Shown here: piece after piece, positions 1-43,095 of the stretch | How the letters are laid out: every line of letters begins with the position of its first letter | Numbering within the stretch: position 1 is the first letter of the stretch | Origin: Sphingobacteriales bacterium | GTDB taxonomy: Bacteria > Bacteroidota > Bacteroidia > AKYH767-A > OLB10 | DNA: 43,095 nt | NCBI GenBank assembly: GCA_021299095.1 | Contig: JAJTFW010000027.1 | Coordinates: 1 to 43,095, forward strand | Reading direction: 5' to 3' | Notes under the pieces: generated by a model | The model's input: only the letters and a program-made list of their open reading frames with translations | What the model was told of the DNA's origin: nothing | Databases searched by the model: none | Translations under genes and position numbers: made by a program

Positions 1-842
1 ATTGGTTTCAGCGTATCAAAGAAGGAATCACGACTTCCACACAGGAGAAGAAGGAAACACCGGAGGGCTTATGGTACAAATGCCCGAAGTGTAAGGCGAT
101 CATGACCACCAGCGAGCATGCCGAACACTATTGGGTTTGCAGCAAATGCCAGCATCATGACCGGATCAGCTCTGAACAATACTTTGCCATTTTGTTTGAT
201 GAGGGGAAGTTTGAGGAGTTCAACGCCGGACTTCATTCTGCTGACCCCCTTTCATTCAGCGACACCAAAAAGTATACGGACCGCCTGCATGATAGCCGAA
301 AAAAAACGGGGTTAACGGATGCCATCCGTACGGCCAGTGGTACTGTAGGGGGGCACCCTTTGACCATTGCGTGTATGGACTTTGCCTTTATTGGTGGCTC
401 AATGGGCTCGGTCATGGGTGAAAAGATTGCCAGAGCCATAGACCATGCCATCGCTCACCGCACCGGTTTTATGATCATTTCAAAATCCGGGGGAGCTCGC
501 ATGATGGAGGCGGCCTATTCACTCATGCAAATGGCCAAGACTTCGGCCAAATTGACCAGACTCGCTGAAGCCGGCTTGCCATACATCTCCTTTCTGACCG
601 ACCCCACAACAGGCGGAGTCACAGCCTCTTTTGCGATGCTGGGTGATTTAAACATTGCTGAACCTGGTGCATTAATCGGTTTCGCTGGCCCCAGGGTCGT
701 GAAAGAAACCATTGGCAAGGACCTCCCAAAAGGCTTTCAGACCTCTGAATTTGTTTTGGAGCACGGATTCCTGGACATGATTATCCCTCGCAACGAGTTG
801 AAAAACAAGATCGTACAACTCCTTTCTTATTTCAATTCCTAA
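1..842 (+). CDS. accD: Acetyl-CoA carboxylase carboxyltransferase subunit beta (5' end cut by window)
   Basis: This is the beta half of the carboxyltransferase of acetyl-CoA carboxylase, which with AccA moves the carboxyl group from biotin to acetyl-CoA to make malonyl-CoA for fatty acid synthesis in the cytoplasm. The frame is open from the first bases and begins WFQRIKEGI, the usual AccD N-terminus, so probably only one to a few residues lie outside the window. A four-cysteine zinc ribbon follows (CPKC, then CSKC about 15 residues later). The crotonase-like carboxyltransferase core comes next, with the glycine-rich SKSGGARM and [12 protein letters not shown] segments. The first internal ATG, at 102, lies after the first zinc CxxC pair and cannot be the true start. 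Length and motifs are normal, and the identification is secure. Confidence 0.95.
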
Positions 843-922
843 GACTTCCATACCGCCATTCATAAATGGCACACAAGAATTCCATGTGAATTCGGGTGTT
901 GATATCGGACCTATCGATTTCC

Positions 923-953
923 TTTGAAAAACGGAAAGTCCTGATTATCTTTG
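923..953 (+). promoter_or_regulatory. Bacteroidetes-type promoter of rpsO
   Basis: TTTG (923-926), 19 nt, then TATCTTTG (946-953), a perfect match to the phylum's -33/-7 consensus. The predicted start lies near 957, giving a leader of about 30 nt before rpsO. Confidence 0.8.
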
Positions 954-987
954 CCGTCCTTAAAACAATTAATACCCGATTATCCAC

Positions 988-1257
988 ATGTTGCTTACTG
1001 CTGAAGCCAAAAAGGAAATTTTCAAGAAATACGGTAAAAACGATGCCGATACTGGATCCGCTGAGGGCCAAATCGCCATGTTTACCCAGCGCATCAATCA
1101 CCTGACTGATCACCTGAAGGTATCGCGCAAAGATTTCTCTACACAGCGTGCGTTGATTCGTCTTGTCGGAAAGCGCCGCAGTCTATTAGACTATCTCTAC
1201 AAAACGGACATTACCCGTTACAGGGCAATTATTAGCCAACTGGGCATCCGTAAATAA
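988..1257 (+). CDS. rpsO: 30S ribosomal protein S15
   Basis: S15 is a primary binder of 16S rRNA in the central domain of the small subunit and bridges to the 50S subunit. The 89-residue product has the normal family length and shows the family signatures, including the [10 protein letters not shown] stretch, the HLK region and the [13 protein letters not shown] helix near the C-terminus. It has its own consensus promoter upstream and a perfect hairpin terminator downstream. It precedes pnp, the classic rpsO-pnp order found in many bacteria. The ATG at 988 agrees with family starts. There is no clear Shine-Dalgarno sequence, as is usual in this phylum. Confidence 0.97.
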
Positions 1258-1277
1258 GTTGCCCGGAGCAGGCATCT

Positions 1278-1311
1278 CAGAAAAAGGCAATCTCAGTATT
1301 GCCTTTTTCTG
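1278..1311 (+). terminator. Rho-independent terminator after rpsO
   Basis: A perfect 14-bp stem (1278-1291 with 1298-1311) closes the 6-nt loop CTCAGT. The T-rich half lies in the 3' arm. It lies 20 bp past the rpsO stop and before pnp, so pnp probably depends on read-through or on a promoter I could not identify. Confidence 0.85.
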
Positions 1312-1382
1312 TTTCCATACATGACCAATACTCCATCATTTCATCCCCCCGAGACTTAGAAATCCATTATAAAGCTGTCCAA

Positions 1383-3533
1383 ATGCAACACAAAGCAACC
1401 ACTGTTTCAACTCTCCTGCCCGACGGAAGGGAGATTACCATTGAAACAGGCCGTCTGGCCAAGCAGGCTCACGGTTCCGTTATTGTCCGTCAAGGCAACT
1501 GTATGTTGCTTGCGACCGTAGTGTCGTCTGAAAATGCAAAAGAAGGAGTCGACTTTCTTCCGCTTACTGTAGACTACCAAGAGAAGTTCGCCTCTGCTGG
1601 TCGTATTCCCGGCTCTTTTTTCCGTCGTGAAGCACGTCCAACCGAGCAGGAAATTCTCATTTGCCGATTGATTGATCGTGCACTTCGACCCATTTTCCCG
1701 AGTGACTACCATGCCGATATCCAGATTCAGGTTTTTCTGATTTCTGCCGATAAAGATGTGGCTCCCGATAGCCTTGCTGGACTCGCCGCTTCCGCAGCAG
1801 TAACCATTTCCGATATTCCATTCAACGGCCCTGTTTCTGAGGTACGTGTATGCCGCGTCGATGGGGAATTCATCATCAACCCTAAAATCGAAGCGGGCGA
1901 CCGTTCCGATATCGATCTGATTGTTGCTGGTACAGCCAAAGATATTCTGATGGTTGAAGGTGAGTGTCACGAAGTTCAGGAGCGCGATATGGCTGAAGCC
2001 ATTCGCATTGCCCATGAAGCGATCAAAGCACAGTGCGCTGCCCAACTTGAACTCGCCGAAAAACTCGGTGGTGTAAAGAAGCGCGATTACAACCATGAAG
2101 TACACGACGAAGAACTTCGTGAACGTGTGACACGCGAAACCTATGACAAAGTTTATGCTGTAGCGCGCCGTTGTAACCCGAACAAGCATGAGCGTAAAGT
2201 CGGTTTCAAGCAGGTGCTGGAAGAATTCATGGCCAGCATGAGCGATGAAGAACGTGCCGGAAAAGAAACACTTATCAAAAAGTATTTCCACGACGTGGAG
2301 TACGATGCCATGCGCGATATGATCCTCAAAGAGCGCATTCGCCTTGATGGTCGTGGATTGACCGACATTCGACCCATCTGGTCTGAGGTGAACTACTTGC
2401 CCTCTGCCCACGGATCTTCTGTCTTCACCCGGGGCGAAACCCAATCACTCACCACAGTGACCTTGGGAACCAAGCTAGATGAGCAGATTGTAGACCAGGC
2501 TATGTACCAGGGTACAAACAAGTTCATGCTCCACTACAACTTCCCGGGCTTCAGCACTGGGGAGGTAAAGCCAAACAGAGGTCAAAGTCGCCGAGAGGTT
2601 GGACACGGTAACCTTGCACTGCGCTCTTTGCGCCAGGTCATGCCCGTTGAAGACGTAAACCCCTATACCGTGCGTATCGTTTCCGATATCCTTGAGTCAA
2701 ACGGATCCTCGTCTATGGCTACCGTATGTGCTGGAAGTATGGCTTTGATGGATGCTGGTATCAAGATTACCGGAGCTGTTTCAGGTATCGCCATGGGATT
2801 GATTACCGATGGAAAAGGAAACTTTGCAGTACTGAGTGACATCCTTGGAGACGAGGATCACCTCGGTGATATGGATTTCAAAGTCACTGGAACTCAAAAA
2901 GGGATTTGTGCCTGCCAGATGGATTTGAAAGTTGACGGTCTGCCCTATGACATCCTGCTACAAGCTCTTGATCAGGCTCGAAACGGAAGGCTTCACATCC
3001 TAAATGAAATGAACAAGACCATCGCTGAGCCTGCGGCTGATTACAAGCCACACGCTCCCCGGATCGTCAAACTGCGTGTTCCAAAAGATTACATCGGTGC
3101 CATCATCGGACCAGGTGGAAAGATCATTCAGGAGATTCAGCGCATGACCAATACAAGCATTACGATCGAAGAGATCAACAATGAGGGTCATGTCGAAATC
3201 GCTTCACCAGACAAAGCATGCATCGATGCTGCGCTTGCCCGCATCAAAGGCATTGTGACTGAGCCTGAAGTCGGTGAGGTGTATGAAGGAAAAGTCAAAA
3301 CCATCACCACGTTCGGGGCATTTGTCGAATTCCTTCCTGGTAAAGATGGCCTGTTGCACATTTCTGAAATATCGAATGACCGCCTCGCCTCTATGGATGG
3401 TGTATTCAAGGAAGGTGAGATTGTAAAGGTTAAACTTGTCGAAGTCGATAAGAAAACCGGCAAGTATCGCTTATCCCGTAAGGTTTTGCTTGGAAATCGT
3501 CCAGAGCGGAAGGCCCCTGAAGAAAACGCCTAA
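1383..3533 (+). CDS. pnp: Polyribonucleotide nucleotidyltransferase (PNPase)
   Basis: PNPase is a trimeric 3'-5' phosphorolytic exoribonuclease that degrades mRNA in the cytoplasm and can also add tails. The 716-residue product shows the full architecture: an RNase PH domain, a helical linker, and a second RNase PH domain with the [16 protein letters not shown] and [13 protein letters not shown] segments. A KH domain follows with GAIIGPGGK near residue 572, and then an S1 domain starting near residue 631. I chose the ATG at 1383 because the open frame further upstream runs back into the rpsO terminator, and because [16 protein letters not shown] aligns with family N-termini. It sits between rpsO and rpoD, a common Bacteroidetes arrangement. 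Confidence 0.97.
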
Positions 3534-3553
3534 TTAGACTATCATAATCAATT

Positions 3554-3588
3554 GAAAGCCTGCATGTTAAATGCAGGCTTTCTTTTTT
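3554..3588 (+). terminator. Rho-independent terminator after pnp
   Basis: A perfect 12-bp stem GAAAGCCTGCAT/ATGCAGGCTTTC (3554-3565 and 3571-3582) with loop GTTAA is followed by a run of T residues. It starts 20 bp after the pnp stop codon. Confidence 0.9.
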
Positions 3589-3644
3589 ATGACTGTGTAA
3601 GAAATCGGAAGCTTTCTACTGACGCAGCCCTAAATACTACCCAT

Positions 3645-3675
3645 TTGCAATCAAATGGCTCAAATCTTACGTTCG
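3645..3675 (+). promoter_or_regulatory. Candidate promoter of rpoD
   Basis: TTG (3645-3647, inside TTTG), 20 nt, then TACGTTCG (3668-3675), which matches TAnnTTTG at all but one position. It would give a leader of about 75 nt. A small palindrome, CATTTG-CAAT-CAAATG, overlaps the -33 element. Confidence 0.5.
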
Positions 3676-3753
3676 ATTTTCACGGGTTCTCGTTTCCATT
3701 GCAACCGCGTATTGAATGGCTTCGTTACGGGGTCAACTATCCGACGCGAAAAC

Positions 3754-4617
3754 ATGAGACAATTAAAAATCACCAAGCAGGTCACGAACCGCGAGACCGC
3801 ATCATTGGACAAATACCTGCAAGAAATCGGCAAAGTAGACTTGCTGCGACCCGAAGACGAAGCCGAACTGGCACGACGCATTCGTGAAGGCGACCGAGCT
3901 GCGCTGGAGAGACTAACAAAAGCCAATCTCCGCTTTGTTGTATCCGTTGCCAAGCAGTATCAGAATCAGGGACTCACCCTTGGCGACCTCATCAACGAGG
4001 GAAATGTAGGCTTGATCAAGGCAGCACAGCGCTTTGATGAGACCCGCGGTTTTAAATTCATTTCCTATGCCGTTTGGTGGATTCGCCAAAGCATCCTGCA
4101 AGCGCTTGCAGAGCAGGCCCGCATCGTGCGACTTCCTTTGAATAAGATTGGTTTCATCAACAAGATCAACCGTGCATTTGCTGCACTCGAGCAGGAATTT
4201 GAACGTGAACCCACCAATGAAGAATTATCAGAGGTATTGAAGATATCTGTCGATGATGTGACCGACACCATGCGATCATCCGGTAGGCATGTGTCGATGG
4301 ACGCACCCCTAATCACGGGAGAGGACGGCACCTTGATGGACCTCATGCCGGGTGAAGAATCCGCACCCTCGCCCGAATACAGCCTGATTACCGAGTCTCT
4401 TCGCCGTGAAATCGAGCGAGCACTTTTTACGCTGACACCTAGAGAGGCTGATGTGATTCGCTTGTACTTCGGACTGAGTCAATCGCCTCTCACGCTTGAA
4501 GAAATTGGAGAACGATTCGAACTGACCAGGGAACGTGTTCGTCAGATAAAGGAAAAAGCCATTCGACGCTTGAAACACACATCGCGCAGCAAGATTTTGA
4601 AAACCTATTTGGGTTGA
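3754..4617 (+). CDS. rpoD: RNA polymerase primary sigma factor RpoD/SigA
   Basis: This is the sigma-70 family specificity factor that directs RNA polymerase to housekeeping promoters. The 287-residue protein has the compact Bacteroidetes form without the long region 1.1 and non-conserved insertion of proteobacterial RpoD. Region 1.2 follows the MRQLKIT start. Region 2 contains [16 protein letters not shown] and the [13 protein letters not shown] segment for -10 recognition and melting. Region 3 comes next, and region 4 ends with [18 protein letters not shown] chose ATG 3754 because it gives the conserved MRQLKIT N-terminus; the open frame extends 33 codons further up without similarity. Its place directly after pnp and its C-terminus SKILKTYLG suggest this copy, rather than the paralogue at 13754, is the housekeeping one. 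Confidence 0.93.
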
Positions 4618-4634
4618 ACCATCTTCAGAAGAAT

Positions 4635-4666
4635 AAAAAGGGGCCAGAAAAGGAGCCCCTTTTTTT
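4635..4666 (+). terminator. Rho-independent terminator after rpoD
   Basis: AAAAAGGGGC (4635-4644) pairs with GCCCCTTTTT (4655-4664) around a 10-nt loop, and the T run continues past the stem. It starts 18 bp after the rpoD stop. Confidence 0.85.
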
Positions 4667-4737
4667 ATGAGCTATAGTGTTATAAGCCATAACCAAAGTC
4701 ATTGGCGTTGTGTGAAGCTGCATCGAATTTCGGGTTC

Positions 4738-5580
4738 ATGCTTTCTAAACGAATTGCGTTATCCATGGCCTTTCTGTTTATGGTTTTGGCTTCTGCGGTT
4801 TATGGCGGTTCAGAATTAACCAGAGACACCCTTGGAACAAGAGGGCCCACGAATTGGCATGCCGGATTCGGCGGGCGCTTTGTCCGATTTGAAAATCTAA
4901 GGGATGGCTTGATGCCTGAAAACCTGAGTTGGTTTGGCGACCCGTACAACCGAATGACCACTAACCTCTGGCTACAACGATCGCTACCTAAAAACACCTT
5001 GAAAATACCTTTCGAACTTCGAGCGGGACTATTTTTCGAACGCTTGATTTTTGACCAGGAAGGCACCTTGGACGCGGAGTATTTCTCGTGCGAATGGTTC
5101 AATTGTGCTTACCTGGGCGAAACCATGAAACTGAGGCACGATATCATCACCTTCGGAACCGAAGTTTCAGCCATACTCCTACCCTATAGAAATCGACGGT
5201 TGTTGGGAACCTCACTGGTCTTCTATACCGATTTAAGGTATCTTTTTGTGAAGGAACAGGAAGAACTGAGTATGAATGGAGCTTACCAAGCAGACCCATC
5301 AACCGGGGATTTGTTATCCTACCAAACCGAATATTATGGACGTACGCGGCGGGCAGATCAAATCGGCTGGGAAGCTGGAATACGAATGGAAATTTTCATT
5401 GGAAAACACGTCAGTCTGATTCTTCCGCAAGTGGGCTTTCAACAGAGTCTGGAACTTCGACCCGTACCTGGAGTGGTTTATAAAAGCGTCCTTGATGGTG
5501 ACCAACTAGCCCTACCAGCGAGATCAAACAACCTGAACAAATCGACATTCCTGCTGGGTGTCAATTTCCACTTTTTTTAA
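4738..5580 (+). CDS. Hypothetical outer-membrane beta-barrel-like protein
   Basis: The function is not recognised. From the ATG at 4738 the protein has a lysine/arginine N-terminus and a hydrophobic stretch (LSMAFLFMVLASAVYG), a typical Sec signal peptide with cleavage expected near residue 23. The rest alternates short aromatic-rich strands with polar turns and ends with phenylalanines (VNFHFF), as in outer-membrane barrels. The length, about 280 residues, fits a small porin-like or conserved Bacteroidetes barrel protein. An upstream TTG in frame adds 12 residues before the signal and is unlikely to be the start. It stands alone between the rpoD terminator and rpe, in the same direction as both. 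No partner gene indicates a substrate. Confidence 0.6.
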   Translation: MLSKRIALSMAFLFMVLASAVYGGSELTRDTLGTRGPTNWHAGFGGRFVRFENLRDGLMPENLSWFGDPYNRMTTNLWLQRSLPKNTLKIPFELRAGLFFERLIFDQEGTLDAEYFSCEWFNCAYLGETMKLRHDIITFGTEVSAILLPYRNRRLLGTSLVFYTDLRYLFVKEQEELSMNGAYQADPSTGDLLSYQTEYYGRTRRADQIGWEAGIRMEIFIGKHVSLILPQVGFQQSLELRPVPGVVYKSVLDGDQLALPARSNNLNKSTFLLGVNFHFF

Positions 5581-5597
5581 GCAGTTCCTTTAATCAC

Positions 5598-5628
5598 TTG
5601 TGTGCCCGAAGGTATTTCCCGAACTTCG
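5598..5628 (+). promoter_or_regulatory. Candidate promoter of rpe
   Basis: TTG (5598-5600), 20 nt, then GAACTTCG (5621-5628). The -7 box is a two-mismatch variant of TAnnTTTG; the same octamer occurs before ccmB. It ends 17 nt before the chosen rpe start. Confidence 0.35.
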
Positions 5629-5645
5629 TGGTGCACTCAATCAGT

Positions 5646-6311
5646 ATGTCCGTCCTAGTAGCCCCATCCATCCTCTCCGCAGATTTCGGAAACCTTCAGC
5701 GCGACATTCGCATGATCAATGAAAGTCGGGCCGATTGGTTTCACGTAGATGTGATGGACGGAGTTTTTGTTCCCAATATTTCGTTTGGATTCCCTGTAAT
5801 GAATGCCCTGAAACGGTATGCGCGTAAGCCCCTCGACGTGCATCTGATGATTGTGGAACCCGACAAATACCTTGCTGCTTTTGCCGATGCTGGTGCTTCA
5901 ATTATTTCCGTTCACATTGAGGCGTGCACCCACCTCCATCGTACTGTTCAAACGATGCGTCAATTGGGAGTTCTTGCCGGAGTAGCCATAAACCCACATA
6001 CGCCCGTATCACATCTTTCCGAGGTAATCGCAAGCCTAGACCTGGTTGTTCTCATGTCGGTCAATCCGGGGTTCGGAGGACAGCGTTTTATTAAAAACAC
6101 GTACAGTAAGATCGATGAGTTGAAGAACCTCATCAATCAAAAAGGTTCATCGGCGAAAATAGAAATCGACGGAGGGGTTGATTTGAAAAACGCACGTGAG
6201 TTGATTGCCGCTGGTGCTGATATCCTCGTAGCGGGAAATACGGTATTCAGTTCAACTGCACCTGAAGAGGTGATTTCACTGTTGAAAGACACATCGAGTC
6301 AGCCTGCCTGA
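5646..6311 (+). CDS. rpe: Ribulose-phosphate 3-epimerase
   Basis: Rpe interconverts ribulose 5-phosphate and xylulose 5-phosphate in the non-oxidative pentose phosphate pathway. The 221-residue product is a TIM barrel of normal length. Visible signatures are APSILSADF at the N-terminus, the metal-site histidine and aspartate of HVDVMDG, VHLMI, the MSVNPGFGGQ phosphate-binding loop, the IEIDGG segment and VAGNTVF at the end. I chose ATG 5646 because it places the conserved APSILSADF just after the start; the open frame runs 16 codons further upstream. The gene converges on the minus-strand dehydrogenase with only 4 bp between the two stop codons. Confidence 0.95.
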   Translation: MSVLVAPSILSADFGNLQRDIRMINESRADWFHVDVMDGVFVPNISFGFPVMNALKRYARKPLDVHLMIVEPDKYLAAFADAGASIISVHIEACTHLHRTVQTMRQLGVLAGVAINPHTPVSHLSEVIASLDLVVLMSVNPGFGGQRFIKNTYSKIDELKNLINQKGSSAKIEIDGGVDLKNARELIAAGADILVAGNTVFSSTAPEEVISLLKDTSSQPA

Positions 6312-6322
6312 AGAATCAGGCA
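6305..6322. other. Hairpin spanning two convergent stop codons
   Basis: TGCCTGA (6305-6311) pairs perfectly with TCAGGCA (6316-6322) around AGAA. The left arm holds the rpe stop and the right arm holds the stop of the minus-strand gene. There is no T run, so it would be at best a weak transcription end for both genes. Confidence 0.4.
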
Positions 6323-7518
6323 ACAAAATCCGCCAAGTATTGGTAACGCTCCGTTAACCGGCCCTTACGCGTGACCGTTGCTCTATCAACCAATCCCTCG
6401 TCAGAACCCAGGATGCTCGGAACTACGCGCTCCATCAGGTGTTTCCCAAATCCTTCAGATGCATCACGGGGTAATTCGCATGGTAAATTATCAATGGCCA
6501 TGACCGTTATGGTTGAAGGTGCAAACGGCTCTGCAACCTGCTCTGTATTCGGGTTGTAGCCATAAAACTTATCGTCGATTGTGGATGGCTTTGTGGTAGA
6601 TGGAATTGACCCGTCAATATCACAGGTAACATCAGCAATCACACTGATACGAAACCGCGGATCCCTCATTTGCTCCCTTGTAAACAAGACCTGGGCCCGG
6701 GGATCCCAAAACGTACAATGCACTAATAAATCACAGCTTGAGGCAAACCCATTGCTCTGTGCGAATGTGCAGTCGAATCCTTCAGGATGCTCCCTGAATG
6801 CTTTGTTGCTGAATGGCAAACCATCTTTACTTCTGTAATAATCCTCGGAGTGCAATTGAACGTAAACGGGTTCACGATACGCATAATTAAGAAACTCGTA
6901 AGCAGTAACCTTACGGAGTCCCATCACTCCGAAAATCTCTAATGCGCCATTTGCCACCCTGCCTCCACCGGTCACGACGATTTTTATATTGGGCAAACTT
7001 ATTTTCTCGAGTTGTGCAAAAAGCTCTTTCTTGTCATGACACAGGTGCGCAGGTTTTAATTCGAACAACCCATATTTCATGCCATAGGCCATTAATCCGT
7101 TGTAAGCTCCCACCAGTCCGGCGTATCGTCCAAAACCGATCACTCTATTGCCCTGCGCATCAACCAAACATTCGTAATCCACCAACTCAACTTCTTTTTC
7201 AAGAATAGACTTGAGTAAGCCCCTGTTATGCACTTGCTTTTTGATGGTATGAGAAAAAAAGAAATAACGTTTACCGCTGATCAATTCCGATACCGGAACT
7301 TCCTTGATACCCATAAGTACGTCGCAATCGTGAAGATCTTCCTGTAAACGGACACCCTGAAGCCTATACTCCTCGTCGGAGTAACACCGAAAGGGTGATG
7401 GCTGAACAACCAATTGCAGTCCCGGAAATTCTTCCAGCAACAACTTACACTGTACGGGAGTGAACGGAACGCGCTTATCGTGCGGAATTTTGCCTTCGCG
7501 AAGAATACCGATTTTCAT
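6316..7518 (-). CDS. Lysine-ketoglutarate reductase/saccharopine dehydrogenase-like NAD(P) oxidoreductase
   Basis: The 400-residue protein belongs to the alanine dehydrogenase / transhydrogenase / saccharopine dehydrogenase superfamily. MKIGILREGKIPHDKRVPFTP is the typical N-terminal substrate-binding start. A Rossmann motif follows (VVTGGGRVANGALEI). The C-terminal stretch VIADVTCDIDGSI, then STIDDKFYGYNP and IDNLPCELPRDAS, resembles the lysine-ketoglutarate reductase half of bifunctional LKR/SDH enzymes and yeast Lys1 more than alanine dehydrogenase. Its likely reaction is NAD(P)-dependent formation or cleavage of saccharopine from lysine and 2-oxoglutarate, but substrate use is inferred. 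No separate saccharopine dehydrogenase lies beside it. It stands alone, with a perfect promoter 6 nt upstream of its ATG. Confidence 0.75.
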   Translation of the reverse strand: MKIGILREGKIPHDKRVPFTPVQCKLLLEEFPGLQLVVQPSPFRCYSDEEYRLQGVRLQEDLHDCDVLMGIKEVPVSELISGKRYFFFSHTIKKQVHNRGLLKSILEKEVELVDYECLVDAQGNRVIGFGRYAGLVGAYNGLMAYGMKYGLFELKPAHLCHDKKELFAQLEKISLPNIKIVVTGGGRVANGALEIFGVMGLRKVTAYEFLNYAYREPVYVQLHSEDYYRSKDGLPFSNKAFREHPEGFDCTFAQSNGFASSCDLLVHCTFWDPRAQVLFTREQMRDPRFRISVIADVTCDIDGSIPSTTKPSTIDDKFYGYNPNTEQVAEPFAPSTITVMAIDNLPCELPRDASEGFGKHLMERVVPSILGSDEGLVDRATVTRKGRLTERYQYLADFVA

Positions 7519-7524
7519 ACTTCA

Positions 7525-7557
7525 CAAAGGTACCGAATGCAAAGTGCTGTAGGCAAA
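7525..7557 (-). promoter_or_regulatory. Promoter of the LKR-like gene, nearly leaderless
   Basis: On the minus strand TTTG (7557-7554), 21 nt, then TACCTTTG (7532-7525), a perfect consensus. Only 6 nt separate the -7 box from the ATG at 7518, so transcription should begin at or within a few bases of the start codon. Confidence 0.75.
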
Positions 7558-7663
7558 TTTTATGGTTATAAGCTTGTCTGAGTTCAGATGAGGTAGAATC
7601 AAAACACGTACACGTTTGTATCCGTTTAACACACGAATAAGAAAAAATTATCTCCGAACTTTG

Positions 7664-7775
7664 CTTTGGGGAGGGCGGTGCGGTGGCCCCCTTTGCAACT
7701 TGGATTGTTTGGGCAAAAATCTACATAGGCCTTATTCCGCAACCTGCCCTGATTCAACTTTTCCCGACCCTAAAG
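7664..7775 (+). ncRNA. Candidate structured small RNA (unassigned)
   Basis: AGGGC-GGT-GCGG (7672-7683) can pair with CCGC-ACC-GCCCT (7737-7750, with single-base bulges at 7741 and 7745), making 12 bp. Directly outside, CTTTGGGG (7664-7671) can pair with CCCTAAAG (7768-7775) with one G-U pair, adding 8 bp and leaving a 17-nt bulge on the 3' side. A near-consensus -7 box (GAACTTTG) ends at 7663, just upstream. The size and a long hairpin with a one-sided bulge recall 6S-like RNAs of Bacteroidetes, but I cannot confirm any family. The opposite strand folds similarly, so the strand is inferred from the promoter-like box only. Confidence 0.35.
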
Positions 7776-7851
7776 CCCCTTTATCCAGTCCACCTCATCC
7801 GACCGAATCACTTATCCAAGCACCCCGTCTCAACGCTCCCAACCCCTTCCC

Positions 7852-8913
7852 TCAAGACCGAATGCCCCTTCTATCCAACTCTCGCTGAAACAGGCGCGCA
7901 TTTTGCATGTGCTCTGTATAGCTCTTGGCAAAGGAATGATAACCTGAAAAATCGGCTCGAGCGCAAAAGAACAGATATTCATGTTGTTTATTCTCAAGTA
8001 CCGCATCGATTGAACGAATGGAGGGAATGCAAATGGGGCCCGGAGGAAGGCCGATGTACATATAGGTATTGTATGGTGAATCGACTTTCTTGTGCTCGTT
8101 GAGCACACGTCTGATGGTAAAATCATTCATCGCATAAATCAATGTGGGGTCAGCCTCGAGTTTCCATCCTTTTCGCAATCGATTTAAATATACACCAGCA
8201 ACGGTGGGTTTCTCGTCATTTTTCCTGGTCTCTTGCTCAACAATGGAGGCCAGAATCATCACTTCACGCGTATTCAAACCCATTTTTTTTGCTTTCCCTG
8301 TGCGTTCCACATCCCAAAACCGCTCCCGTTCCTGAAGCATCCTACGCAAGAATTCCTCAGCCGATGTATTCCAGTACAACTCATAGGTATTAGGGATGAA
8401 AATGGACATAGCCTCCTCCAGCTCATATCCACGAACCTCAAGATAATGTCTATCATTCAGTAGAAATGCAATCGCTGCCGAATCCGCTTCGATTTTTCTT
8501 GCAACCAACCCGGCAAGTTCATTTACGTTACGCATCAATCCGATCGTGATTCGTACTGGATCCTGATCTCCAGACCTGAGTTTCGATACCAACGCACGAT
8601 TGCTCATTCCCGAATGCAAGCGATATCGACCGGGCTTGACATTATTCGAATAGTTCATCTGTTCCGATACCCACCTGAAGCTCGCCACATCCTCAATAAA
8701 GCCACCGGAGTTCATCAGAGACACCACATCATCAAACGATGAACCTGTTGGTATATAAACATACCCCTTGTCTCCATGCGTTGAGACATTGGATTTGAAA
8801 ATGGCATTGTAAGCTCGCAAACCTAACCAGCCCAAAATCACGAAAATCAATGCAACGGGAATAAGCCAAAACCTGCTTTTACCCTTGTTTTTTTTGCCCT
8901 CCGACTTTGACAT
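7852..8913 (-). CDS. mltG: Endolytic murein transglycosylase MltG
   Basis: MltG cleaves nascent glycan strands in the periplasm and sets the end of peptidoglycan polymerisation. The product of about 353 residues has a short cytoplasmic lysine-rich segment, one membrane anchor (WLIPVALIFVILGWLGL), a LysM-like middle domain (VYIPTGSSFDDVVSLM onwards) and the YceG catalytic domain. The catalytic-glutamate region is visible as ASIVEQET. It is followed by VAGVYLNRL, LEADPT and the SPYNTYMYIGLPPGPI signature. I prefer ATG 8913 to the in-frame TTG two codons earlier. It lies 6 bp after the cytochrome gene and is the last gene of the dapF operon. A G-rich tract follows its stop codon immediately. Confidence 0.93.
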   Translation of the reverse strand: MSKSEGKKNKGKSRFWLIPVALIFVILGWLGLRAYNAIFKSNVSTHGDKGYVYIPTGSSFDDVVSLMNSGGFIEDVASFRWVSEQMNYSNNVKPGRYRLHSGMSNRALVSKLRSGDQDPVRITIGLMRNVNELAGLVARKIEADSAAIAFLLNDRHYLEVRGYELEEAMSIFIPNTYELYWNTSAEEFLRRMLQERERFWDVERTGKAKKMGLNTREVMILASIVEQETRKNDEKPTVAGVYLNRLRKGWKLEADPTLIYAMNDFTIRRVLNEHKKVDSPYNTYMYIGLPPGPICIPSIRSIDAVLENKQHEYLFFCARADFSGYHSFAKSYTEHMQNARLFQRELDRRGIRS

Positions 8914-8919
8914 AGACAA

Positions 8920-10731
8920 TTAATTCGATTGAATTTGACGAAGCGCAGCCCTGGCCTGTTGATTATCGGGGTTTAACCGAACTGCACTGGTTAGGGCTTT
9001 TATGGCTGCATATGCTGAACCGAGCTTATTGATAAAATCCGGTATGAATGGTGCCAACGTTTTTGCCTTTTCAAACCAACGCAAAGCCTCGTTCGCTTGC
9101 GCTTTTAGCTCAGCGTTTACCTGAAAAGCTTCTGCAACACGGTAGGCAGTCCATGCATCACGGTTTTCGGGTTCGACCCTATTCAATGCCCCAAACAAGT
9201 CCACATCGGCCTTGACCAAGTTCCGGATTAGCAAATAGTCTTTACGGAGGTAGGCTATGCGTATTTTGAGACAAGTGACTTCCTTTGTTAACCTGCATTT
9301 TTTCAATCTAGACTCGGCAGAATCAAGAAGGGTGATAGACATGTCGAATTTCTCAACATAATTCACGTAGGCCTCTGCTTCGGTATAGGGGGACACCTGG
9401 GTTTCATGTATGCAGCGAATCCCCTTAAGTATTTCCGATGTTTGCTTGCGCTTAACCTGATTCTTATGTATCCCTATTCGGTGATCATGAATACTAACAT
9501 GGGGGATATCCGCTGCACCATGTAAAGGCATGTGGCATCCTGAGCAATTGTCCTTATTTTGAAATCGAACAACTTGTTCTTCTGAACATTTTTTATCGTT
9601 TGAGCTCTGATGACAATTTCGGCAAACAACGTTGAACCGCTCGGGCCCGTCTGAACGAACGGATATATGTGGATTGTGGCATGTAATGCATGTCATTCCA
9701 TTCTGGTAAGGCTTCAAAACAGCTACCTCCCCTTGGTTCTTATTCGACTCCATGAAGCAAGCGCTCATCCTCAAACGTTCAGCATGCGAGGCCATGATGT
9801 GCTGCTCACCGTCATCATCATAAACCGGCATGAACACATGCATGACATCCGAAAGTTTCATGCCTGGCTTGAAATCTGCAAACGACTTGCCCGGTTGCAA
9901 AACAGCATTTCCCTGGATGTGGCAGCGCTGGCAAACGTCAAATTGAAGATCAATGGGCAGCTTAGCTGGATTAACAATGGAATAATCAATTGACTTACTT
10001 GTGTCGATCAATATACCCATGGATTTTTCACGCACATGAATGCTTCCAGGTCCATGACAACGTTCACAATCAATGCCACCCTTCACGAGTGCATATTTAT
10101 TGGAGGATCCCGATACAAAATCAGGGAGTCCATTGTGGCAGGTCATGCACTCAGCACCGATAATCCGGTTGAACCGGGTATTGTTGCCGTTTTCAAATCC
10201 AGGTGGCAAATCCCACTTGCCTTTTTGTGTGTAAAACGTGAGTGGCGCCTGGTACAAATATCCATTACTAGACCACAGGTGAGAGTTTGTATGTTGTCCT
10301 GAACCCACGATGTAGTCTATTCGTTCTTCGCGCAGGTGGATTGTATCCTTTCCATCCAATCTGAATTCACGGAAATACAAGTTTTCACCCTTCCAAAACG
10401 GATGGTAGCTCAGGTTTCGGTATGCATCATGGACTACAGGATGTCCGGAAAAGTCAGCAGCGCTCTTTTCAGGGGTGGCCTTCCCAAACGAAGATCCCAT
10501 TCCGGTGTGGATGTAGGTAGCGTGGACATTGGGGTGACAGGAAGCGCAGGTTTGAATACCGACATACTGAACGGAATCAGCTAGCCCGGCATAGCTCGTT
10601 CTTGAGCGCGCAACCTCCTCTTGACTTTGTGTTTTGATGGATGTACAAGCCCAATCTGCACCGGCTACCACAATCGTAGCTACTACTGCGATCCATTGGA
10701 AAATGAGCGATTTCCGCTTCCGAAAAATCAT
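8920..10731 (-). CDS. Heptahaem c-type cytochrome with C-terminal TPR region
   Basis: The 603-residue exported protein starts with a positively charged stretch and a hydrophobic signal or anchor, ending near AGADWAC, possibly a loose lipobox. Seven CxxCH haem motifs are visible: CASCH (Cys62), CMTCH, CERCH, CQRCH, CITCH, CRNCH and CSGCH. This arrangement resembles cytochrome c554-type multihaem proteins. The last 170 or so residues have no haem motifs and form helical TPR-like sequence ending in an RLNPDNQQAR repeat. The gene begins with a 4-bp ATGA overlap with the acetyltransferase and lies 6 bp upstream of mltG. A role in periplasmic or surface electron transfer is inferred; substrate and partners are unknown. 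The ccm genes at 22790-27190 would support haem attachment. Confidence 0.85.
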   Translation of the reverse strand: MIFRKRKSLIFQWIAVVATIVVAGADWACTSIKTQSQEEVARSRTSYAGLADSVQYVGIQTCASCHPNVHATYIHTGMGSSFGKATPEKSAADFSGHPVVHDAYRNLSYHPFWKGENLYFREFRLDGKDTIHLREERIDYIVGSGQHTNSHLWSSNGYLYQAPLTFYTQKGKWDLPPGFENGNNTRFNRIIGAECMTCHNGLPDFVSGSSNKYALVKGGIDCERCHGPGSIHVREKSMGILIDTSKSIDYSIVNPAKLPIDLQFDVCQRCHIQGNAVLQPGKSFADFKPGMKLSDVMHVFMPVYDDDGEQHIMASHAERLRMSACFMESNKNQGEVAVLKPYQNGMTCITCHNPHISVRSDGPERFNVVCRNCHQSSNDKKCSEEQVVRFQNKDNCSGCHMPLHGAADIPHVSIHDHRIGIHKNQVKRKQTSEILKGIRCIHETQVSPYTEAEAYVNYVEKFDMSITLLDSAESRLKKCRLTKEVTCLKIRIAYLRKDYLLIRNLVKADVDLFGALNRVEPENRDAWTAYRVAEAFQVNAELKAQANEALRWFEKAKTLAPFIPDFINKLGSAYAAIKALTSAVRLNPDNQQARAALRQIQSN

Positions 10732-11273
10732 ACAACAATCTTCGGACGGACGAGTTGCATGACGGCTACATCATGCCAACGTGAATCATACACAATCCAC
10801 TCTTTCAACAAGCCACAGGGCTGAAATCCGACTTTGCGAAAGAGCCGCAAACTAACATCGTTGTTGTTGTTGATGTGACAATATAACTGATGCAAGCTCA
10901 ACACGCCAAAACAATGCCGCACGAGCAATGAAAGCGCTTCTGTTGCATATCCCTTCGCGCGCTGCTCTTTGTCACCAATAAGGATCCCGATTCCTGCACG
11001 CCTATTTTGAGGATCGAAATCGAAAACATCAATGTATCCGATTGTATTTCCTCTACCGGGAATTTCGGTAATGAGCTCAATAGCCAAACGCATCTGCCTC
11101 GAATTGTAAATATCCTGCGTTGCATTGGCATAATATTGCTCGAGCGTATAGCGAGAGTATGGCGATAGCGTTCCGCTTACAGGCCAAACCTCTTGGTCGT
11201 TCTCATAAATCATCATAAGATCGACATCCTTGGGCTCCAAAGCCCTGAGTAATACTCCGTTTCCCCTGATCAT
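10728..11273 (-). CDS. GNAT-family N-acetyltransferase (RimJ/RimL-like)
   Basis: The 181-residue protein has the Gcn5-related fold of the RimJ/RimL/SpeG type. It starts with VLLRALEPKDVDLM, has a central IGYIDVFDFDPQNRRAGIGI strand pair, the acetyl-CoA loop region EQRAKGYATEALSLL, and the late SLRLFRKVGFQPCG segment followed by W/Y-rich strands. The substrate cannot be read from sequence; candidates are protein N-termini, amino sugars or small amines. Both ends overlap neighbours by 4 bp in ATGA form (dapF upstream, cytochrome downstream), so the genes are almost certainly co-transcribed and perhaps translationally coupled. Confidence 0.88.
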   Translation of the reverse strand: MIRGNGVLLRALEPKDVDLMMIYENDQEVWPVSGTLSPYSRYTLEQYYANATQDIYNSRQMRLAIELITEIPGRGNTIGYIDVFDFDPQNRRAGIGILIGDKEQRAKGYATEALSLLVRHCFGVLSLHQLYCHINNNNDVSLRLFRKVGFQPCGLLKEWIVYDSRWHDVAVMQLVRPKIVV

Positions 11274-12055
11274 AGTTGTATCGTACCTTGAAATACCCGC
11301 TCCGCAGGCCCGATGAGTTGTATGTTCCGGAAGCCTTCAGTATCCGGATGGAAATTCACTTGTAATTCTCCGCCACGGGTTTCCAACAGAACACGTGATT
11401 CACTGACCCATCCAAGCCGGAATGCTACCAAGGCAGCAGCAGTAACTCCCGTTCCACAACTTAAGGTTTCGTCCTCTACACCGCGTTCGTAAGTCCTGAC
11501 GCTAATCCGATCACCTTTCTGCTCAATAAAATTCACGTTGGTACCCGCTGGCTGGTCCCTCCAGGTATTTCTCAATTTTCTGCCCGAAAGGAGAACATCA
11601 AACGATTCTACTCCTTGAACTTGAACAACCAGGTGTGGCGAACCTGTATCGAGGAAGTGGCCCATGGTGACCGCCTCAATTGATGCTACATCCTTCATTG
11701 CAAGAACGACTTTTCCATCTGGCCGCACCGAAGCCATGTGAATACCATCACTTGCCCTGAAAGTAGCTTCACTGTTTTTAAGAGCCCCGGTTAGGCTGGC
11801 ATGCCTCACAATGCATCTACCTCCGTTTCCGCACATACTACCTGGATTCCCATCGCTATTGAAGTAACGCATCGAGAAATCCAACCCCTCCTCTGATGCG
11901 GAAACAAAACGCATCAATCCATCGGCACCGATCCCAAACCTTCGATCACATAAGGTTCGAATGAGTTCAGGGGTCAGCTCGACGTTCGTTTCTCGGTCAT
12001 CGAGTAGAATGAAATCATTCCCTGTTCCCTGGTACTTGTAAAACGGAACCTGCAT
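11270..12055 (-). CDS. dapF: Diaminopimelate epimerase
   Basis: DapF converts LL- to meso-diaminopimelate for lysine and peptidoglycan synthesis. The 261-residue protein shows both catalytic cysteine motifs: MCGNGGRC (Cys75) and LSCGTG (Cys200). The N-terminal YKYQGTGNDFILLD signature is also present. I chose ATG 12055 because it gives this canonical N-terminus; the open frame extends 15 codons further. It is the first gene of a four-gene operon (dapF, acetyltransferase, cytochrome, mltG) whose members overlap by 4 bp or are separated by 6 bp. A promoter-like element ends 5 nt before the start codon. Confidence 0.96.
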   Translation of the reverse strand: MQVPFYKYQGTGNDFILLDDRETNVELTPELIRTLCDRRFGIGADGLMRFVSASEEGLDFSMRYFNSDGNPGSMCGNGGRCIVRHASLTGALKNSEATFRASDGIHMASVRPDGKVVLAMKDVASIEAVTMGHFLDTGSPHLVVQVQGVESFDVLLSGRKLRNTWRDQPAGTNVNFIEQKGDRISVRTYERGVEDETLSCGTGVTAAALVAFRLGWVSESRVLLETRGGELQVNFHPDTEGFRNIQLIGPAERVFQGTIQL

Positions 12056-12060
12056 ATGCG

Positions 12061-12090
12061 TAAAAATAGGCAATTCGAACAATGCCCCAA
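12061..12090 (-). promoter_or_regulatory. Candidate promoter of the dapF operon
   Basis: On the minus strand TTG (12090-12088), 19 nt, then TATTTTTA (12068-12061), one mismatch from TAnnTTTG. Five bases separate it from the dapF ATG, so the message would be leaderless or nearly so. Confidence 0.5.
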
Positions 12091-12139
12091 CGGTACCCAA
12101 CTCGTTTGAGCGGGGAGTTAAATCAAGGTTAATTTCACA

Positions 12140-12168
12140 TTGGGTTCATTTTTTGAAAAATAATTTCG
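12140..12168 (+). promoter_or_regulatory. Candidate promoter of htrA
   Basis: TTG (12140-12142), 18 nt, then TAATTTCG (12161-12168), one mismatch from the -7 consensus. It leaves a leader of about 40 nt before htrA and is divergent from the dapF promoter. Confidence 0.5.
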
Positions 12169-12210
12169 CGCAGCAAAACGTATTAACACTCTCATTTAAA
12201 AAACCAGATC

Positions 12211-13644
12211 ATGAAATCATTCAAGGTGTTTCTATTGGTAGCTGTCAGCTTGGCCGGGGGAATGTTGGGAGCCGGAATAATAAATCGTTTGAATCCAACA
12301 GCGAGCATGGCCATAAACAGCCAATGGCCTGTACGAAATGTCTCCTTGTTGAACACCGCTCCTCCAGCAGATTTCACAACAGCTGCAGAACTATCGGTTA
12401 CGACTGCTGTTCACGTAAAAACCCTGACAAACCGCAGTGGCCAAATGGGCGGCCAGTTTTTTGATCCCTTTCAGTTTTTTTGGGGGCAACCGGCCCCACA
12501 GCAGGCACCACAGCAACAGTCGGCCGGCAGTGGAGTGATTATTTCGGATGACGGCTATATCGTTACCAACAACCACGTTATCGATCAAGCCGATGAAGTA
12601 AGTGTCACCTTGGACAACAAACAGTCCTATGCGGCAAAAGTCATTGGAACCGACCCCTCAACAGATCTGGCGCTGCTAAAAATTGAAGGAAAAGGTCTAC
12701 CCTTTATGCGGTGGGGGAATTCTGATCAGGTAAGGGTTGGCGAATGGGTGCTGGCCGTAGGAAATCCGTTCAATCTTACCTCAACCGTTACGGCCGGTAT
12801 TGTCAGTGCTAAAGCGCGAAATATAAATATTTTACCCTCTCAGCGATTCCCTATTGAATCCTTTATTCAGACCGATGCAGCGGTGAATCCAGGCAATTCC
12901 GGGGGCGCCTTGGTGAACGCTAGCGGAGAACTTATCGGCATCAACACCGCCATTGCATCGACCACCGGGTCTTACGCCGGATATTCGTTTGCCGTTCCAG
13001 TAAATATCGTTCGGAAGGTGGTAATGGATTTGATGGAATTTGGAACTGTACAGCGCGGATTTATTGGGGTAAGTATTCGGGATCTTGATGCCGATTTTGC
13101 GAAGGAAAAATCCATTTCATCTCTCAATGGTGTGTATGTAAACGGCCTTACTGAATCCGGTGCGGCAGCTAGTGCGGGAATAAAAGAAGGCGATGTCATC
13201 GTTTCAATCAACGGTTCCTCCATCAAATCTTCTCCGGAGTTACAAGAGCAGGTCGCGCGATACCGCCCGGGGGATGAACTTGCTGTTACCATCGTTCGCG
13301 GAGGTGTGGAAAAAACCCTGGCGGTAACACTTCGAAACCGCGATGGTGAAACCAAAATCAAGAGAAACGAAGCGGCTCAGGTCCTGGGTGCTTCACTTGA
13401 ATCTGCCAAAGATTCAGAAATCTCCAAGCTCGGAATTCAGCATGGCGTGAGGGTAAAGGAATTGAATAGCGGCAAACTCAAGAGCGCAGGACTCCGGGAA
13501 GGATTCATCATCACATCCATCGACAACAAAGCGGTCAAATCGCCCCAGGAGGTACTGGACTACCTGGAATCGAGGGAAGGCGGGGTGCTGATTGAGGGGA
13601 TTTACCCCAACGGAATGAAAGCGTTCTACGGTTTTGGCATGTAA
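12211..13644 (+). CDS. htrA: Do/HtrA-family periplasmic serine protease
   Basis: This is a DegP/DegQ-type trypsin-like protease of 477 residues that degrades or refolds damaged envelope proteins. An N-terminal signal or anchor (FLLVAVSLAGGMLGAGI) is followed by a protease domain with the catalytic triad His122 (TNNHVI), Asp152 (STDLALLKI) and Ser230 (GNSGGALVN). Two PDZ domains follow, the first around GFIGVSIRDLDADF onwards and the second beginning near GVRVKELNSG. A glutamine/proline-rich linker (QPAPQQAPQQQ) precedes the protease core, as in the LA-loop region of the family. It stands alone between the divergent dapF operon and the second sigma gene, with no obvious terminator after it. 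Confidence 0.94.
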   Translation: MKSFKVFLLVAVSLAGGMLGAGIINRLNPTASMAINSQWPVRNVSLLNTAPPADFTTAAELSVTTAVHVKTLTNRSGQMGGQFFDPFQFFWGQPAPQQAPQQQSAGSGVIISDDGYIVTNNHVIDQADEVSVTLDNKQSYAAKVIGTDPSTDLALLKIEGKGLPFMRWGNSDQVRVGEWVLAVGNPFNLTSTVTAGIVSAKARNINILPSQRFPIESFIQTDAAVNPGNSGGALVNASGELIGINTAIASTTGSYAGYSFAVPVNIVRKVVMDLMEFGTVQRGFIGVSIRDLDADFAKEKSISSLNGVYVNGLTESGAAASAGIKEGDVIVSINGSSIKSSPELQEQVARYRPGDELAVTIVRGGVEKTLAVTLRNRDGETKIKRNEAAQVLGASLESAKDSEISKLGIQHGVRVKELNSGKLKSAGLREGFIITSIDNKAVKSPQEVLDYLESREGGVLIEGIYPNGMKAFYGFGM

Positions 13645-13753
13645 CTTGCCTTCGCTCTGAAAAAGCGGCCTCAAGCCCTCAAATTCGGCATAATCAGTCG
13701 ATTATTTTTCAACAGCCGTCGCATTTTCCGCAAACCTAAACCTGACCTAAATC

Positions 13754-14620
13754 ATGCGCCAGTTGAAAATTACGCGCTCCATCACCAACCGTGAGAGTGC
13801 GTCCCTCGAGAAGTATCTGGCCGACATCAGTAAAGAGCCAATGATCACAGCCGAAGAGGAAGCACGCCTCGCACGCCTGATCAAGGAAGGAGACCAAAAC
13901 GCATTGGACAAGCTAACCAAGGCAAATCTGCGCTTTGTGGTTTCTGTGGCAAAGCAGTATCAGAATCAGGGCTTGAGTCTTTCCGACCTAATCAATGAGG
14001 GAAACCTTGGCCTGATCAAGGCTGCCAAGCGCTTTGATGAAACCCGTGGATTTAAATTCATTTCTTATGCTGTTTGGTGGATTCGCCAAAGCATTCTGCA
14101 AGCTATTGCCGAGCAGGCTCGCATCGTGAGGCTTCCGATGAACCAAATCGGTTCGCTGAGTAAAATCACCAAAGCCTTCAGCATGCTGGAGCAAGAGTTT
14201 GAACGTGAACCTACAGCAGAGGAGGTCGCGGCCGTCACCGAACTTCCGCTTGACAAAGTCAATGATGTGATGAAGGTGTCATTGAAGCATGTATCTGTCG
14301 ACGCCCCATTTAAACTAGAGGAAGACTCCACCCTACTCGATGTACTCGAGAACACGGATTCACCCGGTACAGACGTACGCTTAATTCAAGAATCCCTGCG
14401 CAAGGAAATCGAGCGTTCACTTTGCGGGTTATCCTCACGCGAGCGTGAAGTACTCACCCTCTTCTTTGGTATTGGCGACAACCAACCCTTCACACTTGAA
14501 GAAATCGGCATGAAATTCAACCTGACCCGGGAGCGTGTTCGTCAAATCAAAGAAAAGGCCCTTAGACGTTTGCGTGGAAGGAACATCAATGTCGTTTTGA
14601 AAGCCTATCTAAGCGACTAA
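13754..14620 (+). CDS. Second RpoD-like group 1/2 sigma-70 factor
   Basis: The 288-residue protein is a full primary-type sigma factor, with the same MRQLKIT start, region 2 and region 4 as the rpoD at 3754. The promoter-melting and -10-reading segment ([18 protein letters not shown], then [10 protein letters not shown]) is almost identical between the two, so both probably read the same -7 box. They differ in region 1.2 to 2.1, in the region 3 linker and at the C-terminus, which here is [14 protein letters not shown]. It has its own strong bidirectional terminator. It could be a growth-phase or stress-specific group 2 factor; which of the two is essential cannot be told with certainty. Confidence 0.88.
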
Positions 14621-14636
14621 CTACAAAAAGTGCATC

Positions 14637-14672
14637 AACGAAAAAGGGGGACAATCGTCCCCCTTTTTCGTT
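14637..14672. terminator. Bidirectional terminator between sigma gene and gap
   Basis: A perfect 16-bp stem, AACGAAAAAGGGGGAC (14637-14652) with its complement at 14657-14672, closes the 4-nt loop AATC. A/T runs in both arms allow it to end the plus-strand sigma transcript and the minus-strand gap transcript. Confidence 0.88.
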
Positions 14673-14686
14673 TTGAATCAGAGCTA

Positions 14687-16162
14687 TCAATAATAGGTCA
14701 GGCGAATCACGTTAGCAAGGTATTTGGCAAAACGAACCACCTGTCGGCTGTAACCATATTCATTGTCGTACCACACATACAGAATCATACTTTTTTTATC
14801 CTTGGATACGATGGTTGCAGGTGAATCAACTATCGATGCGCAAGGGTTTCCAATCAGATCAGATGAAACCAGTTCATTGGAATAGGAATACTGGATCTGC
14901 TCTACCAAACGACCATTTAATGCGGCATCCTTCAATAATTCGTTCACGGAGTCTTTCGTGATCTCCTGCTTAACCGTCAAATTAAGAATAGCCAGCGAAA
15001 CATCCGGTGTCGGTACCCGCACGGCATTACCGGTCAATTTCCCTTCTAAAGCAGGTATCACCTTGCTAACTGCTTTGTCAGCCCCGGTCTCCGTAATAAC
15101 CATGTTCATCGCTGCAGATCGACCACGGCGGTATTTGCTGTGATAGTTATCCAGTAGATTCTGGTCGTTGGTGTAGCTGTGGATAGTCTCGATGTGCCCA
15201 CGTTCAATACCAAGTTTGCTTTCGATTACAGCCAAAACCGGCACAATCGCATTGGTGGTGCAGGATGCGGCCGAATACACCTTTTCGTCCTCGTTGTGGC
15301 TGCGCTCGTTCACGCCGTAAACCACATTGGGAATATCGCCTTTTCCGGGGGCGGTGAGCAGCACTTTATCGATGCCGGAGGCCTTCAGGTGAAGAGAAAG
15401 TCCATCGCGGTCGCGGGATGCACCCGTATTGTCGATCAGCAGGGCATTGTTGATTCCGAATGATGCATAATCAACCTCGTCCGGATTTTTGGCATCAATC
15501 ACGTAAATGGTATGTCCGTTTACAATGAGAGCGTTTTTATCGTGATCCTCGATTACGGTACCTGGAAACGGACCATGAACAGAATCGTTGCGCAGCAATT
15601 CGGCGCGCTTGCTCAGGTCATCGGCTGATCGCTTACGCACCACAATGGCCCGCAGTCTCAATTGCTCCCCTTTTCCGGCCTGGGCTACAAGTTCACGCGC
15701 CAGTATGCGACCGATTCGACCGAAACCGTACAATACCACGTCCCTCGGCACCATCTTGCGGCGATCGTGCCCGATAAAATCAGCCAGCTTGTTGCTGATA
15801 AAGCCGTTCACATCGTTTCCGAAGGATTGCCGCTCCTGAATCCACTCAGCGGTAAGCTTCCCGATATCTATCCTAGACGGAGCCAAATCGAACGTGGTCA
15901 ATGCATGGGCAATCTCGAGCGTTTCCTGAATTCCAATCGGACGTTTTACAATGTCCTTTGCGTATTGATGAAGATTCAGGATCTGGCTTGCGGACCGATC
16001 AACCAACTGGTTGCGGAAGATGATCAGTTCAACGGATTTGTTGAACCACAAACTTCCGGTGATGTGAATCAGCTCAATGGCCGCTTTTTCCTGCTCAATC
16101 CAGTCGCCAAGCTGACGTTCATAGTTCTGTTGGCTTACGGGGTTTTCGGTTGTGCTTATCAT
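14687..16162 (-). CDS. gap: Glyceraldehyde-3-phosphate dehydrogenase, long N-terminally extended form
   Basis: GAPDH oxidises glyceraldehyde 3-phosphate with NAD(P) and phosphate, or runs in reverse for gluconeogenesis. The protein has 491 residues, about 140 more than standard GAPDH. The helical extension (residues 1-140) precedes the Rossmann motif VLYGFGRIGR (about 144-153). The catalytic Cys301 lies in SAASCTTNAI, followed by HSYTNDQNLLD and the C-terminal YVWYDNEYGYSRQ. Similar long forms are known in Bacteroidetes. I chose ATG 16162 over an in-frame TTG at 16180 because the TTG lies inside the -7 promoter box. It ends against the shared terminator. Confidence 0.93.
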   Translation of the reverse strand: MISTTENPVSQQNYERQLGDWIEQEKAAIELIHITGSLWFNKSVELIIFRNQLVDRSASQILNLHQYAKDIVKRPIGIQETLEIAHALTTFDLAPSRIDIGKLTAEWIQERQSFGNDVNGFISNKLADFIGHDRRKMVPRDVVLYGFGRIGRILARELVAQAGKGEQLRLRAIVVRKRSADDLSKRAELLRNDSVHGPFPGTVIEDHDKNALIVNGHTIYVIDAKNPDEVDYASFGINNALLIDNTGASRDRDGLSLHLKASGIDKVLLTAPGKGDIPNVVYGVNERSHNEDEKVYSAASCTTNAIVPVLAVIESKLGIERGHIETIHSYTNDQNLLDNYHSKYRRGRSAAMNMVITETGADKAVSKVIPALEGKLTGNAVRVPTPDVSLAILNLTVKQEITKDSVNELLKDAALNGRLVEQIQYSYSNELVSSDLIGNPCASIVDSPATIVSKDKKSMILYVWYDNEYGYSRQVVRFAKYLANVIRLTYY

Positions 16163-16177
16163 ATGCTTTTGGATGAA

Positions 16178-16205
16178 CAAAGATACACCACCTGCGCCAT
16201 GACAA
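16178..16205 (-). promoter_or_regulatory. Promoter of gap
   Basis: On the minus strand TTG (16205-16203), 17 nt, then TATCTTTG (16185-16178), a perfect -7 box. Fifteen bases separate it from the chosen ATG, which also excludes the upstream TTG as a start. Confidence 0.75.
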
Positions 16206-16290
16206 CCTCTACTTTTTTCAACAATGAATATACATAATTAATTGTTTGTCAATAGTATAGTATAAACAAACTGATGAAAAACCACAGATA

Positions 16291-16322
16291 AAAAAGAAAG
16301 GGATCCGTTGCCGAATCCCTTT
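16291..16322 (-). terminator. Terminator after tRNA-His
   Basis: On the minus strand AAAGGGAT (16322-16315) pairs with ATCCCTTT (16304-16297) around a 10-nt loop and is followed by C and a run of T residues. It lies a few bases past the tRNA 3' end. Confidence 0.8.
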
Positions 16323-16327
16323 TACCG

Positions 16328-16402
16328 GGTGAATGAGGGGGGTCGAACCCCCGACCTCCAGTGCCACAAACTGGCGCTCTAACCAACTGAGCTACATCCA
16401 CC
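16328..16402 (-). tRNA. tRNA-His (anticodon GTG)
   Basis: The minus strand folds as a complete cloverleaf. The acceptor GTGGATG pairs with CATTCAC, with one G-T pair. The D arm is in AGCTCAGTTGGTTAGAGC, the anticodon loop TTGTGGC gives anticodon GTG at 16365-16367, and the T arm is CGGGGGTTCGACCCCC. An extra 5' G (16402) faces the discriminator C (16328), the G-1:C73 hallmark of tRNA-His. The CCA tail is not encoded. A consensus promoter lies just upstream and a terminator downstream, so it is a single-gene unit. Confidence 0.95.
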
Positions 16403-16412
16403 GTTTGCGTTG

Positions 16413-16443
16413 CAAAAGTAGTCACGAATACCCTTCGGCCAAA
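16413..16443 (-). promoter_or_regulatory. Promoter of tRNA-His
   Basis: On the minus strand TTTG (16443-16440), 19 nt, then TACTTTTG (16420-16413), a perfect match, ending 10 nt before the tRNA. With rpsO it shows that the phylum consensus applies in this genome. Confidence 0.8.
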
Positions 16444-16486
16444 TACAAGTTCACGATTCGTCTGCGAATTGGGGATTCACCTTCGT

Positions 16487-16494
16487 TACTTTTG
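16487..16494 (+). promoter_or_regulatory. -7 box of copA, nearly leaderless
   Basis: TACTTTTG is a perfect TAnnTTTG octamer ending 5 nt before the copA ATG. The best -33 TTG (16469-16471) is only 15 nt upstream, so the -33 element is weak. Confidence 0.5.
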
Positions 16495-16499
16495 TCTGC

Positions 16500-18638
16500 A
16501 TGGATAAAACGGCCCACCTCGACGTGCAGGGAATGACCTGTTCGAGCTGCGCCAGCGGCATTGGTAAGCACCTTGAGAAACTTGGAGTCAAGGAAGTGCG
16601 CGTATACTTCGACAGTGGTGAGTTGGAGGCACTCCTTCCGGAAGGCTGGGATGAATCCCGTCTCATAGCAGAAATTGAGCGTTTGGGTTATTCGGGAAAT
16701 GTGAAGGGCGGCCAAACACCAGAAAAATCGTTCTTCGACAAGCTGCAATCACTCGAGTTCCGTTTCGTGCTCAGTGCCTTGTTTACTATACCGCTCCTGG
16801 CTCACATGCTTTCCCCGTGGACAGTTCTTCATTCAGCAATCGTTCAATTTTTCCTCTGTTTACCCGTAATGCTAATCGGTTGGCAGCATTTCGGAAAAAG
16901 CGCAATCGGCGCATTGCGTTCGGGTATACCGAACATGGATGTATTGATTTCGCTGGGCTCCGGATCAGCTTTCATCTATTCTTTGTTGAGTTGGTTTGGC
17001 AGCAGTGGCGAACATCACGGTGATTTATACTTTGAAACCGCGGCCAGTATCATCACACTTCTTCTTCTGGGCAATCTGATTGAACGCCGCAGCCTGCGTT
17101 CAACACAAAAAGGTCTGAGTGATCTCATCCGCCTTCAACCCTTGAAAGCAAGCCGGCTGGTGAATGCCATGACCAACAATGAAAGAACAGAAGATGTTGA
17201 GGCATCTGCATTGCGACCCAATGACCTTGTTCTTGTTCAGAGCGGTTCGCGTATTCCGGCTGACGGACAAGTATATGAGGGAGAAGCGCGCATCGACACC
17301 TCCATGATGACTGGCGAGGCCATGCCCCGCAAATGCGTTCCGAACGATGCTGTACTAAGCGGAACGATTGTGAGTGAGGGATACATCAAATTCATCGTGA
17401 AGCAATCCGGTACGGAAACCACCCTGAGCAGGATGATTGATGTTATCCGAAACGCGGCCATGCGCAAACCTCAGATCCAACGGTTTGGCGACCGAATCAG
17501 CGCTGTGTTCGTACCGGTGGTAATTGGTATAGCCTTGATCACCTTTCTCCTATCCTGGTTATGGTTCGGTTACGACAGCGGCGAATCACTTCTAAGAGCA
17601 ATTGCTGTGTTGGTCATCTCCTGTCCCTGCGCGATGGGACTCGCAACCCCGACTGCGGTGGCGGTGGCGATTGGTCATGCTGCACGAAATGGGATACTGA
17701 TAAAAGGTGGTGATACACTGGAAAGGTTGAATGGTGTAAGCACTCTCGTTTTTGACAAAACCGGAACACTTACAGAGGGGAAAATGAAACTTGAGTCGTT
17801 GGAAGCAGACTCAGACCCAAAACTCGTAAAGGCTCTTTTAGGAACGCTAGAGCAGTACTCAACCCACCCATACGCAAGGACACTGGCCGCTGAATTTAGC
17901 CAGGAGACCTTACCCGCAGAAATCCGATTTAAAGAAATTCGCGAGGTCAAGGGACAAGGTATCGAGGCCAAGACAGTCGATGGGAAACTCATACGATTGG
18001 GATCAGCGCGTTTCACTGGAGCAGAACAAGACCCAACTTTTCAAGTTTTTTTGAGTTTTAACCAGGTTATCATCGGTCGGGCGCGATTCAGTGATCCGCC
18101 ACGAGAAGAAGCTACGGAAGTTGTTCGCCGCTGCCGCGAAATGGGAATGCGCATTGTACTGCTCAGTGGAGATCGCCAATCGGCCTGTTCCAGCCTGGCA
18201 GCCAAATTGGGCATCGATGAAGTCTATGCAGAACAATTGCCGGACGACAAATTCAATCGGATTCAACTGCTTCGAAAAAATGGTCCGGTAGCCATGATTG
18301 GCGATGGAATCAATGATGCTGCTGCCATGGCGATTGCCGATGTCGGAATCGCGGTGGGCCAAGGATCATCGATTGCGATTCAAACAGCAGAGATAGTCCT
18401 GTTGAACAATCAGCCGATTGGTTTGTTACCTGAATTGCTGACGCTTTCAACGCGCTCAATCCGTACCATCCGACAAAATCTGCTTTGGGCACTTGCATAC
18501 AACTTGGTTGCCATACCGATGGCTGCAGCAGGTTACCTGAGTCCCCTATTGGCCTCCCTATCGATGGCATTCTCTGACGTGGTGGTAATCGGAAATTCAT
18601 TACTTCTGCACGTTCGACACCGATTCACACGACAGTGA
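16500..18638 (+). CDS. copA: Copper-exporting P1B-type ATPase
   Basis: The 712-residue inner-membrane pump expels Cu(I) using ATP. It has one N-terminal heavy-metal-associated domain with GMTCSSC (Cys14, Cys17), then transmembrane helices and the TGEAMP actuator loop. The transmembrane CPC metal site is at residues 375-377 (ISCPCAMGLATPTA). The phosphorylation site is DKTGTLTEG at Asp419, followed by the HP nucleotide-domain motif (STHPYAR) and GDGINDAAAMA. The CPC motif with a single GMTCxxC domain marks the copper/silver subgroup. The downstream flippase overlaps its stop by 4 bp. No CopZ chaperone or copper regulator is in the window. Confidence 0.93.
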   Translation: MDKTAHLDVQGMTCSSCASGIGKHLEKLGVKEVRVYFDSGELEALLPEGWDESRLIAEIERLGYSGNVKGGQTPEKSFFDKLQSLEFRFVLSALFTIPLLAHMLSPWTVLHSAIVQFFLCLPVMLIGWQHFGKSAIGALRSGIPNMDVLISLGSGSAFIYSLLSWFGSSGEHHGDLYFETAASIITLLLLGNLIERRSLRSTQKGLSDLIRLQPLKASRLVNAMTNNERTEDVEASALRPNDLVLVQSGSRIPADGQVYEGEARIDTSMMTGEAMPRKCVPNDAVLSGTIVSEGYIKFIVKQSGTETTLSRMIDVIRNAAMRKPQIQRFGDRISAVFVPVVIGIALITFLLSWLWFGYDSGESLLRAIAVLVISCPCAMGLATPTAVAVAIGHAARNGILIKGGDTLERLNGVSTLVFDKTGTLTEGKMKLESLEADSDPKLVKALLGTLEQYSTHPYARTLAAEFSQETLPAEIRFKEIREVKGQGIEAKTVDGKLIRLGSARFTGAEQDPTFQVFLSFNQVIIGRARFSDPPREEATEVVRRCREMGMRIVLLSGDRQSACSSLAAKLGIDEVYAEQLPDDKFNRIQLLRKNGPVAMIGDGINDAAAMAIADVGIAVGQGSSIAIQTAEIVLLNNQPIGLLPELLTLSTRSIRTIRQNLLWALAYNLVAIPMAAAGYLSPLLASLSMAFSDVVVIGNSLLLHVRHRFTRQ

Positions 18639-19951
18639 TTTCAGTTCTCAAGAAAATCAGCCCTGTGAGGGCCATGCAGGCTTTCCAGTTGATGCGCTTT
18701 TCGGCTGCATTTCTGACCGGAATCATCCTGGCTCATTCTGGTTTGTCGTTAACAACGATTGGCACTTACGAATCGCTCGTTTTTTTGTCGGCAGCAACTG
18801 GTTTTTTTTGGGTAAACGGAATCAGCGGAGCCTTTGCAGGTAGCTTTTCAATCGATAAAGAACGCAGTACGCGAAAGAAAATTAACGACACGTATAATCT
18901 GCTTATCATTTGCTCGCTGCTTGTTACAACTGTACTCTATGTATTAAAACCGTTTGTGCTTGAATGGACCGGACCTGAACTCAATACCGCCTTTCCGATC
19001 TTCCTGGCCTTTGTCTTTTTAAACAATATCGGATTTGTCAACGAGTCGATAATGCTCGTCCAGAAGCGTGCACTTGGCCTGATCCTTTATGGCGTTTTTT
19101 TATTGTCATCCCATTTAATCGGGGCTCTTGTCGTCCTCGGCAAGGGAGGTGGTATTCAAGACTTACTACTCCTCTTACTCGCCATTGCTATAGTGCGAAA
19201 CATTTTGGCTCTAACACTCATTGGACGTGAAGGCTTTGAGCGTCCAACACGTTCGGGAATAACGGCAATGGCTGCAGCGAGTGCGCCGCTGGTTCTGAGC
19301 ATGCTGATTTCCGGTTCGGCCGAAACCATTGACGGACTTCTGGTGGGTCATTTTCTAGGCCCCGATGCATTTGCCGTGTTCCGCTACGGCGCTCGGGAGC
19401 TTCCTTTTGCCACCCTGCTTGCCGCAGCATTATCATCTGCGATGGTCGCCGGCTTGGCCCAGTCCGGAATGTCGGTGGAGTCGATGCGGGAATTGAAACG
19501 TGAAACCGCAGGACTGATGCACATTGTTTTCCCGGTTTCGATTGCGCTGATCCTGTCAAGTCACTTTATCTATCCGCTTTTTTTCAGCACTGCATTTGCA
19601 CAAAGTGCATCGGTATTTAACATCTACTTACTGCTTGCCATCGCCCGTGTCTGCTTCCCTCAAACACTAGTCATGGCACTTGGCAGAAATGACTTGATTT
19701 TTAAAACCGCTTTGATTGAGTTACCGGTAAACATCGTTTGCAGTCTTGGTCTACTGTTCGTTGCCGGCATCGAGGGAGTTGCCTGGGGGACCGTGATTGC
19801 ATTTTCAACCGAAAAAGTCATCCTTTATGTCCGATTGAGACGCGAGACACCTTTCCGCTTGATTGACTTTCATCCGGTAAAGCTGTGGCTGGTTTATTCC
19901 TGCATCTTACTTGGCGCTTATGTAGTTTCTGAAATTATTGCTAATCAATAA
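18635..19951 (+). CDS. MOP-superfamily polysaccharide/lipid flippase-like membrane protein
   Basis: The 438-residue protein consists of about 12-14 hydrophobic helices with little between them. The overall layout resembles Wzx/RfbX-type flippases of the MOP superfamily, which move lipid-linked sugars across the inner membrane. Examples of helices are FSAAFLTGIILAHSGLSL near the start and LWLVYSCILLGAYVVSEII at the end. The GTG start overlaps the copA TGA in GTGA form, so translation may be coupled to copA. There are no glycosyltransferase genes nearby, so the substrate is unknown. The functional link to copper export is unclear and may be only operonic. Confidence 0.65.
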   Translation: MISVLKKISPVRAMQAFQLMRFSAAFLTGIILAHSGLSLTTIGTYESLVFLSAATGFFWVNGISGAFAGSFSIDKERSTRKKINDTYNLLIICSLLVTTVLYVLKPFVLEWTGPELNTAFPIFLAFVFLNNIGFVNESIMLVQKRALGLILYGVFLLSSHLIGALVVLGKGGGIQDLLLLLLAIAIVRNILALTLIGREGFERPTRSGITAMAAASAPLVLSMLISGSAETIDGLLVGHFLGPDAFAVFRYGARELPFATLLAAALSSAMVAGLAQSGMSVESMRELKRETAGLMHIVFPVSIALILSSHFIYPLFFSTAFAQSASVFNIYLLLAIARVCFPQTLVMALGRNDLIFKTALIELPVNIVCSLGLLFVAGIEGVAWGTVIAFSTEKVILYVRLRRETPFRLIDFHPVKLWLVYSCILLGAYVVSEIIANQ

Positions 19952-19977
19952 GATAGGCGATTTTTGAATTCTTAAAG

Positions 19978-20018
19978 GGGCATTATTTCACACTGTTCCA
20001 TATGCCCATGTGAATAAT
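19978..20018. repeat. Two interlocked inverted repeats upstream of the secreted protein gene
   Basis: GGGCAT (19978-19983) is complementary to ATGCCC (20002-20007). TTCACA (19987-19992, within ATTATTTCACA) is complementary to TGTGAA (20009-20014, within TGTGAATAAT). The order a-b-a'-b' would form a pseudoknot rather than a simple hairpin if transcribed, or could be an operator on DNA. Confidence 0.35.
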
Positions 20019-20056
20019 TACACCCGGAAGACAGACGGATTTTTCAATCATTCCGC

Positions 20057-20064
20057 TATGTTTG
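20057..20064 (+). promoter_or_regulatory. -7 box of the secreted Asp-box protein gene
   Basis: TATGTTTG is a perfect TAnnTTTG octamer. No TTG lies at the proper -33 distance. The predicted leader is about 75 nt. Confidence 0.5.
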
Positions 20065-20142
20065 TGAATCCGGCGAATTCCACCGGACTTCTACTAGAAA
20101 ACCATATCACTCACACTCATCATTAATCAAAACCAAAACCAC

Positions 20143-22167
20143 ATGAAGAAAAACGTACTCTTCGGTCAGGTTGGACGCGTAGGTGCCCTGCTCCTCGCTG
20201 CAGCTTGTCTATCGGCACCAGCCGACGCTCAAAACCGTGTGATGGCTCCCGGAAAGGTTGTCAAAGCCGGCAAGTTCATCCCCAAGGTTGAACCAAACAC
20301 CCCTGTAGCAACCAACCTCACCACCAAAGCACCGGTGCGCAAGGGAAGCAGCAACACCAACACGATTGCCGTTGCTACCAAGACCGACATTGCTACCTCT
20401 GCCAACATTTACGGTTCGCTCGTAAGTGAAGGGACTTTAGCCGCCTATAATGGGGCAGTGGATGTTGTCAGCTACAGTAACCGTAAGGCTATTGGAATTA
20501 CAGCTCCAGTAAACAACAGTGGCGTAGTTCAAACACATGTGAGCTATGATAAAGGTCAAACTTGGGATACGACTTTGGTTCTGACTCAAAATGCAGGTCC
20601 AGTTAACCGTTACCCAAATGGTGTTGTAGCCAATCCTCCCGGCAACACGACTGCAAACCAAGCTTATGCTGTGGTTGCAGCTCCTCTGCTGGATGGTTCT
20701 GCATGGGACGGAGGAACATTTGCTTCTTTGCGTCTTGACAACCAGAACAGTTCCGTTTTGAATATCCCTAACGCTTCCGCTACCTCTACCATCCAGTTCA
20801 TGCCCCGTTTGGGAATGTGCACCGGAACAAACGGTAATGTATATGTATTGGGATCGAACTACGATTACAATGCTACTGCTCCTTATTTTGATGGAGCGGT
20901 TGTTAATCGTGGTGTTTGGGATGCTGCCAACAACAATTACACCTGGAGCCAAACCCTGGTTTACCATGCATTCAGCAATGATCCTGCTGATGGCAGCCAG
21001 AATTTCTCATCACTTGGAAACATCGCCTTCTCACAGGACGGTGTAACCGGCTACCTGGTAATGATCGGACGTGATTCAATCAATGATCACCTCTCTCCGA
21101 TGCCAATCATCTACCGTACGACAGATGCCGGTGCAACCTGGTCTCTTTACTATAGTGGAGATTTCTCTCCGCTGTTTGCCGGTTTCTTCCCTGCTTCTCC
21201 AGCAGCCAACCCTGCAAACGACCGTCCATTCTGGTACCTGAACAACAGCATGGACCTTCAAGTTGATGCGAACGGTAAAATCCACATCCTCTGCGAGGTT
21301 GCTGGTTCTTACTCAAACGACCTTGACTCACTCGGCTTCCTGAACAGCTACGGAACCATTTTCGACGTTTACGAAGACAACACTGGTAACTGGAATGCAC
21401 TTTGGGTTGGAACGATCTTCACTGATCCGGATCCAATCGATGCTGCAACAAGCGTAAACACCCTCGGTTGGGCAGTTTCCTTCGATGGACGCGTTCAGAT
21501 GTGCCGTTCAAACGATGCCACCAAAATGGCGTATTTCTGGATGGACACTGATACTTCAATCGCTGCAACGAACCTCTACCCGAACATCATCGGTGTAGCT
21601 GCTGACTTCACCAATTCACTTTACACAAACCCCATCAACTTCACTGCCAACGGTAGCTACGATTCCAATAACTACTGGCTGTGTGTTGCTGGTGATGGTT
21701 GGGATGCTTCAGGCAACTTCGTTGCACCTGCTGTAACAAGCCGCTGCTTGGTAGATGGCGGACTTGACACCAACCCCTGGATGCACGAGTTCGTAGGTGG
21801 ACTTGAGTTCGGTTCAGCCGATTACGTAAATCCGTTCGTGACTTCTGTCAACGAACTGCCCAACAGCCTGAACACAATCTCCCTCTATCCGAACCCCACT
21901 ACAGCGCTGAGCAACCTGGTCCTCGACCTGAAGAAAGGCTCGAACATCGTTGTAAACGTGGTAAACAACCTCGGACAGAATGTATTCAGCAACAACTACG
22001 GTTTCCGCGCAGCTGGCAGCAACAACCTGCAGCTTGACCTCAGCGAAGCCGCTACCGGTCTCTACGTTGTTCAAATCATCCTCGACGGTGAAATGACCAG
22101 CAAAATGCCTTTCCTGAAATGGGCGTTTCGGGTTCAATGGAATCCGGATCATAAAACTGTGTCCTGA
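20143..22167 (+). CDS. Secreted T9SS-sorted Asp-box (BNR-like) protein with abnormal 3' end
   Basis: A Sec signal peptide (LLLAAACLSAPADAQ, cleavage near residue 30) starts a 674-residue exported protein. Two Asp-box motifs, SYDKGQTW near residue 134 and TTDAGATW near residue 326, indicate a sialidase-like beta-propeller; whether it is an enzyme or only structural is unknown. The C-terminal part SLYPNPTTALSNLVLDL through GLYVVQIILDGEMTSKM is a T9SS type A sorting domain. Normally only a few basic or hydrophobic residues follow; here about 20 unrelated residues (from PFLKWAFRV on) are read from the antisense of bshB1. Codons are strongly biased towards a C third base, which suggests high expression. 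Confidence 0.8.
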   Translation: MKKNVLFGQVGRVGALLLAAACLSAPADAQNRVMAPGKVVKAGKFIPKVEPNTPVATNLTTKAPVRKGSSNTNTIAVATKTDIATSANIYGSLVSEGTLAAYNGAVDVVSYSNRKAIGITAPVNNSGVVQTHVSYDKGQTWDTTLVLTQNAGPVNRYPNGVVANPPGNTTANQAYAVVAAPLLDGSAWDGGTFASLRLDNQNSSVLNIPNASATSTIQFMPRLGMCTGTNGNVYVLGSNYDYNATAPYFDGAVVNRGVWDAANNNYTWSQTLVYHAFSNDPADGSQNFSSLGNIAFSQDGVTGYLVMIGRDSINDHLSPMPIIYRTTDAGATWSLYYSGDFSPLFAGFFPASPAANPANDRPFWYLNNSMDLQVDANGKIHILCEVAGSYSNDLDSLGFLNSYGTIFDVYEDNTGNWNALWVGTIFTDPDPIDAATSVNTLGWAVSFDGRVQMCRSNDATKMAYFWMDTDTSIAATNLYPNIIGVAADFTNSLYTNPINFTANGSYDSNNYWLCVAGDGWDASGNFVAPAVTSRCLVDGGLDTNPWMHEFVGGLEFGSADYVNPFVTSVNELPNSLNTISLYPNPTTALSNLVLDLKKGSNIVVNVVNNLGQNVFSNNYGFRAAGSNNLQLDLSEAATGLYVVQIILDGEMTSKMPFLKWAFRVQWNPDHKTVS

Positions 22168-22702
22168 ATGCCAGAACCGATTTCATTTTCAATTCAATGA
22201 AATCGCTGATGTCTATCACAAAATCGGGCTTTAAGTACCGATCTTGTATGTAGTGGTAAACCGCAGAAGGTCGCCATGCCAATTGCTCCTCACCGTCCCA
22301 TTGGCTGGGTATGCGAGGCAGCCCGGCAAGAAAACAAGCCTTCGATACAAGTCGTGCCGCTTTTCCATGATCGGGGTGGCGATCACTGTTCGAATTGCAA
22401 ATTACCACATCGGGTTTGAGATAACGGATTACCGGAATTAATGCCAGCTGATGCGATGCATCATCAGAAAAGAAACCGTCCTTGAACTCCATGTTCATCC
22501 GCAGCTCGACTCCGAGTAGTGAAGCGCTCGCTGCGGATTCCGCATCCCGAATATCGGCTGATCCACGGGTACCGAGTTCACCGCGGGTGAGGTCTACAAT
22601 GCCCACCTTCCTCCCATTGGCCACTTCCCTTGCAATAGATCCTCCTGCGCCCAACTCTACATCGTCGGGGTGAGCACCAAAGGCCAGTAAATCAAGCTTC
22701 AT
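22076..22702 (-). CDS. bshB1: Bacillithiol biosynthesis deacetylase BshB1, 3' end truncated
   Basis: BshB1 removes the acetyl group from GlcNAc-malate in bacillithiol synthesis. The protein has the zinc-site signatures of the PIG-L family: GAHPDDVELGAGG near the start and SDRHPDHGKAA in the middle. RGELGTRG and the WRPSAVYHYIQ segment are also present. It matches the family through the FYDPDS and PETPISGKAF segments and then ends after eight unrelated residues at about 208 residues, whereas the family usually has about 235-240. The missing tail normally carries a conserved arginine/glutamate/glycine-rich segment. The gene overlaps the 3' end of the convergent secreted-protein gene by 92 bp, so both ends are probably the product of one junction. 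Activity is doubtful. Confidence 0.85.
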   Translation of the reverse strand: MKLDLLAFGAHPDDVELGAGGSIAREVANGRKVGIVDLTRGELGTRGSADIRDAESAASASLLGVELRMNMEFKDGFFSDDASHQLALIPVIRYLKPDVVICNSNSDRHPDHGKAARLVSKACFLAGLPRIPSQWDGEEQLAWRPSAVYHYIQDRYLKPDFVIDISDFIELKMKSVLAFRTQFYDPDSIEPETPISGKAFCWSFHRRG

Positions 22703-22709
22703 GACGATA

Positions 22710-22717
22710 CGAAGTTA
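22710..22717 (-). promoter_or_regulatory. Candidate -7 box of bshB1
   Basis: On the minus strand TAACTTCG is one mismatch from TAnnTTTG and ends 7 nt before the bshB1 ATG. No -33 TTG is seen at the usual distance. Confidence 0.3.
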
Positions 22718-22756
22718 ATCCATTCAGCCATCGAAGTCGAATAGCGTGTGTACACC

Positions 22757-22784
22757 TTGTTTTGCTCCGGAAACACGAACTTCG
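22757..22784 (+). promoter_or_regulatory. Candidate promoter of the ccm operon
   Basis: TTG (22757-22759), 17 nt, then GAACTTCG (22777-22784), a two-mismatch -7 variant, ending 5 nt before the ccmB ATG. Confidence 0.35.
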
Positions 22785-22789
22785 CAAGG

Positions 22790-23443
22790 ATGAACTCCGG
22801 CCTTTCTCGCTTACTATCGGTATTCGCCTACGAATTCAGAACCGAGTTCAGAAACAAAGAATCGATCAGCGGCATTTTGGTTTACGCCCTTGCTTCGATT
22901 TTTATCACCTGGCTTTGCTTTTTACAATCACCGGGTACGCAAGCCTGGACCGGATTATACTGGATCATACTTCTATTTGCAGCCACCAACGCTGCCGGAC
23001 GTAGTTTTATCCGTGAAAGCCGGGGACTTCAGCTTTTCCATTATATGCTGTTCAGGCCAGGCGAAGTGATACTGGCCAAATCACTTTTTAATTTCCTGTT
23101 ACTTTTTGCCTTGGGATTGTTGAACCTGTGTTGCTTCACGCTGATGTTCGGCGGAAAGGAAGGAACCCTCAACGAATTGTTGTTATTGACACTCCTGGGC
23201 GCGTTCGGCCTATCGGCTGTACTTACACTCGTTTCGTCTATCGTATCCAAAGCCTATGGTAATGCCTCCTTGGCTGCGGTCTTGGGATTCCCCTTGCTTT
23301 TTCCGGTTTTATTGATTCTTGTTAAAAGCACGTTGGCACTTCTTGAGGGTGGTCAGTCCCCAAACTGGCTCATGCTTGTCGCATTGGATGCACTACTACT
23401 TGCCCTCTCCTACATCCTGTTTCCCTACCTTTGGCGGGAATGA
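22790..23443 (+). CDS. ccmB: Haem exporter subunit CcmB
   Basis: CcmB is a membrane subunit of the CcmABC transporter of cytochrome c maturation system I. The 217-residue protein has six hydrophobic segments. It also has the typical early segment AYEFRTEFRNKESISGILVY and FAATNAAGRSFIRESRGLQL in the first third. I chose ATG 22790, since the open frame upstream has no family similarity. It is the first gene of ccmB-C-D-E-F. The ATPase subunit gene ccmA is not in the window and must lie elsewhere. Its stop overlaps the ccmC start in ATGA form. Confidence 0.9.
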   Translation: MNSGLSRLLSVFAYEFRTEFRNKESISGILVYALASIFITWLCFLQSPGTQAWTGLYWIILLFAATNAAGRSFIRESRGLQLFHYMLFRPGEVILAKSLFNFLLLFALGLLNLCCFTLMFGGKEGTLNELLLLTLLGAFGLSAVLTLVSSIVSKAYGNASLAAVLGFPLLFPVLLILVKSTLALLEGGQSPNWLMLVALDALLLALSYILFPYLWRE

Positions 23444-24132
23444 GTCAGGGTTCCTCTTTCGTGTTTTTTCGGGGTTTTGCCTGGAAGGCGCTTAGCCTTA
23501 TTTTGCTGTTTTACACCTTTTATCAGGGATTCAACGGCACGGTGCCCGAGATGCCAATCCTTCACCAGACTATTCGCAATCTTTATTTCCACGTGACCAT
23601 GTGGATGGCTATGCTTGTGCTTTTGCTGTCCAATGCCATTTATGGTATCCGGTTTCTTTCCTCTGGCAATCTGGATCTTGACTTAAAAGCGGATGAATGT
23701 GCTAAATCCGGAATGATATTCGGCATTGCCGGATTGGTTACCGGAATGATTTGGGCCAATTACACTTGGGGAGCACCTTGGGTAAACGATCCTCAATTGA
23801 ACGGCACAGCAGCCTCCCTGCTCATTTACGCGGCTTATTTTGTGTTGCGAAATGCAATCAGTGAATCAAGCAAGCGTGCTAAGCTGGCGGCTGTATATTC
23901 CATATTCGCATTTGTGATGATGTTTGTTTTCATCATGGTCATTCCCAAGCTCAGCGATTCATTACACCCCGGTAAAGGCGGAAATCCCGGATTCAACAAA
24001 TACGATCTCGACAGCAATATGCGAATGGTTTTCTATCCAGCCGTAATCGGCTGGACACTTCTTGGAGCCTGGTTCACCGAACTGAGAATCCGAATTCGCC
24101 GAATTGAACAAAAAATCGAATTAAACGCATGA
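23440..24132 (+). CDS. ccmC: Haem transport/handling protein CcmC
   Basis: CcmC passes haem to CcmE at the outer face of the inner membrane. The product of about 230 residues has six membrane helices, conserved periplasmic histidines and a tryptophan-rich loop. The loop reads IWANYTWGAPWVNDPQLNG, corresponding to the WWD-type motif of the family. ATG 23440 overlaps the ccmB stop by 4 bp; an in-frame TTG three codons earlier is less likely. Its own stop overlaps ccmD in ATGA form. The gene order and overlaps show a tightly coupled operon. Confidence 0.92.
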   Translation: MSQGSSFVFFRGFAWKALSLILLFYTFYQGFNGTVPEMPILHQTIRNLYFHVTMWMAMLVLLLSNAIYGIRFLSSGNLDLDLKADECAKSGMIFGIAGLVTGMIWANYTWGAPWVNDPQLNGTAASLLIYAAYFVLRNAISESSKRAKLAAVYSIFAFVMMFVFIMVIPKLSDSLHPGKGGNPGFNKYDLDSNMRMVFYPAVIGWTLLGAWFTELRIRIRRIEQKIELNA

Positions 24133-24344
24133 ATACCCGACTTTCATTCTTGCTGTTTGGCTTAGTTTTCCTGAGCAACACGGCATGCGCCGAAAACATA
24201 AATACCTGGATGGTGACAGATAACAAGATCAATGTGGTGGTCACCGTAGCATTTGTTGTTTTGTCCATCATGGCCGTCTGGCTATTCCGCATTGAAACAC
24301 GCCTCGGAAAAATCGAACGCCAGTCGGCACAAACGAAGTCATGA
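24129..24344 (+). CDS. ccmD: CcmD-like small membrane protein
   Basis: The 71-residue protein starts with a hydrophobic stretch that may be a signal peptide (LSFLLFGLVFLSNTACA). It carries one further helix, VVVTVAFVVLSIMAVWLF, followed by a basic tail beginning RIETRLGKIER. CcmD proteins are small, poorly conserved single-helix partners that help release holo-CcmE from CcmABC. Identification relies on size, topology and position between ccmC and ccmE, overlapping both by 4 bp. Confidence 0.8.
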   Translation: MNTRLSFLLFGLVFLSNTACAENINTWMVTDNKINVVVTVAFVVLSIMAVWLFRIETRLGKIERQSAQTKS

Positions 24345-24748
24345 AACGAAGCCACATCATCGCACTGGTCGTAATTGCTGTCGGGCTCGCTGTTGTTGTA
24401 AGCTCTATCAGTAATTCGAGCACCTATGCCGATTTCACCACGGCATCTGAGCATGAAGGTACATCGTACCATGTGGTTGGGAAAGTCAACCTGGAGGAGG
24501 CTTTTCGCTATGCACCTGAACAGAACGCCAATTTGTTCGGTTTTACGATGACCGACAACAAAGGAGTCCGGAAAAACGTGCTATACAACGGTACCAAACC
24601 TCAGGATTTTGAGCGTGCAGAACAAATCGTGGTCGTTGGACGGATGGAGGGCTCAACTTTTCAAGCCAGTCAGATTCTTATGAAGTGCCCGAGCAAATAC
24701 AACGGGAACGAACAGGACCGCGCCCGAATGGGTGAATCGGCATCCTGA
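24341..24748 (+). CDS. ccmE: Haem chaperone CcmE, CxxxY variant
   Basis: CcmE binds haem covalently in the periplasm and hands it to the CcmF ligase. The 135-residue protein has one N-terminal anchor (IIALVVIAVGLAVVVSSI) and an OB-fold domain with YHVVGKVNLEE, FGFTMTDNKG, VLYNGTKPQDF and VVVGRMEG. The haem-binding site reads CPSKY (Cys116 to Tyr120): a cysteine stands where the classic HxxxY motif has histidine. This cysteine form is known from archaea and some bacteria. The start overlaps ccmD, and the 15-bp gap to ccmF is the largest in the operon. Confidence 0.92.
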   Translation: MKRSHIIALVVIAVGLAVVVSSISNSSTYADFTTASEHEGTSYHVVGKVNLEEAFRYAPEQNANLFGFTMTDNKGVRKNVLYNGTKPQDFERAEQIVVVGRMEGSTFQASQILMKCPSKYNGNEQDRARMGESAS

Positions 24749-24763
24749 ACCTAAATCAAGCCT

Positions 24764-27190
24764 ATGGAAATCCAGTATATCGGCGAACACCTTGTGTTTG
24801 GTCAGTTGGGTAATGCTCTGATCACCCTCAGCTTTGTTGCAGCCCTGCTTTCAACTGCCTCTTGGTGGATTTCGATCAAATCGGATGAATTCGAACGGAA
24901 TGACTGGATCAAACTGGCCAAAACCAGTTTTTGGATCCACGCCGTATCAGTCATTGGCATCATCATACTGATCTATTTTCTGATTCATGGCCGGTATTTC
25001 GAGTATTATTACGTCTGGCAACACAGTAATTCGATTCTTCCGATCCGATACATGTGGGCCTGTTTGTGGGAAGGTCAGGAAGGCAGCTTTCTGGTTTGGA
25101 CCTTTTGGCACCTGGTTGTGTCCTTTTTCATCTTATATCGAAAAGACAGTTGGCAAGCGCCCGTAATGGGCGTCATCATGGTCATTCAGGCTTTCCTGGC
25201 CTCTATGCTTCTTGGCCTTGAATTGGGCACGATCAAAATCGGATCAAACCCGTTCATTCTTCTACGCAATCACCCTGATTTCGCCAATCTCCCCTTCATC
25301 CGCATGCCGGATTACCTGTCGAAAATCCAGGACGGCCGAGGACTTAACCCACTACTTCAGAATTACTGGATGGTGATTCATCCTCCAACGCTGTTCCTCG
25401 GGTTCGCAGCTACCGCCGTACCCTTTGCGTACGCCATCGCCGGACTAGCCACAAAGCGTATTCGCGAGTGGATAACACCAGCATTACCCTGGACGTTAGC
25501 CGGAATTGCCATTCTTGGAACGGGTATTCTGATGGGTGGTGCCTGGGCTTACGAATCACTTAGCTTTGGTGGATTCTGGGCATGGGATCCGGTAGAGAAT
25601 GCGAGCCTTGTACCCTGGCTAACCTTGGTTGCTGCCAACCACGTGATGATCATTCAGCGGAAAAACGGAACCGCATTGGGCAGTTCAATAATCCTCGTTG
25701 TTATCACCTTTCTGCTGGTCCTATACTCCACTTTCCTAACACGGAGTGGTATTTTGGGCGATACTTCTGTTCATGCTTTTACCGATCTGGGCATGAAAGG
25801 GCAGTTGATTCTCTACATGCTATTTTTTGTTGTTTGGTCAATCGCTCTGATGATCAAACACCGGGTTGAACTTCGTGGAAATCAGGATGACGATGCCATC
25901 AGCAGCCGTGAATTCTGGATGTTTATCGGCACGCTCGTCCTCGTCGTTTCGGCGATACAGATTACAGTCACCACTTCCCTACCGGTAATTAACAAGGTAT
26001 TCGGCACCAAGCTTGCACCGCCGGAAGATGCGGTGGATTTTTACAACAGCTGGCAAGTTCCGTTGGCCTTTATCATAGCAAGTTTGATGGCCGTAGGCCA
26101 ATACTTCAGATGGAAGTCAAGCGATACGAAGGCTGTTTTAAAGAGGCTTTCACTCAGCTTTGTGATCTCCCTACTTCTGACTGCAGCCTACCAATGGGGA
26201 TTCGGTTTCAACCGCATTCAACATGTATTGTTGTTGTTCAGTTCGATTTGGGCATGCACATCCAATGCTGATTACCTGATCAGAGCGCTAAAGGGAAAGC
26301 TATCCGTTGGAGGAGCAAGCGTTGCACATGTTGGCATGGCGCTGGTGCTATTGGGTGCTCTGGTCTCAAACGGAGCCAAACAGGTCATTAGCCAAAACAG
26401 ACTGCGCGTCGATCTCGGCAAGGATTTTCCGAACAACGAAAACATCCTGTTGTACCAACGCGATACATTGCCGATGGGCGAATACTACGTGACCTACAAA
26501 GGGCGCACACAGGAAGACATCCACATCCGGTTTGAGGTTGAATATTTCAAGCAGAATCCGGAAAACGGACAGCTTGAAAAAGACTTTTCACTCTTCCCAT
26601 TTGTCCAGTTGAACAAGCAGATGGGGAACGTGAGCGAACCCAGCACAAGGCAGTACGATAACCGGGACATTTACACCCACGTTACGTATGCCGAAATGGA
26701 AGATGCTTCAGCAAAATCCGACCAAAACGGCTATAAAGAGGGTAAGGAATTTGAACTTCGTCCTGGCGATACGATCACAACCAGCAATAGCCTGATTGTT
26801 TTAGAAGGTCTCAGCCGGAATGTGGATCGAAACAAGTACATGATTGCGGATGGAGACCTTGCTGTTTCCGCACAATTGCTTGTGATGGATGTAAACCGTA
26901 AACTTTTCCGGGCAGAACCAGTATTCATTCTTCGCGACAGTACCTATTTCAACCGCCCCGATGAAATCGAGGAACTCGGACTGAAGTTCACTTTTGAGAA
27001 AGTACTTCCAGAGGAGAACAAAGTGAAGATTCTTATCGCTGAGAAAGAAGGGAACTCTCGGGATTTCATCATCATGAAAGCCATCATCTTTCCACACATC
27101 AACCTTCTTTGGATAGGCTGCATTCTTCTTGCTGTTGGAACATGGATGGCCGTGGTTCGTCGCCTGCGCGAAGCGCGTAATACGGACTAA
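24764..27190 (+). CDS. ccmF: Cytochrome c haem lyase CcmF
   Basis: CcmF attaches haem to the CxxCH motifs of apocytochromes. The 808-residue membrane protein has about 13-15 helices. The tryptophan-rich haem-handling signature FGGFWAWDPVENASLVPWL lies near residue 270, with conserved histidines nearby (WMVIHPPTLFLGF; DTSVHAF). A large soluble periplasmic segment occupies roughly residues 540-770, before a last helix (INLLWIGCILLAVGTWMAVV). It is larger than the usual 650-residue proteobacterial CcmF because of this domain. No ccmG or ccmH gene is in the window. Confidence 0.95.
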   Translation: MEIQYIGEHLVFGQLGNALITLSFVAALLSTASWWISIKSDEFERNDWIKLAKTSFWIHAVSVIGIIILIYFLIHGRYFEYYYVWQHSNSILPIRYMWACLWEGQEGSFLVWTFWHLVVSFFILYRKDSWQAPVMGVIMVIQAFLASMLLGLELGTIKIGSNPFILLRNHPDFANLPFIRMPDYLSKIQDGRGLNPLLQNYWMVIHPPTLFLGFAATAVPFAYAIAGLATKRIREWITPALPWTLAGIAILGTGILMGGAWAYESLSFGGFWAWDPVENASLVPWLTLVAANHVMIIQRKNGTALGSSIILVVITFLLVLYSTFLTRSGILGDTSVHAFTDLGMKGQLILYMLFFVVWSIALMIKHRVELRGNQDDDAISSREFWMFIGTLVLVVSAIQITVTTSLPVINKVFGTKLAPPEDAVDFYNSWQVPLAFIIASLMAVGQYFRWKSSDTKAVLKRLSLSFVISLLLTAAYQWGFGFNRIQHVLLLFSSIWACTSNADYLIRALKGKLSVGGASVAHVGMALVLLGALVSNGAKQVISQNRLRVDLGKDFPNNENILLYQRDTLPMGEYYVTYKGRTQEDIHIRFEVEYFKQNPENGQLEKDFSLFPFVQLNKQMGNVSEPSTRQYDNRDIYTHVTYAEMEDASAKSDQNGYKEGKEFELRPGDTITTSNSLIVLEGLSRNVDRNKYMIADGDLAVSAQLLVMDVNRKLFRAEPVFILRDSTYFNRPDEIEELGLKFTFEKVLPEENKVKILIAEKEGNSRDFIIMKAIIFPHINLLWIGCILLAVGTWMAVVRRLREARNTD

Positions 27191-27192
27191 TC

Positions 27193-27969
27193 ATGGACGT
27201 CGGCATCATCGGTTCGGGAAATCTCGCCTCACAGCTGACTGAGGCACTCAGCCGTTCGGGGTTTACACCTTTGTTCATCCACAGCCGGAACCAGAAAACA
27301 GGAAAAGCTTTATCGCGTAAATCAGGAGCACCCTTTTTGAAAGCGGTTCCACCTGCTGTTAATCCGAAGAATTCGGTTTTGCTGCTATGTGTTAGTGATG
27401 ACGCCATCGACTCCTGTATGTCCCAATACCAGTCGCTGGGCTACACGCTGATACATCATTCCGGAATGAAGTCTTTACCAGACTTACGAAAGATCAATTG
27501 CGGTTGTGCTGTGTTGTGGCCGGTTCAGACTTTGTCTACGCAACTTAAACCGGATTGGAAAAAAGTACCGCTATGTATTGAGGCCAGCGACAAGGAAAGC
27601 CTTTCAAAAGTCAGGAAGATAGCCAGGATATTGGGCGGGCCTATTTACCTGCTTGACAGCGATGCCAGAGCACAGGCCCATCTTGCCGCAGTATTTTCAA
27701 ACAACTTCGTCAATGCACAATTCAGCATTGCTGAAGCCATACTCAAGCCGAAAAAAATTCCATTTGAGTTGCTACTGCCTTTGATTCGGCAAACGGTTGC
27801 TGGCGTAAAAAAATCGGGAAACCGTGAACGACAAACTGGCCCTGCGCGCCGTGGCGACCTTAAGTCAATCCGCCATCAGGAAAAGATGTTGGAATCAGAA
27901 CCCGAACTCAAGAAGGTGTACAAAGCCATTTCAGCCTACCTACTAAAAGATTTCGGACACAGTTCCTGA
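27193..27969 (+). CDS. Rossmann-fold and DUF2520 domain protein
   Basis: The 258-residue protein starts with a nucleotide-binding motif (VGIIGSGNLASQL), like the N-terminus of NADP-dependent oxidoreductases such as pyrroline-5-carboxylate reductase. VLLLCVSDDAI and the YTLIHHSGMKSL segment follow. Its second half is the helical DUF2520-type domain (AHLAAVFSNNFVNAQF, then PLIRQTVAGV). The reaction is unknown. It starts 2 bp after ccmF and should be the last gene of the ccm operon, although no link to cytochrome maturation is known. It converges on the UPF0316 gene with 5 bp between stops. Confidence 0.8.
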   Translation: MDVGIIGSGNLASQLTEALSRSGFTPLFIHSRNQKTGKALSRKSGAPFLKAVPPAVNPKNSVLLLCVSDDAIDSCMSQYQSLGYTLIHHSGMKSLPDLRKINCGCAVLWPVQTLSTQLKPDWKKVPLCIEASDKESLSKVRKIARILGGPIYLLDSDARAQAHLAAVFSNNFVNAQFSIAEAILKPKKIPFELLLPLIRQTVAGVKKSGNRERQTGPARRGDLKSIRHQEKMLESEPELKKVYKAISAYLLKDFGHSS

Positions 27970-27974
27970 ACCCT

Positions 27975-28574
27975 TTACTTACCCCCACCGAAGGGAAACA
28001 TCCTTCTCAACTGCGACATACGGTCCCCCTCCGACTGAGGAAAAACCCCTTTACTGACTGTTCGGATATCTTCAACCGAGTAGAAGGCATTGGGTTGATG
28101 CTGGTGTACCAGTGAACGCACAAGGTCTACATCCTTTCGCTTGATAACCGTCAAGAGGATCTTGACAGGACCTTTCGCACCCTCTGCATCGATGGTGGTG
28201 ATTCCAAACGAATGTTCCACCAGGCTCTTCCGTAAATCACCGGCATCCTGTTGGGTGATAATCCGCATGACTTGCAAGCCAAGAGCAAGTCTTTCCTCGA
28301 TCTTGATTCCAAAAAAGATACCTGTGGAGTAACCCAACGCATAGGTGATGAAGCAAACCGGATTGTTGAGGTTGCGCATGATCTGACTAATCGCCAATAA
28401 CCAGATCAGCACTTCGATAAAGCCGAGAAAGGGGACAATATAGCGCACTGACTTACTCAGGAAAATATTCCGTAATGTGGCAAGCGTAACATCACACATG
28501 CGCGCGAAAAAAACCAACAAGGGCAACACTACCCATTGGAACATCTCAGACTGCATAAACGAATCAGAAAACAT
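27975..28574 (-). CDS. UPF0316/DUF2179 membrane protein
   Basis: The 199-residue protein has three N-terminal hydrophobic segments (WVVLPLLVFFARM; IVPFLGFIEVLIWLLAI; ITYALGYSTGIFFGI). A soluble C-terminal DUF2179-like domain follows, with LRKSLVEHSFGITTIDAEG and ILLTVIKRKDV. The family is widespread and its function is unknown; related domains in YitT-type proteins are thought to sense ligands. The start overlaps the 3' end of the sirtuin gene by 11 bp; a second Met six codons later is possible. Co-transcription with the sirtuin is likely. Confidence 0.8.
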   Translation of the reverse strand: MFSDSFMQSEMFQWVVLPLLVFFARMCDVTLATLRNIFLSKSVRYIVPFLGFIEVLIWLLAISQIMRNLNNPVCFITYALGYSTGIFFGIKIEERLALGLQVMRIITQQDAGDLRKSLVEHSFGITTIDAEGAKGPVKILLTVIKRKDVDLVRSLVHQHQPNAFYSVEDIRTVSKGVFPQSEGDRMSQLRRMFPFGGGK

Positions 28575-29259
28575 GGTCAGTCAAGAGGTGATTGACGAGC
28601 TCAGGCACACCCTCGCAGGCAGTTTTAGCAAGGATGGAATAACCTGATAGTCCGGCCGGAAGTTGCGGATTGGGATCAATCAGCCATGCTTTAGCATTTT
28701 CAGGTATATGATACACCAGCGAGGCTGCCGGATAAACCGCAAGCGAAGTGCCCACAACCAGAAATAGATCAGCAGTTGAAACAAGGTCAATGGCTTGATC
28801 CATCGCTGGCACTGACTCACCAAACCATACGATGTGTGGCCTTAGCTGCGAGCCAAGCGGACAGGTGTCGCCCACATTGATCAAGTTACCAGATAGCTCG
28901 ACCACATGATCAGGATTCACCGTGCTTCGAGCCTTACGGATCTCGCCATGTAAATGAAGGACGTTTGTTGAGCCTGCGCGTTCGTGAAGATCGTCGATAT
29001 TCTGCGTTATGATGTGGAGTTCGAAAACCGACCGTAGTTCTTCAAGCGCATAGTGCGCCGCATTGGGTCTGGCATTGGCAACTTGTTCCCTACGCAAATT
29101 GTAAAACTGAAGGACTAGCGCAGGATTTTTGCTCCAGGCCTGCGGTGTAGCAACTTCCTCAATTGGATATTCATCCCACAGTCCGCCACTGTCGCGAAAG
29201 GTACGGATTCCGCTTTCGGCACTGATACCTGCACCAGTGAATACCACAACGCGCTTCAT
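28564..29259 (-). CDS. cobB: Class III sirtuin-like NAD-dependent protein deacylase lacking the zinc cysteines
   Basis: Sirtuins remove acyl groups from lysines using NAD. The 231-residue protein has GAGISAESGIRTFRD for NAD binding, the TQNIDDLHERAG segment, the catalytic His of HLHGE, and WFGE. FYNLRRE supplies the Tyr and Arg that bind succinyl-type acyl groups in class III members. The four zinc cysteines usually between HGE and RPHIVWFGE are missing: only one cysteine (GDTCPLGSQ) is left there. ATG 29259 is preferred because it gives MKRVVVFTGAG. A candidate -7 box (TCTCTTTG, 29271-29264) lies 4 nt upstream of it. Confidence 0.9.
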   Translation of the reverse strand: MKRVVVFTGAGISAESGIRTFRDSGGLWDEYPIEEVATPQAWSKNPALVLQFYNLRREQVANARPNAAHYALEELRSVFELHIITQNIDDLHERAGSTNVLHLHGEIRKARSTVNPDHVVELSGNLINVGDTCPLGSQLRPHIVWFGESVPAMDQAIDLVSTADLFLVVGTSLAVYPAASLVYHIPENAKAWLIDPNPQLPAGLSGYSILAKTACEGVPELVNHLLTDHVF

Positions 29260-29263
29260 ACAA

Positions 29264-29271
29264 CAAAGAGA
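29264..29271 (-). promoter_or_regulatory. Candidate -7 box of the sirtuin gene
   Basis: On the minus strand TCTCTTTG is one mismatch from TAnnTTTG and ends 4 nt before the ATG. No good -33 element is visible. Confidence 0.3.
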
Positions 29272-29336
29272 ATCCGAACGAACCAATGAACACGTCGGAA
29301 TAGACGCGAAATTTCAACCGGCCTGCGTGAATTACA

Positions 29337-30320
29337 TTATCCGACGGTGGCCCCTTCCGGAAAACGATAACCGCGCAACAAATCGGAAGCAGACATACGC
29401 TTTTTACCGGGCAATTGAAGCTCCAGCAGGTGTAGAAAACCATCGGCACAACTCACCTTGATTTCCGCTTTACCATCCGATTGCAAGGTGTGTGTTAACA
29501 CCGTACCTGCCAATTCCGGTTTGCTTCGCAAGACCTTAATTGCGGTGGAGGTGCCATCTGGCAGCATGAGCTCGATAAATGCTCCGGGATAGGGACTCAG
29601 GCCTCTGACCTGATTGTGCAGGTGAATGACCGATCTGGAAAAATCTAGTCGACAATCCTCTCTGAAAATCTTGGGGGCCGGATGTAAGGTGTTTTCGTCC
29701 GCGATGAACTCCTCTTGCTCAATCGCTTTGGCCTTACCCAGGACAATTGCATCGGCAGTTTTTACAACCAAGTCAGCACCGATTACCATAAGCTTATCGT
29801 GTACTTCTCCTGCGGTGTCATCCGGACCAAGGGCAATATGCTCCTGAAATAAAATCCCTCCTGTGTCAATCTCGCGGCGTATGAAAAAAGTTGTGACCCC
29901 GGTTATCTGTTCCCCGTTCATGATTGCCCGGTTGATAGGAGCGGCACCCCTGTATTGGGGCAAGAGACTGCCGTGCAGATTAAAGGTTCCAAGTCGAGGC
30001 ATGGACCAAACCGATTCCGGAAGCATTCGAAAGGCTACTACCACGAACAACTCTGCGCCCAATGAGCGTAGTTCCTCCAAAAAATCCGGTCCGCCCAGTC
30101 GCTCAGGCTGCATCACCTTCAATCCGTGATTAAGTGCAAATTGTTTGACATCCGACATGAGTGGCTTTTGGCCCCTCCCTGCGGGTCGGTCAGGAGCCGT
30201 AATGACAGCAGCAATTTTATAACCGGCTGTCATCAACTTGTTGAGTGACGGCACCGCAAACGCGGGAGTCCCCATGAAGACCACTGCCGGCTTCCCGTTC
30301 AAAGAACCTTGAGCTTCCAT
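29337..30320 (-). CDS. fmt: Methionyl-tRNA formyltransferase
   Basis: Fmt formylates initiator Met-tRNA using 10-formyl-THF. The 327-residue enzyme shows VVFMGTPAFAVPSL, APDRPAGRG and the catalytic-loop signature NLHGSLLPQYRGAAPINRAI. DTGGILFQ is also in the N-terminal domain, and the smaller C-terminal OB-like domain begins near residue 205. The ATG at 30320 lies inside the 3' end of the MATE gene (22-bp overlap). The N-terminus is about 10 residues longer than usual before VVFMGT, so an internal start is possible, but no better Met is seen. A 77-bp gap follows before the sirtuin. Confidence 0.94.
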   Translation of the reverse strand: MEAQGSLNGKPAVVFMGTPAFAVPSLNKLMTAGYKIAAVITAPDRPAGRGQKPLMSDVKQFALNHGLKVMQPERLGGPDFLEELRSLGAELFVVVAFRMLPESVWSMPRLGTFNLHGSLLPQYRGAAPINRAIMNGEQITGVTTFFIRREIDTGGILFQEHIALGPDDTAGEVHDKLMVIGADLVVKTADAIVLGKAKAIEQEEFIADENTLHPAPKIFREDCRLDFSRSVIHLHNQVRGLSPYPGAFIELMLPDGTSTAIKVLRSKPELAGTVLTHTLQSDGKAEIKVSCADGFLHLLELQLPGKKRMSASDLLRGYRFPEGATVG

Positions 30321-31630
30321 TTACCACTGCGAAGGTACAGCAGGGAAAGCGTACCCATGAAACACCAATACAAGATTTCAGAAACCCAAACTACGGCCAC
30401 GGCAGATGGAAAAACCAAAGTCACCGCTACCAGATATACGATATACACCAACAGCGATATGATTTCGATGCGCATGGACGCTATGGTCATTCCCGTTCCG
30501 GATACGGCCATCATAAACACCATGGCGGGGCCGAAAAAAAGAGTTGCGAGGCAGACGATCAAAAAGGGATTTTGCGAGGCGGATACGATATCTGCATCAG
30601 AAGTACACAAACCGAGCAATGGATTCATGAACAGCAAACAGAGCGAAATCACCAGCAGACAAGATGCAAAACTGAATTTTGAAATCCTGGTTATAAGCCG
30701 CATCACTTCATCGCTTCGTCCTTGTCCGATTACATTCGAGACCATACTACTTGTTGCCTGGGCAATTCCCCAAACCGGAGTCATGAGGACCATGTAAACA
30801 GAACGTACGACGTTCGAAACAGCAAGTTCTCTGGACCCCAGTTTCTCAATCAGGATAAAAAAGAGGAACCAAGCCCCCATGGATAAAAAATGCTGTAGAA
30901 TCATTGGAGCAGACAATGTCATCAATTGCCTGTATAATCGCACTGAGCTATGCCATGAGTTAAATATTCCGTATCGTGCTGAGGTTCCCTTGGCAATGGT
31001 GTATGCTATCGCAAAAATAGCAGCAATCGTTTCTGAACAGGCAGATGCAAAACCGCTCCCAGCTATGCCCATGGGTTCCACACCCATTGCACCAAAAACA
31101 AATACATAATTCAGGATGACATTCAACACCACCATGACCAGTGTTGTGTAAGTAATGATTCGTGTATCGGCTATTCCGGTGTAAAAGCAGCGCACGAGCA
31201 CCATTATTAGCATTGGAACCAAGCCCCAGGATCGCGCCTTCAGGTAGGTTGCCGTTAGCTGCGAAATGTGCGAATCATTTACAATTAAATCGAGAAATTG
31301 TGGCACAACCGTAACCAGCGTAGCGCTCATAGCGATACCAAACGCAACCAATAATTTAAAAGATACGACTACTACCTCTGCAACACGATCGGTAGCGCCT
31401 TCACCCTCCCTACGCGCAATCATGATTTGAGAACCTGTCCCCAATGCCACCCCTATCATCACCAGCAACATGTAAAAAACGCCACCCAGTGCGGATGCTG
31501 CCAGCTCAGGTTCGCCGAGGCGACCCACAAAGGCGACATCCGTGAAATTAATCACGGTATTCCCCAAACTACCCAGCATGATTGGCCAGGCCAGGTTCCA
31601 GATGTCACGGTATGAACCGGTAATGCGCAT
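30299..31630 (-). CDS. MATE-family multidrug/cation efflux transporter
   Basis: The protein of about 443 residues has 12 hydrophobic helices and matches the MATE fold. Typical segments are WPIMLGSLGNTVINFTDVAFVG in helix 1, ALGTGSQIMIARREGEG after helix 2, and the second-half MTPVWGIAQATSSMVSNVIGQG. Such pumps export organic cations or drugs using H+ or Na+ gradients; specificity is not readable. I prefer ATG 31630 (MRITGSYRDIW) to the in-frame TTG seven codons earlier, which falls beside a -7-like GACCTTTG. Its 3' end overlaps fmt by 22 bp. Confidence 0.9.
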   Translation of the reverse strand: MRITGSYRDIWNLAWPIMLGSLGNTVINFTDVAFVGRLGEPELAASALGGVFYMLLVMIGVALGTGSQIMIARREGEGATDRVAEVVVVSFKLLVAFGIAMSATLVTVVPQFLDLIVNDSHISQLTATYLKARSWGLVPMLIMVLVRCFYTGIADTRIITYTTLVMVVLNVILNYVFVFGAMGVEPMGIAGSGFASACSETIAAIFAIAYTIAKGTSARYGIFNSWHSSVRLYRQLMTLSAPMILQHFLSMGAWFLFFILIEKLGSRELAVSNVVRSVYMVLMTPVWGIAQATSSMVSNVIGQGRSDEVMRLITRISKFSFASCLLVISLCLLFMNPLLGLCTSDADIVSASQNPFLIVCLATLFFGPAMVFMMAVSGTGMTIASMRIEIISLLVYIVYLVAVTLVFPSAVAVVWVSEILYWCFMGTLSLLYLRSGKWKLKVL

Positions 31631-31638
31631 AGGTCGCG

Positions 31639-31646
31639 CAAAGGTC
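31639..31646 (-). promoter_or_regulatory. Candidate -7 box of the MATE gene
   Basis: On the minus strand GACCTTTG is one mismatch from TAnnTTTG and ends 8 nt before the chosen ATG. The -33 element is weak. Confidence 0.3.
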
Positions 31647-31681
31647 AACAATCGGAGGGCACCGAATGAGCCTGTTCCGGT

Positions 31682-32134
31682 TTATTGTGAATCAGTAGAA
31701 TTGAACACCATTTTGTAGTGTGCCAATCCTGCTTCATAAAAAAGTTCGCCCACTTCGCTGAACCCGGCACGACGGTACAGGTTCATGGCAGGAAGCTGCG
31801 CATGTAAATACACCATTTTTTGAGGAACCAGAGCCTCTTTCAAAACCTCATCCAGGATAGCTGAACCCGCACCGCGTCCGCGATAATCCTTTAAAACAGC
31901 AAAGCGCTCCAGCTTCACCCCTTTTTCGGTGTGTCGCCAGCGCGCTGTGCCGATACTATGGCCGTTGTACGTTAAGAGTACATGGCGGCTCGTTTGTTCA
32001 AATTCATCGTATTCCTCAGCAGGATCAACCTGTTGCTCTTCTACAAATACCTTTTGGCGAATGCTACTTGCTTGAGAAGCGAGATCCTGTTGATCCCAGG
32101 TAAACCACTTCGCTTCATACATTGCGGGTTCCAT
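31682..32134 (-). CDS. GNAT-family N-acetyltransferase (ElaA/YjcF-like)
   Basis: The 150-residue protein matches the ElaA/YjcF branch of GNAT enzymes. Visible are SIRQKVFVEEQQVDPAEEYDEFE, which resembles the usual VFVxEQ start, the central IGTARWR strand and LERFAVLKDYRGRGAGSAIL, which holds the acetyl-CoA-binding RGxGxGxxL loop. MNLYRRAGFSEVGELFYEAG near the end is also typical. The substrate is unknown. A second Met lies four codons later. The gene stands between MATE and the T9SS gene in the same direction but has its own promoter-like sequence. Confidence 0.88.
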   Translation of the reverse strand: MEPAMYEAKWFTWDQQDLASQASSIRQKVFVEEQQVDPAEEYDEFEQTSRHVLLTYNGHSIGTARWRHTEKGVKLERFAVLKDYRGRGAGSAILDEVLKEALVPQKMVYLHAQLPAMNLYRRAGFSEVGELFYEAGLAHYKMVFNSTDSQ

Positions 32135-32138
32135 TCCA

Positions 32139-32166
32139 CAATGTTACCGATTGTTTACGAATTCAA
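32139..32166 (-). promoter_or_regulatory. Candidate promoter of the ElaA-like gene
   Basis: On the minus strand TTG (32166-32164), 17 nt, then TAACATTG (32146-32139), one mismatch from the -7 consensus, ending 4 nt before the ATG. Confidence 0.4.
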
Positions 32167-32167
32167 C

Positions 32168-34840
32168 TCAATGGCTGACCACGATGCGTTCGGTCCATGC
32201 GGATCCTGCAGCATCGGTGATGCGTAGCATATAGGCTCCTGTCGACAAATTTGAGATGTCCACAACCGGTGTTGTGAAACCATCTTGCAGCGTTGACGGG
32301 GAAGCAACAATTCGGCCTTCCAAGTCGGTCAGTTCGGCTTGCACATTACCCATTCCCTCTGGCAGACGGATGGTGAGTTGAGTGCCTGTAGCCGGATTTG
32401 GGAATACCTCTAGACGGGTAGGCACGAAGCGAACGCTGATGATGTTGGAGTAGTCACTTGTACCATCTCGATCAACCTGACGAAGGCGGTAGTAGTTGAT
32501 TCCGCGGATTGGCTGACGATCATCGAGGACATATTTGCGAACCGTGGTTGAGAAACCTGCAGCCTGTACTCGGCCGATTGAGGTGAAATTGACTCCATCC
32601 GTGCTGCGTTCAACATCGAAGTAATCGCTGTTGACCTCCGAACTGGTAGTCCAATTCAACCCAACACTGGCGCTGCGGGCCTTTCCTTCAAACAAAACCA
32701 GCTCAACCGGCAGCGGATTGTTGAATCCGGTACCATTGGCTAATGCGAAATAGCTGTTGAAGGCATAAAATGGATCCGTATTAATTGCACCTGCAGGTGA
32801 TGTGCTCGCATCGCCACCAAGGTCAATCCATGAACCAGATCCATTATCACGAGCAACACGCAATCCGAGAGGCTCAGTCACTACATCATCGCTGCCGTAT
32901 ACAAGGTTCAACACCGCTGATGACAGGTTGGAAATGGATTCACGCTCCAGCCTGAAATACCGCACATCGGAAACGTGCGTAAGCGTTCCGGGTAAGCTAA
33001 AACCGAAGTTTTGTGCCGATGCATTAACCACTTCGGCCTTGTACTCAACCGGAGTCGTGTTGTTGTGCGCTACTGTCAGCGACATGGGGCGGAATGCAGC
33101 CTGATCACCTACGGGGAAGATCACAGTAGACTGGCTTGACAGTGAAAGACGGGCGTGGAAAGGGCCATCCACAAAGGATGCCATTGAACCAGGACTCCAA
33201 CTTGAACCTGTAAGACAAATCACAGGGCTCGCTGCTGTAGTCACCAATTTCCCGTCCATCAAATCGAGTCGACCTGCAACTTGAAATGAGCGATACATAT
33301 TCACACCCGCTGGTGTATTGATGCGAAGACTGTGCAAAGAGGTATTGGATGCCGCATTCATTCCAAGCGCCTGCCATCCCTCAATCGCCAGTGTACTGCT
33401 GCGCATATTCATTGTTCCATTGTTGAACAGTGTATGATTGTTATCGTAGGTACTGCTCAATGTAAGCGTACGGCTATCACCTGTGGCACCGCTGCTTGAA
33501 CGAATATCAAAGGTTTTATTGGCATCGATACGCAGACTCATCATTTGAATATCCTCCGTATTGTTCATGCTGGGACGAAGTGTAATATTAGCTCCGCCAG
33601 GTCCGGTTAGCCAAACGTGCGGAAACAGTACGTTTACATAGGGCGAGAACCGGAATGTTGAATTTGTCGGTGTCGAAGACCATCCGAACTGCATCGTTCC
33701 ACCTGTAATATCAACAAAGACGGAGTTACCCGAAAGATCGATATCACTAGCTGACGGACCACCATTGGTAGCCTTTTCAAATACCAGGGTTCCACCCGTC
33801 AACATGAATTGACTATCCGTATTTGAACCCATTGAAAGGGTCGTTTCACCAGTACTGGTACGACCCGCATTCAAACGGACCGTTCCTGAAGTCTGCAAAT
33901 AATTCAGTGCCGATGTAGGCTGAGTTGCAGATGGACGAATTCCGCCATTGACAATCATTGTTGCCGATGCACTGACAGAGATAGAAGGAACTGTTGCTCC
34001 GACCTGCTCATAGCGGATTCCGTCGGAACCGTTGGTGCTGCATACACGCAACGTACCCGATGTCACGATCAATGCGCCTTGAAGCGTCATCGAGGTGTTT
34101 GAAGGAGAAAGATCGACAGAGCCACCGGCAACGTGAAATTTCACATTCGGCGCAATTATCTGTGCGCTGGAAGCCGTACTATTTACTGAGAATGTTCCGC
34201 TATTGATGTGGCGGTATGTTCCGCGCTGTAAATCGATTGATTTGATAGCGACTTCAAATGGATTCGAAAAAACATTCAAGGTTTTGTTCTTATCCGCTTT
34301 ATTCAAGATCACTTGATTCAATGTCCATGATCCATTCCCATTGACATTTGCCGTTGTTGCGCTTCCGTTAAACGTCAGATTCACAAAATCATTCGCATCG
34401 AGGTATAGGTTTATGGAACCATTGTTACTCATCCCTCCTCCTACTGTTAAGCTGTGACTACGGCCAGCGTTCTGGTTGTATGCAACTGAACATCCAGTAG
34501 CCACATTAAGAAAGGTAGTTACCGTAAGGGAGTGGTTTGATGCACTTCCGAATAAAAGGCTTGCAAGCCCCGAGTCACCAACTGTAATGGAATACGCAGT
34601 GGCGTTGGCATCAATTGTAATCGCGTGGCCCTTGCCAATCATGATTACATCCGACGCACCTGGTAACGTCGTACCGGGATTGGGGTCACCGTGATAGAGC
34701 ATCGACCATGTTGCAGGGCTGCTCCAATTTCCCGATTGCCGGGAGAAATAGGTGGCAGCTTGAGTAGTTTGTGGTACTGCGAGCATGAAGCAGAAAATCT
34801 GAATCAGCAATGCCTTGAGGGTGTAAATGTTGTTTTTCAT
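32168..34840 (-). CDS. Large secreted protein with T9SS type A sorting domain
   Basis: The protein has 890 residues from the ATG at 34840. A signal peptide (LLIQIFCFMLAVPQTTQA) is followed by a long Ser/Thr/Asn/Gly-rich beta-strand region typical of exported beta-helix or adhesin-like proteins (starting YFSRQSGNWSSPATW). Near residue 775 a fibronectin-like segment (LNWTTSSEVNSDYFDVERS) appears. The last 75 or so residues are a T9SS sorting domain: LEVFPNPATG, a central AELTDLEGR, DISNLSTGAYMLRI and a basic end. No catalytic motif is visible; adhesion or a surface-layer role is an inference. The open frame continues 43 codons above this start without signal-peptide character. Confidence 0.82.
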   Translation of the reverse strand: MKNNIYTLKALLIQIFCFMLAVPQTTQAATYFSRQSGNWSSPATWSMLYHGDPNPGTTLPGASDVIMIGKGHAITIDANATAYSITVGDSGLASLLFGSASNHSLTVTTFLNVATGCSVAYNQNAGRSHSLTVGGGMSNNGSINLYLDANDFVNLTFNGSATTANVNGNGSWTLNQVILNKADKNKTLNVFSNPFEVAIKSIDLQRGTYRHINSGTFSVNSTASSAQIIAPNVKFHVAGGSVDLSPSNTSMTLQGALIVTSGTLRVCSTNGSDGIRYEQVGATVPSISVSASATMIVNGGIRPSATQPTSALNYLQTSGTVRLNAGRTSTGETTLSMGSNTDSQFMLTGGTLVFEKATNGGPSASDIDLSGNSVFVDITGGTMQFGWSSTPTNSTFRFSPYVNVLFPHVWLTGPGGANITLRPSMNNTEDIQMMSLRIDANKTFDIRSSSGATGDSRTLTLSSTYDNNHTLFNNGTMNMRSSTLAIEGWQALGMNAASNTSLHSLRINTPAGVNMYRSFQVAGRLDLMDGKLVTTAASPVICLTGSSWSPGSMASFVDGPFHARLSLSSQSTVIFPVGDQAAFRPMSLTVAHNNTTPVEYKAEVVNASAQNFGFSLPGTLTHVSDVRYFRLERESISNLSSAVLNLVYGSDDVVTEPLGLRVARDNGSGSWIDLGGDASTSPAGAINTDPFYAFNSYFALANGTGFNNPLPVELVLFEGKARSASVGLNWTTSSEVNSDYFDVERSTDGVNFTSIGRVQAAGFSTTVRKYVLDDRQPIRGINYYRLRQVDRDGTSDYSNIISVRFVPTRLEVFPNPATGTQLTIRLPEGMGNVQAELTDLEGRIVASPSTLQDGFTTPVVDISNLSTGAYMLRITDAAGSAWTERIVVSH

Positions 34841-34923
34841 GACCTTGAGTTCGTTGTGTCGGTTCCCATTTTGCGGGCTTGACATTCCTACGCCAGGTTC
34901 ATCATGAAGGTTCACACCCAATT

Positions 34924-35015
34924 TGTAAGAAAAAGTCAAAAAACGACCTGTTTCAGGGGCTTTGGGCAACGAATTGCCCGTACCTCTGAATTGAAAATCA
35001 GTTGGATTTCTTACA
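34924..35015 (-). terminator. Nested hairpins after udp, likely terminator
   Basis: A compact stem pairs TTCAGGGG (34952-34959) with CCTCTGAA (34983-34990, one G-U) and, inside it, GGGCAA with TTGCCC around CGAA (34964-34979). An outer 9-bp repeat, TGTAAGAAA (34924-34932) with TTTCTTACA (35007-35015), encloses it. On the minus strand T runs follow the inner hairpin, fitting termination of udp. It also lies in the possible leader of the T9SS gene. Confidence 0.5.
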
Positions 35016-35052
35016 GAATAAGGCGCCTATTGAAATCAGGTAAACCGCTGAT

Positions 35053-35928
35053 TTACAGTGATGAAAGACGATCCAAAACGGTTTGAATCAGGAGATGCAT
35101 ACTCGCATCCGCGTTCTTAGAAAATGCGTGCTCGATGCGATTAGCGACAATCACATTTGTACTGCAAGCTTTGTGGCCTAAAAGCCGTGCAAGACCGAAC
35201 ATCGCGCCGGTCTCCATTTCAAAATTGGTGACCCGGTGCTCGCCAAATCGGAAACTGTTGAGTTTCTCTATCATGTCCATGCGGGAGGGCTCAAGGCGGA
35301 TGCTGCGCATCTGAGGTGCATAAAATCCGGCACAAGAAGCAGTCATTCCGCTCACCATGCCCGGCGACAACAAATGAACAAGCCCGGGATCAGCCGATGC
35401 AAGGTAGGTCTGGGGCAAAACACCCAGGTTCGGATAATGCTGACGAAAGGCCTGCACGATCCGGGATTCATCTTCCGTATTGGTCATCCGGTAGTAGTTC
35501 AACAAACCATCCAGGCCCAAGCCGTGGGTTGAACAGACGAAACTATCAACGGGGATATCTGCCTGCAGAGCGCCCGATGTTCCGATGCGCACCAAACTGA
35601 TACTTGTCAGTTCCGGCTTTACCATACGCGTTTTCAAATCCACATTGACCAACGCATCAAGTTCGTTGTAAACGATATCGATGTTATCGGTTCCGATACC
35701 TGTGCTAATCACACTCATTCTTCGGCCCTTGTAGGTTCCTGTGTGCGTCACGAATTCGCGTTTTTGTTTACGAACCTCTACAGTATCGAAGTAGTCGCTG
35801 ACCATACCTACGCGATCGGGATCACCTACATTAATCACCACATCCGACAGCTCCTCGGGCAAGAGATTGAGGTGATAAACACTTCCGTCCTTGTTTAGGA
35901 TCAGTTCCGATTCGGCAATAGGCTTCAT
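35053..35928 (-). CDS. Nucleoside phosphorylase (uridine phosphorylase-like)
   Basis: The 291-residue protein belongs to the PNP/UDP phosphorylase family, which splits nucleosides with phosphate. The NVGDPDRVGMVSDYF phosphate/ribose-binding start, STGIGTDNIDIVYNEL and RIGTSGALQADI are visible. The later FEMETGAMFGLARLLGH carries the conserved Glu-Met-Glu that binds ribose. It resembles uridine phosphorylase more than purine enzymes, but specificity is inferred. ATG 35928 is preferred to one at 35955, which lies only 2 nt past a perfect -7 box and so probably precedes the transcription start. It is divergent from the stress-protein pair. Confidence 0.88.
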   Translation of the reverse strand: MKPIAESELILNKDGSVYHLNLLPEELSDVVINVGDPDRVGMVSDYFDTVEVRKQKREFVTHTGTYKGRRMSVISTGIGTDNIDIVYNELDALVNVDLKTRMVKPELTSISLVRIGTSGALQADIPVDSFVCSTHGLGLDGLLNYYRMTNTEDESRIVQAFRQHYPNLGVLPQTYLASADPGLVHLLSPGMVSGMTASCAGFYAPQMRSIRLEPSRMDMIEKLNSFRFGEHRVTNFEMETGAMFGLARLLGHKACSTNVIVANRIEHAFSKNADASMHLLIQTVLDRLSSL

Positions 35929-35944
35929 TCTGAGCGGGAATTGG

Positions 35945-35952
35945 TAATTTTG
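35945..35952 (+). promoter_or_regulatory. -7 box of the stress-protein genes
   Basis: TAATTTTG is a perfect TAnnTTTG octamer on the plus strand. Transcription from it would start near 35957, giving a leader of about 30 nt to the start at 35987. Confidence 0.5.
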
Positions 35953-35957
35953 CATGA

Positions 35958-35965
35958 CAAATATA
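35958..35965 (-). promoter_or_regulatory. -7 box of the nucleoside phosphorylase gene
   Basis: On the minus strand TATATTTG is a perfect TAnnTTTG octamer. Transcription would start near 35953, about 25 nt before the start codon. It lies 5 bp from the opposite-strand -7 box. Confidence 0.5.
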
Positions 35966-35986
35966 CCCGAATTACACTCTGAGACC

Positions 35987-36868
35987 ATGTCCACCGCAAA
36001 GCAACAGATCATCGTACCCATCGACTTCAGTGAACAATCCAAGATCGCCCTCAGCCAGTCCTACAACCTGGCGCGTATGACCCAATCGGACATCACTTTG
36101 CTCCACGTAATTGATGAAGCGCTTTTCACTTCCCTGCTTCATGTCTTTTCTTCCAACGAACAACAGGAAGAACTTCTGCGTACCGGTATACAGACTAAAC
36201 TGAACGAATTCGCGGCTGACGCCAGAAGCAAATCGGGACTTACGTTCAACACGCGTATCGAGAAAGGAAAAATCTATGATGTGGTAACGGAAGTTGCCGA
36301 AGAACTGAATGCATCCTTCATCGTCATGGGTACATCCGGTGAGTCCAGTCTTAAGAAGAAATTCATCGGATCCAATGCAGTTCGGGTGATCAGCGATGCA
36401 CCCTGCCCTGTAATCACCATTAAGGGAAAACAACACAACGCAGGTTGCAACACCATCGTTCTTCCACTGGACCTCAGCAAGGAAACCAAGGAGAAAGTCA
36501 ACAAATGCGTTGAAATCGCTCGGTTTTTCGGTTCGACTGTCAAGGTGATGTCGGTTATTGATACCAGCGATGAATTCCTGGTCAACAAACTTGAGCGCCA
36601 AATGAACCATGTGGTCGCATTTATTCAGGAGCAGGGACTTCAAAGTACTGGCGAGTTTGTAAATGGACGCGATATTTCAGACAGCGTGCTGGCCTATTCC
36701 AAGGGTGTGCAAGCCGACCTCATCATCATTATGACCCAAAAGGAATTGGAGTGGACAGAGTTCTTTATCGGAACCGAATCCCAGCAAATCATCAATGCGT
36801 CCGAAATTCCGGTTTGCTCCATCCGTCCTATTGCCCGAAAAGACACCACCGAATTCATCATCACCTAA
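35987..36868 (+). CDS. Tandem-domain universal stress protein (first of two)
   Basis: The 293-residue protein holds two UspA domains. The first has IIVPIDFSEQSKIALSQ and a complete ATP-binding motif, GTSG then nine residues then GSN. The second begins TIVLPLDLSKETKEKV but lacks the GxxG part (MTQKELEWTEFFIGTE), so it probably does not bind nucleotide. Such proteins aid survival in starvation or oxidative stress through unknown partners. I chose ATG 35987 because the upstream in-frame ATG at 35954 would precede the predicted transcription start. It is followed after 12 bp by a paralogue, which suggests tandem duplication. Confidence 0.88.
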   Translation: MSTAKQQIIVPIDFSEQSKIALSQSYNLARMTQSDITLLHVIDEALFTSLLHVFSSNEQQEELLRTGIQTKLNEFAADARSKSGLTFNTRIEKGKIYDVVTEVAEELNASFIVMGTSGESSLKKKFIGSNAVRVISDAPCPVITIKGKQHNAGCNTIVLPLDLSKETKEKVNKCVEIARFFGSTVKVMSVIDTSDEFLVNKLERQMNHVVAFIQEQGLQSTGEFVNGRDISDSVLAYSKGVQADLIIIMTQKELEWTEFFIGTESQQIINASEIPVCSIRPIARKDTTEFIIT

Positions 36869-36880
36869 CTCGCACCGATC

Positions 36881-37759
36881 ATGCAAAAGGATTTTCAGAT
36901 CAAGCGGATTCTTATCCCCTATGATTTTTCAGAAACTGCAGGCGCATGCCTGAATCACGCGGTCCATCTGGCCTCCCGGTTCAGCGCTGAATTATTCCTG
37001 CTTCACATCATTGAAACAAGCACATTTCCCGGCTTAATCGCCCATGCATTTTCGGGCTTCGAGAAAAAAGCTGAAGAATCATCGAATGAAAAACTGCAGG
37101 AACTTGCCGAGCAACTGACTCGGGAACATGGCTTGAAAGTGACTATCCTGACCGAAGCGGGGAAAATCTACAAGCGGATCGTACACGTTGCGCGTCAGGC
37201 CCACATCGATTTGGTCGTCATGGGCTCGCATGGTGATGCCGCTGGATCATATTCTGCAGGAAGCAATACGGTAAAAGTTGTTCAGGAGTGCTCATGCCCT
37301 GTGATTTCCATTCACCCCAACACACCGTTTACTGACTTCGACCGCATCGCACTTCCCATTGATGACAGTCCCGAGTCCCGGCAAAAAGTCAATTTTGCAA
37401 TGGAGATAGCCCGTAAGTTCGGTTCATCTGTTACGGTAATCGGTCTAACCACGAGCAGCAACGAAGATTACCTCCGAAAATTCCGTATCAAAGTGGAACA
37501 GGTAGAGGACTTTTTATTGGAACACGGCATCAAATCCGACTCGGTTTTCCGTGCGGGTGAGGATATCGCAAAAAACACCCTGGAAGCAGCGCGTGAGTTG
37601 AACGCCTCCTTGCTGGTCATCATGACAGAACAAGAGCCCTCGTTGAGCGGATTGCTGATGGGCAGTTACGCCAGCAAGATTGTCAACCGGTCTACTATCC
37701 CGGTTATGACTGTCCGCCCTGCCGAAGTCGATCCGGATCGCATCACCGTCACATTCTGA
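36881..37759 (+). CDS. Tandem-domain universal stress protein (second of two)
   Basis: The 292-residue paralogue has the same two-domain build: RILIPYDFSETAGACLNHA begins the first domain and RIALPIDDSPESRQK the second. The first domain's nucleotide motif is GSHG, eight residues, then GSN, one residue shorter than in the neighbour. The second domain again lacks GxxG (MTEQEPSLSGLLMGSY). It lies 12 bp after the first gene and ends before a terminator, so the pair forms one operon. Confidence 0.88.
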   Translation: MQKDFQIKRILIPYDFSETAGACLNHAVHLASRFSAELFLLHIIETSTFPGLIAHAFSGFEKKAEESSNEKLQELAEQLTREHGLKVTILTEAGKIYKRIVHVARQAHIDLVVMGSHGDAAGSYSAGSNTVKVVQECSCPVISIHPNTPFTDFDRIALPIDDSPESRQKVNFAMEIARKFGSSVTVIGLTTSSNEDYLRKFRIKVEQVEDFLLEHGIKSDSVFRAGEDIAKNTLEAARELNASLLVIMTEQEPSLSGLLMGSYASKIVNRSTIPVMTVRPAEVDPDRITVTF

Positions 37760-37779
37760 GCAGACATTTCCTATCTTAG

Positions 37780-37811
37780 AGACACCGGAATCTTACCGGT
37801 GTCTTTTTTTT
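37780..37811 (+). terminator. Terminator after stress-protein operon
   Basis: AGACACCGG pairs with CCGGTGTCT (37780-37788 and 37796-37804) around AATCTTA, followed by a run of T to 37811. The run ends four bases before the recQ start codon. Confidence 0.85.
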
Positions 37812-37815
37812 ACAC

Positions 37816-39726
37816 ATGAGCCACATCCATCAGGTCCTGAGTCAATACTGGGGTTACACCCGGTTCAGGCCTTTGCAGGAGGAAATTATCCGTTCTGTGA
37901 TGGAAGGCCATGATACACTGGCCTTACTCCCAACCGGTGGAGGCAAATCGATTTGCTTTCAGGTTCCCGCATTGGCGAAACCCGGACTTTGCCTTGTTGT
38001 TTCGCCCTTAATCGCACTCATGCGTGATCAGGAAGAACAACTGCGCTCCAAAGGCATTCGGGCAGCGAGCATTGTTAGCGGCATGAACCGGTCTGAGGTC
38101 ATGCGAACGATAGAAAATTGCATTCATGGTGATTACAAATTCCTGTATGTTTCACCAGAGCGTCTGAGCTCTGAACGCTTCAGGGAAGCCCTGCTCCACA
38201 TGCCGGTCAGCCTGATCGCGGTGGATGAAGCCCACTGTATTTCGCAATGGGGTCACGATTTTAGACCACCCTATCGGAAACTGGCCGAAATCCGCGATTT
38301 GTTTCCGAATGTTCCTGTACTTGCGTTGACGGCATCCGCCACTCCTGAAGTTCGTGACGATATACAACAACAGCTAAGATTCACCCAACCACGGGTATTC
38401 ACTGCCAGCTTTGCCCGCTCAAATATCTCTTATTTGTCGCGACACAGTGAAGACAAGCTCAACCATTTGCTTCGCATCCTCGCCTCAGTACCTGGAAGCG
38501 GAATCATTTATGTGCGGAACCGAAGACGGACACAGGAGATTGCCCATATACTGCACCAGTATGGAATCCGTGCTGATTTTTACCATGCCGGACTTGATCC
38601 GGCTTCGCGCCAACAACGGCAGGACAATTGGATGCAAGGACGCACCCGAATCATGGTTGCAACCAATGCATTCGGCATGGGAATCGACAAACCCGATGTG
38701 CGCTCTGTTGTTCACCTCGATTTACCTGAGAATCCGGAGAATTATTATCAAGAAGCCGGCAGGGCCGGACGCGATGGTAAGCGGTCCTTCGCAGTAGTCC
38801 TTTACAACAACGAAGACCTCCTGGAATTAGAACGACGCGCCGTGGCTGCTTTCCCTGATCGTGAACACATCCGATCGACCTATGCCGCCATGTGCAATTC
38901 CCTGAACATTCCATTCGGCGGCGGTGAAGGCATCCAACACCCATTCGAACTAACGTCGTTCTGCGCTCAATACAAACTTGAACCTGCCTCCAGCCTAGCG
39001 TGCCTTCACATGCTTGAACTTGCAGGCTATCTATCGCTCCATGACGCGGTATACATGCCTTCTCGCGTTATGATCCGGATCGGGCCCGAGCCCTTATACC
39101 ACTTCCAGGTTGAACAACCACGATTCGATCCGATTATCAAATGCCTGCTTCGCTCCTACGCCGGACTCTTTGATGTTTATACACGAATCAGCGAATTCGA
39201 AATCGCCAGGCGCTGCAAAACCGACACAGCTGTCATTCGCCAGCAATTGCAGACGCTCGCAGACCGGGAGATCATTTACTATGCACCTTCCAGCGACAAA
39301 GCCGGTGTCACCTTGCTTGAAGGCCGTATTCACGAACGGGACCTGAGAATCCCCACCGAACTACTGGAAATCCGCAAGGAGCGCTTTCAGGTCCGCAAGG
39401 AGGCATTGATTACCTTGCTTACAGATAAACACACCTGCAGAAGCATTCGACTGTTGGCCTATTTTGGAGAACATGGGGTGCTTCGCTGCGGAACTTGCGA
39501 TGTATGCAGGGAACGAAATAAAGTTCCGCTGAACGACATCCGAATTGATGAACTGCGCGAACGCATCCGTGGTATACTTCAGGATAAACCAATGCCCGCT
39601 TCAGAACTATTGATAGCATTGGGACCTGGCGGAACAAACGATGTTGAGGATGTCATTCGATGGATGCTTGATGGCGGTGAACTGCATACCGATGCGCTGG
39701 GCAGACTGGCCCTGCTTGAGCCCTGA
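37816..39726 (+). CDS. recQ: ATP-dependent DNA helicase RecQ
   Basis: RecQ unwinds DNA 3'-5' in recombination and repair. The 636-residue protein has motif 0 ([13 protein letters not shown]), Walker A (LPTGGGKS, Lys44) and DEAH (residues 137-140). Helicase motifs V and VI follow as [15 protein letters not shown] and [10 protein letters not shown]. The RecQ zinc site is complete at Cys541, Cys558, Cys561 and Cys564 (CGTCDVC). A winged-helix segment follows only in reduced form and no separate HRDC domain is clear, giving a shorter C-terminus than some family members. Its ATG lies immediately after the stress-operon terminator, so its own promoter position is unclear. Confidence 0.94.
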
Positions 39727-39740
39727 TCCCGGCATTTGAT

Positions 39741-39748
39741 TAGCTTTG
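39741..39748 (+). promoter_or_regulatory. -7 box of cdaA
   Basis: TAGCTTTG is a perfect TAnnTTTG octamer ending 7 nt before the cdaA ATG. The nearest TTG (39716-39718) is 22 nt upstream, slightly far for a -33 element. Confidence 0.5.
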
Positions 39749-39755
39749 GTTTTCC

Positions 39756-40541
39756 ATGGATCTGTTCAACTTCAGTTTCCTCGAAATCAGGCTGCTTGAC
39801 ATACTCGACATCCTGATAGTCGGATTCCTTTTATACAAGGTTTATCAGCTTTTGAAAGGCGGTGCCGCCATGCAGGTATTCATTGGAATCCTGGCTATTT
39901 ATCTGCTGTGGTGGCTTTTTGTCAAAATCCTCGACATGCAATTGCTCGGAGCACTACTTGGACAATTCATGAGCGTAGGTGTTTTGGCCCTGATCATCGT
40001 TTTTCAGCAGGAAGTCCGGCGCTTTCTCGTACTGCTTGGAAGCTCTTCTTTTGGAGCGCGGGGCAAGCGATTCCTGCCCTGGAAATGGGAAGCACCTACC
40101 AGCGCTCCGACCAACATCACTCCGATTGTAAAGGCTTGCAGTTCCATGTCCAAGAACAAAACCGGAGCCATTATTGTGATCAGCAGGGGTGCAGACCTCA
40201 GTTTTTATGAGAATACCGGCGATCTAATGGAAGCAGAAGTTTCCAAACGGCTCCTGGAAAGCATTTTTTTCAAAAACAGTCCGCTTCATGATGGCGCTGT
40301 TATTATCCGTAACAACCGAATAAAGGCCGCCCGTTGTGTGTTGCCTGTAACGGACAATACAGAACTCCCTGCGCATTACGGCATGCGACATCGAGCAGCG
40401 CTCGGCATCACCGAACAAAGCGATGCGGTTTCCATCATCGTTTCAGAAGAAACAGGCAGTATTTCACTCGCCGAGGAAGGAAAGATGCATTACAACATCA
40501 GCGCAGAGGAACTTGAGCGCCTGCTATCCGAATTGAAATAA
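39756..40541 (+). CDS. cdaA: Diadenylate cyclase CdaA (c-di-AMP synthase)
   Basis: CdaA makes the second messenger cyclic di-AMP, which controls osmolyte and potassium balance and the envelope. The 261-residue protein has three N-terminal membrane helices and a DAC (DisA_N) domain. The two catalytic motifs are intact: LHDGAVII (Asp179-Gly-Ala) and GMRHRAALG (Arg211-His-Arg213). In many bacteria cdaA lies beside regulators or folP; here it follows recQ by 29 bp. A terminator-like hairpin follows, overlapping the end of the converging membrane-protein gene. Confidence 0.93.
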   Translation: MDLFNFSFLEIRLLDILDILIVGFLLYKVYQLLKGGAAMQVFIGILAIYLLWWLFVKILDMQLLGALLGQFMSVGVLALIIVFQQEVRRFLVLLGSSSFGARGKRFLPWKWEAPTSAPTNITPIVKACSSMSKNKTGAIIVISRGADLSFYENTGDLMEAEVSKRLLESIFFKNSPLHDGAVIIRNNRIKAARCVLPVTDNTELPAHYGMRHRAALGITEQSDAVSIIVSEETGSISLAEEGKMHYNISAEELERLLSELK

Positions 40542-40553
40542 GCGATTCTACGG

Positions 40554-40575
40554 TGAGCGCTGTGCTCAGTTTTTT
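40554..40575 (+). terminator. Weak terminator after cdaA
   Basis: TGAGC pairs with GCTCA (40554-40558 and 40564-40568) around GCTGT and is followed by G and a run of six T. The 3' arm contains the stop codon of the converging gene. Confidence 0.5.
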
Positions 40576-42485
40576 CGGGGCGCAGCAGCCTTTAATTCTT
40601 CTGCCTTCCGGAACAATTCAGCGGCACGGGTGGGATTTCCCAATCGCTCCCAGGTGACTGCAGAAAAGAAGTAGGCTTGCGCTAATCCCGGGTCTACAGC
40701 AATCGCCTTATCGAACCACGTCAATGCTTCCCGGTAATTCCCTGTCAATCCGTAACAACTGCCAATATTCATCAAGGCGTCGGCATAATCGGGCTTCAAA
40801 CGAACAGCATCCATGAAGCCCTGCATGGCCTCCTGGTATTTCTGTTGTTCAAACAATACGGTCGATGCATTATTTATGATAACCGGATCGTTCGGGTTGC
40901 ATTCTCTGGCTTTAGCGTAGTACTTCAAGGCCAGATCGGGCTTTTTGTCACGGTGACTGATGACGCCCAGCTGGGTCCACGAGTCAGTGAAAAAAGGATA
41001 CAACTCAGTAGCCCTGGTCAGGTGTCCGTATGCAGCCTGCAACACACTATCACGGCTAGCCGCGGGGTACGACTCGATGGTTTCGGGCTTTCCCAAATAC
41101 AAACCCTGGTAGTATTGTACACGGACGCTATTCGGCGCTGAATTAAGCCCGGAAGCATACAGAGTACCGTTATTGGCCCACACGGGATTTCGCATCATGG
41201 TCAGCACAGCGAAAACGACACAAACCGGCATGACAACTGCAAGCAGGAGTGGCTTTAACTCCGATGCTTTCAAACTACTCATCGACGGGATGCGCTGCAA
41301 TACCAGTGCAAGCAATAAAACAAGACCGAACGAAGGCAAATACATCAAACGCTCACCATAATGTGTCCCGATTAGCATGAAAATATTCGAGGATACACTC
41401 ACGGTACAAAAGAAAAACAGCAGGGCGAGCGATTCAGGCAAACGTTTTTTCAGTCCAACGAAGGCAACAGCGACCGATGCCAGCAAAACTACTCCGGTAA
41501 GTAAAACGCGCCAGTCGCTGGCTTCCATAGGCGCAACCTGTGGATACGACATATCGAACGTGAGGTTCACCGGAAAAAAAACCGAGGCCAGATAATAGCC
41601 CATCATTCCTACAGCGGAAGTGAGTTGTAAAAAAGGTTCCTTCGCAACCATCAGCATGTTATCGGCCACTGCCGGAGGGGCCGCTTCATAAAAGGCATTT
41701 GAATACAGTACCTGATGACGGATCAACAGAAAAAGAACGGTTGGAATCAGTACAAACCAGGAGCCTTTCAGGATTCGGCTAAGGGAAGAATCCGTCGTGA
41801 TGTAGAGCGATAGCGGAAATACAGGCAGCAAGGTGATACTACTTTCCTTACTCAGATAGGCGAGAAAAAAGGCTGCCATTGAAAATACCAACAGGCGTGT
41901 TTGACCCGATGTATGATACCGGTGAAAAAGATCCAGACTGATAAAACCGAACAGCAAAGCCAGAATTTCATCCAGACTTTTGATGTTGGCCACCACTTCC
42001 GTATGGACCGGCAAGACTGCGAACAGGAGAGCTGAAACGAAAGCGACCTGAGGCCTTGCGGGCCACCAACGTAACACCAGCTTATACATCACCAACACAG
42101 TAAGTGCGAAAAGCAGGACATTCAATGCGTGACCGAGAAAAGCCGAGTCGGGAGCCAACTCCCAACACAAGGCGAACAAAGCTTTCGGCAATGGACGATA
42201 CAATTCATCGGCGATCAGGATATAACCATGCCTATAGCTAGTGGAAAATATTTCACCCAATGCAGAAAGTCCCTTCCGTGTGTCGGCATTTTCGATTATG
42301 GCTGCGTAATCATCGAGTGCAAATCCATGCGAAAGCGTATTCAGGTATACCACCACGGCAATAAGTGCCGGAATGTATGCCCACCAGGCAGGGACTTTAA
42401 GTGCATCTACGGACTTCCGTGCTTCAGCCTGGGCCTGTGCGGCTGCAGCGAACTTTTCGCGTTTATTGACCTTCTGCGTGCTCAT
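40566..42485 (-). CDS. Polytopic membrane protein with C-terminal TPRs (TMTC/GT-C-like)
   Basis: The product of about 639 residues has a basic cytoplasmic start and then 10-12 hydrophobic helices. An early LDDYAAIIEN motif lies on the first loop; an acidic pair there is typical of GT-C glycosyltransferases that use lipid-linked sugars. The last 150 residues form about four TPR repeats (ALKYYAKARECNPNDPVIINN; EAMQGFMDAVRLKPDYADAL; EALTWFDKAIAVDPGLAQAY). The layout resembles TMTC/DUF1736 proteins, for which O-mannosylation is known in animals; the function here is inferred only. ATG 42485 lies inside the 3' end of the upstream lipoprotein gene (23-bp overlap), so the two are co-transcribed. Confidence 0.8.
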   Translation of the reverse strand: MSTQKVNKREKFAAAAQAQAEARKSVDALKVPAWWAYIPALIAVVVYLNTLSHGFALDDYAAIIENADTRKGLSALGEIFSTSYRHGYILIADELYRPLPKALFALCWELAPDSAFLGHALNVLLFALTVLVMYKLVLRWWPARPQVAFVSALLFAVLPVHTEVVANIKSLDEILALLFGFISLDLFHRYHTSGQTRLLVFSMAAFFLAYLSKESSITLLPVFPLSLYITTDSSLSRILKGSWFVLIPTVLFLLIRHQVLYSNAFYEAAPPAVADNMLMVAKEPFLQLTSAVGMMGYYLASVFFPVNLTFDMSYPQVAPMEASDWRVLLTGVVLLASVAVAFVGLKKRLPESLALLFFFCTVSVSSNIFMLIGTHYGERLMYLPSFGLVLLLALVLQRIPSMSSLKASELKPLLLAVVMPVCVVFAVLTMMRNPVWANNGTLYASGLNSAPNSVRVQYYQGLYLGKPETIESYPAASRDSVLQAAYGHLTRATELYPFFTDSWTQLGVISHRDKKPDLALKYYAKARECNPNDPVIINNASTVLFEQQKYQEAMQGFMDAVRLKPDYADALMNIGSCYGLTGNYREALTWFDKAIAVDPGLAQAYFFSAVTWERLGNPTRAAELFRKAEELKAAAPRKN

Positions 42486-43017
42486 GCGGATGGTTATGCG
42501 GTTGAGAATCGTTTTGCTGTTCAAACATGCGGATTAGCTCCTCCGGTGCAAGCCCCAATTGATTGATGAGTACCTGAGCATCATCGGCCAATGGATGGTT
42601 GGGAAATTCGTTTACAAAACGTTGATAAAGTACACGAGCGGCATCGGGATCCTGGAGATAATTTTCCGTGACAAAGCCTTGCAGAAAAAGTGCGTCACCT
42701 GTCTTGGGTGAGTTCTTATACCGCATCACCTGGGCAAAATGCGCTAATGCATCGGAATACTTGCCAATGGCAACACTAAGCTCAGCGGCACGAAATAGGT
42801 ACGAAGGCGATGTTGTGTCATCAGGAAACTCGGCCACATACTCCAGGTACAGACTGATCAGGTTTTCGGTCTTGGGCCTGTCGATCACCGTGGAGGTGTC
42901 GATCCGCAATTCCTCTTCCAGTACGGCAATGGTATTGCGCATACCCACCTGGGGTTGCGTACAGGAAACGACGGCGAGAATGATGAGCAGGTATAGACTT
43001 TGGGCTTTACGAATCAT
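42463..43017 (-). CDS. TPR-containing lipoprotein
   Basis: The 184-residue protein has a lipoprotein signal (LYLLIILAVVSC) with the lipobox cysteine at residue 19. Two or three tetratricopeptide-like helix pairs follow (PSYLFRAAELSVAIGKYSDAL; GDALFLQGFVTENYLQDPDAA; VNEFPNHPLADDAQVL), similar in style to YbgF/BamD-type tail regions. The C-terminus is rich in His, Pro and Glu. The function is unknown; the overlap with the TMTC-like gene suggests a joint envelope role. Confidence 0.8.
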   Translation of the reverse strand: MIRKAQSLYLLIILAVVSCTQPQVGMRNTIAVLEEELRIDTSTVIDRPKTENLISLYLEYVAEFPDDTTSPSYLFRAAELSVAIGKYSDALAHFAQVMRYKNSPKTGDALFLQGFVTENYLQDPDAARVLYQRFVNEFPNHPLADDAQVLINQLGLAPEELIRMFEQQNDSQPHNHPHEHAEGQ

Positions 43018-43027
43018 GGGAAGGTGT

Positions 43028-43095
43028 TCAGGTGAATGGCGATCCGGGTTCTTTGGACATGTGTCGGTACACGAGGGTATCGCTCAGGGAAGGAA
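43028..43095 (-). CDS. C-terminal fragment of an unidentified protein (cut by window)
   Basis: One minus-strand frame is open from the window edge to a TGA at 43028-43030 and would end in DTLVYRHMSKEPGSPFT. It stops 10 bp before the lipoprotein start, as expected for an upstream operon gene. Another frame is also open over this short length, so the assignment is weak. No family is recognised. Confidence 0.35.
   Translation of the reverse strand, partial: PSLSDTLVYRHMSKEPGSPFT

Follow-up and report, generated by a model that had tools for sequence, protein, structure and literature searches.

The window, a stretch of 43,095 nucleotides (contig JAJTFW010000027.1 of assembly GCA_021299095.1, from a Sphingobacteriales bacterium), contains two convergent reading frames at 20143-22167 (forward strand) and 22076-22702 (reverse strand). 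These frames overlap by 92 bp, as an initial sequence-only reading had stated. The forward frame begins as a gene for a secreted T9SS type A cargo protein: its native part occupies 20143-22107 and encodes a BNR/Asp-box-like body and a Por_Secre_tail domain (residues 581-654). The frame then runs through 19 foreign residues and a stop codon (22108-22167, forward strand), which are encoded by the antisense strand of bshB1. On the reverse strand, residues 1-200 of bshB1 are native (22103-22702), and the foreign tail of eight residues and a stop codon that follows (22076-22102) is read antisense to the T9SS gene.

The two native parts meet at AAATGC (22103-22108), a stretch common to both genes. 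The sequence-only reading had named this hexamer correctly but had placed it at 22108-22113, five bases off. Because five or six bases, AAATG(C), fit both native ends, the joint is compatible with microhomology. Compared with the congener G003, approximately 240 bp is missing at this point. The counterpart of the missing stretch in G003 consists of approximately 18 bp from the end of the T9SS gene, 109 bp of intergenic DNA and 117 bp from the end of bshB1 (approximately 244 bp in total). The 109 bp intergenic DNA, which has no counterpart at the joint, includes a terminator hairpin. A terminator scan of the window found no strong terminator at the joint.

Arrangement of the locus in relatives

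We compared the locus with those of 17 relatives. In 15 of them, the same two genes are convergent, both are complete, and they are separated by 44-110 bp with a strong hairpin. In this arrangement, a long gene, usually with a T9SS-type tail, is followed by a hairpin flanked by runs of A and T and then by bshB1, which is complete and in the opposite orientation. Judging from its sequence, the hairpin is a bidirectional terminator. In the other two relatives, the T9SS gene and bshB1 are each at the end of a different contig (G009) or are not neighbours (G004). A convergent pair with a common bidirectional terminator is thus the ancestral state in the 15 relatives, whereas the terminator is absent from the window. 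None of the 17 loci has a joint or overlapping gene ends like those of the window. The intact arrangement in relatives supports the earlier proposal that both gene ends and the intervening DNA were lost in a single event. That a T9SS cargo gene and bshB1 face each other across a common terminator in the 15 relatives, at the level of family and order, is in itself a modest side result.

The sequence-only reading had also offered a second explanation, namely that an assembler fused two unrelated contigs at this point. The fact that both genes are cut at one point would fit such a fusion. However, the neighbours and their orientation are the same in the 15 relatives, and approximately 13 genes around the joint, on both sides, are in the same order as in the congeners G001 and G003. 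Because the gene order is continuous with these two genomes, the joint represents a local loss and not a join of distant contigs, which this order rules out. We therefore give the fusion of unrelated contigs almost no credence.

Divergently from bshB1, cytochrome c maturation-like genes are present at 22790-27190; their order is kept in G001, G003 and G009.

The shortened BshB1 and T9SS proteins

BshB1 of the window has 208 residues. It is family-like through F200 (codon 22103-22105), and eight foreign residues, CWSFHRRG, follow; the sequence-only reading had likewise found the protein regular up to PETPISGKAF and antisense for eight residues thereafter. That reading had estimated a shortage of roughly 30 family residues, and this agrees with the comparison with 108 relatives, whose BshB1 proteins mostly have 238-240 residues: 38 native residues are lost, or 30 net, the last 38 residues of this N-acetylglucosaminyl-malate deacetylase of bacillithiol biosynthesis being replaced by eight foreign ones. 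All seven residues of the missing segment that are at least 95% conserved are absent, and therefore the truncation is not a matter of chance. In the retained body, 60 of the 63 positions with at least 95% conservation are kept and the three changes are conservative, so that nothing points to prolonged decay of the gene. The protein scores 238.7 bits against TIGR04001 (cut-off, 182.5). In the family alignment, the catalytic and metal-binding residues of the N-terminal Rossmann-like part (H11, P12, D13, D14 and H112) are conserved. H11, D13, D14 and H112, which belong to the zinc site and catalytic region and form invariant columns, are shared with Bacillus subtilis BshB (6p2t/6ull), Bacillus cereus BC1534 (2ixd) and the TIGR04001 deacetylases.

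In contrast, the complete C-terminal part of the family (last helix and strand, at a length of approximately 238 residues) is absent from the window protein. The lost part spans the last strand, together with half of the helix before it, and contains the EGF-x-x-ER motif. AlphaFold models of BshB1 were built with approximately 35 sequences in the alignment and had pLDDT values near 94. The model of full-length BshB1 from G003 has its last helix at 198-213 and a strand at 220-225, and the model of a full-length relative fits the solved BshB structure 6ull with a TM score of 0.89. In the model of the window protein, the strand at 220-225 is gone, the helix stops at residue 207 and the likely partner strand at 161-164 is not formed. 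If the deletion is real, these models suggest that the 208-residue protein would likely be inactive. According to a review, BshB from B. cereus becomes inactive when a short beta strand, which may or may not be the one lost here, is deleted (PMC4101496).

In this genome, as in G020, convergent genes are commonly spaced closely, and a genuine pair of overlapping, shortened and working genes, selected for compactness, would fit this habit. However, the BshB1 family does not end at the position of the joint: no 200-residue BshB1 was found among the 108 relatives, so that a truncated family variant is ruled out. In addition, the seven strongly conserved residues are lost, and the missing part includes a core strand in the model. 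We regard a compact working pair as extremely improbable.

We also searched the genome for the other parts of the pathway. A single bshB1 match was obtained, and the second intact copy that had been proposed as a check was looked for and not found. An alignment of the C-terminal part against the other contigs gave nothing better than E 0.5 for a detached tail; very short pieces would lie outside the assembly. The single match and the failed tail search together rule out a second or detached copy. bshA (560 bits; cut-off, 273.7) and bshC (317.7 bits) are intact, each covering nearly the whole model. It is plausible that bacillithiol synthesis would be affected if the deletion is real, as had been suggested, and the strain should then be without bacillithiol even though bshA and bshC are undamaged.

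In the T9SS protein, native sequence extends to M655 (codon 22105-22107), the residue at which the alignment to the G003 protein stops. The 19 foreign residues that follow are PFLKWAFRVQWNPDHKTVS. The sequence-only reading had described the domain as regular to EMTSKM and then antisense for about 20 residues, lacking its last few; compared with G003, approximately five C-terminal residues and the stop codon are missing. The sorting domain, of the type A family (TIGR04183, PF18962), scores 34.4 bits against TIGR04183 (cut-off, 23), and residues 581-654 match profile positions 1-67 of 72. Thus, the C-terminal end of the domain is incomplete, the native sequence being approximately five residues short, and the 19-residue tail is added to it. 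Read-through gives TSKMPFLK, and the proteins of relatives end with TRTMIVK or TRVLSIQK. To judge from this likeness, PFLK may stand in for the normal end of the sorting domain. Loss of two C-terminal residues blocks export of RgpB, whereas in known cases a sorting domain tolerates C-terminal extensions (PMC11285876). Because of this tolerance and the resemblance of the PFLK end to a normal one, an effect on this surface protein is less certain than that on bacillithiol; if the deletion is real, export of the protein may be retained.

Similar losses in the same assembly and the origin of the joint

The assembly consists of 93 contigs, with 96% completeness and 1.4% contamination, and from these values it looks like a metagenome draft. 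A plasmid search of the genome found nothing. To place the joint in context, we used a sample of 967 kb (0.97 Mb) of this assembly, in which genes were called by a simple codon-usage script and homologues were available for part of the sample. Besides the joint in the window, at least six similar gaps were found: one further fused convergent pair and five gene-damaging losses of approximately 90-205 bp. The fused pair (C53, L204 5721-8853) consists of genes for a TPR membrane protein and a GT4 glycosyltransferase, both cut at 7759/7760 and overlapping by 86 bp. The TPR protein is native to approximately residue 680 and the glycosyltransferase to approximately residue 365, and approximately 10 and 17 residues, respectively, are missing compared with relatives. 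Four of the other losses change the frame. They affect a T9SS/BNR protein (C18, L145 near 7672; approximately 203 bp), a MOP-type flippase (C32, L197 near 19080; approximately 205 bp), a UbiD-type menaquinone decarboxylase (C72 near 22418, that is L252 near 2418; approximately 90-95 bp) and a second T9SS/BNR protein (C13, L140 near 8011; approximately 122 bp). The decarboxylase is 84% and 73% identical to that of G003 on the two sides of its break. The fifth loss is in frame: 90 bp (30 residues) near 19181 is missing from a gene at L136 18942-19490 (C8), whose product we take to be a deoxynucleoside kinase-like protein. The rest of this protein is 81% identical to that of G003, and its joint has no clear repeat when compared with G003.

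The coding sequence of this assembly that was compared amounted to 209 kb and had neither premature stop codons nor small frameshifts. The same test of the control genomes G003 and G020 gave no breaks in 258 kb. Four events in 209 kb against none in 258 kb is a modest excess in numbers, the chance that all four fall in this genome being approximately 0.04. The further gaps of similar size in this assembly shift the weight towards an artefact at the level of the sequence. Furthermore, all of the losses are clean, of 90-240 bp, and lie in otherwise well-kept genes without any other type of damage, which is unlike usual gene decay and favours an artefact. The conserved ancestral arrangement, the continuous gene order, the undamaged body of BshB1 and the intact bshA and bshC point the same way. 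Thus, we propose that the loss of approximately 240 bp at the joint is probably a systematic artefact of assembly or library preparation. The assembled sequence lacks the bidirectional terminator and, on either side of it, the stop and final codons of each gene (38 codons in the case of bshB1). Such losses may arise at the library stage, during assembly or when gaps are closed, for instance when broken contig ends are joined on a few common bases or when reads carry template-switching deletions. In the living organism, bshB1 and the T9SS gene would then both be intact, with a normal terminator between them.

Several losses of approximately 90-240 bp in one assembly, with none in controls, resemble the local deletion errors of draft and metagenome assemblies. 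However, a plain k-mer assembler does not usually join sequences on six bases, as seen at this joint, and an artefact would need a gap-closing step or deletion-carrying reads. The absence of the missing bshB1 tail from the other contigs also speaks against an artefact, as does the modest size of the excess over controls. Moreover, hairpins are normally present at the other convergent pairs of the assembly (33 of 48 spaced pairs). These retained hairpins, together with the deletions inside genes, rule out a systematic loss of hairpins. Among 49 essential-type orthologues in the sample, none was broken. Because only approximately 1.3 breaks were expected, this is weak evidence that is compatible with either reading, and broken essential genes cannot serve as proof of an artefact.

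The alternative is a real and recent deletion of approximately 240 bp in this lineage, caused by slippage or end joining at the five or six common bases near the hairpin. This deletion would have removed the common terminator and both gene ends, leaving BshB1 without its last helix and strand and probably inactive, and the T9SS cargo protein with its foreign tail; more widely, the genome would be in deletion-driven reduction. The short match at the joint agrees with this idea, and the genome (2.5 Mb) is smaller than those of congeners (2.9-3.2 Mb). The broken genes are mostly of dispensable types (surface proteins, flippase and glycosyltransferase), with no essential gene among them. As for the effect on BshB1, the two strands absent from the truncated model and the inactive strand deletion of the B. 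cereus enzyme are in line with a real loss of function. However, decay should also leave small frameshifts and stop codons, and conserved enzymes, namely the deoxynucleoside kinase-like protein and the UbiD-type decarboxylase, were struck in genes that are otherwise intact. The retention of bshA and bshC and the absence of the joint from relatives also argue against it. Therefore, we consider a real deletion at the joint rather unlikely. A whole wave of recent real deletions of 90-240 bp, which would take in common terminators at convergent genes and BshB1 function and reduce the genome rapidly without small frameshifts, seems to us quite improbable.

If the losses are artefacts, the apparent absence of bshB1, the menaquinone decarboxylase, the deoxynucleoside kinase-like gene and several T9SS proteins is false, and pathway calls made from this draft need checking.

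Two further large overlaps between convergent frames of the sample were considered as double truncations and rejected: that at L140 80-1600 was judged to be a spurious frame, and that at L238 16273-17096 an intact H-NOX-type domain. At L255 8376-9927 (C72:80001-100000), the gene for a DUF5074 protein converges with a small lipoprotein-like frame, and the two overlap by 44 bp, which could be a double truncation. In L140 (C13), a PitA-like phosphate transporter at 605-1600 is seemingly approximately 38 internal residues shorter than that of L284.
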